Below, piece by piece: positions 1 through 64,000 of a stretch of 64,000 nt of DNA; positions within the stretch are counted from its first letter, which is position 1, and every line of letters begins with the position of its first letter. The notes under the pieces are model-generated. The model was not told the origin of the DNA, did no database searches, and saw only the letters and a list, made by a program, of their open reading frames with translations. Origin of the DNA: Halolamina salifodinae (lineage in GTDB: Archaea > Halobacteriota > Halobacteria > Halobacteriales > Haloferacaceae); assembly GCF_017874235.1 (NCBI RefSeq), contig NZ_JAGGLC010000006.1, positions 62,001-126,000 on the forward strand. The letters run 5' to 3'. Position numbers and translations under genes: made by a program.

Positions 1-1026
1 GAGGTCGGGAAACTCGAACAGCGCTACGAGGCGGAGGGCTTTGGCGACCTGTTCCCCAAACTCCAGCCCATCGGCCGCGAGGAGATCGCCGAGACGGAGC
101 CAAAGGTCGTCGAGGGCCGGGACCCCGACACCGACCTGCTGGCGCTCCAGACCCCCGACGGCTACGTCGTCGACTACGGCGAGGTCGCCAAGTCGTTCGT
201 CGACGCCGTCCGGGATGAGGAGGGCGTCGACGTCCACACCGGGACGGAAGTCACCGACGTGACCCCGACGCTGGAGGGGCACACTATCGCGACCGACGAC
301 GCCGGGCGCTTCGACGCCGACGCCACCGTCGTCGCCGCCGGCTCCCACAGCCTCCAGATGGCCAAGGACCTGGACTACGGGCAGGACAAGGTCCTCCTGC
401 CCGTCGCTGGCAGTTTCTTCCTCGCGGACGACCTGCTGAACGGCAAGGTGTACACCCTCCAGATGAAGAAGCTCCCCTTCGCCGCGATCCACGGCGACGC
501 CGACGTCCACGACGGGAGCATCACGCGGTTCGGCCCGACAGCGAAACTGGTACCGACGCTCGAACGCGGCCGCATCTCCACGGTGGGTGACTTCCTCGAC
601 GTGTTCGGCCTCAACGTCGACTCCTTCCTCAGCTACGCCAACGTCCTCGCGGACCGCATCCTCCTGCCGTACGTGCTCCGGAACCTCGTCTACGACGTGC
701 CGGGGATCGGCCCCAAGCAGTTCCTCCCGCACGTCCAGAAAGTCGTCCCCAGCGTCGAACTCGACGACATCGAGCGCGCAAAGGGGTACGGCGGCGTCCG
801 CCCCCAGATCGTCGACACGAAGCAGAAATCCCTGGACATGGGCGAGGCCAAGATCGTCGGCGACGACGTGATCTTCAACATCACGCCCTCGCCGGGCGCC
901 TCGACCTGCCTGAAAAACGCGATGCGGGACGCCCACACCGTCGTCGACTTCCTCGGCGACGAGTACGAGTTCGACGAGGACGCGTTCCGCGAGGACACTA
1001 TCGCCGAGTTCCCGCGGGCAGAGTAA
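1..1026 (+). CDS. FAD-dependent oxidoreductase, malate:quinone oxidoreductase-like (5' truncated by window)
   Basis: The frame is open from base 1, so only the last 341 residues are visible and the N-terminal FAD Rossmann motif lies outside the window. The visible part has the layout of DAO-type flavoproteins: a VVAAGSHS segment (FAD-binding strand) near visible residue 105, an FGPTAKLVPTL stretch near 180, and near the C terminus TPSPGASTCLKNA, which resembles the ASPGAST FAD/substrate motif of malate:quinone oxidoreductases. Such enzymes oxidise malate at the membrane and pass electrons to menaquinone. Substrate assignment is an inference; another 2-hydroxyacid dehydrogenase of the same fold is possible. 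Transcription runs toward the MATE gene 84 bp downstream. Confidence 0.7.
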   Translation, partial: EVGKLEQRYEAEGFGDLFPKLQPIGREEIAETEPKVVEGRDPDTDLLALQTPDGYVVDYGEVAKSFVDAVRDEEGVDVHTGTEVTDVTPTLEGHTIATDDAGRFDADATVVAAGSHSLQMAKDLDYGQDKVLLPVAGSFFLADDLLNGKVYTLQMKKLPFAAIHGDADVHDGSITRFGPTAKLVPTLERGRISTVGDFLDVFGLNVDSFLSYANVLADRILLPYVLRNLVYDVPGIGPKQFLPHVQKVVPSVELDDIERAKGYGGVRPQIVDTKQKSLDMGEAKIVGDDVIFNITPSPGASTCLKNAMRDAHTVVDFLGDEYEFDEDAFREDTIAEFPRAE

Positions 1027-1110
1027 GCCGGCTGAGCCGGCGCTCTCGTCGTTCGGTACCATATTCTACTGCATAGCCACCACTAAGCACCCGCCGACGG
1101 AACGCCCGGC

Positions 1111-2499
1111 GTGAACCTTCCGCCGTCACTCGCTGCCTACCGGGAGCGCTGGGCGCAGATCACCCGCCTCGGCGCCCCGGTCGCCGCCAGTTCCGTCACG
1201 CGGAGCGTGATGGGCGCGACGGACATCCTCGTCGCGGCCGCCATCTCCCCCGGCGCCGTCGCCGTCGTCACCATCGCCGACCTCTATCGCCAACTCACGG
1301 GCCGCGTCGGGGCGGGCGTGGGCGGCGGCGCGGTCGCGCTCGCCAGTCAGGACACCGGTGCGGGCGCGGAAGCCAACCGCGACGAGACCCTCGCGCAGGC
1401 AACGCTGCTCTGCGTGCTGTTCGGCGTCGTCGCCGCGCTCGCGGCGCTCCTGTTCGGCGAACGGCTCATCGGGCTGGTCGAGGGCGGCCGACTCAACCCC
1501 GCGGCGGTCGCCGACGGCGCCGACTACCTGCTGGCGACGCTACTCGTCGCGCCGCTCACGCTCCCGAAATCCGTGTTCGCACAGGCGTTCTCGGCCATCG
1601 GCGACACCAAGACGCCGTTCTACATCGGCGCCACCGGCGACGTGCTCAACGTCGTCGCCTCGCTGGCGCTGGGGCTCGGCTTCGCGCCGCTGGGGATCCC
1701 CCGCCTCGGCGTGCTCGGGCTGGGCGTCGCGACTGCCGGCGCCAGCGTGGCGACGACGATCCTCTACCTCGTCGCGCTCCGGCGCCGGAGCCCGTACAGC
1801 TTCGTCCGGCCGAGGGACCCCACGCTCGGCAAGCAGGTGCTGCAGGTCGGCCTCCCGCAGTCGGCCGGCGGCTTCGTCACCAGCGCCGCGATGTTCCCGT
1901 TCAGCCGGATCGTGATCGGCTTCGGCACCGAAATCTACGCCGGCTATCAGGTCGCGTGGCGGCTCTACCAGCTGACGGTCGGCACCGTCGCCCCGGGGCT
2001 GGCGGTCGGCACGAAGATCCTCGTCGGGCAGGCCGTCGGCGAGGGCGACGTGGCCGGCGCCCGGCGCACCGTCCGGGCGGCGCTCTGGCTGAGCATGGTC
2101 GTCGCCGGCGGGGTCGGGCTGCTGCTCGCGTCGGCGACCGAGCCGCTGGCTGCGCTGCTGGTCGCCGGCGAGGACGCGAACCAGTGGACCGTGACGTTCG
2201 CCCGCCTGCTCGGCGCCGTCGCGCTGCTGGGCGTCGCGAACAACGTCCTCACGGCAGCGCTGCAGGGGGCCAGCGAGACCCGTGTCGGCCTGGCGTCCCG
2301 GATCGCCGGCATGGTCGGCGGGATGGTCGGCGTGACGTGGCTCGTCGGCGTCAGGCTGGGGTACGGCGTCCTCGGCGCCTACGCCGGCATCGCGGCGTGT
2401 TACGTGCTGTTCATCGCGGTGTCGGCGTGGGGGTATCTGTTCACGGACTGGGAGGCGCGGGCGGCCGGGATGATGGCCGAGCGCGGCTCGACGGACTGA
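1111..2499 (+). CDS. MATE family multidrug/sodium efflux transporter
   Basis: A 462-residue integral membrane protein with about twelve hydrophobic segments arranged as two similar halves. The family exports cationic drugs or metabolites using a Na+ or H+ gradient. The conserved early MATE segment is seen at residues 20-60 (GAPVAASSVTRSVMGATDI, then a run reading VTIADLYRQ), and the second half repeats the pattern with LQVGLPQSAGG near residue 247. The start is GTG at 1111; the sequence between it and the preceding gene offers no better start in frame. Length matches the family. Substrate cannot be read from the sequence. Confidence 0.88.
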   Translation: MNLPPSLAAYRERWAQITRLGAPVAASSVTRSVMGATDILVAAAISPGAVAVVTIADLYRQLTGRVGAGVGGGAVALASQDTGAGAEANRDETLAQATLLCVLFGVVAALAALLFGERLIGLVEGGRLNPAAVADGADYLLATLLVAPLTLPKSVFAQAFSAIGDTKTPFYIGATGDVLNVVASLALGLGFAPLGIPRLGVLGLGVATAGASVATTILYLVALRRRSPYSFVRPRDPTLGKQVLQVGLPQSAGGFVTSAAMFPFSRIVIGFGTEIYAGYQVAWRLYQLTVGTVAPGLAVGTKILVGQAVGEGDVAGARRTVRAALWLSMVVAGGVGLLLASATEPLAALLVAGEDANQWTVTFARLLGAVALLGVANNVLTAALQGASETRVGLASRIAGMVGGMVGVTWLVGVRLGYGVLGAYAGIAACYVLFIAVSAWGYLFTDWEARAAGMMAERGSTD

Positions 2500-2640
2500 G
2501 TGACTCCGGAGCCCGACCCACTCGAACTCCTTCTCGGCGGCGTCGACGGCCTTCCCAGCCGCGCTGCCCTCCCCGCCCACGCCCAGCGCCCGAATCAGCC
2601 ACGGCAGCGAGAGCGCCTGAATCAGCAGTCCCGCGAGCGC
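2500..2640 (-). pseudogene. remnant of a CPA1-type Na+/H+ antiporter (C-terminal part of membrane domain)
   Basis: On the minus strand about 47 codons read LALAGLLIQALSLPWLIRAL followed by an acidic, charged stretch ending EKEFEWVGLR. The LLxQxLxLPxLIRxLG pattern is typical of the last membrane helix of CPA1 (NhaP/NhaK-like) antiporters and of the charged linker after it. There is no start, no upstream membrane domain, and no own stop before the reading frame runs antisense into the MATE gene. Immediately upstream, in the direction of its transcription, lies a dispersed repeat element (2629-2895). The simplest reading is a gene destroyed by deletion or repeat insertion. The match is from memory of the family motif, not from an alignment. 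Confidence 0.45.
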
Positions 2641-2895
2641 GAGGCGTCCACCGCCACCGCATCCGGCGGTGGCGCGAATCCGTCGCCGCTCCGTCGGCGT
2701 CATCAGAAATCGAAGATTTCTGATTGGCAGACGAGAGCTCCGCTCTCGTCGACGACGTGGCGCGAGGGATGAGCGAGGGTTGAGCCCGAGTGAATCGGCT
2801 GGGGAGGCTGAGGCTGCGGCGCGTCGCGGTGCGGTCACAAGTTGCCAAGGGAACTCCGCGGTGACGTTCGCGGTCGCTGTCGGCGACGCACACCC
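2629..2895 (+). repeat. dispersed intergenic repeat element, copy 1
   Basis: Shares ordered blocks with the elements at 4876-5146 and near 22670-22990: GAGGCGTCCACCGC, then CGGTGGCGCGAA, then GCGCGAGGGATGAGCG, GGCTGGGGAGGCTG and the end block CGGTCACAAG...GGGAACTCCGCGGT (2832-2862). It also contains the double hairpin: CAGAAATC-GAA-GATTTCTG at 2704-2722 and GACGAGAGC-TCC-GCTCTCGTC at 2730-2750. The left terminal repeat seen in copy 2 is missing here, where the element runs into the antiporter remnant. No credible gene lies inside. Confidence 0.8.
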
Positions 2896-2975
2896 ACGAA
2901 TCACCGGATTCAGAACCATCTTCGCACTAATAATCAAAGCCTGCGTTTAACTCCGCCCACCCACAACCACTGACG

Positions 2976-3527
2976 ATGGCAGACGACTACGGCGGTATCC
3001 TCGGCGCCTTCCCCTACGCGTTCCGGCGGAGCGACTCGCTGCTGTTTCGCTCCTACGTGCTCGTGGGCGGCCTCGTGACGCTCGGCCTCGCTCTCACCTG
3101 CGTGCTCGCCGTCGTCGTCGTGTTCGGCCAGACCGCCGGCGCCCGCGGCGGTAACTTCACGCTCTCGCGGTCGTTCGTCGCCCTCCTGGGCCTGCTCGCG
3201 GTGCTCCCCGTCGTCGCACCCGTCCTGCTGGCCGCCCGGACCCGCCGGCGCGGCCTCGCGGAGGACGCGTCGTTCGAACCGCCCGAGCACTACGAACCGC
3301 TGCTCGCCGTCGGGGGCTACCTCTGTGTGCTCTCGCTGTATCTCGCGCTCGTGGCGTCGATGCCCGAGACGTTCACGCTCGACGGCGAGACGGTGACTCG
3401 CCCCGCGCCCTCGGGCCCGCTCGCGCCCGTCGTCGCCGCCCTCTACGCACTGCCGTCCCTCGCGGCGCCGCTGCTCCCGATTTCGGCGGCGGCGTTCGTG
3501 CTCGCGGTCCACCGACGGCTCACCTGA
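2976..3527 (+). CDS. conserved haloarchaeal membrane protein (DUF7536-like)
   Basis: A 183-residue protein with four hydrophobic segments (about residues 25-50, 67-85, 107-128 and 147-175) separated by short charged loops, ending in a short basic tail. The N-terminal GILGAFPYAFRRSDS stretch fits the haloarchaeal DUF7536 proteins as I recall them. Function is not known. It follows the repeat element by about 80 bp and its stop codon lies inside a 19-bp tandem repeat (3513-3569), so the C terminus has probably been altered by repeat slippage. Confidence 0.75.
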   Translation: MADDYGGILGAFPYAFRRSDSLLFRSYVLVGGLVTLGLALTCVLAVVVVFGQTAGARGGNFTLSRSFVALLGLLAVLPVVAPVLLAARTRRRGLAEDASFEPPEHYEPLLAVGGYLCVLSLYLALVASMPETFTLDGETVTRPAPSGPLAPVVAALYALPSLAAPLLPISAAAFVLAVHRRLT

Positions 3528-3569
3528 GGGCCGACGGCTCACCTGAGGGCCGACGGCTCACCTGGGGGC
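3513..3569 (+). repeat. three 19-bp tandem repeats spanning a stop codon
   Basis: The unit CGACGGCTCACCTGAGGGC occurs three times head to tail (third copy with one A to G change), followed by a partial fourth. The first unit supplies the last codons and TGA stop of the preceding membrane-protein gene. Because 19 is not a multiple of 3, changes in copy number would not extend the protein; they only lengthen the 3' region. Confidence 0.9.
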
Positions 3570-3632
3570 TGACGGCAGACCTGCGCCGGCCGCGGGCGAA
3601 ATCCCGAAAAGCCTCCGGCGCCCAGCATCCGT

Positions 3633-4118
3633 ATGAGCGACGCAGAACTCGACGGCGCGACCGAGGGCACGTTCCTCGTCACGCACGCCGACGACGACAG
3701 CGTACTGTTGCGGGACGTGGATCGCGGCCAGGTCCACACCCTCTCCGAGAACCCCGGACTGGAAGTCGACGACGCCGTCGAGGGTGTCGTCGCGCCCGAG
3801 CCACCGCTCGAACTGACCGCCGAACTGGTCGAGGTCAAGGAGCGCCGCTCGCTCTCGATCCGGGAGAGCCGGGAGCCCCCGACCACCCACGAACGCGAGA
3901 TCGCGGCCGAGCAGTCGGTCGGCGAACTCACCCGGGAGGAACGCGCCGGCATCGGCGAACTCCACATCATCAGCGTGCCCGAGGCGGAGACCGAGGCGGC
4001 CGTACAGGACGTGCTCGAGGACCGCGAGGCAACCCTGGGCCGGGCGGCCCGACTGGGCGTGAACCGCGTCGAGATCCGGTCGGCGCCGGGCGTCGTCAGC
4101 GTTCGCTACCTGCCGTAG
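3633..4118 (+). CDS. conserved haloarchaeal protein (DUF5812-like)
   Basis: A 161-residue soluble acidic protein with no signal peptide or membrane segment. The N-terminal 70 residues look like a small beta-barrel (TFLVTHADDDSVLLRDVDRG), followed by a charged segment with a THEREIAAEQ helix. The C-terminal 45 residues are alpha/beta and end in VSVRYLP. This layout matches the uncharacterised haloarchaeal DUF5812 family. The ATG at 3633 directly follows a short GC-rich leader. The 3' end overlaps by 23 bp the end of a convergent small membrane-protein gene. No function is assigned. Confidence 0.75.
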   Translation: MSDAELDGATEGTFLVTHADDDSVLLRDVDRGQVHTLSENPGLEVDDAVEGVVAPEPPLELTAELVEVKERRSLSIRESREPPTTHEREIAAEQSVGELTREERAGIGELHIISVPEAETEAAVQDVLEDREATLGRAARLGVNRVEIRSAPGVVSVRYLP

Positions 4119-4317
4119 TCGCGTCGCCGGCGTTCTCGACGGCGCCGGCGCGGGCGAACTGCGGGCGATTCTCGATCAGCGACGCGAGGCTGAGTTCCAG
4201 CCAGATCAAAAAGGGAAGCAGCACCACGCCCAGAGCAGCCAGCAGTTGGACGACCGCGGGGGAGTCGACGACGGTCAGCGAGGCGCCGACGGTCAGGACG
4301 AGGTCCGTCGCGACCAT
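4096..4317 (-). CDS. small hypothetical membrane protein
   Basis: A 73-residue frame with one weakly hydrophobic N-terminal segment (residues 4-22) and one strong helix (residues 24-48, rich in Leu/Val/Ile), followed by a polar tail. It sits between two well-supported genes, converges on and slightly overlaps the DUF5812-like gene, and has no competing frame for most of its length. I do not recognise the family. Its hydrophobic pattern and position support it being real, but its short length leaves doubt. Confidence 0.5.
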   Translation of the reverse strand: MVATDLVLTVGASLTVVDSPAVVQLLAALGVVLLPFLIWLELSLASLIENRPQFARAGAVENAGDATTAGSER

Positions 4318-4378
4318 ACTCGGCGGGGAAGCGCCGACGGAACCACTGTCGCGGTGCGGCCGCTCTCACGCCGGACAG

Positions 4379-4774
4379 CTACTCCTCGTCCTCGAAGTCG
4401 AGCGCCACCGAGTTGATGCAGAACCGCTTCCCGGTCGGTTCCGGCCCGTCATCGAACACGTGGCCGAGGTGGCCCTCGCAGTTCGCACAGACCACTTCGG
4501 TCCGGGTCATGCCGTGGCGGGGGTCCTCCCGGGTTTCGACGGCGTCGTTCTCGGCGGCGTAGAAGCTGGGCCAGCCACAGCCGGAGTCGTACTTGGTGCC
4601 GGAGTCGAACAACACCTCGCCACAGCCCTTGCAGCGGTAGATGCCGTCGTCGTCGCGGTCGACGTGCTCGCCGCTGAATCGGGCTTCGGTGCCGCGCTCG
4701 CGCAGGATCTCGTACTCCTCGTCGGTGAGTTCCTCGTGCCAGTTCGGTTCCGAATCGGGGGAAGATTCGCTCAT
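4379..4774 (-). CDS. msrB: peptide-methionine (R)-S-oxide reductase MsrB
   Basis: A 131-residue cytosolic repair enzyme that reduces the R-epimer of methionine sulfoxide in proteins using thioredoxin-type donors. The two zinc-binding CxxC pairs are visible (CKGC near residue 48 and CANC near residue 97). The SGCGWPSF substrate loop and the catalytic Cys in RFCINS near the C terminus are also present. The GHLGHVF histidines belong to the active site. Length is standard. It is monocistronic, and its upstream side faces the repeat element at 4876-5146. Confidence 0.95.
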   Translation of the reverse strand: MSESSPDSEPNWHEELTDEEYEILRERGTEARFSGEHVDRDDDGIYRCKGCGEVLFDSGTKYDSGCGWPSFYAAENDAVETREDPRHGMTRTEVVCANCEGHLGHVFDDGPEPTGKRFCINSVALDFEDEE

Positions 4775-4875
4775 GGGTGTAGTTGGGTCGGGACGGGCCT
4801 AACGCTTCCGCCAGTTCGTTATGAGGATTCGTCAGTGGCACTTGTGCCGTTACGACAGCCGCGACGGCGAACAGC

Positions 4876-5146
4876 ACCGCGGAGTTCCCAAGGACACTTG
4901 CGACCGCCGGGTGCCGGACACGAGGTCCGGTCACCAGAAATCGGAGATTTCTGGTTGGCAGACGAGAATCTCCGATTCTCGTCGACGCCCGCGAGGCGTC
5001 CACCGCTCAGCAGCCGGCGGTGGCGCGAAGCGTTCGCGTCGACGGACGCGAACCAAGCGCGAGGGACGAGCGCAGCGAGTGAGTCGGCTGGGGAGGCTGT
5101 GGCTGCGGCGCTGTGCGGTCACAAGTAGTCAAGGGAACTCCGCGGT
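4876..5146 (+). repeat. dispersed intergenic element, copy 2, with terminal inverted repeats
   Basis: The left end (4876-4906, beginning ACCGCGGAGTTCCC) is the inverse of the right end (5116-5146, ending GGGAACTCCGCGGT) at 25 of 31 positions. Between them are CCAGAAATC-GGA-GATTTCTGG (4934-4954), GACGAGAATC-TCC-GATTCTCGTC (4961-4983) and the same ordered blocks as copy 1. Flanking bases on both sides also read similarly in inverse (CGAACA near each end), so the element may extend a little farther. It fills the 447-bp gap between msrB and the K+ channel gene. No coding potential is evident, so it resembles a MITE. Confidence 0.85.
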
Positions 5147-5221
5147 CGTGTTCGCAGTAACAACTCCGACTCTCGGGAACCAGATCGAAACCCGAAAATC
5201 ACCTCGAAATCCGCCCAAAAA

Positions 5222-6370
5222 CTACTCTTCGCCCAGAATATCGTTCGCCTCCTCCTCCCCATCGCCCTGCCCCATCGCCGACTCCACGAGCAGATGGCCG
5301 CCGATGACGGCCGGGCTGATCACGGTGTCGGCGCCGGCGCGTTTGAGTTTACTCACGTTCTCGCGCTGGCTCACCCCGGCGGCGATGTGGAGGTCGGGGT
5401 TGAGTTCCCGCGCGGTCAGGATCGCCAGCGCGTCGTTGGCGTCGTTCTGCGTCGCGGCGATGGCGGCCCGCGCCCGCTCGATACCCGCACTGCGCAGGGG
5501 TGCCTCGTCGCTGGGGTCGGCGGTCAGCACGTGCACGTCGCGGGTCGCCAGTCGCCGCGTCGTCGTCTCGTCGTCGGTGATGACGACGAACTCCGCCTGG
5601 GACTCCAGTTCTTCGAGGATCGGTTCGGTCAGGTCGCCGTAGCCCAGAACCAACACGTGGTTCTCGAGCGTGTCGAGTTGTTGTTCTGTCATGCGTCCGA
5701 ATGCGGCCGAGAGTCGGGCTTCGATCATCGGCGTCAGCACCACCCCGAGCGCGACGGCGAAGGAGGACACCGAGAGCACCACCACCGACATGGCGAACAG
5801 CCGTGCCTGCTGGCTCTGGGCGTAGACGTCGCCGTAGCCGACGGTGCTGCCGGTGACCAGCGTGTAGTAGAACGCGTCGGTCAGGGTGTGCAGGCCGTTG
5901 AACTCGTCGCGCAGCGCGTAGGCACCCGCGGTGCCGTACACCTGCGCGGCCACGAGCGACGCGACGGCCGCGACCTGCGTCGTCGAGACGTCCAGTTCCG
6001 CGTCGAACGTCCGGCGGTTGAGCGTCACCACGAGCAGCGCCAGCAACGACAGCGCCACCAGCGGCACGGAGTAGTTGGTGGCCTGCAACAGCCCCTGGGC
6101 GGCGGTCAGGGGGAGCATCACTACCGTCAGGAGCCAGCCTGCCCGGTAGCGCCGCCGGAGCAGGAGTGCCGCGATCATCGTCAGAAAGCCCGTCAGCGTC
6201 CCCGTGAAGCCGACCGTCCGGCGGACAATCGGGGGAACGAACTCAGACAGCGGCCCGGCGGCCGTCATCGTCGAGATGTTGACGATACCCGTCCCCACGG
6301 AGAGCGCGGCGACGGCGAACGTCAGGATGATCGAGGCGCGTACCCCCACCCAGTCCCGGTCCAGCTGCAT
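5222..6370 (-). CDS. RCK-domain potassium channel (Kch/MthK-like with NAD-binding TrkA-N domain)
   Basis: A 382-residue membrane protein. The first 170 residues contain several hydrophobic helices and end in a pore loop with the K+ selectivity signature TVGYGD (about residue 183), followed by the inner helix. Residues about 240-360 form a TrkA-N/RCK Rossmann domain beginning HVLVLGYGDLTEPI. The channel conducts K+ across the membrane and is gated by nucleotide or ligand binding at the RCK domain. It is divergent from two TrkA-C membrane proteins starting at 6465, so all three probably serve K+ homeostasis, which is central for salt-in halophiles. Confidence 0.88.
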   Translation of the reverse strand: MQLDRDWVGVRASIILTFAVAALSVGTGIVNISTMTAAGPLSEFVPPIVRRTVGFTGTLTGFLTMIAALLLRRRYRAGWLLTVVMLPLTAAQGLLQATNYSVPLVALSLLALLVVTLNRRTFDAELDVSTTQVAAVASLVAAQVYGTAGAYALRDEFNGLHTLTDAFYYTLVTGSTVGYGDVYAQSQQARLFAMSVVVLSVSSFAVALGVVLTPMIEARLSAAFGRMTEQQLDTLENHVLVLGYGDLTEPILEELESQAEFVVITDDETTTRRLATRDVHVLTADPSDEAPLRSAGIERARAAIAATQNDANDALAILTARELNPDLHIAAGVSQRENVSKLKRAGADTVISPAVIGGHLLVESAMGQGDGEEEANDILGEE

Positions 6371-6464
6371 ACGCGACGACAGACGGAGGGTGGGCTTAAA
6401 AGGGCCAGCAGTCCCGGCCGCCGTCGCCGGTACGCCTATGTCGTCGCCGGCGGTTCGCCCGTGT

Positions 6465-7676
6465 ATGACTCCGCTCCCGCTCCAGATCCTGCTCGGCGTC
6501 TATCTCGGGCTGGTGACGGGGATCGTTCCGGCCTTGGTCGCGTGGGGGCTGGGGTTCCTGTTCAAGTACCTGACCAACGTCACCATCCCCGGGTTCGGGG
6601 TGGTCGTGCTGGCGCTGGCCATCGCGGGCGTCAACGGCGGCCTGCTGGCGCTCAACGACAAGGCGATCACGGGCAGCGCCAACGGCGTCGCCATCCTCGT
6701 GGCCATCGTCGTCGTGCTGATGCTCTCGCTGTACGCCCACGCGAAGGGCGACCAGATGGGCGCGGCGACGCCCAAACGGCTCACGCTGCGAAAGCTCGCG
6801 GACCGAACCCTCTCGGCGGACGTGGTCGAACTGGTCGGGAGCCGCGGCCAGGTGAAGCTGAAGATCACCGGCGACGTGGGCGACATGGAGGGCTCGCCGC
6901 CGCTGCCGGCCGAACTCCGCACCGCGATCCGCGAGGCGCATCTCGCGCTCCCCGCGGACCTCCCGCTCTCGGAGCTCGAGCGCCGCGCCGAGGACCAACT
7001 CCGCACTGGGTTCGACCTCGCGGACGTCTCGGTCCGGATCGACGAACGCGGCCACGCGACCGTTGCCGCGGCGCCGCCCAGCGCCGGCCTCTCGAAGCGC
7101 GTCCCCACCGGGAAGCGCGCAGTGTCGCTGACGACGATGGTCCCCACGGGTCTCGCTGCTGGCGACGAAGTGCGCATCCGGACGGCGACGACGAGCTATG
7201 AGGGGACCGTCGTGAGCGTCACGCCGCCCGCGGAGAAGGCCGCGAAGCCGACAGTGACCGACGGCGGTACCGACGTCCCGGCGTCGACGCCGACGGCAAA
7301 GACTGCGGCAGGGGGCCCCAGCCGCGTCAGCGTCGCCGTGACCCGCGAGACCGCGCGGGCGCTCGTCGGCACAGAGGTAACCGGGCTCTCGGTCCGCTCC
7401 CGTGGCGAGCGCCAGGAGTTCGAGCTACTGGCCCTGCTGCGGCGCTCGGGCAAACGGCTCCGCCGGGTCACCGTCCGCGACGACGGGCCGCTCGACGGCG
7501 CCAGCATCGGTGAAGTCGGCATCCACTCGACGTACGGCGTCGTCGTACTCGCCGCTCGTGGCTCCTCGGGCTGGGTGCTCGCGCCCGGCAGCGAGTACGT
7601 CGCCGAGCCGGGCCAGGAGCTGTTCGTCGTCGGCACGCCCGGCGATCTCGACGCGTTCGCGGAGGTGGCGGCGTGA
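6465..7676 (+). CDS. TrkA-C domain membrane protein (first of an overlapping pair)
   Basis: The ATG at 6465 gives 403 residues. The N terminus has three hydrophobic helices (about residues 5-30, 43-65 and 75-95). A soluble region follows, with a VPTGxxAGDEVRIRT barrel-like segment and a final TrkA-C (RCK-C) domain at about residues 315-400. An upstream extension of the frame to 6204 would overlap the divergent channel gene and is rejected. TrkA-C domains bind regulatory ligands of K+ transporters and channels. The stop overlaps the GTG of the next gene by 4 bp, so the two are translationally coupled. Confidence 0.82.
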   Translation: MTPLPLQILLGVYLGLVTGIVPALVAWGLGFLFKYLTNVTIPGFGVVVLALAIAGVNGGLLALNDKAITGSANGVAILVAIVVVLMLSLYAHAKGDQMGAATPKRLTLRKLADRTLSADVVELVGSRGQVKLKITGDVGDMEGSPPLPAELRTAIREAHLALPADLPLSELERRAEDQLRTGFDLADVSVRIDERGHATVAAAPPSAGLSKRVPTGKRAVSLTTMVPTGLAAGDEVRIRTATTSYEGTVVSVTPPAEKAAKPTVTDGGTDVPASTPTAKTAAGGPSRVSVAVTRETARALVGTEVTGLSVRSRGERQEFELLALLRRSGKRLRRVTVRDDGPLDGASIGEVGIHSTYGVVVLAARGSSGWVLAPGSEYVAEPGQELFVVGTPGDLDAFAEVAA

Positions 7677-8896
7677 TCCTCCAGTCGCTGCTCGCGCCCG
7701 CGGAGCTGCTGCCGTCGCTGGGGCGCCTGCTCTGGCTCTCGGCGCTCTCCTTCGTGGTCTCGCTGTCGCTCTCCGCGCTCTACCGCTGGTACTTCCGGGA
7801 GCCGATCCCGCGGGGGCTGGCGGCGCTGTTCGGCGTCGCCGCCGTCGCGCTCTACCTCAACACGGTGGGGCTGCTGGGCCGGGTCATCGGCGCGCCCGGG
7901 GCGGACCCGTTCGACGCGACCGGCGTCGGCACCGAACTGCTGACGCTGTTCGCGGCGTTCGTCGCGACGGTCCTGGGCCGCCGGGTCGGCAACGCGCTCC
8001 GCGGGGAGATCGCCGCCGCCGCGGGCGCTCACGAGGTCAACGCCGGCGTGGGAAGCGTGCTCCGCCGGGCGGTCCGGCTCTCGGCGGTCGAACTCCCCGA
8101 CGCCGAGGCCATCGCGGACATGCCCAGCCACGACCCCGTTCCCGCGGAGACGAAGGCGGAACTCGGCGGGAAGACGCTGCTGTTCCCGCGGTCGAACACC
8201 ACGACGCTGCGCGAGCGCCTGACCACCCGGCTGAAGGAGGACTACAACGTCGGCTACGTCGACGTGGAACTCGACAAGGACGGCACAGTCACGTATCTCG
8301 CGCTGGGCTCCCGGCTGGCGGGCATCGGCCCGACGCTTGGGCCCGGCACCTGCGCCGTCGCCGTCGAGGCCGACCCGGCGACTGACGCGGGCCCAGGCGA
8401 CGTGGTGCAGGTGTGGACGGTCCCCGAGCACACTGCGCCGGCCGAGATGACGGTTCCGGAGGCCGAGACGCCGGACCCCGGGGCGGCCGTCCCCGAGGCG
8501 GAGGCGACGCCGCGCCGGGTAACGACCGCCGAGATCCGCGCGACGGCGGGCGAGACGGTCACGCTCGTCGTCGACGAGAACGACGCCGAGGCGCTCTCGC
8601 CGGACCGGCGCTACCGGCTGGTGACGCTGCCAGTCGACGCCGGCGCCGACCGGGAGTTCGCCTCGCTGCTGCGCGCGGCCGACGAGACGCTGGGCGTGGT
8701 GAAACTTTCCGAGGGGAGCCCGGTGGCCGGCGTCGCCGTCGGCGACCTCGACGCGACGGTCGTGGCGGTCCGGAACGGGGCCGGCGCGCTCGACGCGCTG
8801 CCCGACCGTGAGCGCGCGCTCGCGGCCGGGGATCGGGTGTACGCCATCGGCCGCCCCGACGTGCTGCGGTCGCTGGAGGAGCGGGTGGCCGCCTGA
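7673..8896 (+). CDS. TrkA-C domain membrane protein (second of an overlapping pair)
   Basis: The GTG at 7673 overlaps the stop of the preceding gene (GTGA), giving 407 residues. Hydrophobic helices lie at about residues 15-35, 45-65 and 85-105. The soluble part contains NTTTLRERLTTRLKEDYNVG and a C-terminal RCK-C-like domain ending in a YAIGRPDVLRSLEERV helix. The architecture parallels the first gene without strong sequence similarity, so the two may form a hetero-oligomer. The role in K+ regulation is inferred from domain and neighbourhood. Confidence 0.8.
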   Translation: MILQSLLAPAELLPSLGRLLWLSALSFVVSLSLSALYRWYFREPIPRGLAALFGVAAVALYLNTVGLLGRVIGAPGADPFDATGVGTELLTLFAAFVATVLGRRVGNALRGEIAAAAGAHEVNAGVGSVLRRAVRLSAVELPDAEAIADMPSHDPVPAETKAELGGKTLLFPRSNTTTLRERLTTRLKEDYNVGYVDVELDKDGTVTYLALGSRLAGIGPTLGPGTCAVAVEADPATDAGPGDVVQVWTVPEHTAPAEMTVPEAETPDPGAAVPEAEATPRRVTTAEIRATAGETVTLVVDENDAEALSPDRRYRLVTLPVDAGADREFASLLRAADETLGVVKLSEGSPVAGVAVGDLDATVVAVRNGAGALDALPDRERALAAGDRVYAIGRPDVLRSLEERVAA

Positions 8897-8934
8897 GCGC
8901 AACGCTCTTTGACGGGCGTCGCCGACGGATGGCC

Positions 8935-9198
8935 ATGCAGTGGAAGCTTTTCGCTGATCTCGCGGAGGCCGCCGGGGAGCGAACTGTCACGGTCGAGGAC
9001 GACGCCACGACCGTCGGCGACGCCCTGGAGGCGCTGCTCGAGGCCAAGCCCGCACTTGAGGCGCGCGCGCTCGACGCCGACGGTGAGCTACGCGGCGACG
9101 TGAACCTCCTCAAGAACGGCGAGAGCGTCGACGCCGAGGAGAGCGTCGCGGCCGGCGACGAACTCGCGCTGTTCCCGCCGGTCAGCGGCGGGGTGTAG
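8935..9198 (+). CDS. ubiquitin-like small archaeal modifier protein (SAMP1/MoaD family)
   Basis: An 87-residue beta-grasp protein. The start at 8935 gives MQWKLFADLAE, closely resembling the start of Haloferax SAMP1; a second ATG two codons earlier (8929) is possible. The C terminus reads LFPPVSGGV followed by TAG. MoaD and SAMP proteins normally end in the exposed Gly-Gly that is adenylated by the E1-like enzyme UbaA and joined to target lysines or converted to a thiocarboxylate for molybdopterin synthesis. Here one Val follows the Gly-Gly, so trimming or altered use would be needed. It lies 38 bp after the TrkA-C pair. Confidence 0.88.
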   Translation: MQWKLFADLAEAAGERTVTVEDDATTVGDALEALLEAKPALEARALDADGELRGDVNLLKNGESVDAEESVAAGDELALFPPVSGGV

Positions 9199-9677
9199 CG
9201 ACGGACGCGGACCCGCCGTCCGTCTTCTCGGCGTCGCGGTCGACCGCCGGATCCACCGCGCCGGCGGTCCCGCCGTCGGCGGCTGTCTGAGACGGCCCGG
9301 CGTCACTGTCCGCGCTGACTTCGCCTGCCTCTCGGTGGCTGCCGGTGTGTGTCCCGTTCGCGCTCGACCTCTCGCCGTGCCTTCGCATGGCTGCCGGCCG
9401 AGTGGGTCGGCTCCTCCCCCTCGTCGATCAGTCGTCGGTGTCCTCGGTAGACGTGTGTGTGGACTGGCCGGTCCCACGGCCGCGTCGCGTCCTGTGGATT
9501 CGGGGTGGCTACACGTATCGTGCTCCCCGGGTCGTGCGTCGGACTGCTCGTCCCGGGATCTGCGAGACTCATCCGGTCTCGACTGTCGGGACCGGGGCTG
9601 TACCGATCAGCCGTCGCTCGCGGGCAGGCGCGTCGAAAGAAACGTGGACGGACGACCGATTACGTCGGTCAGTCGCG
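9199..9677 (+). other. 479-bp stretch without a clear gene
   Basis: Short open frames occur on both strands, for example minus 9182-9388 with an acidic, Ala/Thr/Asp-rich translation, but none has a recognisable family, a convincing start or consistent codon bias. It may hold the remains of a gene or a long 3' region between the SAMP gene and the convergent surface-protein gene. I see no strong inverted repeat or tRNA here. Confidence 0.5.
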
Positions 9678-10850
9678 TTACTGCTGTCGGTACCAGTAGG
9701 CGCCGCCGAGGAGCACCAGCACCGCGATGATCCCGATGATCAGGCCGGTGTTCCCACCGCCGTCGCCGCCCGGCGTCGTCGTCGCCGTGGCCGTGTCGGT
9801 CGGCTGGTCGGTCGCCGTCGCAGTGGGCGTCGCCGTCTCATCCGGCCGATCGGTCGCCGTCGCAGTCGGCGTTGCCGTATCAGTCGGCGTCGCGGTTGGT
9901 GTCGCAGTCGGCGTCGCGGTTGCCGTAGCCGTCTGCTGGTCGCCGCCGCCGGTCTGCCCGCCGCCGGTCTGCCCGCCGCCGGTCTGTCCGCCGCCGCCCG
10001 GCGCCTCAGTCGGCGTCGGGGTTGCGGTGGGTGTGGTCGGCGTTTCGGTCGGCGTCGGGGTGGTCGTCTGCTCCTGTCCAGCGACCGCGAACGGCGAGAA
10101 GCCGCTCACGTCGGCCGTGAGCGTGACTTCGTTGCCGCTCGTGTCGGTGGACGTAGTCAGCGGGTTCCACGAGCCATCCGTGTAGTGCAGGATGGTCGCG
10201 TCACTCGCGGGGATCCCCGCGTTGTCGAGGGCGCTCTGGGAGACGGTGATCTCCACCGTTCCGGAGCTACCCGACGGCGCGGAGATGTCGAGATACGCCG
10301 CGACGGAGCGTTCGGACACCGCCGGTGCGCTACCGGGCGGGCCGGACGTCTGTCGGACGTTCACGGTACCGGACGTGCCGGCGCCGAGGTCGACGGAGAC
10401 GCTCGAAACCTCGTCGGTTCCGAGGTTCACCGTCGCGCGGCCCTCGCTGTCGAGGTCTGCGGAACCGCCCGCGACGGTGTCGGAGTCGACCTGGAAGTCG
10501 AGCTGCGTCGTGCCGCCGGACTCCCAGATCGCGACTTTGGATTCACCCATCACCTCGACGGTGACTGCGTCGCCGTCGGAGAGGCCGTTCTGTTGTGTGA
10601 CTTCGACCGAGTACTCCCCGTTGGAGTCGGTCGTCGTCGTGTTGATGACCTCCCCGTCGTAGCGGACCTCGACGGTAGCATCGGGTACGGGTGCATCGCC
10701 GTCAGTCACCGTCCCCGAGTAGACCTGGGGCGGCGACGGCGGCCCTTCTTGCGCCACGGCAGCGGGCGCGAACGCGCCTGTGACCGTCAGCAGAGCGACG
10801 GCTACAACAGCGAGTAGCCGCAGCGCCGAACGGTTCGTAGTTCGTGTCAT
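9678..10850 (-). CDS. secreted, membrane-anchored surface protein with PGF-pre-PGF-like domain and Thr/Pro repeat stalk
   Basis: A 390-residue protein with an N-terminal signal peptide (LLAVVAVALLTVTGAFAPAA, residues about 12-32). A carboxypeptidase-regulatory-like beta-sandwich follows (SGTVTDGDAPVPDATVEV), then a domain with the hallmarks of PGF-pre-PGF modules (LHYTDGSWNPLTT, ending GFSPFAV). Next comes a long Thr/Pro/Ala stalk of TPTATPT-type repeats with a GGGQTGGG linker, and a C-terminal helix GLIIGIIAVLVLLGGAYWY before RQQ. The stalk is probably O-glycosylated. It lacks the PGF triplet of archaeosortase substrates and so appears anchored by a plain transmembrane helix. It lies downstream of the large surface-protein gene on the same strand. 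Confidence 0.85.
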   Translation of the reverse strand: MTRTTNRSALRLLAVVAVALLTVTGAFAPAAVAQEGPPSPPQVYSGTVTDGDAPVPDATVEVRYDGEVINTTTTDSNGEYSVEVTQQNGLSDGDAVTVEVMGESKVAIWESGGTTQLDFQVDSDTVAGGSADLDSEGRATVNLGTDEVSSVSVDLGAGTSGTVNVRQTSGPPGSAPAVSERSVAAYLDISAPSGSSGTVEITVSQSALDNAGIPASDATILHYTDGSWNPLTTSTDTSGNEVTLTADVSGFSPFAVAGQEQTTTPTPTETPTTPTATPTPTEAPGGGGQTGGGQTGGGQTGGGDQQTATATATPTATPTATPTDTATPTATATDRPDETATPTATATDQPTDTATATTTPGGDGGGNTGLIIGIIAVLVLLGGAYWYRQQ

Positions 10851-10883
10851 TTTGTAGGTGTCTGTGTCGTGTCCTTTTGGTTG

Positions 10884-10893
10884 CTATAAATAA
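10884..10893 (-). promoter_or_regulatory. TATA box of the anchored surface-protein gene
   Basis: On the minus strand ATTTATAG lies about 35-43 bp upstream of the ATG at 10850, in an AT-rich island between two surface-protein genes. This fits an archaeal TATA element with a short leader. Confidence 0.5.
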
Positions 10894-10912
10894 TTTGGTG
10901 GATGGGAGTTAG

Positions 10913-13900
10913 TTAGGGGGCAGTCCCCGAAATCTGTACGTCATTCGGGAGACTGTTTCCGTTCCCGTCATTGATGTCGTTGTTGTTGCTGTCGATGGAC
11001 ACAATGACTTCTTCGTCCGAATTGATGGTGTAGGTATCCATCGTGATAGTGTAGGTCGGGTCGGCGCTGTTAACGGTCCCGATAGTCCTATCTGTGCCTC
11101 CGACGCTCACATTGAAGTCGGTCGCATCAACGTTATTGACCGACTCGCTGAACGTCACATCAACTGAGTCAGACCCAGTGTTGATGGTGACGCTCTGAAT
11201 CACCGGAGCAGCACTATCACTGACGATTGCATCGCCAGATTTGATGGTCACATCAGCGAGTTCGTTACCCGCGATGTCAGCGGTCGCACCACTACTGCCC
11301 GATGCGTAGACGACATCGACAGGAGCACTGCCGATACCGTCATCAGCCGTAGCATCACTGCTGGTGTCGATGGACACCTCAATGGTGTTGTCGTCAGCAG
11401 TGGTGCCGGTGGCCTTCGTAGTAGCGGTCGTGCCGCCGATGGTGTAGTCACCGGGTTCGACGGTCGAATCGTCGATCGATTCGGAGAACGTCAGGACCGC
11501 CGTGTCGATGTTCCCGTCACCATCGCTGTCCTGCTGGTCAACGCCAGTGCTTGTCGGCGCATTGTCGTCGACGGTCAGCGTCGCGATCTTGTCGTCCTGA
11601 ACGCTCGCCCCTTTGCTGGGGACGATCTTCGCACCGACAGTGTAGTCGCCGATAGCGGACGGGTAGTCAAGGGTTAGGCTGCTCACCTCGACTCTCACAC
11701 TCTCTTTCTGCGCGGAGAACGACAGTTCGACTGTGTCGTAGACATTGTCCCCGTCATCGCCGAGTACGAGATTGCTACTGTAGTCGACGTTGTCACCGTC
11801 CACGACGTCGACTGTACCAACGCGGGAGTTCTGACTCGTCTGACTGTTCACAACCTTGTCGGGGAGGTTGATGTAGACCGTGTCGGTGTTACCGTCGTCC
11901 CATTCGGTGTTCGGACTGACGTCGAACTTGATAACCTGACTGTCGGTAGACGTACTCGGCTGAACTGCCGCCGGGTCCACCATCGGGTTACTGAACGTGC
12001 TTGTGCTACCTACGCTCTCAACCTTCAGCGAATCGGAAACACTACTAACGCTGTCTTCAGCGTTGTTGGTGTCCACAGCGTTGTCGATGGTCGCCGTGTA
12101 CGTGTTACCTCCCGTTGTGGTCGTACTCGTGACTAGCGTGTACGTGTACGGACCCGATCCACTTTCGGTGAATTCGCCTTCAGCAGCACCGATCGTGTCG
12201 TAGGTACCACCCAGGTTGTTACTTCCGGTGACCTTGAGCGTGCTAAGCTTCTCGTTCGAAGTAACCGTCAGGACGACATTATCGCTACTGTTTTTCGACA
12301 CTGAGATGTCGGTATTCAGCGGCGTAGCGTCGTAGTTGACGGTATCGGAGCCGTATTCGACGTTACCACTCGCATCGATGACGGTGACATCCACGTCGGT
12401 CTGGCCTTCGTCAGCTGTCGCCGTCGCAGCGTCGATGGTGAAGGTTCCGACGTAAACGCCAGCGGCGTTTTTCTTCAGCGGAACTTCACTCGGACCGCCG
12501 AGTGCAGATCCGTCCGCGTAGACTTTCGAGACACCGGAATCGTCAGTTGCATCGACTTTCACTTTGACGGTGTTTCCGTCAACGACGAGTTCGTCGGTCG
12601 CATCGCCATTCTCGTAGGCGTTGGTGCTAACGATTGTCGGCTGCCCGCTCTGCAGGCCCGTGTAGTCGACGGGTGCGAGCATGCCACTGTCGTCGTTCGT
12701 GAAGAGCCAGTAACCCTCGCCGGGTTCCAGCACCTGCACGTTCTGACCAGTGTAGCCCTTCTCGACGCCCCAGTCAGCACTGCTCGGGAGCGTGGACATC
12801 GCCTGGTCGACGGACTGGTCACCTTCCTGGAACGCACCTACCAGGTTCCAGCCGTTGTTCAGCGATTCGCTGTTAATAGCGACTGCTTCCTCGTCGGACG
12901 GCACGTTCTCGACTTCAACGTCGACGGAACCGCTGGAGTTGGCCTTGACGATGTAACCGACACCGCCGACCATCTCCTGCAGGTCACCGTCGCCGGTCTG
13001 GACGTTGTAGGACATCCAGCCGTCGTCGTAGGTCATCACCGAGTCGACCTCGTCACCGAACTCGACGTCGTCCAGCGCGACCGAGCCAGTCTCGGCCGGG
13101 ATGGAGACGACATTGAGGTCTTCGGTGTAGCTGAGTTCGAACGTGACATCAGCACCGGTCGTTGCGGTGGACGAGCTGTCACCGAACTGCTCGGTGACAG
13201 TCGTCGCGTTCAGCATCGCGTCGCCGCCGGTCTGCACTTCGTCCGAAACGGTGACGTTCACGATGCCGTCGCCGTCCGTTGCGGAAGCGTCAGCCACGGA
13301 GACGCCCGCACCGTTGAACTGCTTGTCGAACGTCGCCGCGCTGATCGGCTCGCTGAAGGTCAGTCGAACATCGATCTGACCTTCGCTACCACCGACGATA
13401 TCGGCGTCAACGAGATGCGAATCCTCGGTGTCCACGGTGGTCATGTCGGTTCCGCCCTCGACGCCAGCGGCTGCCTCGTTGTCGGCGTCAACGGCGTCGT
13501 GGACGGTCAGCTTGTACTGGCCGTCGTAGTCGGCCTCAACAGTCGTCGTGTATCGGACATCACCGTTGCTCTTCGTCGTTGCAGTGAAGTCGTCAATCGT
13601 GACGTTGGTGGTGCTGTCCTCTGCGTAGTGGACGTTCGTCACGCCCACGTCGAGCGTCGAGAGTGCCTCGTCGGACACGATGACGACCTGCATCTCGCCG
13701 TCAGCGTTGGCGTTCTCGAGGTGGACACTGTCCGAAGCCGGGTCAGCACCACTCTGGTACGTAACTGACGGGACGTTGTCGACCTCGGCAGTCTGGGTAG
13801 CCATTACGGAGCTACCGTCGTCCTTGGTGATCGTCAGCTTGGCCTTAATTAGGCCGTCCTCCAGCGTGCTCGTGTTGAGCGTGTGATCGGCCAGTTCGGT

Positions 13901-15808
13901 GTACTCACCGAACGTGCCGCTCGTCCCGTTGTACACGGCGTAGGACACTGTCACGGACTCGTCGCTGGCCAGACCGCTGTAGTCGAAGAGATCTGCAGCC
14001 TGCACGCCGGCGGGCGTGTCCGCCGACAAGCCGGTAGTCAGGTCGGCATCACCGGTCAGCAGGGTATCTCCCTTCGCGGTGATCGTCCCTTCGACGTTGT
14101 TGATCGTTAGCGACGAGCTAACGCGGTCCGTGTTGCTGGCATTGTCTTCGGCAACGACGACCAGTTTGTAGCTGGCGCCGTCAGCCACAGTTCGCGTGTC
14201 GAAGCTGGCCGCCTCGGACGGCGTCAGCGTCGCCACGGTTTCGCCATTGGATGTCAGTTCGTACGTCCTCGATACGACGTCGTCGCCAGTGACGGTCACC
14301 GCGTTACGGAAGTCGACGACACCGCTAAGGTCCTTGGTGAAGCTGCCACCGACGTGCGAGGTGACGCTCGGATCGGTTGTATCGACGCCGAACGTCGTGT
14401 TCGCGTTCGAGGCGAGGCCGTTCGTAACGTCATCCTGAGCGGCGACGACCTCAACCATGGCAGAGTCGTTCTCGAACCCAGTACCGATGGCGAGGGTCGC
14501 TTCAGCCACATTCGGCTCGCCCGTCGGTGACGTGAAACTCGCCAGGCCGATGTCAGAGGCGGTTCCTTTGAGGAAGACATCGGCTTTGACCTGACTCGCG
14601 TCGACCGAGTCATTGAACGTGACACGGACGGTCGCGGAGTCAGACGTGTTGTACGTTCCACTGTACCCTGCGAGTTCGACACTCTCGACGCCGATCTCGG
14701 TCGTGTCAACGGAGAACTCGTAGTTCGCGCTAGCCGAGTTTCCGTTGGCATCGGCTGCCGAGACTTCGACGTAAATCGGCCCGTCCGGGAGCGTCGTCTG
14801 ACTAGACGCTTGGGATGGGTCAATCACAATCTCGGTCTCGTCAGAATCGCCGTACGCCGCATTTACTGAATATGCATCACTGCTCTCAGTATACAGCGTT
14901 GCCGAGTCGTTCGTGACAGTCACTTCGATACTGTCGGTGTTGAGGTTAGCCTCAGTAGCGATGATGCTAATCTTCTGCTGATTGTCACCAACTTCACTGT
15001 CCGCAGTCGGTGAATTGAGGCTAAGCGTAGGTCCACCAACATCGACGGTGAACGTCTGCTCGCCCGAAGTGAACGAATTACCCGCGTTATCGGCGGCCGT
15101 CACGGTCCACGTCATACTACCGTCGACGAGGTCCGGAATATTCTCACTCGAGAAGTCGACCGTCAGGTTGTCAGTGCTCTCGTCGTAGGTGACACCCGTG
15201 GGTGCCTCGGAGACGTTGAGCTTGTAGGTCTTCTCTTTATCTGACTGATCGACACTCACTTCGACGGTGTCAGAGTTAATACCCGCCTGACCATTTTCGG
15301 TGAGGTTGATCTCCAGCGTAGGCGTAGTGGTGTTAACCGTCCCACCCGCGATGTTGCTGACCGTGGCCCCCAGCGATGGCTCAGAGTTATCGATCACGAA
15401 CGAGGTAATCGCTTCTGCGCTTGCTGAGGTGGTGTCACTACCTTCACTGGCGTATACGGATGCCTCACCCTCAGCTGCACCGCCAAGGGAAAGCTCCGCG
15501 GTTACGACGCCGTTCTCTTCTCCGTCGACGTCGTTCGTACCACCGTCAGTAACGGTCGTCTTTGAACCAACCGGGGAATCACCACTATCCACTACTAGGA
15601 AAGTGGCATCATTTCCTGCTGTCGATACATCTGTTGAGACAGTGATAGTGTCTCCTGGTTGAGCAGGAGCACCACTGTCTACGGATAGGCCGCTTGCGGC
15701 CGCCGCGGCCGTTCCCGCCAGCGCCATGGTGCCTCCGAAGACGGAGACGACCATCAGCGCCGCTAGGAACACCGCGCGCGCCTTCTCGCGTGTCTTGCTG
15801 TGTGTCAT
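10913..15808 (-). CDS. large secreted cell-surface (S-layer-like) protein with multiple Ig-like repeats
   Basis: 1631 residues from ATG 15808 (an upstream ATG at 15823 adds five residues). The N terminus MTHSKTREKARAVFLAALMV then VFGGTMALAGTAAAAA is the haloarchaeal surface-glycoprotein signal peptide. The rest is acidic, Thr/Ser-rich, with many NxT/S sequons and repeated Ig/CalX-beta-like units, several ending in VDTT or VDxxxP. A distinct segment near residues 940-1060 contains repeated aromatic motifs (NGWNLVGAFQEGDQ, GEGYWLF). The C terminus ends ISGTAP without a PGF-CTERM motif or transmembrane helix, so anchoring is unexplained. GC content and codon use are lower than in neighbours, suggesting recent transfer or diversifying exchange. 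Confidence 0.85.
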   Translation of the reverse strand: MTHSKTREKARAVFLAALMVVSVFGGTMALAGTAAAAASGLSVDSGAPAQPGDTITVSTDVSTAGNDATFLVVDSGDSPVGSKTTVTDGGTNDVDGEENGVVTAELSLGGAAEGEASVYASEGSDTTSASAEAITSFVIDNSEPSLGATVSNIAGGTVNTTTPTLEINLTENGQAGINSDTVEVSVDQSDKEKTYKLNVSEAPTGVTYDESTDNLTVDFSSENIPDLVDGSMTWTVTAADNAGNSFTSGEQTFTVDVGGPTLSLNSPTADSEVGDNQQKISIIATEANLNTDSIEVTVTNDSATLYTESSDAYSVNAAYGDSDETEIVIDPSQASSQTTLPDGPIYVEVSAADANGNSASANYEFSVDTTEIGVESVELAGYSGTYNTSDSATVRVTFNDSVDASQVKADVFLKGTASDIGLASFTSPTGEPNVAEATLAIGTGFENDSAMVEVVAAQDDVTNGLASNANTTFGVDTTDPSVTSHVGGSFTKDLSGVVDFRNAVTVTGDDVVSRTYELTSNGETVATLTPSEAASFDTRTVADGASYKLVVVAEDNASNTDRVSSSLTINNVEGTITAKGDTLLTGDADLTTGLSADTPAGVQAADLFDYSGLASDESVTVSYAVYNGTSGTFGEYTELADHTLNTSTLEDGLIKAKLTITKDDGSSVMATQTAEVDNVPSVTYQSGADPASDSVHLENANADGEMQVVIVSDEALSTLDVGVTNVHYAEDSTTNVTIDDFTATTKSNGDVRYTTTVEADYDGQYKLTVHDAVDADNEAAAGVEGGTDMTTVDTEDSHLVDADIVGGSEGQIDVRLTFSEPISAATFDKQFNGAGVSVADASATDGDGIVNVTVSDEVQTGGDAMLNATTVTEQFGDSSSTATTGADVTFELSYTEDLNVVSIPAETGSVALDDVEFGDEVDSVMTYDDGWMSYNVQTGDGDLQEMVGGVGYIVKANSSGSVDVEVENVPSDEEAVAINSESLNNGWNLVGAFQEGDQSVDQAMSTLPSSADWGVEKGYTGQNVQVLEPGEGYWLFTNDDSGMLAPVDYTGLQSGQPTIVSTNAYENGDATDELVVDGNTVKVKVDATDDSGVSKVYADGSALGGPSEVPLKKNAAGVYVGTFTIDAATATADEGQTDVDVTVIDASGNVEYGSDTVNYDATPLNTDISVSKNSSDNVVLTVTSNEKLSTLKVTGSNNLGGTYDTIGAAEGEFTESGSGPYTYTLVTSTTTTGGNTYTATIDNAVDTNNAEDSVSSVSDSLKVESVGSTSTFSNPMVDPAAVQPSTSTDSQVIKFDVSPNTEWDDGNTDTVYINLPDKVVNSQTSQNSRVGTVDVVDGDNVDYSSNLVLGDDGDNVYDTVELSFSAQKESVRVEVSSLTLDYPSAIGDYTVGAKIVPSKGASVQDDKIATLTVDDNAPTSTGVDQQDSDGDGNIDTAVLTFSESIDDSTVEPGDYTIGGTTATTKATGTTADDNTIEVSIDTSSDATADDGIGSAPVDVVYASGSSGATADIAGNELADVTIKSGDAIVSDSAAPVIQSVTINTGSDSVDVTFSESVNNVDATDFNVSVGGTDRTIGTVNSADPTYTITMDTYTINSDEEVIVSIDSNNNDINDGNGNSLPNDVQISGTAP

Positions 15809-15875
15809 GATTTCGTTTATCATGCCCGAACGGGAGCCGTTATGTTGACCCTAACTCCCATTCGCACATACCACC

Positions 15876-15885
15876 GGTATATACC
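15876..15885 (-). promoter_or_regulatory. palindromic TATA element GGTATATACC upstream of the surface-protein gene
   Basis: A perfect 10-bp palindrome centred on TATATA, about 70 bp upstream of the surface-protein start, in the short AT-rich gap after the winged-helix gene. A close copy (AGTATATACC) lies at 16309-16318 upstream of that winged-helix gene. It can serve as TATA box and possibly as operator. Confidence 0.5.
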
Positions 15886-15967
15886 CCCTCTTTGTTAAAT
15901 GGTTGGGGTGTCTCGCAGACGTTGGGTTCTCAACACGTATCGCGAAAACGGGATGCCGTCGACGCCG

Positions 15968-16252
15968 CTACCCCTGCCCACGTTCCAGTAGTTCCTCGAA
16001 GTCGGCGTCCGGGTCGTCGTACCGATCCCGGAGGGTGCGTGCCACCTCCCCCGTGGAGGTGAGTTCGTACAACCCGGAGTTCTCTGCGGGCCCGACACGC
16101 TGGACTAACTCCTTCTCCGCCAACGCCCGCAGCCGCGTGTTGACGTACGAGCGGTCCCGATCCAGCCCGGCGGCGATGTTGATCGCGTTGTTCCGCCCCT
16201 GCTCGTCGAGGAATGCGAGTATTTCGAAGTCGGTCGGTTCTACGAGCTGCAT
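15968..16252 (-). CDS. winged-helix DNA-binding regulator, PhiH1-repressor-like (copy A)
   Basis: A 94-residue protein with a winged-helix fold. TDFEILAFLDEQGRNNAINI gives the first helices, DRSYVNTRLRALAEKELV the recognition helix, and VGPAENSGLYELT the wing. This is the pattern of haloarchaeal phage PhiH1 repressor-like regulators. It is a paralogue of the protein at 16425-16718 with nearly the same motif order. It ends about 160 bp before the large surface-protein start on the same strand, so it may control that gene or itself. Target unknown. Confidence 0.8.
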   Translation of the reverse strand: MQLVEPTDFEILAFLDEQGRNNAINIAAGLDRDRSYVNTRLRALAEKELVQRVGPAENSGLYELTSTGEVARTLRDRYDDPDADFEELLERGQG

Positions 16253-16308
16253 CGCCGGAGTGATGGCCGTCGTCCCTGTCGACGCGCTACGAACGGTTCC
16301 ATACCCCT

Positions 16309-16318
16309 AGTATATACC
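16309..16318 (-). promoter_or_regulatory. TATA element AGTATATACC upstream of winged-helix gene A
   Basis: It resembles the palindrome at 15876-15885 at 9 of 10 positions and lies about 57 bp upstream of the regulator start at 16252. The shared motif at both promoters suggests common regulation. Confidence 0.45.
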
Positions 16319-16424
16319 AATGGAATATAATACTTCGTCCGGCGTGTCCCGCGGCAACGGGAGGAACAAACCCCGAGAACTGTCCGCCAGCGCCGGGCGG
16401 GCGCTGTCACACCCCGGGTGGCCG

Positions 16425-16718
16425 TCAGTCCCGCGCTTCCAACCGCTCCTCGACCAGCGCGTCGAAGTCGACGTTCTCGTCGGCGTACTCCGCCTGCAGG
16501 TCCGCGACGACGATCCCCGTCTCAGTGATCACGTATAGGCCGCTGTTCGGCGCCGGCCCCACACGCTCTAGGAGTCCGTAGTCCGCGAGCACCGGGAGAC
16601 GGGTGTTGATGTACGAGCGGTTCTTGTCGAGAACGTGAGAGAGGTTGCTCGCGTTGTTCCGTTTCCCGTCGGAGAGGGCCTGTAGAATCTCGAAATCCGT
16701 CGGGGCCGTTAACCTCAT
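16425..16718 (-). CDS. winged-helix DNA-binding regulator, PhiH1-repressor-like (copy B)
   Basis: The start at 16718 gives MRLTAPTDFEILQALSDGKR, aligning with the N terminus of copy A. An upstream in-frame ATG at 16745 would add nine residues not present in the paralogue. An ATTATT element sits about 25-30 bp upstream of 16718, as expected for a leaderless transcript. The recognition helix (NRSYINTRLPVLADYGLL) and wing (VGPAPNSGLYVIT) match copy A closely. Ninety-seven residues. Probably a homodimeric transcriptional regulator. Tandem duplication with copy A beside a surface-protein gene is notable. Confidence 0.8.
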   Translation of the reverse strand: MRLTAPTDFEILQALSDGKRNNASNLSHVLDKNRSYINTRLPVLADYGLLERVGPAPNSGLYVITETGIVVADLQAEYADENVDFDALVEERLEARD

Positions 16719-16778
16719 ACAGCCCATACTCACCACCGGCAGCAATAATCCTTTGGAGTCTAACGCGCGCGTGAGTGG

Positions 16779-17078
16779 TCAGTCCCCCCCTGGTCCATCG
16801 CCGTTCACTGCACCCAGTGCGAACTGCAACTCGTCGATGATCTCCTCGTGACGGGAGATCGCCTCCTCGAGGTACTCTTTGGTCGAACGGTGATCTGTCT
16901 CCGACCGAGACATTCTGAAAACGTGTTCCTCTAGGGCACGGGTGGTGTACGAGTCCGCCTTCAGGAGCGAGCAGGCGATCTGCCAGCTGAGCTCGGACTC
17001 CCCGGGCGGCCCCCCAGCCAGCTCCGGCCCGTGGCCATCCGCCTCGATGTCGATTTCGGGGTCACTCCGACTTTTCAT
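16779..17078 (-). CDS. hypothetical small acidic helical protein
   Basis: From ATG 17078 the protein has 99 residues; ATGs at 17090 and 17114 are also in frame. A TTTAAG element about 28-33 bp upstream favours 17078 as a leaderless start. The N terminus is acidic and Gly/Pro-rich. Residues 30-90 are predicted helical, with many charged residues (LEEAISRHEEIIDELQFAL), and a Cys lies at about residue 36. No signal peptide or membrane helix. I do not recognise the family. It lies 60 bp upstream of winged-helix gene B on the same strand and may be co-regulated. Confidence 0.55.
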   Translation of the reverse strand: MKSRSDPEIDIEADGHGPELAGGPPGESELSWQIACSLLKADSYTTRALEEHVFRMSRSETDHRSTKEYLEEAISRHEEIIDELQFALGAVNGDGPGGD

Positions 17079-17114
17079 CACATAGGACATTACTCCTATC
17101 CAACTTAAAGCCAT

Positions 17115-17415
17115 TCACTGCGTTTACATTTTTCCGGCGGCAGCTATCGCAGATATATTCAACTACGCATCGAACTCAAATACTGATAATTTAGGTGGAT
17201 AAACCCCCCCGCAAGCGAGGGGTAGGACGCTATCAGAAATCGCCGGCGGCTGATCGGTGGCGCCGATGCGCTGGAGCCGGAGGGTGGCCCCGCGGGGTCG
17301 GTCGGCGTGACGACGGTCGTCGGCGAGAGTTCGGCGACCGCACGGCGGAACTCCCCGACGCTCCGGCGCTCGATGCCGCCCAGCGAACTCGACAGGGCCG
17401 TCATCGAGAGGCTGG
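17115..17415 (+). other. intergenic region with a hairpin and no clear gene
   Basis: The first part is AT-rich (promoter side of the small acidic protein). A GC-rich hairpin, CCCCCGCAAGCGAGGGG, lies near 17204-17220. After it, no frame shows convincing codon bias on either strand. The minus frame 17159-17419 lacks any recognisable motif. Confidence 0.4.
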
Positions 17416-17748
17416 TCACTCCGACTCGTCTAACTGCTCGGCCAGCGTCACGGCGTCGGCGGCGACGGTGGTGTAGTCGACGCCGGCCTCGTCCGAGACG
17501 AGGCGGATGTGGGAGGCAAGCAGCGAGAGCGCCTGCATCCCCTCCTGCTGGGGGTCGTCGGCCTCCTGGGCGAACGTCGAGTCGACCTCGCGGCCCTCGC
17601 GGACGACGCCGACGTAGAACGCGGTGGCGTCCTCGCCGATCAGGTCGCGGGCCTCCTCGACCCGGCGGGCGAACGCTTCGTCGTCGGTCTCGCCGCCGGT
17701 GCTCTCGGCATCGGCGTTCCCGTCGTTTCCGTCGTGGTTGTCGGCCAC
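17416..17748 (-). CDS. hypothetical acidic protein paired with the Rieske gene
   Basis: The GTG at 17748 begins just after the TAA of the Rieske gene (1-bp gap), giving 110 residues. The first 30 residues are Asn/Asp/Gly-rich and probably disordered. The rest is helical, with FARRVEEARDLIGEDATAFYVGVV and a C-terminal VDYTTVAADAVTLAEQLDESE. It has no Cys, signal peptide or membrane segment. Tight coupling suggests a function with the Rieske protein, for example as an assembly or soluble partner, but no known family is recognised. A longer frame upstream to 17889 would run inside the Rieske gene and is rejected. Confidence 0.65.
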   Translation of the reverse strand: MADNHDGNDGNADAESTGGETDDEAFARRVEEARDLIGEDATAFYVGVVREGREVDSTFAQEADDPQQEGMQALSLLASHIRLVSDEAGVDYTTVAADAVTLAEQLDESE

Positions 17749-17749
17749 G

Positions 17750-18613
17750 TTACTCGGGGCGGGGGCGGGCGACAAACAGCGTTTGGACGATGCTGAACGG
17801 GTCGTACACCGACTGGTGGCAGGCACAGTAGACGCCGTCCTCGCCGCCGAACGACGCGGCGCCGGCGCTCTGCTTGTAGCCCGGCACACAGCAGAAGTGG
17901 GTACATTTGTTGAGCCACGCGATGAACCCCTGACTGGTGCTCGCGCTCAGCCAGTCGACGATGGACTGGTCGGCGTCGGTGTTCCCGTTGGCGATCTCCT
18001 CGATGATCGGGCTCCGGATCACCTGAATCGGGATGGTGTTCTCGGCGTCCTCGGAGCGCCAGCGACCGGTCGCGGGCTTGCCGAGGCCGTCCTCGCCGAT
18101 CCCGTTGCCCCAGGACTCGTAGTTCTCGAACATGCTGACGTTGAGTCGGTCCCCACCCTCGAGTTCCTCGCTCTGCCAGTCGTAGGCCGGCCCGGCGTCC
18201 GAGCGGAGGTAGTTCTCGGACTCGTAGGTGGGGACGATCCCCTCGTAGGACTCGACGCCACAGTACTGGAACCACTCGGAGGAGTAGGGGACGCCGCCCA
18301 TCTCCGTCTCGGCGACTTCGATGGTTCGGCCACCCTGTTCGACCTCCTGGACCTCGGGCCAGACGCCCTTGAGGTAGCCTTCGTCGTCGATCTCGATGGG
18401 AATCTGGGGCATCCCACGCGGGGCGGGACCCGCGGTGTTCTCGATGGCCATCGCCTCCGTCGACCCGCCACCCTCACCGGGTGAGGTAGTCGCGGAGTTG
18501 ATGCCGACCGCGCTGGTCATCCCGACGGCCGCCAGCCCCGAGCCGCCGACGACGCCCTTCACGAACCGCCGCCGCCCGGATTCGGCGGGATACTTGTCCT
18601 CGTCTGCGCTCAT
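17750..18613 (-). CDS. Rieske [2Fe-2S] protein with Tat signal
   Basis: A 287-residue exported electron-transfer protein. The N terminus has a twin-arginine signal (SGRRRFVKGVVGGSG then a short hydrophobic stretch). The cluster ligands appear as CTHFCC near residue 245 and CACHQS near residue 270, matching CxHxxC and CxxCH of Rieske domains. A long insertion (residues 60-220) precedes the cluster domain, typical of haloarchaeal versions. No cytochrome b gene lies next to it in this window, so its complex must be encoded elsewhere or differ from classical bc1. It is followed by a coupled small acidic gene. Confidence 0.88.
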   Translation of the reverse strand: MSADEDKYPAESGRRRFVKGVVGGSGLAAVGMTSAVGINSATTSPGEGGGSTEAMAIENTAGPAPRGMPQIPIEIDDEGYLKGVWPEVQEVEQGGRTIEVAETEMGGVPYSSEWFQYCGVESYEGIVPTYESENYLRSDAGPAYDWQSEELEGGDRLNVSMFENYESWGNGIGEDGLGKPATGRWRSEDAENTIPIQVIRSPIIEEIANGNTDADQSIVDWLSASTSQGFIAWLNKCTHFCCVPGYKQSAGAASFGGEDGVYCACHQSVYDPFSIVQTLFVARPRPE

Positions 18614-18668
18614 GGCCAGTAGGTCGGGACCGCGTTCTCAAAAGCATGGCGAAGCACACGGGACTCGC

Positions 18669-18989
18669 CTACTCCGGAGGTCGTCGACGGTGGTCGATCA
18701 GCACCGTCCCCGCGCGGACGACGACGTACAGCGCCGTCGTCGCCAGCGCGAGGGCGCCGACGACGAGCCAGAGCTGCTCGACGTTCTGCGCGACCTCGCT
18801 GAGCAGTCGGACGGCGGGTTCGAACAGTCCTCCTCCGACGCTTAGCAGGCTTCCCAGCGCACCGATCACCCCGGCCGCGACCAGCGCGAACGCGATCCAG
18901 AAGGCGGCGATGGCTACGATGACGAGACACTCTTCGAGCACCCACCGAACCCGGTCGGGGAGCGCGTCCGGCGGCGGGGACTGAACCAT
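18669..18989 (-). CDS. small membrane protein with two helices
   Basis: The ATG at 18989 gives MVQSPPPDALPDRVRWVLEE and 106 residues. Two hydrophobic segments (about residues 20-45 and 65-90) are joined by a polar stretch with LFEPAVRLLSEVAQNVEQ, and a basic tail ends RRRPPE. It sits just upstream of the Rieske gene on the same strand (55 bp) and divergent from the deacylase gene. Longer versions to 19136 overlap the divergent gene and are rejected. Function unknown; a role with the Rieske complex is possible. Confidence 0.6.
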   Translation of the reverse strand: MVQSPPPDALPDRVRWVLEECLVIVAIAAFWIAFALVAAGVIGALGSLLSVGGGLFEPAVRLLSEVAQNVEQLWLVVGALALATTALYVVVRAGTVLIDHRRRPPE

Positions 18990-19020
18990 ACACTTGCGTA
19001 TCACATATGGCGGGAAAAAA

Positions 19021-20028
19021 ATGTCGGCCGGTGCTACAAAGGCCCCCGGGCCCCTCGCCTCGGCCATGCACGACGCAGAGCGAATCACGCTCGCCAGACT
19101 CCCCTCGGGCGTCGAACTGGAGACAACGATCCACACCTACGGCGACGGCGGCGGGCCGACGGTGTACGTACAGGCGGCCCAGCACGGCCGCGAGATCAAC
19201 GGAACCGAACTGCTGCGGCGGCTCCACGGCGAACTGCTCGCCAGGCAGGACGACTTTTCGGGCACGCTCGTCGCCGTCCCCGTCGCCGACCCAATCACGT
19301 TCGACCGGGTCTCCTACACCGCACCGGAGGCACTGGATTCCGTCAACGCCAACATGAACCGCTGCTGGCCCGGCGACGAGGACGGGACCCTCCACGAGCG
19401 CATGGCGGCACGGCTCTGGGAGTACGCCGGCGAGGCCGACGCCATCGTCGACCTCCACACCGGCGGGAAGGCGATGCTGAGCCACACCGTCTACCTGAAA
19501 GGCGACGCCGAGTGTCGCGCGCTCGCGGAGGCGTTCGACCACGACCTCCTGCTGGCGGAGGCGGCGGGCGAGGACGCCGACGCCGAGTGGGCCGACCGCG
19601 GCTTCGGCGGGAAACTCCGCGTCGCGGCGACCCAGGCGGGAATCCCGACCATCACGCCCGAACTCGCGCACAACACCGAACTCGTGGAGGACGCCATCGA
19701 CGCCGGCGTCGCGGGGATGCTGGAGGTGCTCCGCCACCTCGACATGCTGCCCGGCGAGACGGCGCCGACGAACGCCACCATCGCGCGGAACCACCTCGGC
19801 CGGGTGAAAGCCGCCGACTCGGGGCTGTTCCACATCGACGGCGACGTGGAACTCGGGGACTACGTCGAACCCGGCGACCACGTCGGGGCGGTGTACGACC
19901 CGACGACCTACGGGGTGCTGCAGGAGGTGACGGTGGACCGTGAGGGTATCGTCTACTCGCTGGAACAGGAGGCGACGGTGACCGCCGGGGCGACGCTGGT
20001 CGGGGTCGCCCTGTTGCTGGAGGAGTAG
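19021..20028 (+). CDS. succinylglutamate desuccinylase/aspartoacylase family zinc deacylase
   Basis: A zinc-dependent carboxypeptidase-fold enzyme that removes acyl groups from amino acids or related amides. The metal motif HGREINGTE (His and Glu ligands) lies about 60 residues in, and the third ligand is in the VDLHTGG motif near the middle. A C-terminal beta-sandwich with a GDYVEPGD lipoyl-like turn is typical for AstE/AspA proteins. I chose ATG 19021, which follows an A-rich leader with a TATCACAT element about 26 bp upstream. ATG 19066 (MHDAERITLARL) would remove a low-information N terminus and is equally possible. Substrate unknown. Confidence 0.8.
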   Translation: MSAGATKAPGPLASAMHDAERITLARLPSGVELETTIHTYGDGGGPTVYVQAAQHGREINGTELLRRLHGELLARQDDFSGTLVAVPVADPITFDRVSYTAPEALDSVNANMNRCWPGDEDGTLHERMAARLWEYAGEADAIVDLHTGGKAMLSHTVYLKGDAECRALAEAFDHDLLLAEAAGEDADAEWADRGFGGKLRVAATQAGIPTITPELAHNTELVEDAIDAGVAGMLEVLRHLDMLPGETAPTNATIARNHLGRVKAADSGLFHIDGDVELGDYVEPGDHVGAVYDPTTYGVLQEVTVDREGIVYSLEQEATVTAGATLVGVALLLEE

Positions 20029-20072
20029 CCGACCGAAACCGACTTCCGGGATAGCGGGGAAGCCTCGGGTAC

Positions 20073-20157
20073 GCGAGGGTGGCCGAGTCAGGACAAAGGC
20101 GGCGGGCTTAAGACCCGCTCCCGTAGGGGTCCGTGGGTTCGAATCCCTCCCCTCGCA
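20073..20157 (+). tRNA. tRNA-Leu (anticodon TAA)
   Basis: The acceptor stem GCGAGGG pairs with CCCTCGC. The anticodon loop CTTAAGA sits on a GCGGG/CCCGC stem and gives TAA. A long variable arm (CTCCCGTAGGGGT) marks it as class II, and the T arm contains GGGTTCGAATCCC. No intron is present, and CCA is not encoded. A second copy of the T arm and acceptor 3' strand lies about 140 bp downstream. Confidence 0.96.
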
Positions 20158-20196
20158 TACCGCCTCGAACGCCAGTGAGAGGCGTGTATGCGTCTC

Positions 20197-20322
20197 GGAG
20201 GGTTCGAAGCAGGGAGCGGGAGGTGAGCGAGCAAGGCGGGACCGGAGGTCCCGCTGGCAGCCGACGGCTGCGGCCGTCGGCGACGAAGCGAGTTCGCGTG
20301 GTTCGAATCCCGCCCCTCGCGA
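20197..20322 (+). repeat. post-tRNA element: inverted and direct copies of the tRNA-Leu 3' end
   Basis: Downstream of tRNA-Leu, GGAGGGTTCGAAGCAGGGAG (20197) resembles an inverted T-arm. After a stretch with the palindrome GCGGGACC-GGA-GGTCCCGC (20236-20254) comes a direct copy of the tRNA 3' end, GTGGTTCGAATCC then CGCCCCTCGC (20298-20320). The same organisation follows tRNA-Lys at 60519-60583. It could be a relic attachment site or a conserved tRNA-processing or terminator element. Confidence 0.65.
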
Positions 20323-20399
20323 TTCTCTGTTCGGCGTGCGGACTCGCTCGAGTCCTTTCGATCTGCGCTGTGGTGAAACAGTCAAAAATCTCGGATCAC

Positions 20400-20618
20400 T
20401 CAGCGACCGCGCTGCTCTTCTTCGAGTTCCCGAGCCCGCTCGTTGATCTCGGCGAGTTCCCGGAGCCGTTCGTCCTCGGAGCCGCCGTGGCCGATTCGGA
20501 CAGACAGGTCCATCGGCGACGGGACGAAGCGCCCCTCGTCCTCCTCGTCAGCTTCGGGTTCCGCTTCCTCGCCACCCCTGAACAGAGCGAGGAACAGTTC
20601 CCAGACACTGCGGGCCAT
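20400..20618 (-). CDS. small conserved acidic protein
   Basis: A 72-residue frame with a hydrophobic N-terminal segment (MARSVWELFLALFRGG). A very acidic linker follows, then EGRFVPSPMDLSVRIGHGG and a charged helix rich in Glu/Arg. The block FVPSPxDLSVRxGHGG looks conserved and is not a low-complexity accident. The ATG at 20618 is preferred over the overlapping alternative frame, which is Ser/Arg-rich and looks like a shadow. Function unknown; it may be membrane-associated through the N-terminal helix. Confidence 0.6.
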   Translation of the reverse strand: MARSVWELFLALFRGGEEAEPEADEEDEGRFVPSPMDLSVRIGHGGSEDERLRELAEINERARELEEEQRGR

Positions 20619-20792
20619 ACGGTACTCTACGAGCCGAAGGTTGGTAAGCGTTAACGTGGATTTCTCCGCGGGACCGACTATCCGGTAGTCTCACCGGCCC
20701 GAGTCACTGGCTCTCGGAATCATCGACGACCCCACACCGCCTGTATCGACGCCACAAAGCCTTTCATCGACGCCTAATTATATCTCATTACC

Positions 20793-20981
20793 ATGCTACC
20801 GTCGTCGACGCCGGCCCGCGCCGACCTCCATCTCCTCTTCATCGCGGTCGCCCTCGCGGCCGGGTTCGGGTGGGGGCTGGCGTCGCCGCTGTCGCTCGGT
20901 GCCGGCGGCGCCGCCGGGTCGGTCGTCGCGAGCCTCGCCGTCGTCGATGGCGTCGTACTCAACCCCCCGACGGAGAACTGA
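20793..20981 (+). CDS. small hypothetical membrane protein
   Basis: A 62-residue frame with two hydrophobic Ala/Gly/Val-rich segments (residues 12-32 and 36-56). An AT-rich TTATAT element lies 10-16 bp upstream of the ATG, closer than usual for a leaderless TATA box, so transcription may start elsewhere. It has no recognised family. The 3' end is followed directly by short tandem repeats at 20980-21036. Moderate support from hydrophobic pattern and lack of competing genes. Confidence 0.45.
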   Translation: MLPSSTPARADLHLLFIAVALAAGFGWGLASPLSLGAGGAAGSVVASLAVVDGVVLNPPTEN

Positions 20982-21085
20982 GCCGTCGCTGATCGAGTGA
21001 GCCGTCACTGACGAACGAAGCCGTCACTGATCGAGTAGCGCTCAGCGAAAACGGGCCGCGCCGCCGCGAAAAAGCGCGGCGGCAC
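20980..21085 (+). repeat. short tandem repeats and a GC hairpin
   Basis: Three imperfect 18-20-bp units of the form GAGCCGTCACTGATCGAGT lie at 20980-21036, beginning within the stop of the preceding small gene. About 25 bp farther on, a GC-rich inverted repeat built on GCCGCCGCG and CGCGGCGGC (around 21061-21085) encloses an AAAAAG loop and could act in transcription termination. The rest of the gap to 21211 shows no gene. Confidence 0.6.
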
Positions 21086-21211
21086 GAGCCCGGTTGGTCC
21101 CCGCTGACGCTTCGGCCCTCCAAAGCGAAGCGTCAACTGAACCATGTGGGTGGAACAACTTAAACCTACTCGCTCCGGGTTTTCTTCGAGCGAACCCAAG
21201 TCGCGCCGACT

Positions 21212-22570
21212 CTACTGCCGGGCCGGGTGGTGCTCGGGCAGGCGCTGCTGGCCCTCGCCGTAGAGGCGCTCACGGAGGGTGTCGCCCGCGTACTCAGTTC
21301 GGAACAGATCCCGGTCCTGTAGCTCCGGCACCACCTGATCCACGAAGTCGTCGAGGCTGCCCGTGCGGACCGCCTCTTTCACGTTGAAGCCGTCGACGCC
21401 GACCTCCTCGTGCCAGTAGACCAGTTCGTCGGCGACCTGTTCGGGCGTGCCGACGACGATTGGGGAGGTAGAGCCGAGACCGGAGAACTCCGCCACCTCG
21501 CGCACCGTCCACTCCCGGTCCGGGTCGGCCTGCGTGAACGCGTTCATCGTCCCCTGGATCGCCTGGGTCTCGATGTGCTCGACCTTCTGGTCCGGATCGA
21601 GTTCGGAGAGATCCATGTCGAGAAAGCCCGAGAGGAGCGCGAGCGTCGCCTCGACGTCGATGGACTCCTTTAGCGCCTCGTACTTCGCCTCCGCTTCCGC
21701 CTCCGTCGGCGCGACGATGGGGACGATGCCGATGAAGAACGAAATCGAGTCCTCGTCGCGGCCGGCGTCGGCGGCCCGCTGCTTCACGTCCGCCATGTAC
21801 TCCCGGACCCCCTCCTCGGTGGGCTGGGAGCAGAACACCGCCTCGGCGTTGGCGGCGGCAAAGTCCCGGCCGTACTCCGAGGAGCCGGCTTGATAGATCA
21901 CGGGCGTGCGCTGGGGCGACGGCTCGGAGCCGTGCGGGCCGGGGACGTCGAAGAACTCGCCTTCGTGGTCGATGCTGTGGACCTTCTCCGGGTCGGTGTA
22001 GCGGCCGGCGTCGGCGTCCCGCAGCACGGCGTCGTCCTCCCAGGAGTCCTCCCAGAGCGCGTAGCAGACCTCGAGGAACTCCGCGGCGCGCTCGTAGCGG
22101 GTTTCCTTCTCCATGCGTTCGTCGAGGCCGAGGTTGTCGGCAGCGGACTCGAGGTAGGAGGTGACGACGTTGAACGCCACCCGGCCGTCGGTGAGGTGGT
22201 CGAGCGTGGAGAACTCCCGGGCGAGCTGGTAGGGGTGGTTGTAGGTGGTCGACTTCGTCACCGCGAAGCCGAGGTCCTCGGTGGCTTCGGCCATCGCCGG
22301 CACGACCAGCGCGGGATCGTTCGAAGGTGTCTGGACGGCCTTCTCGATAGCCGTCTCGCGGTCGCCGCCGTAGACGTCGTAGATGCCGCGCACGTCGGCG
22401 AAGAACACGCCGTCGAACTTGCCGCGTTCGGCCGTGCGGGCCACGTCGGTCCAGTACTCGCGGTCGGTGTACTCCGCCGACCGGTCGCCGTCCCGGCGCC
22501 ACGTTCCGGGCGAGACGTGCTCGACGGAGTTCATCGTGAAGAGATTGAGGTGCAGATGCTCGTCGCTCAT
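21212..22570 (-). CDS. LLM-class flavin-dependent monooxygenase (NtaA/SnaA/DszA type)
   Basis: A 452-residue TIM-barrel oxidoreductase of the nitrilotriacetate/alkanesulfonate monooxygenase group, which uses FMNH2 supplied by a separate reductase. The N terminus (LHLNLFTMNSVEH) and the motifs FFADVRGIYDVYGG, KSTTYNHPYQLAREFSTLDH, DGRVAFNVVTS and YQAGSSEYGRDFAA are all typical. A C-terminal ISxxGFNVK-type segment (VGVDGFNVKEAV) completes the barrel. The natural substrate may be a sulfonate, aminocarboxylate or heterocycle. The gene is alone, with the dispersed element copy 3 upstream. Confidence 0.9.
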   Translation of the reverse strand: MSDEHLHLNLFTMNSVEHVSPGTWRRDGDRSAEYTDREYWTDVARTAERGKFDGVFFADVRGIYDVYGGDRETAIEKAVQTPSNDPALVVPAMAEATEDLGFAVTKSTTYNHPYQLAREFSTLDHLTDGRVAFNVVTSYLESAADNLGLDERMEKETRYERAAEFLEVCYALWEDSWEDDAVLRDADAGRYTDPEKVHSIDHEGEFFDVPGPHGSEPSPQRTPVIYQAGSSEYGRDFAAANAEAVFCSQPTEEGVREYMADVKQRAADAGRDEDSISFFIGIVPIVAPTEAEAEAKYEALKESIDVEATLALLSGFLDMDLSELDPDQKVEHIETQAIQGTMNAFTQADPDREWTVREVAEFSGLGSTSPIVVGTPEQVADELVYWHEEVGVDGFNVKEAVRTGSLDDFVDQVVPELQDRDLFRTEYAGDTLRERLYGEGQQRLPEHHPARQ

Positions 22571-22669
22571 CTTGGTTGTTGGTTGGGGGCTGCGGGTTAG
22601 GAACTACCGGGTGCCGGCGAAACGGTGGGGTTTCGAGGTTATTCGGATTCGTTTGTTTTTGGATCGATG

Positions 22670-22990
22670 TTGGTGGCGTCGACGACAACCGCGACAGCAA
22701 CAGCATCTCGTTCGTTGGCAAATTGTGACCGCATGGCGCCGGGGATGAACCCCGGCACAGCGCCGAGTCCCCACCCCTCCCCCCGCGCTCGCCGACTGCT
22801 GGCGAGCGCGAGGCGTCCACCGCAACCGTACCGCGGCGGCGCGAAGCGCTCGCGCCTCTGTGCGCGAGGCGAGCGCGAGGGATGAGCGAGGGTTAAGCCC
22901 GAGCGAGTCGGTTGGGGAGGCTGTGGCCGCGGTGCAGTAGCTGTGCGGTCACAAGTAGTCAAGGGAATTCCGCGGTGCCGTTCGCGGGGC
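22670..22990 (+). repeat. dispersed intergenic element, copy 3
   Basis: The right end at 22946-22976 (CGGTCACAAGTAGTCAAGGG then AATTCCGCGGT) is nearly identical to that of copy 2. The left end TTGGCAAATTGTGACCGCA is its partial inverse. Internal blocks GAGGCGTCCACCGC, GCGGCGCGAA, GCGCGAGGGATGAGCG and GTTGGGGAGGCTGTGG occur in the same order as in copies 1 and 2. The internal palindromes differ: GCCGGGG-ATGAA-CCCCGGC near 22738-22756 replaces the CAGAAATC pair. It fills most of the gap between the monooxygenase and ATP-grasp genes and has no evident coding potential. Confidence 0.82.
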
Positions 22991-23032
22991 TGGTCCAGAC
23001 CCGAAAAACGACCGCTAACCCACCAAACGCGC

Positions 23033-24253
23033 CTAACAGGAACAGTAGTAGTCCCGATCCGTGAACTCCGTATCGATCAACTGCGCGGTCGGCACGGGAT
23101 CGCTCGGGCGATACACACCCGTCGTCAGAGTCCCCTCCGTCTCGAACGCGCCCGAAACCAGCGACGCCCAATCACCCGTATCCAGCACGTCCCAGAACGT
23201 CTCCTCGCCCGCCAGCAGCGTCAGGTAGTCACGCAGGTACACCCAGCGCCCGTCGCCGATTTCGCCGGCCTTGAACGCCTCGCCGGTGGCGTCGGCGTAC
23301 GCCGCGTACGGCAGGTCCGCACCCACCGAAACCGGGAGCGAGACCCACTTCCAGGGCCGCGTGTTGATGTCCAGTAGCACGTACTCCTCGCGGTCCGCGT
23401 CGTAGACGAACTCCGACTCGCTGATGCCGTAGTAGCCGGCGTCCTCGATCACCGAGAGCGCGCGGGCCTCGATCTCGGGCGCGTCGACGGTTTCGACCAG
23501 ACACGAGGTGCCGAACTCCAGCGGGAACCGCACGGCGGCGTTTCCGACGACGGCGATTGGGTCGCCCGCCTCGGGCACGTAGGAGGCCAGCGAACGGTCC
23601 TTCCCCGTCGCGATGTTCACCTTCTCCTGCAGCATCACCTCGACGCCGGCCGCGGCGGCGGCGTCGAGCACGTCGTGCAGTTCCTCGCCGTTCACGACTT
23701 CGACGACGTTGCTCCCGATAGCCTCCTCGCCCTCGCGCTTGCGTGCGGGCTTGACCACCAGCGGGAAGCCGAGTTCCTCGGCGGCCGCGTCGGGGTCGGT
23801 CTCGCTCGGGAAGTACGTCTCGGGGTAGGGGACGCCGAGTTCCTCGGCGCGCTTGTAGAGTCGGCTCTTGTCGAGGACGCTCACGTGGTTGCCCCACGGC
23901 AGAGTCACGTTCTCCACGCCGGCGTCGGCGAACCCGTGGACCCACTCGTCCATGCAGCCGAAGGCGACGACCTCGCCAGCCGCGTCGGCGATAGCGGCAA
24001 GGTCTTCCGCGAACCCCTGAGGATCGTCCAGTGGGTAGCGCACTCGGCCGGCGAAGTCGATGGCGTCCGAGTGGGGCGCCACGCCGTCACCCACCTGATC
24101 GATGGCGATGACGGGCACCCCGTGGGCGTCGAGCGCGCGGGCGACGCTCAGCCCCGTGATGTGTGCGTTCGCGACCACAGCGGGCGTGCGGTCGAACTCG
24201 GCGTCGGCGACGGCGTCGACGAGCGCGTCGGTGTCGAGGAACTGCTCGGCCAT
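23033..24253 (-). CDS. ATP-grasp carboxylate-amine ligase
   Basis: A 406-residue cytosolic enzyme of the ATP-grasp superfamily, which forms an acyl-phosphate and joins it to an amine. The N terminus (AVVANAHITGLSVARAL) is the pre-ATP-grasp domain. The ATP-binding lid includes FPLVVKPARKREGEEAIGSN and VMLQEKV. The metal-binding end reads YGISESEFVYDADREEYVLLDINTR in pieces, with the Glu and Asn ligands. It resembles D-aspartate-ligase and carnosine-synthase-like proteins often found beside surface-polymer genes. Substrate unknown. It stands alone. Confidence 0.83.
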   Translation of the reverse strand: MAEQFLDTDALVDAVADAEFDRTPAVVANAHITGLSVARALDAHGVPVIAIDQVGDGVAPHSDAIDFAGRVRYPLDDPQGFAEDLAAIADAAGEVVAFGCMDEWVHGFADAGVENVTLPWGNHVSVLDKSRLYKRAEELGVPYPETYFPSETDPDAAAEELGFPLVVKPARKREGEEAIGSNVVEVVNGEELHDVLDAAAAAGVEVMLQEKVNIATGKDRSLASYVPEAGDPIAVVGNAAVRFPLEFGTSCLVETVDAPEIEARALSVIEDAGYYGISESEFVYDADREEYVLLDINTRPWKWVSLPVSVGADLPYAAYADATGEAFKAGEIGDGRWVYLRDYLTLLAGEETFWDVLDTGDWASLVSGAFETEGTLTTGVYRPSDPVPTAQLIDTEFTDRDYYCSC

Positions 24254-24401
24254 ACCCGTCCTACGGGGTGGGTGGGGAAAAGCCCCTCAAAACCGGCAGT
24301 CACGCGGTCGTACCGCCGTCAGTCCTGTTCCTCCCGCTCCCGCCCAACCGGGATTCCTCGCGGAAGGACGCGCTTATTCGCCTCGCGCGCCTGGTTCGGG
24401 T

Positions 24402-24917
24402 ATGAGCGAGCTCCCCGATAGAGCCCTGCGGGCGTTCCGCGACCACGACGCGTTCGAGGCTGAGGACGGCCGATACGTCGCGACTGCCACCCCCTTCGAG
24501 GGTGTCGTCGACGCCGAGGCCGCCGAGGGCGGCCGGATCGAGTTCGCCGTCACGGTTCGCGTGCCGATGCTCGACGACGTGACCGAGGACGACGTGGCAC
24601 CCATCGTCGAGGACGGCTGGTACGAGACCCTCGAACGCCGACTCGGCAGCATCGGTGGCGGCATCCTCGCGGGCGACGAGCGCCCCGACCCGTCCGTCGA
24701 ATCGACCACCCACGACGGCGCGCGCGTCGCCGAGGCGACGCTGACGTTCGAGGACATCGACCCCCGGCGCGGCGTCAACGATGCAGCGGCAATCGTCGAC
24801 TTCGTCGAGGGGACGTACGTCCAGGGCGTGATTCCGGGCTACGAGTACACCGATCCCGTGGCGGGGATTCTGGCAGAAGCGCGGCGGGCGGCCGGCAGCG
24901 ACGGGATCGAACAGTAA
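24402..24917 (+). CDS. conserved haloarchaeal protein (DUF5813-like)
   Basis: The ATG at 24402 gives 171 residues. The protein is soluble, acidic and alpha/beta, with a central strand set (IEFAVTVRVPMLDDV), a helix (IVEDGWYETLERRLGSI), and a C-terminal VIPGYEYTDPVAGIL. Earlier in-frame codons upstream overlap the divergent ligase promoter and lack the acidic bias, so they were rejected. The layout matches the uncharacterised haloarchaeal DUF5813 family as I recall it. It is followed by 35-bp tandem repeats. Confidence 0.75.
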   Translation: MSELPDRALRAFRDHDAFEAEDGRYVATATPFEGVVDAEAAEGGRIEFAVTVRVPMLDDVTEDDVAPIVEDGWYETLERRLGSIGGGILAGDERPDPSVESTTHDGARVAEATLTFEDIDPRRGVNDAAAIVDFVEGTYVQGVIPGYEYTDPVAGILAEARRAAGSDGIEQ

Positions 24918-24926
24918 GCAACGCGG

Positions 24927-25050
24927 GACTCTCAGTAAGAGTCGGCGACCGGCAGCCGGCGGATTCTCAGTAGGAGTCGGCGACCGGCAGCCGACGGATT
25001 CTCAGTAGGAGTCGGCGACCGACAGCCGACGGATTCTCAGCCGGAGTCGA
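24927..25050 (+). repeat. 35-bp tandem repeats, three and a half units
   Basis: Units starting GATTCTCAGTAGGAGTCGGC and ending CAGCCGACG repeat at 24927, 24962 and 24997, with a diverged fourth from 25032. Units 2 and 3 differ by one base. There is no spacer between copies, so this is not a CRISPR array. It occupies the gap between the DUF5813-like gene and the next small membrane-protein gene. Confidence 0.9.
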
Positions 25051-25100
25051 CGCTAACCGACAGCGACAGCGAAAAGGTCACGCGGCCCCGAGCGGGCGGT

Positions 25101-25421
25101 ATGGCTTCGGCGCTCTCGGTCGCGCTCCTGCTCGCACTCGTCGCCGTCCACTCGCTGATCGCGGCGGTGTTGACCCGCTACTTCCGTATCGCGCTGGACA
25201 CCCGCGGGGGCGCCGCGCTGTTCACCGTCACGGCGATCCCGCTGGTGCTGCTGGGCTCGACGTACGTGCTCTCCGGCGTGCTCAGCCTCGGCCCCCAACT
25301 CGGGAGTCCCGCCATCGTGTTCACGCTGCTGATCGCGGTTCCGGTCGGTCTGGGTGCGCTGGTCGACGTGCTCTACGTGCCGCCGCCGGAGGACGTCGCC
25401 GTCCCGGATACCTGGGAGTGA
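25101..25421 (+). CDS. small conserved membrane protein (DUF7534-like)
   Basis: A 106-residue protein with three hydrophobic helices (about residues 5-28, 36-60 and 70-92) separated by a short RYFRIALDTRGGAAL loop, and a proline-rich C-terminal tail (VPPPEDVAVPDTWE). Resembles small haloarchaeal DUF7534 membrane proteins. Function unknown. It follows the tandem repeats and is convergent with thymidylate kinase. Confidence 0.7.
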   Translation: MASALSVALLLALVAVHSLIAAVLTRYFRIALDTRGGAALFTVTAIPLVLLGSTYVLSGVLSLGPQLGSPAIVFTLLIAVPVGLGALVDVLYVPPPEDVAVPDTWE

Positions 25422-25506
25422 ACGATACTGTCACCAACACGGCCACGGCATCCGGCTCCGTCGGCGCGACACGGCGGTCGCGCCGGGTCGCTCGCCGCGG
25501 CCGGTG

Positions 25507-26103
25507 TCACTCCTCGTGTTCAGCCAGTAATCTGTCCACGACGCCCTCGACCGTGTTGATCACGACTTCGGGCGACTGCGTGCCGTCGACGCGCACGAAC
25601 CGCTCGGGTTCGGCCTCGATCAGGCGCTCGTAGTTCGACTCCACCTGCGCGAGAAAGGCGGTCTCCTCGAACTGGTTGGTCTTCCCGCTCCGAGCCGCCG
25701 CCGTCTCCGGATCGACGTCGATGTAGATGGTCGCGTCCGGCTCCCGGGTGAACGCCGAGTGGATGCCGCGGATGTACTCCATCGGCCGCTTGAGTTCGCT
25801 CCCTGAGAGCGCCGCCGCCTGATAGGCGTATCTGGAGTCGGAGTAGCGGTCCGAGATGACCAGTTCGTCGTCCTCGAGCGCCGGGCGGACCGTCTCCGAG
25901 AGGTGGTTCGCGTGATCGGCCGTGAACAGGAACAGCGTCGCCAGCTGGTCGGCCTCGTCGTCGTCGATGGCGCGGTTCACCGCGTCGCCGTACCACGACT
26001 CCGTGGGCTCCCGGGTGAACGTCGCCTCGGGGTGGGAGTCGTGGAGGGCCTCCCAGACGGTGGTTTTGCCGCTACCGTCGAGTCCCTCCAGCGTGATGAG
26101 CAT
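25507..26103 (-). CDS. tmk: thymidylate kinase (dTMP kinase)
   Basis: A 198-residue P-loop kinase that phosphorylates dTMP to dTDP in DNA-precursor synthesis. The P-loop is GLDGSGKTT at residues 6-14. The DR(Y/H) motif appears as [16 protein letters not shown], and the LID region as [19 protein letters not shown]. The C terminus ends in a helix for dimerisation. Length is typical. It is monocistronic, and divergent from the reductase gene at 26226. Confidence 0.94.
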
Positions 26104-26225
26104 GGCCGGAGCGTGTTCGCCCCCGGATTAAGGGCCGTCGGTTAGCGGCGATGGAGAGGCAAATGGGCGACGACCGACCACCGACGCCGCCCCGTTTTAA
26201 GTTAGCGCGCATCAAACAGCCGGGT

Positions 26226-27113
26226 ATGCAGGTACTCGTCGCCGGCGGAGACGGCTTCATCGGTCGCCCGCTCTGTGCGGAGCTCGCCGAGCGCGGCCAC
26301 GACGTGACCGCGATGTCCCGCAGCGCGCCGGAGGACCCGCTCCCCGACGGCGTGACCCACGCGACCGGTGACGTGACCGACTACGAGTCCATCGAACCGG
26401 TCGTCGACGGCCACGACGCGGTCGTCAACCTCGTTGCGCTCTCGCCGTTGTTCACCCCGAGCGGCGGCGAGGAGCAACACTTCTCGGTCCACCTCGAGGG
26501 GACGCGCTATCTCGTCGCGGCCGCCGAGGAGACCGGCGCCGACCGCTTCCTCCAGCAGAGCGCGCTGGGGGCGGACCCGCAGGGGCCGACCAACTACATC
26601 CGGGCGAAAGGGCAGGCCGAGAAAGTCGTTCGCGACTCCAGCCTCGACTGGACCATCACCCGGCCCTCGGTCGTGTTCGGCGAGGGCGGGGAGTTCGTGA
26701 CGTTCACCAAACTGCTCGCGCCGCCGTACGTCACGCCGCTACCCGGCGGCGGGAAGACCCGATTCCAGCCGATCCACGTCGCCGACCTCGTGCCGATGCT
26801 CGCCGACGCGGTCGAAAAGGACGAGCACGTGGGCGAGACCTACGACATCGGCGGCCCCGAGACGCTCACGATGGCCGAAGTGGCGCGGCTGGGCCACCGG
26901 GCCGACGGCCGCGGGGTGAACGTGCTCCCGATCCCGATGCCCATCGCGAAGATCGGGCTCTCCGTCCTCGACTACGTCCCCGGGTTCCCGTTCGGCAGTG
27001 ACCAGTTCCGCTCGCTCCAGATGGACAACACCGTCGACGACAACGACGTGTCCGCGTTCGGCGTCGACGAGGGCGACCTCACCACGCTCTCGGCGTTCCT
27101 CAAACTCGACTGA
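26226..27113 (+). CDS. NAD(P)-binding reductase, complex I NDUFA9-like
   Basis: The ATG at 26226 gives 295 residues beginning MQVLVAGGDGFIGRPLCAEL, an NAD(P) Rossmann motif of extended atypical SDR proteins. Other matching stretches are GDVTDYESIEPVVDGHDAV, QQSALGADP, FGEGGEFVTF and the VADLVPML region. Proteins of this type are called complex I NDUFA9 subunit family because of resemblance to the mitochondrial accessory subunit; the archaeal role is unclear, possibly quinone- or flavin-linked. An in-frame ATG 25 codons upstream gives a non-conserved extension and is rejected. Confidence 0.85.
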   Translation: MQVLVAGGDGFIGRPLCAELAERGHDVTAMSRSAPEDPLPDGVTHATGDVTDYESIEPVVDGHDAVVNLVALSPLFTPSGGEEQHFSVHLEGTRYLVAAAEETGADRFLQQSALGADPQGPTNYIRAKGQAEKVVRDSSLDWTITRPSVVFGEGGEFVTFTKLLAPPYVTPLPGGGKTRFQPIHVADLVPMLADAVEKDEHVGETYDIGGPETLTMAEVARLGHRADGRGVNVLPIPMPIAKIGLSVLDYVPGFPFGSDQFRSLQMDNTVDDNDVSAFGVDEGDLTTLSAFLKLD

Positions 27114-27171
27114 CACGAGGGCGGGCCGTCCCCACCGTTTTTGGTTGTTCCCGTGAATCTCCGCTCGTACT

Positions 27172-28836
27172 ATGGCGTGGCATCCGGGGCACCCGTCGCT
27201 GCTGCTGTTCGCGGTGAGCCTCTTTTCGGGCCTGCTCGCGGTCGCGATCCGGCGCACCCGGAGCGAGCGCTACGTCGGCGGCTTCGTCGCGCTGGTCACC
27301 GTCATCGGCACGTGGACGCTCAGCTACGGCGTCCAACTCGGCTTCGACACCCGGCCCGACCAGTTAGTGTGGTGGCAGCTAACCCTCGCCGTCGCGGGGT
27401 TCATCCCGACCGCGTGGCTGCTGTTCTCGCTGCGCTACGCCGGCAAGGGTACGTGGCTCACCCGCGCTGCGCGCTGGGCGATGGTGTCCGAGCCGGCGGT
27501 GTTCGCGGCGTTCGTCCTCACCAACCCCCAGCACGAACTGATCTGGTCGAGTCTGATGGTGCCGGCCGACGCGCCGCTGACGGTGTTCGCGCCGACGTTC
27601 GCGGTCGGCTACTACGTCCATATCGCCTACGCCTACGCTATCGTCGGCTTCGGCGTCTATCTGGTGCTCCGGACCGCGATCCGGTCCTCGGAGCTCTACC
27701 GCCGACAAGCGGAGACCCTGTTGGCGGCGCTCACGCTGCCGCTTCTGGCCAACGTCGCGTTCACGCTGGGGATCACCCCGACTCCGGGGCTGGACCTGAC
27801 CCCGTTCACGTTCGTCGTTACGGTCACGCTGATGAGCGTCGCGCTGTTCCAGTTCGACCTACTGGATCGCACCCCCATCGCCCGCGAGGCCGCCCTCGAC
27901 GTGGTCGGGAACGGCCTCGTGGTGCTCGATGCCGAGGGGATGGTCGTCGACGCCGACGAGCGCGCCCAGCGCGTGCTCGCGCCGGCACCGGAACCCGGCG
28001 ACCACATCTCCACGGTGTTCCCGGAAACGCCGCTCTCGCGGCTCTCCGGCGCGACCGTCGAGGGTGACCCCGGCGGCATCCGCCGGCGCTACGAGGTGCA
28101 GGTGTCGGCGCTCCGGGACGCCGAGGAGCAGCTAACGGGCTACGCGCTGGTGCTCCGGGACGTGACCGACCGGCAGGCGTACGAACAGCGCCTGCAGGTC
28201 GCGAACCGCGTGCTCCGGCACAACCTCCGGAACGACATGAACGTGGTCCACGGGCTGGCCGAGCGTATCGCCGCCGACGAAGCGGCCGACCCCGCCGCAG
28301 TGGCCGCGCAGATTCAGGCGAAAGTCGAGGGTGTCGTCGACACCAGCGAGAAGGTGCGGGAAATGACCCGGATCGAACCCTCCTCGGGCGAGGACGTGAC
28401 GCCGACGGATCTCACCTCGGTCGCGACGGCGGTCGTCAGTCGGTTCGACCTGCCGGCCAACGCCACCGTCGAGTCGTCGTTTGACGACGAGGACGCGGTG
28501 GCCGCCGTCGCCGACGAGTCCGCGCTCACGACCGCGCTCTGGAACCTCCTCGAGAACGCCATCGAGCACAACGACGGCGAGCCGTGGGTTCGGCTCCGGG
28601 CCGACACGATGGGCCAGACGGCGACGCTCCGCATCGACGACGACGGGCCGGGGATCCCCGTCGAGGAACGCGAGGTGCTCCGGCGCGAGGCCGAAACGCC
28701 GCTCAAACACAGTCAGGGGCTGGGCCTCTGGCTGGCCTCCTGGAGCGCCCGTGCGGCCGGCGGCGAACTCACTATCGAGTCGACCGGCGACGACGGCACC
28801 ACGGTCCGCCTCGACTTCCCCATCGCAGAGCCGTGA
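27172..28836 (+). CDS. membrane sensor histidine kinase (7TM N-terminal domain, PAS, HATPase)
   Basis: A 554-residue signalling protein. Residues 1-230 hold seven hydrophobic helices of the histidine-kinase N-terminal 7TM type. A PAS-like segment follows (VVGNGLVVLDAEGMVVDADERA). The H-box is RVLRHNLRNDMNVVHGLAERI at about residue 345, and the HATPase domain shows N-box LWNLLENAIEHN and G-box IDDDGPGIP, then GLGLWLASW. It senses an unknown membrane signal and phosphorylates a response regulator or output protein not encoded next to it. The ATG at 27172 follows the reductase gene by 58 bp. Confidence 0.92.
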   Translation: MAWHPGHPSLLLFAVSLFSGLLAVAIRRTRSERYVGGFVALVTVIGTWTLSYGVQLGFDTRPDQLVWWQLTLAVAGFIPTAWLLFSLRYAGKGTWLTRAARWAMVSEPAVFAAFVLTNPQHELIWSSLMVPADAPLTVFAPTFAVGYYVHIAYAYAIVGFGVYLVLRTAIRSSELYRRQAETLLAALTLPLLANVAFTLGITPTPGLDLTPFTFVVTVTLMSVALFQFDLLDRTPIAREAALDVVGNGLVVLDAEGMVVDADERAQRVLAPAPEPGDHISTVFPETPLSRLSGATVEGDPGGIRRRYEVQVSALRDAEEQLTGYALVLRDVTDRQAYEQRLQVANRVLRHNLRNDMNVVHGLAERIAADEAADPAAVAAQIQAKVEGVVDTSEKVREMTRIEPSSGEDVTPTDLTSVATAVVSRFDLPANATVESSFDDEDAVAAVADESALTTALWNLLENAIEHNDGEPWVRLRADTMGQTATLRIDDDGPGIPVEEREVLRREAETPLKHSQGLGLWLASWSARAAGGELTIESTGDDGTTVRLDFPIAEP

Positions 28837-28882
28837 ATCCCCGACCACACAGCCTTTCCCCGCCGCCCGCTATCCCTCGTCC

Positions 28883-29635
28883 ATGCGCGTCACGCTCTTG
28901 GGCACGGGAAGCGCCATGCCGCTCCCCGACCGCGTCCAGACCGGCCTGCTGCTCGAACGCGACGACCGGACGCTGCTCGTGGACTGCGGCGCCGGCGTCC
29001 TCCACCGGCTTGCGAACACGTCGGTCGGCTACGAGGGCGTCTCGACGGTCCTCCTGACCCACCACCACCTCGACCACGTCAGCGACCTGCTCGCGCTGCT
29101 GAAGGCGCGCTGGCTCGCCGGCGAGGAACACCTCCAGGTGATCGGGCCGACGGGGACGAAGGCGCTGCTCGACGACCTGCTCGAAGTTCACGACTACCTG
29201 CAGGACCGCGTCGACCTCTCGATCCGGGAGGTGAGCGCCGACGCCGAGTTCGAGGCCGCGGGGTTCGAGATTTCGACCCACCAGACCGACCACTCGATGG
29301 ACTGTCTGGCCTATCGGTTCGCCGACGAGGACGCTGACTCCGAGTTCACCTTCGGCGCCGACGGCGAGGCCAGCGCGTCCATCGCGCGGTTCGCCGACGG
29401 CTCCGAGGTGCTGCTGCACGACTGCTCGTTCCCGGACGAGGTCGACGTGGACAACCACCCGACGCCGACCCAGTTGGGCGAGGCGCTCGCGGGCACCGAC
29501 ATCGACCGCCTGCTGCTGACCCACCTCTACCCCCACACGGAGGGGAAGCACGACGAGATGATCGAGAGCATCGAGGCCGCCGGCTTCGACGGCGACGTGC
29601 GCGTCGCCGAGGACGGGATGCGGTTCGAACTATGA
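28883..29635 (+). CDS. MBL-fold metallo-hydrolase, RNase Z-like
   Basis: From ATG 28883, 250 residues beginning MRVTLLGTGSAMPLPDR. The metal-binding motif THHHLDHVSDL (HxHxDH) is present at about residue 57. Further ligands lie in the STHQTDHSMD region, VLLHDCSF (Asp) and LTHLYPHT. This is the ribonuclease Z/AHL-lactonase-like group; a true tRNase Z would need an exosite arm that I do not see, so the activity is uncertain. The TGA overlaps the next start by 4 bp (ATGA), making an operon with the DNA glycosylase. Confidence 0.87.
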   Translation: MRVTLLGTGSAMPLPDRVQTGLLLERDDRTLLVDCGAGVLHRLANTSVGYEGVSTVLLTHHHLDHVSDLLALLKARWLAGEEHLQVIGPTGTKALLDDLLEVHDYLQDRVDLSIREVSADAEFEAAGFEISTHQTDHSMDCLAYRFADEDADSEFTFGADGEASASIARFADGSEVLLHDCSFPDEVDVDNHPTPTQLGEALAGTDIDRLLLTHLYPHTEGKHDEMIESIEAAGFDGDVRVAEDGMRFEL

Positions 29636-30285
29636 GCGAAACGACGCCCACGGACGACCTGACCGACGAGGAGGCCTACGAGCAACTCCGCGAGGACGAG
29701 TACCTCGGGCCCATCGTCGCCGAGGTCGGGGCCGTCTCGCTCGACGCCGCGGAGGACGCGTTCCAGCGCCTGATCGTCTCGATCCTCCGCCAGCAGGTCT
29801 CGATGGCCTCCGCGGCCGCGACCCGGGAGCGCCTGTTCGACGCTATCGAGGTTACGCCGGCGGGGATCCGCGCGGCCGACGAGGAGACGCTACGGGACGC
29901 GGGCCTCTCCCGGCAGAAAACCCGGTACGTCAACGAGATCGCCGACGCGTTCCACGAGCACGGCTGGACCCGCGAGGCGTTCGCGGCGATGGACGACGAC
30001 GAGGTGCGGGAGACGCTCACCGAGATCCCCGGCGTCGGCCCGTGGACGGCGGACATGTTCCTGCTGTTCGTCCTCGCCCGGCCGGACGTGTTCCCGGTCG
30101 GCGATCTGGGGGTTCGGGAGGGGCTGAAGACGCTCGTCGAGCACCACGGCGAGGACCCCGAGATGACCCGCGGGGAGATGACCGCCTTCGCCGAGCGCTG
30201 GGCGCCGGTTCGGAGCTACGCGGCGCTGTTCCTCTGGCAGGTCGAGGAGGAACTCGGCGAGCGCGCCGGCGACGTGGTTCCGTAG
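29632..30285 (+). CDS. DNA-3-methyladenine glycosylase (AlkA/HhH-GPD family)
   Basis: A 217-residue base-excision repair enzyme that removes alkylated purines. The helix-hairpin-helix is LTEIPGVGPWTADMFLLFVL, followed by FPVGDLGVREGLK, which carries the catalytic Asp of AlkA-type enzymes. The N-terminal region has VSILRQQVSMASAAATRER, matching the usual LVxxIxxQQLS block. It is shorter than bacterial AlkA because the N-terminal beta domain is absent. Translationally coupled to the metallo-hydrolase upstream. Confidence 0.9.
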   Translation: MSETTPTDDLTDEEAYEQLREDEYLGPIVAEVGAVSLDAAEDAFQRLIVSILRQQVSMASAAATRERLFDAIEVTPAGIRAADEETLRDAGLSRQKTRYVNEIADAFHEHGWTREAFAAMDDDEVRETLTEIPGVGPWTADMFLLFVLARPDVFPVGDLGVREGLKTLVEHHGEDPEMTRGEMTAFAERWAPVRSYAALFLWQVEEELGERAGDVVP

Positions 30286-31062
30286 CTACACCGCGCTTAG
30301 CCCGCCATCGACGGCTATCCCCGCACCCGAGACGTAGCGCGCGGCGTCACTGGCGAGAAAGCAGATCGCGTCGGCCACGTCGCCGGGGTCGCCGAACCGC
30401 CCGAGCGGGATTTCCTCCTCGTAGCGCGCCGCTCGCTCGCCGCCGACGGTGTGGGTGTCCTTCCGGGTCATCGCGGTGTCGATCACCCCCGGGAGCACGC
30501 AGTTGACCCGGATATCCGGCCCGAGTGCGTCGGCCATGGACTTCGTGAAGTTCCGCACCGCGGCCTTCGAGGCGGAGTAGACCGGGTGGTTCCCGGTGCC
30601 GTGGCGTGCAGCGATGGAGGAGAGATTCACGATGACGCCCTCGTCCATCGCCGCCGCGGCGGCCTGCGCGCCGAAGAACACCCCCTTTGCGTTGATGTCC
30701 ATCACCTGCCCGTACTCGATTTCGTCGATGTCCTCGAAGGGAATCGTCCGAAAGACGCCGGCGTTGTTGACCATCACGTCGATCCCACCCAGTTCTTCGG
30801 CGGCCTCGACGGCGATTTCGAGGTCCGACGGCTGGCGCACGTCGCATTCGACGAAGTGGGATTCGCGGTCGGTCTCGGCGTCGATGTACTCCTGCGTGGG
30901 TCGTTGATCCTGCGCGCCCCCCTCGGAGTCGGGAATCCGTGGCTCCTCGCGCACGTCGGCGATCACCACGTCGGCGCCGCGTTCGGCCATTCGGATCGCG
31001 GTCTCGCGACCGATCCCGCTCGACCCGCCGGTGACGACGGCGACCCTGTCGGTCAGGTCCAT
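30286..31062 (-). CDS. SDR family oxidoreductase (3-oxoacyl-ACP/glucose dehydrogenase-like)
   Basis: A 258-residue short-chain dehydrogenase. The cofactor motif TGGSSGIG is near residue 11, NNAG near residue 95, the catalytic Ser in VNLSSIA, and YSASK as Tyr-Lys. The C terminus VSGAGIAVDGGLSAV is standard. A small insertion after the second strand (residues about 42-62, SEGGAQDQRPTQEYID) is unusual. Substrate cannot be assigned. The gene ends directly against the glycosylase stop (convergent, 0 bp). Confidence 0.92.
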   Translation of the reverse strand: MDLTDRVAVVTGGSSGIGRETAIRMAERGADVVIADVREEPRIPDSEGGAQDQRPTQEYIDAETDRESHFVECDVRQPSDLEIAVEAAEELGGIDVMVNNAGVFRTIPFEDIDEIEYGQVMDINAKGVFFGAQAAAAAMDEGVIVNLSSIAARHGTGNHPVYSASKAAVRNFTKSMADALGPDIRVNCVLPGVIDTAMTRKDTHTVGGERAARYEEEIPLGRFGDPGDVADAICFLASDAARYVSGAGIAVDGGLSAV

Positions 31063-31107
31063 GGGCAGGGTTGGGCGCGGCGCGACGTGAACGGTGTGGC
31101 CGAGGGG

Positions 31108-31524
31108 TTACTCGGTCGGCTGGAGGAACATCACGTTCACCCGGCCGACGGCGTCGAAGTCCCGCAGGCGGTAGACCAGTTCGCGGATGCGGCCGGCGTC
31201 GCCGGTGCAGAACACCGTCTCCAGACACCAGTCGCCGTGGTGGAGGTGCTGGGTGGTGCCGATTACGTCCTGATACTCGTGTTGGACCGTGTGGAGGTCG
31301 CCGATGACCAGCGTGTGTTCGTAGTCGAACGCCAGCGCGGCGACGGCGTCGCCCTCGATCCCCCCCAGGTTGGTGTGGCGCTCAACGTACTCCTGCATCG
31401 CCTCCCGAACCGCCCGGGAGCGCGACTCCATCTCCTGTTCCTGCCACGTCTCGTCGAAGGACTCCAGCACGTCGGCCGGGACGTTGAGGCTCGTTCGCAC
31501 AGGTGGGTTGGGTCGGCGCGCCAC
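31108..31524 (-). CDS. NikR-like nickel-responsive ribbon-helix-helix regulator
   Basis: A 138-residue protein with an N-terminal ribbon-helix-helix (VRTSLNVPADVLESFDETW) and a C-terminal ACT-like metal-binding domain. The region HEYQDVIGTTQHLHHGDWC contains His and Cys residues that fit the NikR nickel site (His, His, Cys). NikR binds operator DNA as a tetramer when Ni is present and represses uptake. The start is GTG at 31524. The divergent neighbour is a His-rich Ni/Co transporter, and a perfect palindrome lies between them, which supports nickel control. Confidence 0.88.
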   Translation of the reverse strand: MARRPNPPVRTSLNVPADVLESFDETWQEQEMESRSRAVREAMQEYVERHTNLGGIEGDAVAALAFDYEHTLVIGDLHTVQHEYQDVIGTTQHLHHGDWCLETVFCTGDAGRIRELVYRLRDFDAVGRVNVMFLQPTE

Positions 31525-31526
31525 TT

Positions 31527-31542
31527 AGCCGTTATTACGGCT
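31527..31542 (+). promoter_or_regulatory. palindrome AGCCGT-TATT-ACGGCT, candidate regulator operator
   Basis: A perfect 6-bp inverted repeat with a 4-bp spacer, 2 bp upstream of the NikR-like start and about 52 bp before the transporter start. Position between divergent regulator and transporter genes fits autoregulation plus control of the transporter. Confidence 0.5.
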
Positions 31543-31594
31543 TCGCCGGTTCGGTCTTAACAACCCCTAAACCGGTCCCTCACCGCGGTTCGGT

Positions 31595-32431
31595 ATGCTC
31601 CACGGCGAAGCGTTCGGACTCCTCTTGGGCGCCGTCGCCCTCGGTGCCGTCCATGGGATGGAACCCGGGCACGGCTGGCCAGTCGCGGCCTCATACGCGC
31701 TCGAACAGCCGAACAAGTGGCTCTACGGCTTCGCGGCCAGCCTGATCCTCGGGATCGGCCACCTGATCAGCAGCATCGCGATGGTCGGGGTGTTCTTCTA
31801 CGCGAAGTCGTACTTCAGCCTCACGCAGGTCAACGAACCCATCACCGTCGTCGAGGGCGTGACCGTCGGCGGCCCGGTGAGTCTCGTTGCGGGGGTGCTG
31901 TTGATCCTGCTCGGCCTGCGGGAGTACTACGGCGGACATAGCCACTCCCACGGCGGGCACGGCGACCATGATCACGGGCATGATCACGGCGATCACGACC
32001 ATCACGAGCACGATGACCACGCCCACCATCACGACGACGGCCACCGTGATCACGACCACCGGTCTGGCTGGTGGGCCCGGATCAAGCGCGCGCTCCCGTT
32101 CGTCGGCGGCCACTCCCACGACCACGACGGCGAGGCGGCGGCCGCCGAGCGCGGCCTGCTGGGCATCGCGTGGTTCGCGTTCCTGCTCGGCTTCGCCCAC
32201 GAGGAGGAGTTCGAGATCATCGCGTTCTGTGCCGGCTCCACCCACTGTCTGGAGCTGATGAGTGCCTACGCGCTGACCGTGATCGGCGGCATCGTCGGCC
32301 TCACGATGCTGCTGGTGGCGGGCTACGAGCGATACGAGGCGCGCGTCGAGCGCTACACCCCGTACCTGCCGGCGTTCTCGGCGGCTGTGCTGATCGTGAT
32401 GGGCGCGGGGTTCGTCGCGGGGCTGTTCTAA
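31595..32431 (+). CDS. nickel/cobalt transporter (NicO/RcnA/UreH-like) with His-rich loop
   Basis: A 278-residue membrane protein with six or seven helices. The first helix has the HGMEPGHGW motif (HxxxPGH-type) and a later one the GFAHEEEFEI motif, both of which are metal-pathway signatures of NicO proteins. Between helices 3 and 4 is a cytoplasmic loop of about 45 residues with more than 20 His (HSHSHGGHGDHDHGHDHGD and following), likely a metal buffer. It moves Ni or Co across the membrane; direction is not certain from sequence. Divergent from a NikR-like regulator. Confidence 0.9.
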   Translation: MLHGEAFGLLLGAVALGAVHGMEPGHGWPVAASYALEQPNKWLYGFAASLILGIGHLISSIAMVGVFFYAKSYFSLTQVNEPITVVEGVTVGGPVSLVAGVLLILLGLREYYGGHSHSHGGHGDHDHGHDHGDHDHHEHDDHAHHHDDGHRDHDHRSGWWARIKRALPFVGGHSHDHDGEAAAAERGLLGIAWFAFLLGFAHEEEFEIIAFCAGSTHCLELMSAYALTVIGGIVGLTMLLVAGYERYEARVERYTPYLPAFSAAVLIVMGAGFVAGLF

Positions 32432-32489
32432 GCCGCCGTCGCCGAGACGGTAAGTTCTATACCCCCTCCGACCCGAGTAATCCTGTTAC

Positions 32490-32882
32490 ATGAGTCAGTC
32501 GTACGACCGGGGAACCGTCGAGGACTTCGGGCGGTGGCGGTCGTTCACCGCCGGCATGTGGGCGTGGATCTTCCACAAGTTCACCGGCTGGGTCCTCATC
32601 GGCTACCTCTTTACACACATCGCCGTGCTCTCGACGGCCCTCGCGGGCGAGACGGCGTACGAGAACACCATCGTCGGGCTGGAGGGGCTCGCCATCGTGC
32701 GGCTCCTCGAAGTGGGTCTGCTCGCGGTCGCGGTGTTCCACATCCTCAACGGGGTCAGGCTACTGTTCATCGACCTCGGCAAGGGGCTCGAAGCACAGGA
32801 GGAGAGTTTCTACGCGTCGCTGGTGCTCACGGGTGCGATCACCGTCGCCAGCGTCCCCACGTTCATCTCGGGGGTGTTCTGA
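32490..32882 (+). CDS. sdhC: succinate dehydrogenase, cytochrome b subunit SdhC
   Basis: A 130-residue membrane subunit with three hydrophobic helices. The motif [17 protein letters not shown] near residue 30 and the later [16 protein letters not shown] contain the His residues expected as haem b ligands. First gene of sdhCDBA, with SdhD starting 1 bp after its stop. It anchors the dehydrogenase and helps reduce menaquinone. Confidence 0.93.
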
Positions 32883-32883
32883 G

Positions 32884-33252
32884 ATGGCCGAGCACTACTC
32901 CTCGTTCGACCGCTCGGGAACGCGCTGGCTGCTCCAGCGGCTCACGGCCGCCTTCCTGGTGGTCGTGCTCGCGTTCCACTTCTTCCTCCTTCACTTCGTG
33001 AACCACGCCGCCGACGTGACGTTCGCGGGCACGTCCGCCCGGATGAGCACGTGGACGTACTTCTCGCTGATGGTGCTGTTCCTGCTGACGGCGACGTTCC
33101 ACGGCGTCAACGGCGTCTACAACACGCTCGTCAAGCGCGACGGCGTCGACGGCTGGAAACAGACCGCGATCACGGCGGTGCTTGTGGTCGCCAGCCTGAT
33201 CATGGTCGTACAGGGGCTGCGAACCGCGCTCGTCTGGACGAACCTGTTCTAA
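32884..33252 (+). CDS. sdhD: succinate dehydrogenase, membrane anchor subunit SdhD
   Basis: From ATG 32884, 122 residues with three helices: RLTAAFLVVVLAFHFFLLHF, YFSLMVLFLLTATFHGVNG, and ITAVLVVASLIMVVQGL. The HGVNGVYNTL stretch is the counterpart of HxxNGxR in SdhC and may donate a haem ligand. Lies between sdhC and sdhB with 1-bp and 3-bp gaps, so the four genes are one transcript. Confidence 0.92.
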   Translation: MAEHYSSFDRSGTRWLLQRLTAAFLVVVLAFHFFLLHFVNHAADVTFAGTSARMSTWTYFSLMVLFLLTATFHGVNGVYNTLVKRDGVDGWKQTAITAVLVVASLIMVVQGLRTALVWTNLF

Positions 33253-33255
33253 CAC

Positions 33256-34116
33256 ATGAGCACACAACACGAACACACTGACGACGGCGAACCCGAGACG
33301 CCCGGCGACCGCCGCCGGGCCGAGAAGGCCGCCCGCGCCGCAGAGCGCGAGCAGGAAGCGGCCGACGCGGAGCCGGATCTCGGCGACGACGCGGTCACGC
33401 TGAAGGTGTTCCGCTACGACCCCGAGGTCGAGGCCAAGGCCGAACCGCGCTTCGACACGTTCCGGATCCCCTTCGAGAAGGGGATGACCGTCCTCGACGC
33501 GCTGATCGCGGCGCGGGACACGTACGACTCCTCGCTCACGTTCCGGCACTCCTGCCGGCAGGCGGTCTGTGGCTCGGACGCCCTGTTCATCAACGGGCGC
33601 CAGCGCCTCGGCTGTCAGACCCAGATCGCCGACCTCGAGGGCGACGTGGTCCGGGTCGAACCGCTCCCCCATCAGGACGTGGTGAAGGACCTCGTCGTGG
33701 ACATGGAGCATTTCTACGACCAGATGGAGGCGGTCGAGCCGTACTTCCAGACCGACGAGACGCCCGACGACGACCTGGAAGAGCAGTTCCAGACCCCCGA
33801 GAACCGCGAGAAGATCAAGATGTCGACGCGGTGTATCTGGTGTGGCGCCTGTATGTCCTCCTGCAACATCGCCGCCGGCGACAACGCCTACCTCGGGCCC
33901 GCAGCGATCAACAAGGCCTACCGCTTCGCGATGGACGAGCGGGAGGGCGAGAACATGAAGGAGCACCGCATGGAGCTGATCGAACAGGAGAACGGCGTCT
34001 GGCGGTGCCAGACCCAGTTCTCGTGTACCAACGTCTGTCCCAAGGACATCCCGCTGACCGAGCACATTCAGGAGCTCAAGCGGGAGGCAGTCAAATCCAA
34101 CCTGAAGTTCTGGTAA
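33256..34116 (+). CDS. sdhB: succinate dehydrogenase iron-sulfur subunit SdhB
   Basis: A 286-residue subunit. The [2Fe-2S] site reads CRQAVCGSDALFINGRQRLGC, with Asp in the third ligand position as in the E. coli enzyme. The second domain holds CIWCGACMSSC and CTNVCPKDIP for the [4Fe-4S] and [3Fe-4S] clusters. The first 45 residues are a charged extension rich in Glu and Arg that is not part of the ferredoxin fold. It transfers electrons from SdhA to quinone at SdhCD. Confidence 0.96.
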   Translation: MSTQHEHTDDGEPETPGDRRRAEKAARAAEREQEAADAEPDLGDDAVTLKVFRYDPEVEAKAEPRFDTFRIPFEKGMTVLDALIAARDTYDSSLTFRHSCRQAVCGSDALFINGRQRLGCQTQIADLEGDVVRVEPLPHQDVVKDLVVDMEHFYDQMEAVEPYFQTDETPDDDLEEQFQTPENREKIKMSTRCIWCGACMSSCNIAAGDNAYLGPAAINKAYRFAMDEREGENMKEHRMELIEQENGVWRCQTQFSCTNVCPKDIPLTEHIQELKREAVKSNLKFW

Positions 34117-34117
34117 G

Positions 34118-36001
34118 ATGAGAGAGTACGACGTGATCGTGGTCGGTGCCGGCGGCGCTGGGCTTCGTGCGGCAATCGCCGCACAGGAGGCCGGCGCGGA
34201 CGTGGCGATGGTGACCAAACTCCACCCGGTCCGGTCCCACACCGGGGCGGCGGAGGGCGGCATCAACGCGGCGCTGCGCGAGGGCGACGACTGGCACGAC
34301 CACGCCTACGACACGATGAAGGGCTCGGACTACCTCGGCGACGCCCCCGCGGTGGAGGCGCTCACCCGCGAGAGTCCGAAGGAAACGATTCAGCTCGAAA
34401 ACTGGGGGATGGCGTTCTCCCGCGACGAGGACGGCGTGGTCTCCCAGCGGCCGTTCGGGGGGCTCTCCTTCCCGCGCACCACCTACGCCGGCGCCGAGAC
34501 CGGCCACCACATGCTCCACACGATGTACGAGCAGGTGGTCAAACGAGGGATCGAGGTGTACGACGAGTGGTACGTCACCCGCCTCGCGGTCACCGACGAG
34601 GACGAACCCGAGGAGCGTGACTGTCACGGCGTCGTCGCCTACGACATCAAGCGCGGCGAGATCGAGGGGTTCCGCGCCCGCGACGGCGTGATCCTCGCGA
34701 CCGGCGGCCTCGGGCAGGTGTACGACCACACCACCAACGCCATCGCCAACACCGGTGACGGCGTCGCGATGGCCTACCGCGCCGGCGTTCCCATCGAGGA
34801 CATGGAGATGATCCAGTTCCACCCGACGACGCTCCCGACGACGGGGGTGCTCATCTCCGAGGGGGTCCGTGGCGAGGGGGGGATCCTCTACAACAGCGAG
34901 GGCGAGCGCCTCATGTTCGAACACGGCTACGCCAATAACGACGGCGAACTCGCCTCGCGTGACGTGGTCGCGCGGGCGGAACTCAACGAAGTCGCCGAGG
35001 GGCGCGGTATCGAGGACGAGTACGTCCACCTCGACATGCGACATCTCGGCGAGGAGCGCATCCTCGACCGACTGGAGAACATCCTCCACCTCGCGGAGGA
35101 CTTCGAGGGCGTCGACGGCCTCGAGGAGCCGATGCCGGTCAAGCCCGGCCAGCACTACGCGATGGGCGGCGTCGAGACCAACGAGTGGGGCTCGACCTGT
35201 GTGAACGGGCTCTACGCCGTCGGCGAGTGTGCGTGTGCCTCCGTTCACGGCGCCAACCGACTGGGCGGCAACGCGCTGCCCGAACTCGCGGTGTTCGGCG
35301 CCCGTGCCGGCCGGCATGCCGCCGGCGATGTCGACGACGAGCCGGAGATCACCACCGGCTGGGACGAGGACAGTGAGGAAGGCGAGAACGTCTCCCCGGT
35401 GCCGCTGGGCGAGGCCGACCTCCCCTCCGCGGCGAAGGGCGCGCTCGCCGATGGCGGCCGATCATCGCCGCCATCCGCTGGTGCCGACGGCGGCGCCGCT
35501 GCCGAAGCCAGCGCCCCCGAGGGCGTCGTCGAGGAAGCGGTGCAGGCCGAGCGCACCCGCGTCCACTACCTCCTCGAGAAGGAGGAGGGCGTCAACCACG
35601 CCGAGGTCCGCGCGGACGTCCAGGAGACCATGACCGAGAACGTGAACGTGTTCCGCGAGGAGGGCGCGCTCGAGGACGCGCTGGCGGACATCCGCGAGGC
35701 CCGTCAGGAGTACCAGCACGTCACGGTCGAGGACCCCTCGCGCACCTACAACACCGACCTGATCCACACCATCGAGACGCGGAACGCGCTCGACGTGGCC
35801 GAGGCCATCACCGTCGGCGCGCTGGCCCGCGACGAGTTCCGCGGCGCCCACTGGCGCAAGGAGCACCAGGAGCGCAAGGACGACGAGTGGCTCAAGCACA
35901 CGATGCTGTCGTGGAACGACGGCAGCCCCGGCCTCTGGTACAAGCCGGTCGTGCTGGAGGGCGAGAACAAGAGCTACGAGCCCAAAGAGCGCAGCTACTG
36001 A
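34118..36001 (+). CDS. sdhA: succinate dehydrogenase flavoprotein subunit SdhA
   Basis: A 627-residue flavoprotein. The FAD Rossmann motif VVGAGGAGLRAAIAAQEAG lies at the N terminus, and RSHTGAAEGGINAAL contains the His expected to link FAD covalently. Active-site stretches include QFHPTTLPTTGVLISEGVRG, HGANRLGGNALPE and the capping domain. Near residues 415-475 there is a low-complexity acidic/Ala/Ser-rich linker (PPSAGADGGAAAEASAPEG) absent from the usual enzyme. It overlaps an inverted repeat (35450-35475) and looks like an in-frame insertion. The gene ends the sdhCDBA operon of the TCA cycle and respiratory chain. Confidence 0.96.
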   Translation: MREYDVIVVGAGGAGLRAAIAAQEAGADVAMVTKLHPVRSHTGAAEGGINAALREGDDWHDHAYDTMKGSDYLGDAPAVEALTRESPKETIQLENWGMAFSRDEDGVVSQRPFGGLSFPRTTYAGAETGHHMLHTMYEQVVKRGIEVYDEWYVTRLAVTDEDEPEERDCHGVVAYDIKRGEIEGFRARDGVILATGGLGQVYDHTTNAIANTGDGVAMAYRAGVPIEDMEMIQFHPTTLPTTGVLISEGVRGEGGILYNSEGERLMFEHGYANNDGELASRDVVARAELNEVAEGRGIEDEYVHLDMRHLGEERILDRLENILHLAEDFEGVDGLEEPMPVKPGQHYAMGGVETNEWGSTCVNGLYAVGECACASVHGANRLGGNALPELAVFGARAGRHAAGDVDDEPEITTGWDEDSEEGENVSPVPLGEADLPSAAKGALADGGRSSPPSAGADGGAAAEASAPEGVVEEAVQAERTRVHYLLEKEEGVNHAEVRADVQETMTENVNVFREEGALEDALADIREARQEYQHVTVEDPSRTYNTDLIHTIETRNALDVAEAITVGALARDEFRGAHWRKEHQERKDDEWLKHTMLSWNDGSPGLWYKPVVLEGENKSYEPKERSY

Positions 36002-36012
36002 TCCCGACGCCG

Positions 36013-36018
36013 TTTTTC
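36013..36018 (+). terminator. oligo-T tract after the sdh operon
   Basis: TTTTTC lies 12 bp after the sdhA stop, following a GC-rich stretch. Archaeal RNA polymerase stops at short T runs, and no other terminator-like site is seen before the convergent zinc-ribbon gene. Confidence 0.4.
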
Positions 36019-36092
36019 ACAGGACAGTCGAGCGGGGCGCCGGTCAGACCGGACGGCCGCTGACTGCCGAAAACTGATGCCGTAGAGACCGA

Positions 36093-36251
36093 TTAGTTCC
36101 CGCGGGTAGACCGCGCCGCACGAACGTCACTGCCGTCACGGATCTTGTCCTCACAGGACGGGCAGACACGTGGCGTGTCGCGCCCCTCTGGAGTGAACAC
36201 CCGGACGTACCGCCGCGTGACGAACGAACTACAGTTCTGGCATTCGGGCAT
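36093..36251 (-). CDS. small zinc-ribbon protein (DUF7563-like)
   Basis: A 52-residue frame read on the minus strand: MPECQNCSSFVTRRYVRVFT, then PEGRDTPRVCPSCEDKIRDG and a basic tail. Two CxxC knuckles (C4/C7 and CPSC) can bind one zinc ion. Small proteins with the pattern MPxCxxCxxFVTxxYVRVF are common in haloarchaea and are thought to be involved in regulation or nucleic-acid binding. The start lies just after the palindrome at 36254-36270. Confidence 0.85.
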   Translation of the reverse strand: MPECQNCSSFVTRRYVRVFTPEGRDTPRVCPSCEDKIRDGSDVRAARSTRGN

Positions 36252-36253
36252 CG

Positions 36254-36270
36254 TTCCTATTTATTAGGAA
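36254..36270 (-). promoter_or_regulatory. palindrome TTCCTA-TTTAT-TAGGAA upstream of the zinc-ribbon gene
   Basis: A perfect 6-bp inverted repeat around 5 AT bases, 2 bp upstream of the ATG at 36251. A TTTTACG element farther upstream (about 26 bp from the start) could be the TATA box, so the palindrome would lie at or after the transcription start, as expected for an operator. Confidence 0.45.
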
Positions 36271-36525
36271 GCCCACGTAAAACTTGCCTTGCGATACTGT
36301 CCCACTATCGGGGACGCTGTCGCTATCGCGTGACGAAACCGGGTGTTCGCCCCCGGGAACGGCCAGCGAGGGCGAATCGCGTTGTTCGCGAGTGGTGAGG
36401 ACGAACCGGATAGAAGAGTACGCGGTCCTCGGCGATATCGTTGCCGGCCACACCGCTGGATCTGTAGCGGCTCGCCCGCCAGCGGGCGCTTTCGCAGTCC
36501 GAGAGGCCGGCCTGTGCCGGCCCGA
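36271..36525 (+). other. intergenic region, two GC hairpins, no clear gene
   Basis: No frame is convincing here. GCCCGC-CA-GCGGGC near 36475-36488 and GGCCGGC-CTGT-GCCGGCC near 36502-36519 are inverted repeats lying shortly after the dihydroorotase stop (transcribed leftward), so they may act in its termination. Confidence 0.45.
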
Positions 36526-37830
36526 TCAGGGCTGTCGAACGTTCTCGCCCAGTCCCGCAGTAAAGCGGTCGCCCGCGCGGCCGTCGTAGACGACGGTGCC
36601 GTCGACGACGGTCAGTTCCGGGAACACCGCCTCACGGCCCTCGAAGGGCGTCCAGTCGCATTTCGTGTGCAGCGCGTCGGCCTGGACCGGGTCGCTGTCG
36701 TCCAGATCGACCAACGTGAGGTCGGCGTCGTACCCCTCCGCGACCCGGCCCTTGCTGTCGAGGCTGAACCGCTCGGCGGGGTTCGCGGCGATCAGGTCCC
36801 GGACGCGTTCGAGCGTCAGCCCCCCATCGCGAACCTCCTGCAGGAGGAGGGGAAGCATCGTCTCCACGCCCGGCACGCCCGAGGGGGCGTCCCAGAGCCC
36901 TGCCTCCTTCTCCTCGCGTGTGTGGGGCGCGTGGTCGGTCGCGATCAGATCGACCGTGCCGTCGGCGACGCGCTCGTACAGTTCCTCTCGGCGGGCTTCA
37001 CTCCGGATCGGGGGGTTCATCCGGCCGAACGTGCCCAGTTCGTCCAGATCGTCGCGAGAGAGCAGCAGGTGGTGGGGCGTGACTTCGGTGCTCATCCCGG
37101 CCGCGTCGGCGTGCTCGGCGGCCTCCGGCGTCGACGTGTGGGCGACGTGGATGTCGACGCCGGCGCCGCGGGCGGCCTCGCAGGCGGCCTCGACGGCCTC
37201 GATTTCCGCCGTCGCGGTGCGGTACTGGCTCCAGAGGTCGGCGTTTGCGTCCTCGCCCGTCCCGCCGGCGTCCGCCTCCCGCACGCTCTCGTCGAACAGG
37301 TCGGCGTCCTCGGCGTGGACGGTGACGGGAATTTCGGCCTCGGCGGCCGCTGCAAGTGCCCCCTCGAAGCGCGCCTCGTCGATGCCCATGTCGCCGGTGG
37401 AGTCGACGAGGAACACCTCGCCCAGCGCGAACACCGGGCGGGAGAGCAGCGAGTCGGGGTCCCAGTCGTCGTTCACGCCGCCGTTGAGGCCGAAGTTGAC
37501 CGCCGAGTTGGCCGCGAACTCGGATTTCTCGTCGAACGCTTCGCCGTCGACGGTCGGGGGCGAGGTGTTGGGCTGATCGACGACGGTGGTGACGCCGCCC
37601 GCGGCCGCCGACCGGGAGCCGGTCGCCCAGGTCTCCTTGTGGCCGTGGCCGGGCTGACGGAAGTGGACGTGCACGTCGATAGCGCCCGGCAGCAGCGTCA
37701 GGCCGTCGGCGTCGACGGTCTCCTCGTTGGGGAGCGAGTGCAGCGACTCCGCGATCTCGGCGATCCGTCCCTCGTCGGTCCGCACGTCCCGGATGCGGCC
37801 GTCCGGGAGTTCGGCGCCGGTGATGAGCAT
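36526..37830 (-). CDS. pyrC: dihydroorotase
   Basis: A 434-residue amidohydrolase that closes carbamoyl-aspartate to dihydroorotate in pyrimidine synthesis. The metal-binding motif DVHVHFRQPGH is near residue 53. Later come VHAEDADLF, HVAHTST and the conserved ATDHAPHTREEKE with the catalytic Asp. The expected carbamylated Lys is not located with confidence here, so the class is inferred from motif order. The gene may be co-transcribed with the lipoate-ligase-like gene 24 bp upstream. Confidence 0.92.
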   Translation of the reverse strand: MLITGAELPDGRIRDVRTDEGRIAEIAESLHSLPNEETVDADGLTLLPGAIDVHVHFRQPGHGHKETWATGSRSAAAGGVTTVVDQPNTSPPTVDGEAFDEKSEFAANSAVNFGLNGGVNDDWDPDSLLSRPVFALGEVFLVDSTGDMGIDEARFEGALAAAAEAEIPVTVHAEDADLFDESVREADAGGTGEDANADLWSQYRTATAEIEAVEAACEAARGAGVDIHVAHTSTPEAAEHADAAGMSTEVTPHHLLLSRDDLDELGTFGRMNPPIRSEARREELYERVADGTVDLIATDHAPHTREEKEAGLWDAPSGVPGVETMLPLLLQEVRDGGLTLERVRDLIAANPAERFSLDSKGRVAEGYDADLTLVDLDDSDPVQADALHTKCDWTPFEGREAVFPELTVVDGTVVYDGRAGDRFTAGLGENVRQP

Positions 37831-37854
37831 ACGCCTACTGGGGAGGGCCCTCCC

Positions 37855-38580
37855 CTAAGCTTCCCGGCCTGTCGCCTCGGCCAGCGACTCGACGGTCGTC
37901 GCCCGGTCGCCGACAATCGCGTCCTCTAGGGCCCGCGCGACCGGTTCGGAGTCCGCAGGTCCGCCGGCCGAAGCCACGCTCCCCACCGATTCCGGGTCGA
38001 ACGGTACGTCGAGCGCGTCGTAGACGGGCGCGAGCACCTCCCGGATCTCGCCCCGGTCGGCGACGATCACGACGCCGGAAACGAGCGTTGCGTCCGCGGT
38101 GACGCGTTGAGCGATCCCGGCGAGCTTCCCGAATTCTTCACCGTCGGATCCACCGCACCGCGCCTGCACTGAGTAGTCGCCCGGGCAGAACGACTCGGGC
38201 GGCTCGCCCCGTTCGGCGTCGACGCCCAGCGAGTCCAGCGCGTCGATCACCGTTCCCACGGCGTCCTCGTAGCGATCCGTGATCCCCGTCCGGCCGTCGT
38301 CGGTCGGCTCCAGCGCGGCGAAGGCGACGGTCGTGCCGGTGTAGGCGACCGCCCGGCCGCCGACGGAGCGTTCGACCGGCGGGAACCCCCGCTCGCTCGC
38401 GGCCGCGCGGGCGGCGTCGTAGCCCGGTTCGTTGGCGTCGCGCCGGCCGAACGCCAGCTGACGGTGGGGGGTCAACGCCCGTACCGCCGGCTCCCCCGAC
38501 TCGGAAACGGCGTCGAGCAGGTCCCGCGTCGCCTCGCGGTCGTCCTCCGGCGTCGACGCCCGCCCGCGGATCACGCGCAT
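37855..38580 (-). CDS. lipoate-protein ligase/octanoyltransferase family protein
   Basis: From ATG 38580, 241 residues of the biotin/lipoate ligase fold. Motifs include QLAFGRRDANEPGYDAA (analogous to the RRxSGGG entry), RSVGGRAVAYTGTTVAFA (GG(R/G)AV substrate loop), FCPGDYSVQ (PNDI-like) and GKLAGIAQR with the catalytic Lys. It would attach lipoate or octanoate to 2-oxoacid dehydrogenases or the glycine cleavage H protein. An upstream extension to 38862 is antisense to the next gene and rejected. Confidence 0.82.
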   Translation of the reverse strand: MRVIRGRASTPEDDREATRDLLDAVSESGEPAVRALTPHRQLAFGRRDANEPGYDAARAAASERGFPPVERSVGGRAVAYTGTTVAFAALEPTDDGRTGITDRYEDAVGTVIDALDSLGVDAERGEPPESFCPGDYSVQARCGGSDGEEFGKLAGIAQRVTADATLVSGVVIVADRGEIREVLAPVYDALDVPFDPESVGSVASAGGPADSEPVARALEDAIVGDRATTVESLAEATGREA

Positions 38581-38634
38581 TGGACGCAATCCGGCTCCGA
38601 CGTACCTAAGCGTGACCGTCGCCACCCGTCGGGC

Positions 38635-39558
38635 ATGACTGCGGACGCGCCGGCCGAGCGCCCTGTCGCGCTTCCCGACTCGCTGCTGGGCCGCTACGCG
38701 CGGTTCTCCTGCTACAACTCGCCGTATCCGGCCCACGACCGCGGGCGCGCGGTCGACCTCTATCCCGACGACGGCACCGCGCCGGCGCCGGTGCCGGGGG
38801 AAATCGTCGCCACCCGGACCGTTGGGTGCCCGGACCGCCCATACGCCGTCGATCACGACCACCTGATCGTCGTCGACGTGGCCGACGACTGGGCTGACGG
38901 CCGCGGCGCGGACCTACTGGCCCGCATCCTGCACGTCGACCCGGGCGTCGACGCCGGGGACTGGGTCGACGCCGGCGACTCGCTGGGCGAGACGGTGCGC
39001 TCGGGCTTTTTCGGCCGCTGGGTCGACGACCACCTCCATCTGGGCTTCCGGCCGGCGGACGCGAACCCGTATCGGGCGTCGGGGTCGCTCCCGGTCGTTC
39101 CGGACGTGGAGATTCGCGGGTCGTCGTGGGACGGGCGCGGAACGGTCGTCGGGGTCGGAAAAACGTACGTTCGCCTCGACGCGCCCGTGCACCCGGATCC
39201 GGGCGCGTGGGCGACGCTCGCGGCCGACGACGGCACGCCGGTGGACGGCGGGGTGGCGCACTATTCGGGTGGCGGCGCGTATGGAGCGGGTGGTGCTGGG
39301 TCGGTCTCTCTGCTCGGCGCCGAAGTCGGGACGACAACGCCGCGAGAGGGCGTCGTTGGCGCCGATGTGGACTGGGGAGAAATCGCGGTCACCGTCGAGG
39401 CTGAGGGGCAGTCCGAGCGCGCGACTGGCCTCTCGCTGTTCGCGTCTCGGGAGGACTTCGGCACGAAAATCGTCTTCCACGAGGGCCACGACTTCGCCGT
39501 CGGCGACGACGTACGGGTCAGCGTCGAACTAGCGGAGTCGTCGATCCGGCTGGCCTAA
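38635..39558 (+). CDS. M23/LytM-like beta-barrel protein of unknown activity
   Basis: From ATG 38635, 307 residues. The N-terminal half has the order seen in LytM-fold proteins: HDRGRAVDLYP (H and D ligands), PVPGEIVA, HDHLIVVDV, LHVDPGVDAGDWVDAGDSLG and DDHLHLGFR (HxH). The motifs needed for zinc binding appear present, but archaea lack peptidoglycan, so the substrate is unknown. The C-terminal half is beta-rich and Gly-rich, with an EGHDFAVGDDVRVSV end. Divergent from the lipoate-ligase-like gene and convergent with DUF4385. Confidence 0.65.
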   Translation: MTADAPAERPVALPDSLLGRYARFSCYNSPYPAHDRGRAVDLYPDDGTAPAPVPGEIVATRTVGCPDRPYAVDHDHLIVVDVADDWADGRGADLLARILHVDPGVDAGDWVDAGDSLGETVRSGFFGRWVDDHLHLGFRPADANPYRASGSLPVVPDVEIRGSSWDGRGTVVGVGKTYVRLDAPVHPDPGAWATLAADDGTPVDGGVAHYSGGGAYGAGGAGSVSLLGAEVGTTTPREGVVGADVDWGEIAVTVEAEGQSERATGLSLFASREDFGTKIVFHEGHDFAVGDDVRVSVELAESSIRLA

Positions 39559-40013
39559 CCACGCTGCTCCCGCCACTCCCGCTTGCGCGTCTGGTACACC
39601 TCGTCGGCCTCGACCCGGCCGAGGACGTGGTCGAAGATCAGCGCCGCTTTCCGCTTCTCGGGGTCGGCCCAGTGGACCTTCTCCCGCTCGGTTCCGTCCG
39701 CATCGTACTTCTTCCCGCCCGGGTAGTGCGCGTAGCGCATCGCCCGCGTGTAGCCCATCTGGAGGTACTTCCGGGCCAGGTCCATCCCCACGAACTCCTC
39801 GTCCCGGCGGTAGCGCAGGAACTGCTCGTAGATCGATTCGGCGGCGTCGGCGGCCGTCGCCGGGTCGGCATACCCCCACCGCGGCAGGAGTTCGGACTTG
39901 TACGGCTGGACCTTGAACACGCCCTCCTCGCCCCGGCCGACGCGGTACGGCTCGGGGTCGGCCCGGAAGTCGTGGTCGTACTCGCCGTCTTCAGTCTCCG
40001 GGAGGTCCGCCAT
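39555..40013 (-). CDS. DUF4385 family protein
   Basis: From ATG 40013 (MADLPETEDGEYDHDFRADP), 152 residues; an ATG three codons earlier is possible. The pattern YRVGRGEEGVFKVQPYKSEL, followed by ESIYEQFLRYRRDEEFVGMD, ARKYLQMGYTRAMRYAHYPG and GKKY, is characteristic of DUF4385, a cytosolic family shared by bacteria, archaea and some viruses. Function unknown. The stop overlaps the M23-like gene by 4 bp (convergent). Confidence 0.87.
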   Translation of the reverse strand: MADLPETEDGEYDHDFRADPEPYRVGRGEEGVFKVQPYKSELLPRWGYADPATAADAAESIYEQFLRYRRDEEFVGMDLARKYLQMGYTRAMRYAHYPGGKKYDADGTEREKVHWADPEKRKAALIFDHVLGRVEADEVYQTRKREWREQRG

Positions 40014-40104
40014 CGCGGGCATCGCTCCCGGGTTGGGCCGGCACCGCCCTGAAGCTATGGCCGAACCCGGCGGCTACTTGGTCGGCCGGGTCGGACCGGG
40101 GCGT

Positions 40105-40590
40105 ATGACCGACGTTCAACCGCTGCCCGACGAGGCCGCCGAGTTCCTCCGCTACGCCGTCGAGGAGGAACACGGCTACCTCTCGTGGCTCGGCACCGAG
40201 GTCGGCGCCGTCGAGCGTGGCCACATGGAGCTCACGGTGCCGTTCGACGAGAAACTCACCAACCTCGCCTCGAAGCCGACGATCCACGGCGGCGTCGCAG
40301 CGACGCTCGTCGACACCGCCGGCGGCCTCGCGCTCCGACTCGCCGCCGAGGACCCGCTCTCGGTCGACGTGGCGACGGTGAGTCTGAACGTGAACTACCT
40401 CCGGCGCGCGACGGGGGATCTGCACGCCAGCGCCGACGTGGTCCGGGCCGGGTCGACCATCGGCGTCAGCCGCGTGAACGTCACCAGCACGGTTCCGAAG
40501 GACGGCGACGACGACCGGGACTGGGGCGTCGAGGAAGGGGAGGAACAGCTGGTGGCGACGGGGCAGCCCTCCTACCGGCTGTTCCGTTAG
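40105..40590 (+). CDS. hotdog-fold acyl-CoA thioesterase, PaaI-like
   Basis: From ATG 40105, 161 residues. The motif NLASKPTIHGGVAATLVDTAGGLAL carries the conserved HGG and Asp region of PaaI thioesterases, and VATVSLNVNYLRRA continues the fold. It likely hydrolyses aromatic or medium-chain acyl-CoA. A 14-residue insertion rich in Asp/Glu (PKDGDDDRDWGVEEGEE) near the C terminus is a halophilic addition. An alternative ATG at 40057 would add 16 residues. Confidence 0.87.
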   Translation: MTDVQPLPDEAAEFLRYAVEEEHGYLSWLGTEVGAVERGHMELTVPFDEKLTNLASKPTIHGGVAATLVDTAGGLALRLAAEDPLSVDVATVSLNVNYLRRATGDLHASADVVRAGSTIGVSRVNVTSTVPKDGDDDRDWGVEEGEEQLVATGQPSYRLFR

Positions 40591-41156
40591 TCGAACGCGA
40601 CCGAATCGAGGTCGGTTACCTCGCCGAACAGCCAGTCGGCGTGGTCGACGGCGTACTCCTTGTGCTCGGCCTCGATGTAGCCCAGCGCGTCCTCCACGAG
40701 CACGGGCTTGTAGTCCCGCAGCCCGGCGCTGCCGGCGGTGTGGAGCACGCAGACGTTCGCTAAGGTGCCGCAGATCAGCAGGTCGTCGATGCCGTGGGCG
40801 TCGAGGTAGCCCTCGAGTCCCGTCTGGTAGAACGCGTCGTAGGTGTGTTTCTCGACGACGTAGTCCTCCTCGCGCACGTCGAGGTCGCCGTGGAGTTCGG
40901 CGTCCCACGACCCCTCGACGACGTGCTCGCCCCAGCGCTCGAACTCGTCGTAGTAGTGGTTCCCCTCGAACTGCTCCTCCGGGTGGGTGTCCTTGGTGTA
41001 GATGACGTTCGCGCCGGCGTCGCGGGCGCGGGCCACGAGGTCGGTCACTGGCTCGACGGCGGACTCGCTGGCGGGCGCGAACAGGCTGCCGTCGGGGTGG
41101 CAGAACCCGTTCTGCATGTCGACGACGACCACAGCAGTGCGCTCGGGATCGGACAT
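40587..41156 (-). CDS. isochorismatase-family cysteine hydrolase (nicotinamidase-like)
   Basis: From ATG 41156, 189 residues. The catalytic triad is seen as DMQNGF (Asp), IYTKDTH (Lys) and LANVCVLHTA (Cys). Metal-site residues fit nicotinamidase (HPE near residue 65), and the SWDAELHGDL segment matches. It probably hydrolyses nicotinamide to nicotinate, which would feed the nicotinate phosphoribosyltransferase at 49069, but other amidase activities are possible. It converges on the thioesterase gene with a 4-bp overlap. Confidence 0.87.
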   Translation of the reverse strand: MSDPERTAVVVVDMQNGFCHPDGSLFAPASESAVEPVTDLVARARDAGANVIYTKDTHPEEQFEGNHYYDEFERWGEHVVEGSWDAELHGDLDVREEDYVVEKHTYDAFYQTGLEGYLDAHGIDDLLICGTLANVCVLHTAGSAGLRDYKPVLVEDALGYIEAEHKEYAVDHADWLFGEVTDLDSVAFD

Positions 41157-41236
41157 GGCCGGACGATGGGGCGTCGGCGTCTTAGCTCTCCCGCCAGCGC
41201 CACGGTCTTTTTGGGGTGTCCCCCACATGTGTGGCT

Positions 41237-42895
41237 ATGCGACGAGCCTCCGCGGTGTTTCTCACGGTCGTCGTGGTCCTCGCCGGCCTCACCCCCGTTG
41301 CCGCCGCCGCCCCGGGTGACGCCGCAGTAGATCCGGCGCCCGTCGAGGCGACGACGGCACAGACCGCCGACAACGAAAGCGCCCCCGCTGACCCCGAGAG
41401 CGACCGACTCGGCTGGGAGAACGGCTACTGGCACAACGAGAGCATCGACATCGACCAGAGCGACGGCCTGACGGAGGCCGAACTCAACGCCACCGTTTCG
41501 CGGGCGACGGCCCGGGTCGAGGTGATCCGCGGGCTGGAGTTCGACATGGCACCGCCCGTCGAAATCGTCTCCCGCGAGGAGTTCGCGAGTTCGGGCAACC
41601 GCTCCTCCAGCGAGGCGTTCCGCACGTTCGACGACACGAAGTTCGAGGCGCTGTTCATGATCGGCGAGTCTGAGGACTCACTGGAGGTGCAAGACGAGAA
41701 CCGCGGCGCGACCGTCGGGGGCTACTACAGCCCCGCTGCGGACTCCATCGTGCTCGTAGCCGACAACCAGAGCGAACTCCAGGTCGACGAACTCACGCTC
41801 GGCCACGAACTGGTCCACGCGATTCAGGACCAGGAGTTCAATCTGACCGCCTACACCAGCGAGACCCGTGACGGCGCCAACGCCAACAGCGGCCTGATCG
41901 AGGGCGACGCCAACTACGTCCAGCACCGCTACGAGCAGCGCTGTGGCGAGGGCGGTAGCTGGAACGGCACCTGCCTCAGCCCCGAGAGCGGCGACGGCGG
42001 GGGCGGCCCGCCGAACATGGGCGTCTACTTCCTGAACTACCAGCCCTATAGCGATGGCCCGTCGTTCATCGCCGCCACGTACCGCCAGGGCGGCTGGGCG
42101 GCTGTCAACGACCTCTACGACGCGCCCCCCGAGAGCGCCGAGCAGGTGATCCACCCCGACCGCTACGGCACTGATCCGCCGACGGCGGTCGAACTCTCCG
42201 ACCAGCACGGCGAGGGCTGGGAGCGCGTCCGGCCAGAGAACCGCCTCGCCCACGCTGAAGTCGGCCAGTCCGGCGTCGCTGCGATGTTCGCGTACCCGCT
42301 GTACGCCGACCGCCCGGGCGTCCAGGGCTACGCCCGGAACGTCGTCGGCCCGAACACGTGGCTCAACTACACTGACTCCCAACAGCTCAGCCAACTCGAC
42401 CCGCTGAACTACGGCTTCGACGCCGCCGCGGGCTGGGACGGCGACCGGATGCATTTCTACCAGAACACCGCCGGCGAGACGGGCTACGTCTGGCGCCTGG
42501 TCTGGGACAGCCCCGAGGACGCCACGGCGTTCCGTGACGCCTACGCGGAGCTACTCGCCTACTGGGGCGCCGAGCAGGTGGGCGAGCAGACCTACCACAT
42601 CCCCGAGTCGAGCGGTTCGTCGTTCGCCGACGCGTTCCATGCAACCGTCAATGGTGACACCGTCACCATCGTCAACGCGCCGACGACCGACTCGCTGAGC
42701 GAGATCCGGTCCTCGGCCGACCCGCAGGTCGCGACGCCGACGGCGACGCCGGATCCGACCGCGACGCCGGCAGCCACGAGCCCCGACGAGACGGCCGATC
42801 CGGCGACGAGTACCACCAATTCGCCGGGCTTCTCCGCGGTGACCGCGCTGGTCGCGGTACTGGCCGCCGCGCTGCTGGCCGGCCGACGCCGGTAG
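41237..42895 (+). CDS. Hvo_1808-type secreted surface protein with PGF-CTERM anchor
   Basis: From ATG 41237, 552 residues: a signal peptide (MRRASAVFLTVVVVLAGLTP), then a large domain with a metalloprotease-like GHELVHAIQDQEF motif (HExxH) near residue 190. Motifs LIEGDANYVQHRYEQRC, QPYSDGPSFIAA and FYQNTAGETGYVWRLVW follow, then a Thr/Pro linker and a C-terminal PGF signal (NSPGFSAVTALVAVLAAALL then RRR). The PGF motif is used by archaeosortase to attach a lipid anchor. The next gene is a paralogue. Protease activity is untested; an upstream start at 41216 is possible. Confidence 0.88.
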   Translation: MRRASAVFLTVVVVLAGLTPVAAAAPGDAAVDPAPVEATTAQTADNESAPADPESDRLGWENGYWHNESIDIDQSDGLTEAELNATVSRATARVEVIRGLEFDMAPPVEIVSREEFASSGNRSSSEAFRTFDDTKFEALFMIGESEDSLEVQDENRGATVGGYYSPAADSIVLVADNQSELQVDELTLGHELVHAIQDQEFNLTAYTSETRDGANANSGLIEGDANYVQHRYEQRCGEGGSWNGTCLSPESGDGGGGPPNMGVYFLNYQPYSDGPSFIAATYRQGGWAAVNDLYDAPPESAEQVIHPDRYGTDPPTAVELSDQHGEGWERVRPENRLAHAEVGQSGVAAMFAYPLYADRPGVQGYARNVVGPNTWLNYTDSQQLSQLDPLNYGFDAAAGWDGDRMHFYQNTAGETGYVWRLVWDSPEDATAFRDAYAELLAYWGAEQVGEQTYHIPESSGSSFADAFHATVNGDTVTIVNAPTTDSLSEIRSSADPQVATPTATPDPTATPAATSPDETADPATSTTNSPGFSAVTALVAVLAAALLAGRRR

Positions 42896-42926
42896 CTCTT
42901 TTCCCCTCCCGGCCGGGGGTTGCTCC

Positions 42927-44246
42927 GTGAAGCTTCGACTCCTCGCACTCGCCTGCTGTCTGGTGCTCGCTGGCTGTGCCGCCCCGGCGGCGCCGTCGCC
43001 GGCGCCCGACGGCGAACGGATCGGCGTGGAGAACGGCTACGCCGCCAACGACACGCTCACGGTCACCGCGAGCGACGGCCTGAACGACTCCGAACTCACG
43101 GCCGTCGTCGGCCGGACGATGGCCCGCGTCGAGGTGGTCCGGGAGCTGGAGTTCACCGAGACGGTGCCCGTCGACGTGATCAGCCGCGAGCAGTATCTGA
43201 ACCGCTCGGGACGGGACACGACCGTCGACACCGCCGTCGAGCGCGCCCGCGAGCAGCGCTACGAGGCGGCGATGCTCGTCGGCGAGGACCGGACCGTCGG
43301 CGCGACGTTCGACTCGATATACGGCGGCTCCGTGCTGGGCTACTACTCCTCGGCGTCGAACCAGATCGTGCTCGTCAGCAGCAACGAGACGCCGACCGTC
43401 GACCGCGGGACGCTGGCCCACGAACTCCACCACGCGCTGCAGGATCAGCGGCTCTCGCTGCTCGGCGGCGCCGACAGCCCGGACGAGGCGACGGCCCAGA
43501 CCGGCGTCGTCGAGGGCGACGCGCGCTACGTCGAGACGCGCTACGAGCAGCGCTGTGGGGAGACGTGGGACTGCATCCCCCGCCCCGCGGGCAGCAGCGC
43601 CGGCAGCATCGACGACCGGAACCTCGGGCTCTACCTCACTGTCTACGTCCCCTACAGCGAGGGGCCGACGTTCGTCCACCGAGCCCACCAGCGCAGCGGC
43701 TGGGACGCCGTCAACGACCTCTACACCCGGCCGCCACAGTCGAGCGAACAGCTGATTCACCCCGGCGACTACCCCGAGGACCGACCCGCACAGGTCGTCG
43801 TCCCGGATCGCTCCACGGCCGCCTTCGACCGCGCGAGTCCCACGACGGTCGGCGAGTCGACGCTGTTCGCGATGCTCTGGCAGCAGCGCGCTATCGACCG
43901 CGGGTCGCTGCGCGACGACCCCGGCCCGTACTCGGCGTACAACTACTCCCACCCCGCCACTGAGGGCTGGGCCGGCGACAAACTGGTGCCGTACTTCGGC
44001 GAGGAGGGCGACGGCTACGTCTGGAAACTCCGCTGGGAGTCCAAGCGCGACGCGCGGCAGTTCACCCGGGCCTACCGCGGGATGCTCACGGAGTCGCTGA
44101 ACGCGACGAGTGAGAGCGACGGCGTCTACCGCGTGCCCGACGGCCCCTACGAGGACGCGTTCCGGGTGACCCAGGACGGGAAGACGGTCCGCATCGTGAA
44201 CGCGCCGACGGTCGACGCGCTGGACGAGGTTCGGACGGAGGCGTAG
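42927..44246 (+). CDS. Hvo_1808-type surface lipoprotein (paralogue of preceding gene)
   Basis: From GTG 42927, 439 residues. The N terminus [20 protein letters not shown] has a lipobox (LAGC), so the protein is probably a lipoprotein at the outer face of the membrane. The body repeats the order of the upstream gene: [25 protein letters not shown] (HExxH), [33 protein letters not shown] and [12 protein letters not shown]. It lacks the PGF tail of its neighbour, ending in DEVRTEA. Only 31 bp separate the genes, which are likely co-transcribed. Confidence 0.88.
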
Positions 44247-44373
44247 TCCGCCCCTCGCCGTCGTCGCCGTCGAAACGCGCCTTCTGGCGGTTTTCTGCCG
44301 ACCCACGACGCCTCCCGAACAGCGACGGCGCCGACGACAACGCTTAACTACTTTGTTGTACCATGTGGTAATG

Positions 44374-45297
44374 ATGTCTTTCGACGGCTTCACCGACGCG
44401 AGCGAGGCAGAGGTCACCCGAGCAATCGCCGACGAGTGGCACGACGAGTTCATGCAGTTCACCGACAGCGAGGTGGTCGTCGTCGGCGGCGGCCCCTCGG
44501 GGCTCGTCGCCGCCAAGGAACTCGCCGAGCGCGGCGTTGACGTCACCGTCGTCGAGAAGAACAACTACCTCGGCGGCGGCTTCTGGCTCGGCGGCTTCCT
44601 GATGAACAAGCTCACGGTCCGCGACCCGGCCCAGGAGGTGCTCGAGGAACTCGGCGTCCCCTACGAGGAGAGCGACGAGGCCGAGGGGCTCCACGTCGCC
44701 ACCGCGCCCCACGCGAGTTCGGCGCTGATCAAGGCCGCCTGCGACGCCGGCGCGCGCATCCAGAACATGACAGAGTTCACCGACGTGGTCGTCCGCGAGG
44801 ACCACGAAGTCTCCGGCGTCGTGCTGAACTGGACGCCCGTCCACTCGCTGCCGCGCGAACTCACCTGCGTCGACCCCGTCGCCGTCGAGGCCGACCTCGT
44901 CATCGACGCCACGGGCCACGAGGCAGTCGTCGTCTCCAAACTCCACGAGCGCGGGGTCATCGACGCCGCTGGGATCGAGGAGACCGGCGAGGCCGGCATG
45001 GACACCTCCGCGGAGGGCGAGTACGGCGCGCCGGGTCACGACTCCCCGGGCCACGACTCCATGTGGGTCGGCCAGAGCGAGGACGCCGTCGTCGAGAAGA
45101 CCGGCACGGTCCACGACGGCCTGATCACGACTGGGCTCGCGACGGCGACGACCCACGGGCTGACCCGGATGGGGCCGACGTTCGGCGCGATGTTGCTCTC
45201 CGGGAAGAAGGCCGCGCAGGTCGCCATCGACGAACTCGGTCACGAGGCGCCGAGCGTCGGGATGCCGGGCGCACAGCCCGGCCCCGCTGACGACTGA
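44374..45297 (+). CDS. thi4: thiamine thiazole synthase Thi4 (adenosine diphosphate thiazole synthase)
   Basis: From ATG 44374, 307 residues (44371 gives one more Met). It builds the thiazole of thiamine from NAD and glycine. The FAD/NAD Rossmann motif [20 protein letters not shown] lies at about residue 35, with [16 protein letters not shown] following. The segment [20 protein letters not shown] carries a Cys at residue 165, aligned with the sulfur-donating Cys of yeast Thi4 and the Cys reported to be essential in Haloferax volcanii. Suicide-type or sulfide-dependent chemistry is therefore open. It overlaps thiD/N by one base. Confidence 0.94.
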
Positions 45298-46625
45298 TGG
45301 GTCGGCCGGTCGCGCTCACCGTCGCTGGCTCGGACAGCGGCGGCGGCGCGGGGGTCCAAGCGGACCTCAAGACCATCGAGGCCCGCGGCGCGTTCGGCGC
45401 GTCGGCGATCACGGCGCTCACGGCTCAGAACACGACTGGCGTGCGAGCCAGCACCCGCACCGACCCCGAGATGGTCCGCGAGCAGATTCGCGCGGTGGCC
45501 GACGATCTGGGCGTCGACGCCGCCAAAACCGGAATGCTCGCCGACGCAGAGGTCGCCGCCGCCGCGGCCGACGAACTCGCCGACGCCGACTTCCCGGTCG
45601 TCGTCGATCCCGTCGTCGTCGCTCAGTCCGGCGACCGACTGCTTTCCGAGGCCGGGGAGGCCGTGCTGCGCGAGGACCTCCTCCCCGCGGCGGCGCTGGT
45701 GACGCCCAACGCCCCCGAGGCCGAACTGCTCACCGGAATCTCGGTCGAGACGCCCGACGACGCCCGCGAGGCGGGCGAGGCGCTGGTGGGTCTGGGGGCC
45801 GACGCGGCGCTCGTGACGGGCGGCCATCTCGACGGCGAGACCGTCGTCGACGTGTTCGTCGGCGACGAAGTGCGGGAGTTCCGCACGCCCCGCGTCCCGG
45901 ACGCGAACAGTCACGGGAGTGGCTGCACGCTCTCGGCGGCCGTCGCCGCCGACCTCGCACAGGGCGTCGACCGCCTCGCGGCGGTCGAGAACGCCGAGGC
46001 ACTGCTGGCCCGCGCAGTCGCTCACGGCCACGAAATCGGCGAGGGTGACGGCCCGGTCCACCACCTCGCGGGCCTCCGGACGCGCGCCAACGCGCCACGC
46101 GCGCTCCGGGCCGTGCGCGAGACGGTTGGAGCACTCGAGACGCCCGAAGTCGCGCCGCTGATCCCCGAAGTGGGAACTACCGTCGCGGTGGCCACACCGA
46201 CGGCCACAGTCCCTGAGGACGTGGCGGCCTGCGAGGGTCGGCTCACCCGGGTCCCCACTGGCGTCCGTGCGCCGGGTGGCGCCGCGATGGGCGCCTCCAG
46301 CCACATCGCACGGCTCCTCCTCGGCGCTCGCGAGCACGACCCGTCGGTCTCTGCGGCCTGCAACGTCCGGGCGAGCGACGCGGTCCGAGCGGCACTAGCG
46401 GGTCAGCTAACGGTTGCGACGGTCGACCGAACCGCGGAGCCAGCCGAGGTCGAGGGAACGATGGACTGGGTCGCCGAGCGCGTGCTCACCCGGCGCGGCG
46501 GCGACGCCCCCGACGCTATCGTCGACGGCGGCGCCCACGGGAAGGAGCCGATGGTTCGCCTGCTCGCGCCCGACGCGGCCACGCTGCGCGAGCGCGTGCT
46601 GATGCTCGCCGACGCGGTGGCGTAG
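45297..46625 (+). CDS. thiD: ThiD-ThiN fusion: HMP/HMP-P kinase and thiamine-phosphate synthase
   Basis: A 442-residue two-domain enzyme. Residues 1-255 are Thi[20 protein letters not shown] at the N terminus and [17 protein letters not shown] near residue 203 form the ribokinase-type active site that phosphorylates hydroxymethylpyrimidine twice. Residues 265-440 are ThiN, an archaeal thiamine-phosphate synthase replacing ThiE, with [19 protein letters not shown] and [14 protein letters not shown]. The ATG is contained in the thi4 stop (TGATG), so the two genes complete late thiamine synthesis as one operon. Confidence 0.94.
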
Positions 46626-46638
46626 CCGGGTTTCCGAC

Positions 46639-46950
46639 TCAGACTACCGCCCGGACGGCGAGCAGGACACCGATCCCACCGACCATCGCGGCCAGCAGGC
46701 TCCCGGTTTTCCGGCTCAGGAGGACGACCGCCGCGCCGCCGAGCCACGCGCTCGGGCCGCCGGCGACCAGTTCCGGGCCGACGATGGCGACGACGACGGC
46801 GCCGGGCAGCACCGACAGCCCGGCATCGACGCGGTCGGAGGGTTCGACGTGGCCCAGCAGCCAGAGCCCCCCGACCTTCGTGAGATACGTCAGCAGCGCC
46901 ATCACGATGATGATGCCGACGACGACCGGATCGAGATCAGCGACTGACAC
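46639..46950 (-). CDS. azlD: AzlD-family small subunit of a branched-chain amino-acid exporter
   Basis: A 103-residue membrane protein with four hydrophobic helices and the MALLTYLTKVGG motif near the N terminus, typical of AzlD. It partners with AzlC, whose gene overlaps its start by 14 bp. The pair exports branched-chain amino acids or analogues such as azaleucine. Confidence 0.88.
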   Translation of the reverse strand: MSVADLDPVVVGIIIVMALLTYLTKVGGLWLLGHVEPSDRVDAGLSVLPGAVVVAIVGPELVAGGPSAWLGGAAVVLLSRKTGSLLAAMVGGIGVLLAVRAVV

Positions 46951-47647
46951 GGATCACCTCCACGAGGCTGCCGGCGATACCGCCGGCGAGGATGTACCAC
47001 CGGCCGGGGAACACGTCGGCGGTCACGACGGCGACGAGGAACGCGACGGCCCACGGCAGCAGCGTCGCCTTCCCGTCCCAGAGTTCGGTCGCGATAGCGA
47101 GGAAGATGGCTGGGAGCACGAAGTCGAGGCCGTACTGGCTGGGGTCGCCGATGGCGGCGCCGACGCTCGCGCCGACGACCGTCGCGGCGACCCAGAACAG
47201 CCAGACGGCGACGCCGCTCCCGAGCAGAAAGGCGCCGCGGCCGCTCCCCTCCGTGAGGTCGCCCATCGCCAGTGCCCACGTCTCGTCGATGAGGAAGAAC
47301 ATGCTCCCGTAGGCTTCTCTGAGGCCGAGGCGGGCGAACCACGGGCGGAGCGCTGCGCCCATCAGGACGTAGCGGGCGTTGACCACTGCGACCGTCGTCA
47401 GCACGGCGACGACCGGAATCGGGTCGGCCCAGAGTTCGACCGCGATCAGTTGGGCCGCGCCGGCGAACACGGTGGCGCTCATCAGCGCGGCCTCGGCCGT
47501 GCTGAGTCCGGCCTGTCTGGCGACCACGCCGAACACGAGGCCGTAGCCGCCGACGCCGGCCGCGACCGGGAGACAGCGGCGGAACCCCTCGCGGGCGCCC
47601 GCCGCGGAGAACGTGACGGCCCCTCGGCCGTCGCTGTCGCTCGTCAT
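46937..47647 (-). CDS. azlC: AzlC-family branched-chain amino-acid permease
   Basis: A 236-residue membrane protein with about seven helices. The motifs GLVFGVVARQAGLSTAEAALM, FAGAAQLIAVEL and VVNARYVLMGAAL match AzlC, including the conserved NARYxLM. The first 25 residues are a polar extension. Overlapping azlD on the same strand means coupled translation. Confidence 0.9.
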   Translation of the reverse strand: MTSDSDGRGAVTFSAAGAREGFRRCLPVAAGVGGYGLVFGVVARQAGLSTAEAALMSATVFAGAAQLIAVELWADPIPVVAVLTTVAVVNARYVLMGAALRPWFARLGLREAYGSMFFLIDETWALAMGDLTEGSGRGAFLLGSGVAVWLFWVAATVVGASVGAAIGDPSQYGLDFVLPAIFLAIATELWDGKATLLPWAVAFLVAVVTADVFPGRWYILAGGIAGSLVEVIRVSR

Positions 47648-47801
47648 CGAGTAGGCGTTCCGCCCGGGTCGCCCTAAGCCCTCGGAGATCGATCGCCAGT
47701 GCCGTTGTTTCTCGGCCGACCGCGCTGCCGTCGTCAGCCTCGATCAGTCCCCCTGTGTCGCTTCGGCCGGGCTTGATGTGGCTCGCCGCCCAACGTCGGG
47801 T

Positions 47802-49019
47802 ATGACCGATAGCCCGCAGCGCGCGTTCACGCTCGACTACGACCCCGGCGAGATCCGCTTTGGCCGCGGCGCCGTCGACGATCTGGGCGGCCTGCTCGCG
47901 GATCGCGGCCTCGCTTCCGCGCTGGTCGTCACCGGCGAGAACGTCGGCGCCAACCCACTGGTGATGGACCCCATCGAGGCGGGTCTCGGTGACGCCCTCG
48001 CCGGCGTCTTCGACCGGACGACTCCCGCGAAAACCATCGGCGCAGCGCTCGACGCCGCCGAACGAGTGCGCGACGAGGGGATCGAGGCCATCGTCGCCGT
48101 CGGCAGCGGCTCGAGCCTCGACACCGCGAAGGCCGCCAGCGCGCTGGGAAGCTACGGCGACCCCGCGGCCGCAGCAGAGCACGCGATCCAGTCCGGCTCC
48201 GTCCCGGTCGCCGACGACGGCCAGCCGACGCCCGTCATCGCGGTGCCGACGACGCTCGCCGGCGCGGACCTCTCGGTGATCGGCGGCGTGAGCCTCACCC
48301 TCGAAGCCGACGCCGACCCCGGCGCAGTGGAGAGCGGCGGCGTGAGCGACCGACGGCTGATGCCCGCGGCGGTCTGCTACGACCCCTATCTGTTCGAGAC
48401 GACCCCGCGCTCGGTGCTCACGGCGTCGGCGATGAACGGCTTCGACAAGGCCGTGGAGTGTTGCTACTCGCCGCACGCGACGCCGATCACCGACGGCACC
48501 GCGAGCCGTGGGCTGGCGCTGATGGCGTCCGGGTTTGGCGCGCTGGCGGCCGAGCACCCCGATCCCGAGCGGTTCGACGATGCCGTCGCGGGCGTGGTCT
48601 GTGCCCAGTACGGCATCTCCACGCCCGGCGCCTATCGCGCGTCGATCATCCACGCGTTCGGCCACGGCTTCTCCCACGGCTACGACGTGCATCAGGGCAC
48701 GGCTCACGGGATCCTCGCGCCGCACGTCCTGCGGCACGTGTTCGCCCGCGTGGACGGCCGCCGGGAACTGCTCGCCGAGTCGCTGGGCGTCGCCGAGGAC
48801 GGGATGGACGACGAGGAACTCGCAGACGCAGTTGTCGACGCCGTCGCGGCCGTGCGCGACGACCTCGGCCTCCCCTCCCGCCTGCGAGAAATCGAGGCGC
48901 TCGATCAGGCTGACCTGCCGGAGATTGCCGAGATCATCGCCGAGGACGGCCTGTTCGCGCAAGCGCCGGTCCAGCCCTCCGTCGAGGAGGTTCTGGCCGT
49001 GCTGGAGGAGGCGTGGTGA
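47802..49019 (+). CDS. iron-containing alcohol dehydrogenase
   Basis: From ATG 47802, 405 residues. The NAD-binding GSGSSLDTAKA motif is near residue 105. The metal-binding His cluster is AFGHGFSHGYDVHQGTAHG near residue 295, with an upstream Asp in a region reading NGFDKAVECCYSP. The family oxidises alcohols or reduces aldehydes with NAD(P). Some haloarchaeal members act as glycerol or lactaldehyde dehydrogenases; substrate not determined. An upstream ATG in the same frame (47778) is less conserved. It ends 49 bp before the nicotinate phosphoribosyltransferase start. Confidence 0.9.
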   Translation: MTDSPQRAFTLDYDPGEIRFGRGAVDDLGGLLADRGLASALVVTGENVGANPLVMDPIEAGLGDALAGVFDRTTPAKTIGAALDAAERVRDEGIEAIVAVGSGSSLDTAKAASALGSYGDPAAAAEHAIQSGSVPVADDGQPTPVIAVPTTLAGADLSVIGGVSLTLEADADPGAVESGGVSDRRLMPAAVCYDPYLFETTPRSVLTASAMNGFDKAVECCYSPHATPITDGTASRGLALMASGFGALAAEHPDPERFDDAVAGVVCAQYGISTPGAYRASIIHAFGHGFSHGYDVHQGTAHGILAPHVLRHVFARVDGRRELLAESLGVAEDGMDDEELADAVVDAVAAVRDDLGLPSRLREIEALDQADLPEIAEIIAEDGLFAQAPVQPSVEEVLAVLEEAW

Positions 49020-49068
49020 CCGCGCCGCGAGCGACCCACTTTTGGCCCGTTCGGGAGAACCCCGGGGC

Positions 49069-50280
49069 ATGACCGAGTTCGACATCGTCGGCGCCGACGC
49101 CATCCGCGAGGGGCGGGCCACCGACGCGTACTTCTACCGGACGGAGGAGGCCCTGCGGGAGGCCGGCCGGAACCCCCGCGTGACCTGCGAGGTGACCGCC
49201 GACCAGTTCCCCACGGGGGAGTTCGAACTGCTCGCCGGTCTCGAGAACGCCGCACACCTACTTGAGGGCCTGCCCGTCGACGCCGACGCGCTGCCGGAGG
49301 GGACGCTGTTCGACGGCGGCCCCGTCCTCCGGATCGAGGGCAACTACCTCGACTTCGCGCGCTACGAGAGCGCGCTGCTGGGGTTCCTCTCGCACGCCTC
49401 TGCGGTTGCCACCGCAGCCCTCGAAGTCCGCCGCGCGGCGCCCGAGAGCAACGTGCTCTCCTTCGGCGCGCGGCACGTCCACCCCGCAATCGGCGGGATG
49501 ATCGAGCGCGCGGCGCTCGTCGGCGGCCTCGACGGCTTCTCGAACGTCGCCGCGGGCGACCTGCTGGGGAAGGACGCCAGCGGCACGATGCCCCACGCGC
49601 TCTCGATCTGTTTTGGCCGCGGGAATCAGGAGCAGGCGTGGCGGGCCTTCGACGACGCCGTCGACGCCGATGTGCCCCGGATCGCGCTCTGTGACACCTA
49701 CTCCGACGAGGTCGACGAGGTCCTGCGCGCGGTGGAGACGCTGGGCGAGGATCTGGACGGCGTCCGCCTCGACACCACCGGCTCCCGCCGGGGCGACTTC
49801 CGGCACATCGTCCGCGAGGTGCGCTGGGAACTCGACGCGCGGGGCCACCCCGATATCGACATCTTCCTCTCGGGCGGTCTGGGGCCCGCAGAGCTCCGGG
49901 AGCTCCGCGACGTGGCCGACGGCTTCGGCGTCGGCGGCTACGTCTCCAACGCCGACCCCGTGGACTTCGCGCTGGATATCGTCGAAGTCGACGGCGAACC
50001 CGCCGCGAAGCGCGGGAAGCTTTCGGGCGCGAAGTCGGTGTACCGCACCGACGACGGCGGTCACCACGTCGGCCTGCGCGGGCGTGAGGCGCCCGCGGAC
50101 GCCGACTCGCTGATGGAGCCACTCATCCGCGACGGCGAGGTCGTGCGGGAGTTCTCCGTTCACGAATCGCAGAGCGATTCGGGAGCCAGGCAGAACGCGG
50201 AGCGTTCTGGCGCTGTCGACACCGCGGCCGAGCACGCGCTGGCGGACGCGGAGAAGGTGGGGTTCGGCGCCGACGACTGA
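49069..50280 (+). CDS. pncB: nicotinate phosphoribosyltransferase
   Basis: From ATG 49069, 403 residues. It makes nicotinate mononucleotide from nicotinate and PRPP in NAD salvage. Matching motifs are RATDAYFYRTEEALR at the N terminus, LSFGARHVHPAIG, SNVAAGDLLGKDASGTMPH, DTYSDEVDEVL, LDTTGSRRGDF and SGGLGPAELRELRDVADGFGVGG. Near the C terminus, residues 365-382 (HESQSDSGARQNAERSGA) are encoded by two adjacent 19-bp palindromes, and homologues normally would not have this. The frame is kept. It pairs logically with the nicotinamidase-like gene at 40587. Confidence 0.9.
   Translation: MTEFDIVGADAIREGRATDAYFYRTEEALREAGRNPRVTCEVTADQFPTGEFELLAGLENAAHLLEGLPVDADALPEGTLFDGGPVLRIEGNYLDFARYESALLGFLSHASAVATAALEVRRAAPESNVLSFGARHVHPAIGGMIERAALVGGLDGFSNVAAGDLLGKDASGTMPHALSICFGRGNQEQAWRAFDDAVDADVPRIALCDTYSDEVDEVLRAVETLGEDLDGVRLDTTGSRRGDFRHIVREVRWELDARGHPDIDIFLSGGLGPAELRELRDVADGFGVGGYVSNADPVDFALDIVEVDGEPAAKRGKLSGAKSVYRTDDGGHHVGLRGREAPADADSLMEPLIRDGEVVREFSVHESQSDSGARQNAERSGAVDTAAEHALADAEKVGFGADD
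50163..50209 (+). repeat. two 3-nt-loop palindromes inside the nicotinate phosphoribosyltransferase gene
   Basis: CGAATCGC-AGA-GCGATTCG at 50163-50181 and CAGAACGC-GGA-GCGTTCTG at 50191-50209, separated by 9 bp. Both are in frame and encode a Ser/Gln/Arg/Gly linker near the protein C terminus. They belong to the same hairpin type as the intergenic elements. Confidence 0.85.
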
Positions 50281-50322
50281 CCCACCGAACCGCTTAACCC
50301 CGGCAACGGCCTATCCTGAATT

Positions 50323-50712
50323 GGCAGAGAGAGCCCGGTTCCCGCGCCCCAGCCCGCGAGCAAGGGGCGTGAGGAAAGTCCCCCCACCGTCCGGACGGGC
50401 GACCGGGCGCAAGCCCGGAGTCGGAGACGGCTGGCTCTGGAACAGAAACGAGACCGCTCGTCCTGACCCATGACGTGTGCGAACCGACCCGTAAGGGAAG
50501 GGAGCTAACCCACGGAGGGCGCGTGGCGCGCAGCGCCACGAACTGGGCGAACGGCGAGAGCCGTGAGCCGACGGACGAGAACGGATGGAACGGCGAACCC
50601 TCGCCGGTGCAAGCCCGTGCCCGAAGGTAGTCCGGACAGCCGGCAACGGCAGGGCGCGGGTGCTTAGCGGAATGCCGGGTCGAAACAGAAGGGGGCTTAC
50701 TCCTCTCGGCCG
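50323..50712 (+). ncRNA. rnpB: RNase P RNA (archaeal type A)
   Basis: The universal conserved regions are visible: GAGGAAAGTCCCCCC near the 5' end (CR I), GGTGCAAGCCCGTGCCCGAA in the middle and ACAGAAGGGGGCTTACTCCTC at the 3' end (CR V). The ends GGCAGAGAG and CTCTCGGCC pair as helix P1. Other stem-loops include GTGGCGC-GCA-GCGCCAC. The length of about 390 nt fits euryarchaeal type A. It is the catalytic part of the enzyme that trims tRNA 5' leaders, so it lacks a protein reading frame. Transcribed rightward after pncB. Confidence 0.93.
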
Positions 50713-50881
50713 CTCACACTCATCAGCGACGGCGTTCGCCGGAACGTCTTTTTGACCACGCCTCGTCCCCGAACACGGATGCGCCTCACCCGTCGGTCCG
50801 TGTTCGCCGCCTCCTCGGCCGTCTCCGCGGACGGCGATCGCTCCGTCGTCGCCGCCCACCGACAGCACGGACGAGGTGACG

Positions 50882-51205
50882 ATGGCTGAGGACCACCGCC
50901 CCACCGCCCCCGACTTCGACTCGGAGACGCTGGCTGATGCGCTCACCCGATTCGGCGGGAAGCCGGCCGAGCGCCGGACAGTCGCCCGCCAAGCCGTCGA
51001 TCTGGCGGATTCGGGCGAGTACCACCGGGACAGCGGTCGGCGGCTGACGGTCGACCTGATCGTCGACGAACTCGCCGACGCCCCCGAGGGCTCGCCGGCA
51101 GAGCGCTGGAACTGGTGGATGGGCGTGCTCTCCTTTGCCTACGGCGGCTACGACCAGTTCGTCGTGCGGCGCTACCCCGGGTCGTCGGTCGATTCGGGGG
51201 AGTAA
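50882..51205 (+). CDS. conserved small acidic protein
   Basis: From ATG 50882, 107 residues; a GTG two codons upstream is possible. It is soluble and helical, with LADALTRFGGKPAERRTVAR and LTVDLIVDELADAPEG, and a Trp-rich RWNWWMGVLSFAYGGYDQFV near residue 80. The family is not recognised with certainty. Originally it probably preceded the beta-CASP nuclease gene, whose orphan 5' end lies 72 bp downstream. Confidence 0.65.
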   Translation: MAEDHRPTAPDFDSETLADALTRFGGKPAERRTVARQAVDLADSGEYHRDSGRRLTVDLIVDELADAPEGSPAERWNWWMGVLSFAYGGYDQFVVRRYPGSSVDSGE

Positions 51206-51276
51206 GCCGCGAGGACCGGCCCCGAGACGACCGGGAACCGACGAACGGAAACCCCGGGACCGCCGAAACCACACGA

Positions 51277-51498
51277 ATGCAGCTACGCTTCCTCGGCGGC
51301 GCCGGCGAGGTCGGCCGCAGTGCCGTCCTCGTCGACGACTCCCTGCTGCTCGACTTCGGCCTGCTGACCGCCGAGCCCCCGCAGTACCCCGTCGGGACGC
51401 CCGACCCCGATGCTGTCGTCGTCTCCCACGGCCACCTCGACCACGTGGGGACCGTCCCGGCGCTCCTCTCGGGCGCGGATACTCGACTTACCAACTGA
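51277..51498 (+). pseudogene. orphan 5' end of a beta-CASP/MBL exonuclease gene
   Basis: This frame starts MQLRFLGGAGEVGRSAVLVD and carries the metal motif VVVSHGHLDHVGTVPALLSG, then stops after 73 codons at TGA 51496-51498. It duplicates the first 67 residues of the intact gene at 53572. Codon choice is strongly GC-rich, like the neighbouring genome. The duplicate region ends at 51479, after a 53-bp block nearly identical to 53719-53771; sequence beyond that is AT-rich and unrelated. It probably represents the original gene start left behind when the cassette inserted. Confidence 0.8.
51427..51479 (+). repeat. 53-bp direct repeat, left copy, at cassette edge
   Basis: Begins CACGGCCACCTCGACCACGT and ends GGGCGCGGA. 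It matches 53719-53771 at 52 of 53 positions (G versus A near position 28). The repeat encodes the HGHLDHVG metal motif. Together the copies bracket the ATPase/pRiA4b cassette like attL and attR or homologous-recombination ends. Confidence 0.85.
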
Positions 51499-51503
51499 GA
51501 TAG

Positions 51504-51534
51504 CCAATTCTGAAATAGGCTATTTTGGAATTGG
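51504..51534 (+). promoter_or_regulatory. 31-bp imperfect AT-rich palindrome at the cassette edge
   Basis: Left arm CCAATTCTGAAATAG and right arm CTATTTTGGAATTGG pair at 13 of 15 positions around one central G. It lies 24 bp inside the left repeat and 42 bp upstream of the ATPase start, so it could be a regulator-binding site or a recombination site. A TTTATG element at 51547-51552, about 25 bp upstream of the ATPase start, could be its TATA box. Confidence 0.6.
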
Positions 51535-51575
51535 TTATTCGCTACGTTTATGCCAGTGTCCGGACAGCAGACAGT

Positions 51576-52958
51576 ATGGCCCGATTCGTCGACCGAGCAG
51601 CTGAGATCTCCCGGCTTCGAGGCTGCTACGGGTCGGACGAGGCTGACATGGTCGTTATCTTCGGTCGTCGGCGCCTCGGCAAGACCGAACTCGTCCGTGA
51701 GTCGCTGGCCGGCCGCGACGACGCCGTGCTGTACCAGGCGACCGAGACGACGCCGCAAGTACAGCTCGACGAGTTCGTCGACATCGCATCAGAGTCGTTC
51801 CCCGGCGTCGGCCGCATCAAACAGGAGTGGGAGTCGCTCCTCGGCTACCTCGCCGAGCAGGGCGCGGTCGTCGTACTGGACGAGTTCCCGTACCTGATCG
51901 ACGCGGACGAAAGTCTCCCGTCGGTCGTGCAGCGATTGTGGGACCAAGAGATACAGAACACGGCCGCGACGCTCGTGCTCGTCGGCTCGTCAATCAGCAT
52001 GATGGAGGAGGCAACGCTCCTCGGGAACAGCCCGCTGTACGGCCGGTTCTCCGAGAAGATCGACCTTCGACAGCTCGACTTCGACGCCGCGTGCGAGTTC
52101 TTCCCCGACTCGTACACACCCGAAGAGCAGGTGTTCGCGTGGGGCGTGTTCGGTGGAACGCCGTACTACCTCGACGGCGTCGACCTCGACCACGACTTGG
52201 GAACGGTCATCCAACAGTCGATCCTCTCCCAGCAGGGGTTCCTGCACAACGAGCCCGAGTACGTCCTCCGCACCGAACTCACCGAACCCAACCGGTACTT
52301 CGCCATCCTGAAAGCGATCGCCGCCGGGAACACGACCGCAAACGAGATCGCGGGGACAGTCGGCATCGACGGGAAGCAGATTTCGACGTACACGCAGAAG
52401 CTGGAACGGCTTCGACTGGTCGAACGCGAGGTCCCAGTCACTGAGGATAAGACGAAGTCACGCCGAGGCCGATACCGGATCCTCGACCCCCTGTTCCGGT
52501 TCTGGTACCGGTTCGTCTACGGCAGCGAAGACCGGTACGAGCGCCTCGGTGACGACACCTATGAGACCGTCATCGAATCCGGGATGGCCGACTTCGTGAG
52601 CCAGGGCTTCGAGACGCTCTGCCAGGACGCGCTCCCCGACCTGTATTCGGAGGAGACGTTCGTCGACATCGGCCGCTGGTGGTACAAGGAGCACGAGGTC
52701 GACATCGTCGGGTTGACCGACGGCGGAACGATGGTCGCGGGCGAGTGCAAGTTCACGTCGTCGCCGCTCGACTACAGCGCGTTCGCGTCGCTCGAAGAAC
52801 ACGCCGACGAGATTCGGTGGTCCGCCGATAGTGGTGAGGTGAAGCGGGAATACGCGCTCTTCGCTCGAAGCGGGTTCACACAGTCGGTCCGTGAAGCCGC
52901 CGCTGAACGTGACGACCTCCAGTTGTTCGACCTCGACCGGATCGTCGAGAGCGTCTGA
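51576..52958 (+). CDS. archaeal ATPase with C-terminal DUF234-type nuclease-like domain
   Basis: From ATG 51576, 460 residues. The N-terminal P-loop is VVIFGRRRLGKTELV, the Walker B site VVVLDEFPYLIDAD, and a sensor-like motif reads LVLVGSSISMMEE. Residues 270-330 form a winged helix (AIAAGNTTANEIAGTVGIDG). The C-terminal 130 residues contain VDIVGLTDGGTMVAGECKF, resembling the restriction-endonuclease-like DUF234 domain with the D-x(n)-ExK pattern. Such ATPases are common in mobile and defence-related archaeal loci; function is unknown. GC content is lower than the flanks. It lies in the inserted cassette. Confidence 0.87.
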   Translation: MARFVDRAAEISRLRGCYGSDEADMVVIFGRRRLGKTELVRESLAGRDDAVLYQATETTPQVQLDEFVDIASESFPGVGRIKQEWESLLGYLAEQGAVVVLDEFPYLIDADESLPSVVQRLWDQEIQNTAATLVLVGSSISMMEEATLLGNSPLYGRFSEKIDLRQLDFDAACEFFPDSYTPEEQVFAWGVFGGTPYYLDGVDLDHDLGTVIQQSILSQQGFLHNEPEYVLRTELTEPNRYFAILKAIAAGNTTANEIAGTVGIDGKQISTYTQKLERLRLVEREVPVTEDKTKSRRGRYRILDPLFRFWYRFVYGSEDRYERLGDDTYETVIESGMADFVSQGFETLCQDALPDLYSEETFVDIGRWWYKEHEVDIVGLTDGGTMVAGECKFTSSPLDYSAFASLEEHADEIRWSADSGEVKREYALFARSGFTQSVREAAAERDDLQLFDLDRIVESV

Positions 52959-53009
52959 ACACCGGCCAGTACCGGGGCAGACGATCACCGAACACAATCG
53001 GGAAGTGTG

Positions 53010-53468
53010 TCACCCATCAGCGGCGTACTGCTCGATGGCCTCGCCCCTGCCCTCGACTACTTCAGGGCCTCTCTCGGCCGGTTCGTCGACGATTTCCATG
53101 AGAATCGCGTAGAAGCGCCACTCGTCGCCGTAGTCGTACAGGTAACAGAGTCGGTCACGTTCGTCGAGTCCTAACTGTTCGACGATGTCGCTGACCCTCG
53201 TCTCGCCGGCATCGTACGTCTCCTCGTCGAACCCAATTGTTGCCCCACCCTGTGAATCTTCGAACCCCTGCGAACACTGGTACTTGACGTCGCTGTTCCA
53301 GTAGTCCTCATCGGTACCGACGAACCAGAGGTGCCCCTGGTCGAGCCCCATCGTCGCGTTGACCGTCGTCTGAAACTCGTCGAGTGTGCGGTCTGCTCCG
53401 ACGACTACGTCTCGCCAGAGGGATGTCGGATCTGGATCGAACTTGACGCGGAAGCGGTAGGCTGTCAT
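53010..53468 (-). CDS. plasmid pRiA4b ORF-3-like protein
   Basis: From ATG 53468, 152 residues. The N terminus YRFRVKFDPDPTSLWRDVVV, the DEFQTTVNATMGLDQGHLW motif and the YDYGDEWRFYAILMEI motif define the pRiA4b ORF-3-like family, found on plasmids and in mobile islands with unknown function. The gene is convergent with the ATPase and completes the cassette. Frames extending to 53552 overlap the leader of the beta-CASP gene and are rejected. Confidence 0.85.
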   Translation of the reverse strand: MTAYRFRVKFDPDPTSLWRDVVVGADRTLDEFQTTVNATMGLDQGHLWFVGTDEDYWNSDVKYQCSQGFEDSQGGATIGFDEETYDAGETRVSDIVEQLGLDERDRLCYLYDYGDEWRFYAILMEIVDEPAERGPEVVEGRGEAIEQYAADG

Positions 53469-53571
53469 CCTCGTTTTGTTCTCTCTCCACCGACGATTGT
53501 GAGCGTTCGGCTCCTGACCGAGGCGAGACGATTCGACGTTGTCAAACGGCATGAACGACTACCAGTCGGTA

Positions 53572-54912
53572 ATGGATCTTCGGTTTCTGGGCGGTGCGGG
53601 AGAAGTCGGCCGGAGCGCGATCCTCGTCAACGATCGTCTCCTGCTCGACTACGGGATGAAATCGGGGAATCCGCCGCAGTTCCCGGTCGACGCCGATCCC
53701 GAATCGGTCGTGGTGAGCCACGGCCACCTCGACCACGTGGGGACCATCCCGGCGCTCCTCTCGGGCGCGGACCGGCCGCCGATCCACTGGACGCCGCCGA
53801 CCCAGGAGCTGGCGCTCACGCTCGCACGGGACACGCTCAAACTCCACGGGCGCTCGCCACACTGCCCGTTCACCGAGAACGACGTGAAGCGCGTCACTGA
53901 GGTCTCTCAGACCCACGGCTACCGCGAGACGTTCGAAGCCGCAGGCTACGAGGTGACGTTCTTCCGGGCCGGCCACATTCCGGGGAGTGCGCACGTGCTG
54001 GTCGACGATGGTGACACTCGCTTGCTCTACACCGGCGACTTCCACGTCGACGAGGAGGCCGCCGCTGACCCGCCCGCGGGCTTCGACGCCGGCGAGCCAC
54101 CCGTCGGCCAGCGACTCGTCAAGGGGTCGATAGCCCGCCCCGACGCCGACGTAGTGTTGTGTGAGAGCACCTACTCCGACGTGGACCACGACCCGCGGGC
54201 CAGCGTCGAACACCGGTTCGCCCAGAGCGTGAAAACGACCCTCTGGGAGGGCGGCACCGTCGTCGTTCCCGCGTTCGCCATCGGTCGCACTCAGGAGATG
54301 CTCATGATCTGCGAGGCCCACGACATCCCCTGCTATGTCGACGGGATGGGGAAGGAGGTGACCGAGATGCTGCGGCGCCATCCCGAGTTCGTGCGCGACC
54401 CGGCCGCGCTCCGGCGCGCGAAGTCCCACGCGCGGTTCGTGACGGGTCGCGACGGCCAGCGCGAGACCGGAGGTCTCGCTGGCCGCACGGGACGGGCTGG
54501 GCCGTCCCGTGGACAGCGCAAGCGGATTACGGACCAGAAAGCCGCCATCATCACCACGAGCGGGATGCTCTCGGGTGGCCCCGCTATGACCTACATCCCC
54601 GAGATCCGGGCGAACCCGGTGAACAAGATCACCATGACCGGCTATCAGGTCGAGGGGACGCCCGGCCGAGATCTGCTGGAAACCGGGCGCGCCGAGATCG
54701 ACGGGCGCGTGATGCCCGTCAGCGCGCAGGTCGAGGCGTACGACTTCTCGGCCCACGCCGACCACGGCGGGATTCGGCGGTTCCTCGACTCCTACGACGA
54801 CGCCGAGGTTCTCGTGAACCACGGCGACCGCTGTGGCGCGTTCGCGGCGGAACTCCGCGCGGACGGCTACGACGCGTCGGCGCCCGAACTCGGCGCGACC
54901 TACTCGGTCTGA
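53572..54912 (+). CDS. beta-CASP/MBL-fold ribonuclease (RNase J/CPSF-like)
   Basis: From ATG 53572, 446 residues. The MBL motif SHGHLDHVG is near residue 53. Further motifs are HIPGSAHVLV, YTGDFHVDE, ESTYSDVDHD and a C-terminal SAHADHGG (beta-CASP motif). It cleaves or degrades RNA 5' to 3'. Codons 1-49 use AT-richer, atypical synonymous codons compared with the rest and with the orphan 5' end at 51277, so this N-terminal part came with the inserted cassette. Residues about 302-326 (RDGQRETGGLAGRTGRAGPS) are encoded by two palindromes. A start at 53551 is possible. It converges on the SRPBCC gene with 13-bp overlap. Confidence 0.87.
   Translation: MDLRFLGGAGEVGRSAILVNDRLLLDYGMKSGNPPQFPVDADPESVVVSHGHLDHVGTIPALLSGADRPPIHWTPPTQELALTLARDTLKLHGRSPHCPFTENDVKRVTEVSQTHGYRETFEAAGYEVTFFRAGHIPGSAHVLVDDGDTRLLYTGDFHVDEEAAADPPAGFDAGEPPVGQRLVKGSIARPDADVVLCESTYSDVDHDPRASVEHRFAQSVKTTLWEGGTVVVPAFAIGRTQEMLMICEAHDIPCYVDGMGKEVTEMLRRHPEFVRDPAALRRAKSHARFVTGRDGQRETGGLAGRTGRAGPSRGQRKRITDQKAAIITTSGMLSGGPAMTYIPEIRANPVNKITMTGYQVEGTPGRDLLETGRAEIDGRVMPVSAQVEAYDFSAHADHGGIRRFLDSYDDAEVLVNHGDRCGAFAAELRADGYDASAPELGATYSV
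53719..53771 (+). repeat. 53-bp direct repeat, right copy, at cassette edge
   Basis: Near-identical partner of 51427-51479. Left of it the reading frame is the divergent N-terminal codon block; right of it the frame continues in native codon use through the rest of the nuclease. This is the likely crossover point that restored the gene. Confidence 0.85.
54461..54510 (+). repeat. two palindromes inside the beta-CASP nuclease gene
   Basis: GCGAGACC-GGA-GGTCTCGC at 54461-54479, extended by CGGCCA and TGGCCG farther out, then ACGGGACGG-GCTGGG-CCGTCCCGT at 54487-54510. In frame, encoding a Gly/Arg/Thr-rich insertion after HARFVTG. The first is the 3-nt-loop hairpin type. Confidence 0.83.
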
Positions 54913-55370
54913 TCGCCGAGTTCCGCCGCCAGCCAGTCGAACTGCTGTTCCAGCTCCTTCCGGCGCTGACGCTTGATCACCGTCGCGTCCATCAGTTTCC
55001 CGACCAGCGCCACGTCGATGGCGAACTCCGTCTCGGCGGTCACTTGGGTCCCAGAACCGGTCGGTTCGACGGTGTAGCGCGTCACCATCTCCTCGAAGAT
55101 GCCCTCCACCTGGCGGTACGCGAGCGCCGCGTCCGGGTCCTCGACCAGTTCGAGGCTGAGTTCGATGGTGGCGATGCCGACGCCGTTGGTGAGGCCGATC
55201 TGATCGCCGTCGCCGGCCTGCGGCCGGCTGCCAGAGGGGCTTTGCCCCTCCCTGTCCACTTCGACCTCGTCGAACCCCGCGGCGCGCATGAACGGCCCAA
55301 CGTCCTGCATCCGCTCGCGGACCGCGTCCGGCGGCGCCGTGATCTCCCGCGACACGCTGACGGTCTCCAT
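54900..55370 (-). CDS. SRPBCC-fold ligand-binding protein
   Basis: From ATG 55370, 156 residues: METVSVSREITAPPDAVRER at the N terminus, then a START-like fold with LSLELVEDPDAALAYRQVEG and GTQVTAETEFAID, and a long C-terminal helix (RQRRKELEQQFDWLAAEL). Such proteins bind lipids or small hydrophobic ligands. Residues 45-57 (QSPSGSRPQAGDG) are encoded by the palindromes GCCGGC and GAGGGGC-TTT-GCCCCTC (55234-55250) and look inserted. The gene is just upstream of HemG on the opposite side of a convergent nuclease. Confidence 0.8.
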   Translation of the reverse strand: METVSVSREITAPPDAVRERMQDVGPFMRAAGFDEVEVDREGQSPSGSRPQAGDGDQIGLTNGVGIATIELSLELVEDPDAALAYRQVEGIFEEMVTRYTVEPTGSGTQVTAETEFAIDVALVGKLMDATVIKRQRRKELEQQFDWLAAELGDQTE

Positions 55371-55423
55371 ACCTCGGCGTAGGATGGGGTCACTGAAAGC
55401 TCCCGGCACGAACACCTCCGGCC

Positions 55424-56701
55424 TCAGCCGTCGACTGCTGCCGCGTCGCTCAGGCGCTCGGCCAGCCGTTTCGCCTGCCCGACGCGCCCGGGAATCCCCG
55501 CTCTCGACTCGTAGTTCGCACAGAGATGGATCCCCGCAGGCGGTTCGACGCCCTCCAGTGCCGTCCACGAGGTGTCGTAGGCAGGCATCCCGCGCTCCAG
55601 TCGACGCACGTCCAGCACCGTCGCCTCGGCGCCGGTCAGTTCGTCGAACTCGCGTTCGGTGATTTCGCGGATCGCCGACAGGGACTGGTCGACCAGTTCA
55701 GGGTTCTTCGCGCCGCCGAGGAACGCGGTGTGGAGGCGATCGCGGTCGAACAGCGTCGCGTTGCAGGTCACGCCCAACGTGCTGAACGCCTCCTCGTACT
55801 GGACCTGGAAGCCGCTGGCCTCGATTTCGGGGTCGGCCGCGAGATGGACGATTGCGAGAGGGTTGTAGCTGAGTCGTCGCAGCGGCACGGCCGTCGCGGG
55901 CGCGAGATCCTCGAGCAGCGTCGCCGTCACGTCGGCCGGCGTCGTGAGCACCACCTGATCGACGACGGTCGTCCCCGACGGCGTTTCGAGTTCGAACCGA
56001 TCCTCGCTCTCCCGCACAGTTTCGACCGGTGTCTCCAGCCGAACGGTCTCACGGTGCTGCTCAGCGAGTGCTTGGGGGAGCGTCTGGAGGCCGCCGTCGA
56101 AGGAGACGACCGGCGGCGCCTCGGAGTCCCGGAGCCTCGCCCGCACGGCGGCGACGAGGAGACTCCGGTCGACGCCGTACTTCTCCAGTGCCCGCCCCAG
56201 CGAGTGTTCCATCAGCATCTCGTCGGGGTGGGTGCCGTAGATTCCGCCGTACAGCGGGCCGATGACGTACTGTGCGACCTCCGGCCCGACCATTCGGGTC
56301 AGGCTCTCCTCGACGGTTTCCTCGCCCCGCGGCGGCCCGGTCAGGGGCTCCATCAGCAAACGGAGCTTTCCGCGGAGCGAGAGCAGATCGGTCGAGAGGC
56401 CCTCTCGGAGTGAGAACGGCACCTGCCGGAGCGCGCCGTCGTGGTAGACGTACAGCGGCGCGTCCGCCGCCTCGACGACTCGGTCGCCGATGCCCAGCGA
56501 CTCGACGAGCGACGCGACGGGCGGCGAGAGCCGGGTCCGTTGGGGGCCGTTCTCGACAGTCTGGCCGCCGATTTGGCGGCTCCGTATCACGCCGCCCGGT
56601 TCGGCGCCGGCCTCGAACACGGTGCTCTCGACGCCCTGCTGTGCCAGATAGTGCTGCAGCGTCAGTCCGCTGATCCCGCCGCCGACGATTCCGACGTGCA
56701 T
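55424..56701 (-). CDS. hemG: protoporphyrinogen oxidase (HemG/HemY type)
   Basis: A 425-residue FAD enzyme. The N-terminal GGGISGLTLQHYLAQQG Rossmann motif and EAGAEPGGVIRSRQIGGQTV match HemY-type protoporphyrinogen oxidases, as does the later RTRLSPPVASLVESLGIGD. The C-terminal VEPPAGIHLCANYESRAGIP closes the FAD domain. It oxidises protoporphyrinogen or coproporphyrinogen in haem synthesis. Close downstream placement behind the radical SAM gene (98-bp gap, same strand) suggests a shared haem-related transcript. Confidence 0.88.
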   Translation of the reverse strand: MHVGIVGGGISGLTLQHYLAQQGVESTVFEAGAEPGGVIRSRQIGGQTVENGPQRTRLSPPVASLVESLGIGDRVVEAADAPLYVYHDGALRQVPFSLREGLSTDLLSLRGKLRLLMEPLTGPPRGEETVEESLTRMVGPEVAQYVIGPLYGGIYGTHPDEMLMEHSLGRALEKYGVDRSLLVAAVRARLRDSEAPPVVSFDGGLQTLPQALAEQHRETVRLETPVETVRESEDRFELETPSGTTVVDQVVLTTPADVTATLLEDLAPATAVPLRRLSYNPLAIVHLAADPEIEASGFQVQYEEAFSTLGVTCNATLFDRDRLHTAFLGGAKNPELVDQSLSAIREITEREFDELTGAEATVLDVRRLERGMPAYDTSWTALEGVEPPAGIHLCANYESRAGIPGRVGQAKRLAERLSDAAAVDG

Positions 56702-56799
56702 GGCTGTTGGGTGGTGATTCGCGGCGGATCGGCTACTGCGCTCGGCCGAAGATGTTCACGTCGACGACGGCCGGCGCCGCCCGAAATGGCTCAGCACTG

Positions 56800-57891
56800 T
56801 CAGTCGGCAGGCGACTGTTCGGGCAGCGGGCCGTCGTACCCCTCCGGGACGTAGGGACAGAGCGGGTCGCTCTCGAGGGGGTCACCCGTGGTCGCGTACG
56901 CCCGGGAGCGACTGCCGCCACAGACGTTGCGGAACTCGCAGGCCCCGCATTTCCCCTTGAGCGCGTCCGGATCCCGGAGCTCCTCGAACAGCGGCGAATC
57001 GCGGTAGAGGTCGACGAGGCTGTCTGTCCGGACGTTGCCCGCTGGCTTCGGCAGGAATCCCGAGGGGTACATCTCGCCAGTATGGCTCACGAACGCGAAG
57101 CCGTCGCCGGCAGTGATGCCCGTTCGGCGGCCGATGGCGTCGCTGTCAGGTTTGTCGGTCGCCGAGCGGCGCTGCTGGATCGCGACCCGGCGGTAGTGGG
57201 GCGCCTCGGTGGTCTTGATGCCGAAGTCGGCCGCTGAGTTGACCGCCGTCAGCCACTCCATCACGCGGTCGGCGCGTTCCGGGGGAACTGGGTCAAGCAC
57301 CTGCCCCCTGCCGACCGGGACGAGGAAGAACACCGACCAGAGCACGGCGTCGAGGTCGGCGACGAGTTCGCGGAGCTGTGGGAGCTGTTCGACCGTCTCG
57401 GCACAGACGGTCGTGTTGATCTGGAGCGGGAGCCCGGCCTCGTTGGCGGCCCGCGCGGCCTCGACGGTCTGGCGGAAGCTCCCCGCCTCCTTCCGGAAGC
57501 CGTCGTGGGCGTCAGGGGTGGCGCCGTCGATGCTCAGCGCGAGTCGACGCAGCCCCGAATCGGCGAGGGCCTGAATCCGGTCTGGGGTGAGCGACGCCGT
57601 GCCGCTGGGGGTGAGCGTCATCTGCAAGCCCTGCTCGACGCCGTACTCGATCAGGTCGAACGTGTCGTCGCGGTAGAGCGGGTCGCCCCCGGAGAGGACG
57701 ACCAGTTGGTTCTCGCCGAACTCGTTGGCTTCCTCGAGGAGTCGCTTCCCCTCCTCGGTCGTGAGCTCGTCGGGGTGGCGCTGGGGCTGGGCCTCCGCGC
57801 GGCAGTGTTTGCAGGCCAGTTCACACGCCTGCGTGAGTTCCCAGACCAGCACGAACGGGCGCTGATTCGTGTCGATAGTGGATGGGCGCAT
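56800..57891 (-). CDS. radical SAM/SPASM enzyme (TIGR04053-like), candidate RiPP-modifying enzyme
   Basis: A 363-residue enzyme. The [4Fe-4S] SAM motif is CELACKHC (CxxxCxxC) near residue 20, followed by VVLSGGDPLYR and TLTPSGTASLT. The SPASM region holds CGACEFRNVCGGSRSRAYAT and a final CPYVPEGY, with auxiliary cluster Cys residues. It resembles AhbC/AhbD haem-pathway enzymes and peptide-modifying radical SAM enzymes. The adjacent small CGCGG peptide gene 24 bp upstream and HemG downstream allow both readings: haem maturation or peptide modification. Probably one operon. Confidence 0.87.
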   Translation of the reverse strand: MRPSTIDTNQRPFVLVWELTQACELACKHCRAEAQPQRHPDELTTEEGKRLLEEANEFGENQLVVLSGGDPLYRDDTFDLIEYGVEQGLQMTLTPSGTASLTPDRIQALADSGLRRLALSIDGATPDAHDGFRKEAGSFRQTVEAARAANEAGLPLQINTTVCAETVEQLPQLRELVADLDAVLWSVFFLVPVGRGQVLDPVPPERADRVMEWLTAVNSAADFGIKTTEAPHYRRVAIQQRRSATDKPDSDAIGRRTGITAGDGFAFVSHTGEMYPSGFLPKPAGNVRTDSLVDLYRDSPLFEELRDPDALKGKCGACEFRNVCGGSRSRAYATTGDPLESDPLCPYVPEGYDGPLPEQSPAD

Positions 57892-57915
57892 GGGGTTCGT
57901 TGGGGTCGGGGGTCG

Positions 57916-58221
57916 CTACTGGACGTGGACGCGCACGACGTGCCCGCCACAGCCACACTGTTCGACGTACTCCCAGTCGGCGTCGTCGCCGAAGGCGCGG
58001 CCGAGCGCGTCGTAGAGATACGTCTCCGGGTGTCCTTGCTCGCCGTGGGTGACGAGGTTGACGTGGTTCCCGGGCGCGGTATGGCCGACCGCTTCGAGTG
58101 CCTGTTCGACGAGCAGGTCGCGGTCGTCGGCGTGCTCCGGCCCTTCGAGGTTCGCGGACCACGAGTTGTCGTGCACGTGGTCGGTGATCGGTTCGGGGTC
58201 CTCGTGGTCGTGCTGAGACAT
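57916..58221 (-). CDS. CGCGG-type small protein, candidate radical-SAM-modified peptide precursor
   Basis: A 101-residue protein: an acidic, His-rich N terminus (MSQHDHEDPEPITDHVHDN), then a folded middle with LVEQALEAVGHTAPGNHVNL and YLYDALGRAFGDDADW, ending EQCGCGGHVVRVHVQ. The conserved CGCGG next to the C terminus, immediately upstream of a radical SAM/SPASM gene, matches the CGCGG group proposed as radical-SAM-modified ribosomal peptides. No leader-core cleavage motif is obvious. Alternatively it could be a metal-binding chaperone for haem synthesis. Confidence 0.8.
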   Translation of the reverse strand: MSQHDHEDPEPITDHVHDNSWSANLEGPEHADDRDLLVEQALEAVGHTAPGNHVNLVTHGEQGHPETYLYDALGRAFGDDADWEYVEQCGCGGHVVRVHVQ

Positions 58222-58340
58222 GGCTCAGTTGCAGTTTGGCCGCCGACGCCCAAGTCCGGACTCCCGAACATGTTTCCGGTGTGCGAACCGCTCGCTCGGC
58301 CGCGGGAGGCTTTTCCCCCGCGGGGACGAACCGGCAGGTA

Positions 58341-59024
58341 ATGTCACATCTCGACCCCGAGCGTGACGGGGCTGACGAGGAGGCCGTCGCCTCGACGGAC
58401 CGTCGCTCGCGGGTGGGAGAGCCGGTCGTCCGCGCCGACCCCGAGATCACCGGCGAGCGAGCCAGCGAAGCCATCGACTTCGATCCCGACGACCCCGAGA
58501 GCGTCGAGCGCGCCGCGGAGGTGCTCGCGGCGTTCGCCGACGGCGAGGTCGGCGACGACTACCTCGAGATGCTCCGTGGCGCGGCGGCGTGTGCGGCGCT
58601 GGTGCGCGGGGTCGGCTCCTACCGCGCGGCCGCCGAACGCGCCGGCGGCGTCTCGGTCTCGTTCATCCGGACCTGGGCGCGGGTCCACGACTTGCCCCAG
58701 TCGGTGCGCCGGCACGTCGCCCGCGGCGACATCGCCCCCTCGGCGGCCAAACACCTCGCGCGGGTCGACGGCGCCGCTCGGCTGGATCTGGCGTGGGCGC
58801 TGCTGGATCACGATCTGACAGTCCGGGAGATCCGGTCGCTGGCGAGTCGGGTCAACGACGGCGAGTCCGCGACCGAGGCGCTCCGCTCCGAGGGTGTCGA
58901 TCTGGGCGATATTCAGCTCTCGCTCCCGGTCGAACAGTACCGCGAACTCCGGCGCGAGGCGTCGATGCGCAACACGACGCCCGGCGACGTGGTCGCCGCG
59001 GCGCTGGCCGAGCGCTACGACTGA
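58341..59024 (+). CDS. conserved helix-turn-helix protein (DUF7119-like)
   Basis: From ATG 58341, 227 residues. The N-terminal 40 residues are acidic and polar. The middle is helical with an HTH-like AAERAGGVSVSFIRTWARVH, then ARGDIAPSAAKHLARVDGAA, resembling ParB-type or KorB-like helices. The C-terminal ELRREASMRNTTPGDVVAAA is ribbon-helix-helix-like. It matches haloarchaeal DUF7119 as I recall. It converges on the M20 peptidase, overlapping 10 bp. Confidence 0.7.
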   Translation: MSHLDPERDGADEEAVASTDRRSRVGEPVVRADPEITGERASEAIDFDPDDPESVERAAEVLAAFADGEVGDDYLEMLRGAAACAALVRGVGSYRAAAERAGGVSVSFIRTWARVHDLPQSVRRHVARGDIAPSAAKHLARVDGAARLDLAWALLDHDLTVREIRSLASRVNDGESATEALRSEGVDLGDIQLSLPVEQYRELRREASMRNTTPGDVVAAALAERYD

Positions 59025-60324
59025 AGGAAGCGAACCGCGGTCTCGGCGATGGTTTCTCGCGCCTGTTCCACGTCCGGCCAGTCGATAGTCTCGTCGGGGA
59101 AGTGGGCCTGCTCGATGGTTCCGGGGCCGAACAGGACGGTCGGGATGTCGGCGGCGACGTAGTGCCGCGAGTCGGCGCCGTAGGTCGCGCCGCGCGGATC
59201 GGTCTCCGGGAGTCCGGTGTCCAACATCGCCGCCCGGAGCGTCCGGACGATGGGTTCGTCGGCATCGACCTCCGCGGAGGCGAACTGGATGCTGAAGCGC
59301 TCGAACGTCGGCGGATGCTCGGAGGCCAGTCGTCTGCGTTAACGACTGCCTGTAGGGCTTCTTCGTACTCCTGCTCGACCTCGTCGACGGTCTCGCCGGG
59401 CGCGACGCCGAAGCGCATCTCGGCGGTGAGCGAACTCGGGACCGAGGAGGCCCAGTTGCCGGCCTGCACCTTCCCGACCACGACGGGCCACGGGACGGGG
59501 TACTCCTCGTAGAGCGGGTGGGTGACGGTCTCACCGCGCTCGGCTTCGAGGTTCGTGAACGCCGCGCGGATGCGCTCGAAGTGCGGGAGCACGTCCTCGC
59601 CGCGCCAGCGCGAGGCCGCGTGGGCCGCCCGGCCCTGAATCTCGAGACGCTTCATGACGGTGCCCTCCGTGGCCGTGATGGGGGTGAGCTCCGTCGGCTC
59701 GGCGACGAGGGCGGCGTCGCGCTCGAAGGGGTAGGGGTTCGACAGCGCGGCCGCGGCGGCGCCGATGCCGCCCTCCTCCTCGCCCACGACGGCTTCGACG
59801 ACGAGACGGCCGTTCAGGTCGGCGTCCTCGGCGCGCTCGGCGACGTCCAGCGCGGCGAACACGCAGGCCGCGACGGGGGCCTTCATGTCGACAGCGCCGC
59901 GGGCGGTCAGCGTCTCCTCGCCCTCGTCGTTCTCGCCCCACACTGGCTCGAACGGCGGCGAGGTCCAGGCGTCCTCGTCGGCCGGCACGACGTCGATGTG
60001 GCCGTTGAGGACGAGCGTCGGCCCCGCGTCGGGGTCGCCGGAACCGCCATCGGACGGTTCCGGCTGGCGAGCGGGAGCTTCGCTCCCGCCAACGTCGCCG
60101 AACTCCAGCACGCCGGCGACGCTGGGGCGGTTCTCGGTGTCGATCAGGTCCGGGTCGTCGGGAAACGAGGGGTGCTCTGCGAGTTCCTCGGCGTCGGCCA
60201 GCCACTCGTAGGTCTCGAAGCCGAGCGCGTCGAGGCGCTCGCGGGTCCACGCGGCCGCGTCGGCCTCCCCGGCATCGACGGTCTCGAACTCGAGCAGGCG
60301 TTCGGTGAACTCGCGGATGTCCAT
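59015..60324 (-). pseudogene. M20 family metallopeptidase (ArgE/DapE-like), frameshifted
   Basis: The frame from ATG 60324 (MDIREFTERLLEF) carries VLNGHIDVVP, GAVDMKAPVAACV and GEEEGGIGAA, the zinc-binding motifs of M20 deacylases. After AVVNADDW near 59328 the original frame turns into Arg/Ser-rich nonsense. The homologous C-terminal third (PPTFERFSIQFASAEVDADE, TYGADSRHYVAADIPTVLFG) continues in another frame to a stop at 59015. One base is missing around 59324-59328. It is a pseudogene or sequencing error. Residues 80-100 (GGSEAPARQPEPSDGGSGDP) come from two palindromes at 60038-60089. Confidence 0.85.
60038..60089 (+). repeat. two palindromes inside the M20 peptidase gene
   Basis: CCGGAACCG-CCATCGGA-CGGTTCCGG at 60038-60063 and GCGGGAGC-TTC-GCTCCCGC at 60071-60089. 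In frame on the minus strand, encoding a Gly/Ser/Pro-rich loop just before the catalytic VLNGHID motif. The second has the 3-nt-loop structure seen elsewhere. Confidence 0.82.
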
Positions 60325-60405
60325 GGCTGGGGCGTTGGACGGAGGGGGTTTAGCTCCCACGGGAACCGTAAACGCTTACCCGGTGCTCGTATTGGTTCCG
60401 TGTGA

Positions 60406-60479
<74 letters not shown>

Positions 60480-60518
60480 TTACTCCGACGAACGAAGTGA
60501 GTCGTGAGTCGCGACGCT

Positions 60519-60583
60519 GGAGGGATTCGAAGCAGGGAACGGAGCGCAGCGAAGTGACCGTGGTTCGAATCCCTCTCAGCCCG
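60519..60583 (+). repeat. post-tRNA element: inverted and direct copies of the tRNA-Lys 3' end
   Basis: GGAGGGATTCGAAGCAGGGA (60519) is close to an inverted T-arm. It is followed by a short linker and then the direct copy TGGTTCGAATCCC then TCTCAGCCCG (60561-60583), which repeats the tRNA-Lys T arm and acceptor 3' strand exactly over about 20 bp. Same order and motif as after tRNA-Leu. Confidence 0.7.
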
Positions 60584-60616
60584 CGACTTATCGAGAAACA
60601 GCCGTCCGCTCGCGCC

Positions 60617-61084
60617 TCAGTTCTCCCCCTGATACGTCCCATCGTACGTCCCCTCGTGGTCGGCATCAGCCACCACGAACTGCGCGATCCGGGCGCCCTG
60701 CTCGATCTCGATCTCGTGGCCCACGTGCAACATCCCCTCGCCGCGACCCTCGTAGCCCGCGTCCCAGACCGCGGTGTTCAGCGTACACGAGTTGCGCAGT
60801 AGCGTCGAGCGCGGGAGCACGAAGCCGATGCCGTCCTCGGGCACTTTGAGGCGCTCGCCGTAGCGTACGACGTACGCGCCGGGTTCGAGTTGGTACGTCG
60901 GCGGGTCGTCGCCGACGGGCGCGAGTTCCCCGCGCTCGCCGACGGTTTTCCCCTCGCGGCCGATACGGCCAGGGGTGGCCTGTTCGAACACCGCTGCGAC
61001 GGTGAGATCGACGCCGTTGGGCTGGACCGCGTCGTCGGCGACCCCGTCGATGCCGGCGGCGACGCTGGCTCCGGAGCGGAACAT
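60617..61084 (-). CDS. dCTP deaminase/dUTPase family protein
   Basis: From ATG 61084, 155 residues. The motif FVLPRSTLLRNSC (PRSS-like) and the segment NTAVWDAGYEGRGEGMLHV define the trimeric dUTPase/Dcd fold, and NGVDLTVAAVF lies near the N terminus. It either hydrolyses dUTP or deaminates dCTP, keeping uracil out of DNA; the residues visible do not decide which. The frame extends to 61162, but the homologous start is MFRSGASVAAGIDGV. Confidence 0.85.
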   Translation of the reverse strand: MFRSGASVAAGIDGVADDAVQPNGVDLTVAAVFEQATPGRIGREGKTVGERGELAPVGDDPPTYQLEPGAYVVRYGERLKVPEDGIGFVLPRSTLLRNSCTLNTAVWDAGYEGRGEGMLHVGHEIEIEQGARIAQFVVADADHEGTYDGTYQGEN

Positions 61085-61218
61085 ACCGCCGAACGGGTCG
61101 TCGTCGGCATAACGCTGACGAACGCCGCTGTAGCTCCTACCGCAAGATTTCCGGAGTTTCACGCTGCCCTGCGGTTCTCGCCGGATTTATCACTGTTCCA
61201 AGCCCATCTGCAGACGAT

Positions 61219-63192
61219 ATGGGAAAGACAATCACGGAGAAGATTCTCGACGAGCATCTCGTCGAGGGCGACCTCACCCCCGGTGAGGAGATCGGGATCG
61301 AGATCGACCAGGTACTCGCACAGGACACCACCGGGACGATGGTGTGGCTCCAGTTCGAGGCCCTGGACCTCGACGAAGTACAGACCGAACTCGCCGCGCA
61401 GTACTGCGACCACCAGACCTACCAGTTCGACTTCAAGAACACCGACGACCACCGCTTCCTGCGTTCGGCCGCGGGCACCTTCGGCGCCCACTTCTCTCGG
61501 CCCGGTAACGGCATCTGTCACAACGTCCACAAGGAGAACTTCGCCGCGCCCGGCAAGACGCTGCTCGGCAGCGACTCCCACACGCCGACGCCCGGCGGGC
61601 TGGGCCAGCTCGCCATCGGTGCGGGTGGCCTCGACATCGCCGTCGCGATGGGCGGGGGCGCCTACTACGTCGAGATGCCCGAGATCGTCAACATCCGCCT
61701 CGAGGGCGAACTCGGCGAGTGGGCCTCCGCGAAGGACGTGATCCTCGAGCTGCTGGGCCGGCTCTCGGTGAAGGGCGGGGTCGGCAAGGTGTTCGAGTAC
61801 ACCGGTCCGGGCGTGGAGACGCTCTCGGTGCCCGAGCGGACCACCATCACCAACATGGGGACCGAACTCGGCGCCACCTCCTCGATCTTCGGCACGGACG
61901 AGCGCACGAAGGAGTGGCTCGACGAGGTCGACCGCTCCGGGGACTACGTCGATCTCCAGCCCGACGCCGACGCCGAATACGCCGACGAGATCGTCGTCGA
62001 CCTCTCGGAGATCGAGCCCATGATCGCCGAGCCGTCGATGCCCGACAACGTCGTGCCCGTCCGCGAGGCGGCCGGCCAGTCCGTCGAGCAGGTGATGATC
62101 GGCTCCTGTACCAACGGCGCCTACGAGGACATCCTCCCGACCGCGAAGATGCTGGAGGGCCGCGAGGTCAACAAGAAGACCGAGATGATCATCGCGCCCG
62201 CCTCGAAGCAGGCCTCCGAGATGCTGGCCCGCGAGGGCTGGACCGCGGAGCTGATGGCCGCCGGCGTGAACTTCTCCGAGGCGACCTGTGGCGCCTGTAT
62301 CGGGATCGGCCACGTCCCCGGCAGCGACACCGTCTCGCTGCGGACGTTCAACCGCAACTTCGAGGGTCGCTCGGGTATCGAGGACGACTCGGTCTTCCTC
62401 TGCTCGCCGGAGGTCGCCACCGCGGCGGCGATCAAGGGCGAGATCATCGACCCGCGTGATCTGGCCGACGAACTCGACGACCTCGAGGACCCCGGCTTCG
62501 AACTCGGTCGGGGCTACGACCGACAGGACGCCGACCTCATCGCCCCCGACGAGGCCGTCGACGACGAACTCGTGAAAGGGCCCAACATCGGCGACGTGCC
62601 GCTGAAGGACGCGCTGGAGCCGAACCTCGACGGTGAGGTGCTGCTCCGCATGGGCGACAACATCACGACCGACCACATCATCCCGGCCACCTCGGACATC
62701 CTGAAGTTCCGTTCCAACGTGCCCAAGCTCTCGGAGTTCACGCTCTCGCGTGTCGACGAGAGCTTCGCCCAGCGCGCGCTGGACGCCGACGGCGGCTTCC
62801 TCGTCGCCGGCGAGAACTACGGGCAGGGCTCCTCGCGTGAACACGCGGCGCTCTGTCCGATGTACCTCGGCGTCGAGGGCGTCCTCGCGCAGTCGTTCGC
62901 CCGCATCCACAAGGCGAACCTGTTCAACTTCGGCCTCGTCCCGCTGACCATCGACGAGGACGACTACGAGAACATCGAGCAGGGCGACAACGTCGAAATC
63001 GTCGACGACGTGGGTCAGGGTGTCCGCTCCGGCCAGGAGGAGTTCACCTTCCGCGTCAACGGCGAGTGGGAGGGCACGGCCCACCTCGACGCTTCCGAGC
63101 GAGAGCGCGAGATCCTCGCAGCGGGCGGGAAGCTCTCGTGGACGAAACAGCAGACCCAGGGCGGTAGCGGTGCGGCGCCCGCGGACGACTAA
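61219..63192 (+). CDS. acn: aconitate hydratase
   Basis: A 657-residue TCA-cycle enzyme that isomerises citrate to isocitrate. Cluster ligands are seen as SCTNGAYED (first Cys) and EATCGACIGIGH (CxxC). The substrate loops DSHTPTPGGLGQLAIGAGG and the swivel-domain GENYGQGSSREHAALCP are complete. The protein lacks the long linker of the IRP/AcnA type and resembles the shorter archaeal form. It has its own promoter region, divergent from the dCTP deaminase gene, and is followed by the hairpin pair at 63205-63254. Confidence 0.96.
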   Translation: MGKTITEKILDEHLVEGDLTPGEEIGIEIDQVLAQDTTGTMVWLQFEALDLDEVQTELAAQYCDHQTYQFDFKNTDDHRFLRSAAGTFGAHFSRPGNGICHNVHKENFAAPGKTLLGSDSHTPTPGGLGQLAIGAGGLDIAVAMGGGAYYVEMPEIVNIRLEGELGEWASAKDVILELLGRLSVKGGVGKVFEYTGPGVETLSVPERTTITNMGTELGATSSIFGTDERTKEWLDEVDRSGDYVDLQPDADAEYADEIVVDLSEIEPMIAEPSMPDNVVPVREAAGQSVEQVMIGSCTNGAYEDILPTAKMLEGREVNKKTEMIIAPASKQASEMLAREGWTAELMAAGVNFSEATCGACIGIGHVPGSDTVSLRTFNRNFEGRSGIEDDSVFLCSPEVATAAAIKGEIIDPRDLADELDDLEDPGFELGRGYDRQDADLIAPDEAVDDELVKGPNIGDVPLKDALEPNLDGEVLLRMGDNITTDHIIPATSDILKFRSNVPKLSEFTLSRVDESFAQRALDADGGFLVAGENYGQGSSREHAALCPMYLGVEGVLAQSFARIHKANLFNFGLVPLTIDEDDYENIEQGDNVEIVDDVGQGVRSGQEEFTFRVNGEWEGTAHLDASEREREILAAGGKLSWTKQQTQGGSGAAPADD

Positions 63193-63204
63193 GCCAGTCA
63201 CGTT

Positions 63205-63254
63205 GACGAGAGCCGCCGGCTCTCGTCTGCCAACCAGAAATCTTTGATTTCTGG
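63205..63254 (-). repeat. double-hairpin module, reverse copy, after aconitase
   Basis: Read on the plus strand: GACGAGAGCC-GCC-GGCTCTCGTC (63205-63227), TGCCAA, then CCAGAAATC-TTT-GATTTCTGG (63234-63254). Reversed, it lines up with the pairs at 2704-2750 and 4934-4983, including the spacer TTGGCA. It begins 12 bp after the aconitase stop and could act as a transcription terminator or RNA-stability element. Confidence 0.87.
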
Positions 63255-63255
63255 T

Positions 63256-63440
63256 GACGGCTCGCGACCCACCGTGTCACGGTGGCGGAGCCTGTTGCCG
63301 TGACTGTGTATAGCCGACCACGGCTCGTGACCGGCGATCACCGTCGGGTGATCGCTCGGCGCCTGTTGCCGTGATCGTGTCGAAGCCAATCGCGGTTCGT
63401 GACCTGCCGTGACCGCCGTGTCACGGCGACGGAGCGCGAT
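63256..63440 (+). repeat. three imperfect tandem units, each with its own hairpin
   Basis: Units of about 63-72 bp start CACGGCTCGTGACC (or close variants) near 63256, 63319 and 63390. Each has a palindrome at the same place: CCACCGTG-T-CACGGTGG (63269), GCGATCACC-GTCG-GGTGATCGC (63334) and GCCGTGAC-CGCCGT-GTCACGGC (63406). After each comes a related GCCTGTTGCCGTGATCGTGT segment. The remainder of the gap to 63582 is AT-richer near 63455-63520 and has no gene. Confidence 0.75.
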
Positions 63441-63582
63441 GCCGCGATTGTGGCCTAAAAATCACGACCCGCGATATCGCGGGCCACCCACCATCTCCGT
63501 TTTGCGGTTTTCACCTAAAAACGAGCCACAGCGTCGCCGGTGGCCACGGTGCTTATGCCGTCGAACGCCCTAGCCGCCGTAC

Positions 63583-64000
63583 GTGACCTCCACTTCGGAG
63601 CCCCCGACTGCGGAGGACCTCACGATCCGCGAGGCGGGGCGCGCGGATCTGCTGGCGGTGTTCCGCATCGAGAAGGCGGTGTTCCCCCAGCCGTGGCCCT
63701 TCGCCTCCTTCGAGCAGTTCCTCGGCAACCCCGGCTTCCTCGTCGCTACCGAGGACGGCGCCGTCGTCGGCTACGCAATCGCCGACGTGACCGCCAGCGG
63801 GGGGCGGGATCTGGGCCACCTGAAGGATATCGCGGTCCACCCGAAGGCACAGGGCCGTGGGGTCGGGCGCGCGCTGCTGCGCCGCGTGCTGGTCTCGATG
63901 GCCGTCGCCGGCGCCAACGTCGTCAAACTCGAAGTCCGGGAGAGCAACGAGATTGCCCAGTCGCTGTACGATGACGTGGGGTTCGAGCGCGTCCGGCGGG
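63583..64000 (+). CDS. rimI: ribosomal protein S18-alanine N-acetyltransferase RimI-like (3' truncated by window)
   Basis: The GTG at 63583 starts a 139-residue partial GNAT acetyltransferase. The acetyl-CoA motif is VHPKAQGRGVGRALLRRVL (R/QxxGxG/A), preceded by IEKAVFPQPWPFASFEQFL, which is typical of RimI, and followed by LEVRESNEIAQSLYDDVGFE. It acetylates N-terminal residues of proteins in archaea with broad specificity. The gene runs past the window end. Confidence 0.88.
   Translation, partial: MTSTSEPPTAEDLTIREAGRADLLAVFRIEKAVFPQPWPFASFEQFLGNPGFLVATEDGAVVGYAIADVTASGGRDLGHLKDIAVHPKAQGRGVGRALLRRVLVSMAVAGANVVKLEVRESNEIAQSLYDDVGFERVRR

What the first reader, a model, noticed from the sequence alone, without database searches (positions are those of the whole stretch)
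51277..53771. Cassette that splits a nuclease gene and supplies a recoded 5' end
A native-codon 5' end (51277-51479) is orphaned. After it comes a 2.2-kb lower-GC cassette (ATPase with nuclease-like domain, pRiA4b protein). Then the intact gene begins with an N-terminal block that encodes a similar peptide in different codons, and returns to native sequence inside a 53-bp repeat that is 52/53 identical at both edges. This is the pattern of a gene-targeting element that restores its target. No integrase is seen, so the mechanism would be new or lost.
Basis: partly seen in the sequence, partly recalled or inferred. Interest (0 to 1): 0.78.

Follow-up and report, generated by a model that had tools for sequence, protein, structure and literature searches.

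The report
Insertion that splits and repairs gene
In a salt-loving archaeon a mobile nuclease gene has landed inside a conserved RNA-cutting gene together with a borrowed new front end for that gene, which left the old front end orphaned but the gene whole; a distant relative shows the same arrangement.

Summary
An orphan native 5' end (51277-51479) precedes a lower-GC insert, and the intact beta-CASP gene (53572-54912) starts with foreign codons that return to host sequence inside a 53-bp repeat (52/53). All six congeners held have one copy, with the orphan's type of 5' end. The insert is composite: a 1.48-kb ATPase/PD-(D/E)XK unit with a palindromic left end, then the upstream segment of a foreign beta-CASP gene (pRiA4b gene, promoter, about 49 codons). 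In 17 of 26 pairs of ATPase homologues at 90% identity or more, only this unit is shared. A genome of another family (G236, probably Halorussus) has the same anatomy around an 86%-identical ATPase, with other breakpoints (codon 61 left, about 12 right). A third genome has the unit just 3' of beta-CASP (3 of 66 unit-bearing genomes, 6 not checkable; 0.06 expected). Best reading: foreign DNA integrated by homologous recombination in conserved codons on the right and by a non-homologous join at the unit's end on the left. A fixed-site integrase element is unlikely here, although separate 40-kb integrase elements hit this gene elsewhere and bring a full spare copy. Mechanism inferred, not shown.

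The parts
50882..51205 (+). native upstream neighbour gene (107 aa), kept in congeners
   Evidence: no Pfam match
51277..51479 (+). orphaned native 5' end (codons 1-67) of the beta-CASP gene
51427..51479 (+). left copy of the 53-bp repeat, ends at the left junction
51480..51500 (+). left end of the ATPase unit; homology to L104 starts at 51486
51501..51537 (+). imperfect palindrome (operator-like), seen before ATPase genes of this family
   Evidence: dyad z>2 in 37 of 43 loci
51576..52958 (+). ATPase_2 + DUF234 protein; Walker A/B and PD-(D/E)XK-type residues invariant; PADLOC candidate family PDC-S27
52961..52996 (+). unassigned spacer between the ATPase unit and the donor-like segment
52997..53718 (+). 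donor-like segment: pRiA4b gene, promoter region and codons 1-49 of a foreign beta-CASP gene
53010..53468 (-). pRiA4b ORF-3-like gene (probable start 53468; open frame to 53552)
53572..54912 (+). intact chimeric beta-CASP gene: foreign to about codon 49, native from about codon 50
53719..53771 (+). right copy of the 53-bp repeat (HGHLDHVG codons), where the gene returns to host sequence

Best explanation
A foreign DNA segment made of a mobile ATPase-nuclease unit followed by the upstream region and 5' end of a foreign beta-CASP gene entered the host gene. On the right it joined by homologous recombination inside the conserved HGHLDHVG codons, so promoter and codons 1-49 became foreign while the frame stayed open. 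On the left the unit's end was joined without homology to host codon 67. Host codons 50-67 were duplicated and the old 5' end was orphaned. Only insertions that restore this conserved gene would survive, so restoration need not be programmed. Shown: the mosaic, the composite insert, the discreteness of the unit, and the parallel case. Inferred: one fragment, one event, order of steps, and why the unit's left end is the joint.
For: One N-terminal copy in 6 of 6 congeners. Site-by-site mosaic switching between nt 146 and 190. Insert = ATPase unit 51486-52960 plus donor-like 52997-53718. G236 has the same order with other breakpoints. ATPase unit shared alone in 17 of 26 pairs at 90% identity or more. 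Left flank repeated to the right of the unit in G236, G000 and L122. Other 5'-end exchange: G454 against congener G370, 84-86% in nt 0-100 and 96-100% in the later windows. Orphans with a donor-like gene 5' end and pRiA4b remnants but no ATPase in the stretch read, G374 and G434, suggest that such imports do not need the unit. Recombination with one homologous and one illegitimate end is known in bacteria (passages of PMC3240628, and PMC5361080).
Against: A random illegitimate end would not be expected at the unit's left end in two or three cases. Published HFIR generally deletes host DNA; here host DNA is duplicated. No genome seen has the unit upstream of pRiA4b and beta-CASP as donor. Two of six informative sites in nt 190-200 are donor-like in both copies, so the host origin of the repeat rests on four sites and the 52/53 identity. 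In G236 the gene's first 36 nt are non-native (25 of 36 against G063; orphan 33 of 36) but match G383 no better than 27 of 36, so its donor is not identified. Microhomology at the joint cannot be judged because the donor's left flank is unknown. I found no haloarchaeal HFIR in the 12 of 49 papers listed.
Confidence: 0.5

Rival explanations
1. The ATPase-nuclease unit is itself a homing-like element: its protein cuts conserved genes such as beta-CASP and the break is repaired by joining the unit at one side and copying a homologous 5' end at the other.
For: Unit is discrete and widespread; nuclease residues invariant in 24 sequences; next to beta-CASP in 3 genomes of 3 families among 66 with the unit, 0.064 expected, P about 4e-5 under a uniform model; junction at the unit's left end in G000 and G236, 20 bp apart in the gene.
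Against: 57 of the 60 checkable units sit elsewhere; no convincing flanking duplication in 39 of 42 loci; the G393 insertion is outside the gene; cut positions differ; no activity known.
Confidence: 0.22
2. Remnant of a site-specific integrase element that supplies a new 5' end, like SXT at prfC or the dusA islands, whose integrase has been lost.
For: Same end product as the dusA and prfC islands (passages of PMC8409611); integrase elements do use this gene in haloarchaea.
Against: No integrase match on contig C6; borders differ in G236; repeat mostly host-like in both copies; the att core known at this gene, GATGCTC, lies at TTSGML, codon 328 of the window gene.
Confidence: 0.12
3. Two steps: the unit first inserted in the 5' part of the gene in one chromosome copy, and later transfer of a foreign pRiA4b-beta-CASP segment repaired the gene.
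For: Insert is visibly made of two pieces with a 36-nt spacer; G393 shows the unit inserted without a 5'-end change near the gene.
Against: Must have happened in the same order in G000 and G236; needs a viable intermediate.
Confidence: 0.1
4. Single crossover of a circle carrying the foreign 5' end followed directly by the unit.
For: Gives orphan, cassette and chimeric gene in the right order.
Against: The orphan beyond the crossover should be donor type; it is native-like at sites 190, 191, 198 and 200, though donor-like at 195 and 199.
Confidence: 0.04
5. Old tandem paralogue that decayed.
For: Two 5' ends exist.
Against: Six of six congeners have one copy; the orphan is the native end and the gene's end is foreign.
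Confidence: 0.02

Closest known systems
Target-restoring integrative elements (IMEVchUSA3 in dusA; ICE SXT in prfC)
   Same: Insertion in the 5' end of a conserved gene; [quoted passage not shown]
   Different: No integrase, 2.2 kb only, right border varies, repeat looks like duplicated host sequence
Homology-facilitated illegitimate recombination (HFIR)
   Same: One homologous end, one non-homologous end; displaced remnants as proposed for Vibrio immunity gene arrays (passages of PMC5361080; PMC3240628)
   Different: Host sequence duplicated instead of deleted; joint lies at the end of a mobile unit; archaeon
PDC-S27 candidate single-gene defence family
   Same: ATPase matches PDLC04984 at 8.8e-40; PDC-S27 is enriched in archaea (passages of PMC12988326)
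   Different: Here seen as a discrete mobile unit inside a gene; defence activity untested
40-kb tyrosine-recombinase element of G069 and G222
   Same: Splits the same beta-CASP gene and brings a replacement
   Different: Integrase, 7-bp core GATGCTC with inverted arms, full gene copy, Dpd-like cargo

Membership tests
Target-restoring integrase element | Encodes a site-specific integrase | tested here: not met
   The two insert proteins scanned have no integrase domain; none of the 12 PF00589 matches of G000 lies on contig C6
Target-restoring integrase element | Inserts in a gene and supplies a new in-frame 5' end | tested here: met
   (sequence level; expression not tested)
Target-restoring integrase element | Fixed attachment core shared by relatives | tested here: not met
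   Borders at codons 67/50 in G000 and 61/12 in G236; two genomes only
Target-restoring integrase element | Excises as a circle | not testable with these tools
   needs reads or PCR
HFIR product | One end joined by homologous recombination | tested here: met
   mosaic switch in conserved codons
HFIR product | Other end joined without long homology | tested here: met
HFIR product | 3-10 bp microhomology at the joint | tested here: inconclusive
   donor left flank unknown
HFIR product | Host deletion of similar size, as generally seen | tested here: not met
   host codons 50-67 appear twice
PDC-S27 | Match to the family model | tested here: met
   8.8e-40
PDC-S27 | Antiviral activity | not testable with these tools
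   none
PD-(D/E)XK nuclease | E..D..ExK catalytic pattern (recalled) | tested here: met
   E346, D376, E390, K392 invariant in 24
PD-(D/E)XK nuclease | Nuclease fold | tested here: inconclusive
   model pLDDT 63; 2vld repair endonuclease at Foldseek E 1.6e-3, TMt 0.37
Classical insertion sequence | Transposase | tested here: not met
   only the ATPase gene in the unit, no transposase domain
Classical insertion sequence | Terminal inverted repeats and target duplication of fixed size | not tested
   palindrome at the left end; right end and exact ends not determined

The most novel reading that the evidence does not exclude
The ATPase-PD-(D/E)XK unit is a self-moving single-gene element without transposase or integrase: its nuclease opens conserved genes and its palindromic left end is joined to the break, while a homologous foreign 5' end repairs the target, a natural 'cleave and rescue'.
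Probability: 0.15. Interest if true: 0.85.

Novelty: new variant of a known kind. Interest (0 to 1): 0.6.

Why it matters
It shows foreign DNA breaking a conserved gene and mending it in the same stretch without an integrase, in two haloarchaeal families. It also exposes a 1.48-kb ATPase-nuclease gene, so far only a defence candidate, that behaves as a discrete mobile unit. How such solo units move is directly testable in laboratory haloarchaea.

Tried and rejected
Tandem paralogue: rejected by congeners. Circle integrating by one crossover: disfavoured by native-like sites in the orphan. General rule that ATPase units duplicate their targets: only G236, G000 and L122 of 42 loci are convincing (42 recounted); L123 (z 3.3) and L131 (z 2.8) do not abut the unit. 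In that test the flank of G000 was cut at its known junction, so its closeness to the unit there is by construction; G236 and L122 used the common cut. Coding repeat at L128 proved ambiguous: L130 matches the right copy only. Hotspot of cassettes upstream of the gene in congeners: the 3-6 kb extra DNA in four of six looks like ordinary genes. Foreign composition of the donors' own 5' ends: only a mild GC3 drop. Viral origin: no match of the ATPase or beta-CASP patterns in viral contigs (short peptide patterns, close relatives only). Plasmid origin of the beta-CASP gene: plasmid matches are all under 60% identity, while 21 plasmid records hold the ATPase at 60-90%. The structure model was weak and its best hits are ORC/Cdc6-type. 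Of the 49 loci, 10 bacterial, distant or partial ones were dropped; L153 was added from then on. In the adjacency count six of the 66 unit-bearing genomes could not be checked: the beta-CASP place of G160, G081, G235, G316 and G320 fell in a cut listing, and G281 had no N-terminal match; where the two lie on different contigs I counted them as apart. Nine of the 26 ATPase pairs at 90% or more share more than the unit; some are clearly one context.

Full report
WHAT IS THERE. The window belongs to contig C6 of a 2.75-Mb haloarchaeal genome. An ATG-started frame at 51277 encodes the first 67 codons of a beta-CASP nuclease and is then lost in unrelated sequence at 51480. The full gene (446 aa; Beta-Casp, RMMBL, Lactamase_B) starts at 53572. 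The last 53 bp of the orphan recur at 53719-53771 with one mismatch. Between lie an ATPase_2/DUF234 gene and, on the other strand, a PRiA4_ORF3 gene.

WHICH END IS NATIVE. The six genomes of the same genus have one N-terminal copy each. Their 5' ends align with the orphan, and in two of them (L037, L038) the region 50281-51473 is continuous with the gene, an empty site. Taking sites where at least 5 of 6 congeners agree against at least 5 of 6 donor-like genes, nt 6-146 of the window gene are donor-like at 28 of 31 sites (two native-like, one neither), while the orphan is native-like at 30 of 31. At the six such sites in nt 190-200 both copies read alike: native-like at four, donor-like at two. 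The switch therefore lies in nt 147-190, the HGHLDHVG codons, and codons 50-67, most likely of host origin, are present twice.

WHAT THE INSERT IS MADE OF. From 52997 to 53600 the sequence is 82% identical over 610 bp to the region upstream of beta-CASP in G383, and 78-87% to shorter parts in G307, G434, G475 and G374. In G383 and G307 a pRiA4b gene lies divergently just upstream of beta-CASP, as here. Identity of the window gene to G383, G307, G434 and G374 falls from 82-98% in the first 150 nt to 66-74% in nt 150-200 and is 67-82% beyond. The left part, 51486-52960, is the ATPase gene with its upstream palindrome. A scan of genome contigs gave 49 loci, of which 39 haloarchaeal ones were kept. 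Of 26 pairs at 90% identity or more, 17 share only a stretch starting 75-90 nt before the ATPase start and ending between 28 nt before and 39 nt after its end; nine share more on one or both sides. The palindromic region is conserved, with dyad z above 2 in 37 of 43 loci. None of the 39 loci has a beta-CASP match in the flanks held, up to 6 kb. So the ATPase gene with its palindrome moves as a discrete unit. Walker A and B residues and E346, D376, E390, K392 are invariant in 24 sequences including two bacterial ones, and the protein matches the candidate defence family PDC-S27. The closest copy in that scan is in Natrinema ejinorense (87%); one on a Haloterrigena turkmenica plasmid is at 87.6%.

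THE PARALLEL CASE. G236, in another family, has an orphan of 61 codons preceded by upstream sequence like that of its congener G063, then an ATPase 86% identical, then the intact gene. Orphan and gene agree at 141 of 147 sites in codons 13-61 but only 27 of 36 in codons 1-12. There the orphan matches G063 at 33 of 36 and the gene at 25 of 36, so the gene's first codons are not native; they match G383 at 27 of 36, so their source is not identified. The 50-65 nt around the start resemble the window's imported segment at 77%. pRiA4b is missing. Both left junctions fall at the unit's left end: in other pairs the unit's homology ends at 75-90 nt before the ATPase start, and the junctions are at about -96 (G000) and -92 (G236). 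A third genome, G393, has the unit just 3' of an intact beta-CASP gene where its congeners G455 and G346 have none. Among 66 of 392 order genomes with a close unit, 3 have it beside beta-CASP, 57 elsewhere and 6 could not be checked; 0.064 would be expected if units fell uniformly. In a focused test with the other loci as null, the 120 nt left of the unit recur on its right convincingly in 3 of 42 loci: G236 (z 13), G000 (z 7) and L122 of Natrinema hispanicum (z 5.9; a 40-nt repeat in front of a helicase-like gene, with a pRiA4b-like gene between). The repeats end 2-7 nt before the cut of the flank; for G000 that cut was placed at the known junction.

HOW OFTEN THE GENE IS HIT. With the first 70 aa as query, two copies were found in 2 of 167 genomes with a match in the window's family, 2 of 27 in the family of G236, 5 of 122 in that of G069 and 2 of 139 in that of G383, 11 of 455 together; in the order sample 10 of 378. 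Besides G000 and G236 these are of several kinds. In G069 and G222 a roughly 40-kb element, 94.6% identical over 33 kb between two families, splits the gene at the TTSGML codons, with a direct repeat GATGCTC flanked by inverted arms (GGAAACGAAGAT/ATCTTCGTTTCC in G069, one mismatch in G222), a PF00589 integrase near its left end, Dpd-like proteins (scanned in G069 only), and a complete divergent beta-CASP gene. N-fragments ending at or near the same codons occur in G117, G372 and G350, and in G475, whose N-terminal part is gone. G374 and G434 have orphans, donor-like gene 5' ends and pRiA4b remnants, with no ATPase found in the stretch read. G300 and G348 are unresolved. So this gene is a recurrent target of DNA that brings a spare, by at least two routes.

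MECHANISM. The right border differs between G000 and G236 and lies in conserved coding sequence, as homologous recombination would give; G454 against its congener G370 shows another 5'-end exchange. The left border has no long homology and lies at the unit's end. Such one-sided events are known as HFIR in three transformable bacteria and in E. coli conjugation (passages of PMC3240628) and were proposed for stepwise displacement with retained remnants in Vibrio (passages of PMC5361080). In Haloferax microhomology-mediated end joining is on record (abstract passage of PMC7521656). Duplication instead of deletion of host DNA would need a second chromosome copy as template, which polyploid haloarchaea have (recalled). 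What HFIR does not explain is why the unit's left end is the joint in both genomes; that leaves room for an active role of the unit.

COMPARISON AND NOVELTY. [quoted passage not shown] Archaeal att sites in protein genes are on record (passages of PMC8371274). The papers listed by searches (listings, mostly only the top of the papers found) showed nothing on such an event at a beta-CASP gene or on a mobile DUF234 unit. I call it a new variant of a known kind.

NAMES. By matching coordinates I infer G378 = Natrinema ejinorense (genus g34, that of G069, G307, G374, G434, G475), G366 = Haloterrigena turkmenica, G329 = Halorussus salinisoli (genus g44, that of G236 and G222), G191 = Halorubrum trapanicum and G091 = Haloferax elongans (the window's family), and G381 = Halapricum hydrolyticum (the family of G383 and G393; its family name Haloarculaceae is recalled).

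Noticed in passing
G069:C1:about 1036545-1078510 (L043-L045) and G222:C4 (L098-L100): About 40-kb integrase element of two haloarchaeal families inserted at the TTSGML codons of beta-CASP, with 7-bp core GATGCTC, inverted arms, Dpd-like cargo and a full spare beta-CASP gene.
   Followed up: partly
L104-L141, L147: ATPase_2/DUF234 gene with a palindromic upstream region behaves as a discrete 1.48-kb mobile unit; 17 of 26 close pairs share nothing beyond it.
   Followed up: partly
L160 (G393), about 6177-7789 on the reversed strand: Same unit inserted just after the stop codon of an intact beta-CASP gene; G455 and G346 show the site without it.
   Followed up: yes
L122:5874-5913 and 11178-11217: 40-nt repeat (90%) abutting the unit and recurring before a helicase-like gene, with a pRiA4b-like gene between: similar anatomy at another gene.
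   Followed up: partly
L128:5411-5756 and 7726-8081: 361-nt direct repeat (84%) across an ATPase unit in Natronococcus; L130 matches the right copy only.
   Followed up: partly
L096 (G454) against L094 (G370): Same-genus beta-CASP genes 96-100% identical except the first 100 nt (84-86%): another 5'-end exchange.
   Followed up: no
L102 (G348), L103 (G421), L087 (G300), L084 (G434), L085 (G374): Further broken or doubled beta-CASP copies: C-terminal remnants, an inverted orphan, two full copies, orphans of 94-161 codons.
   Followed up: no
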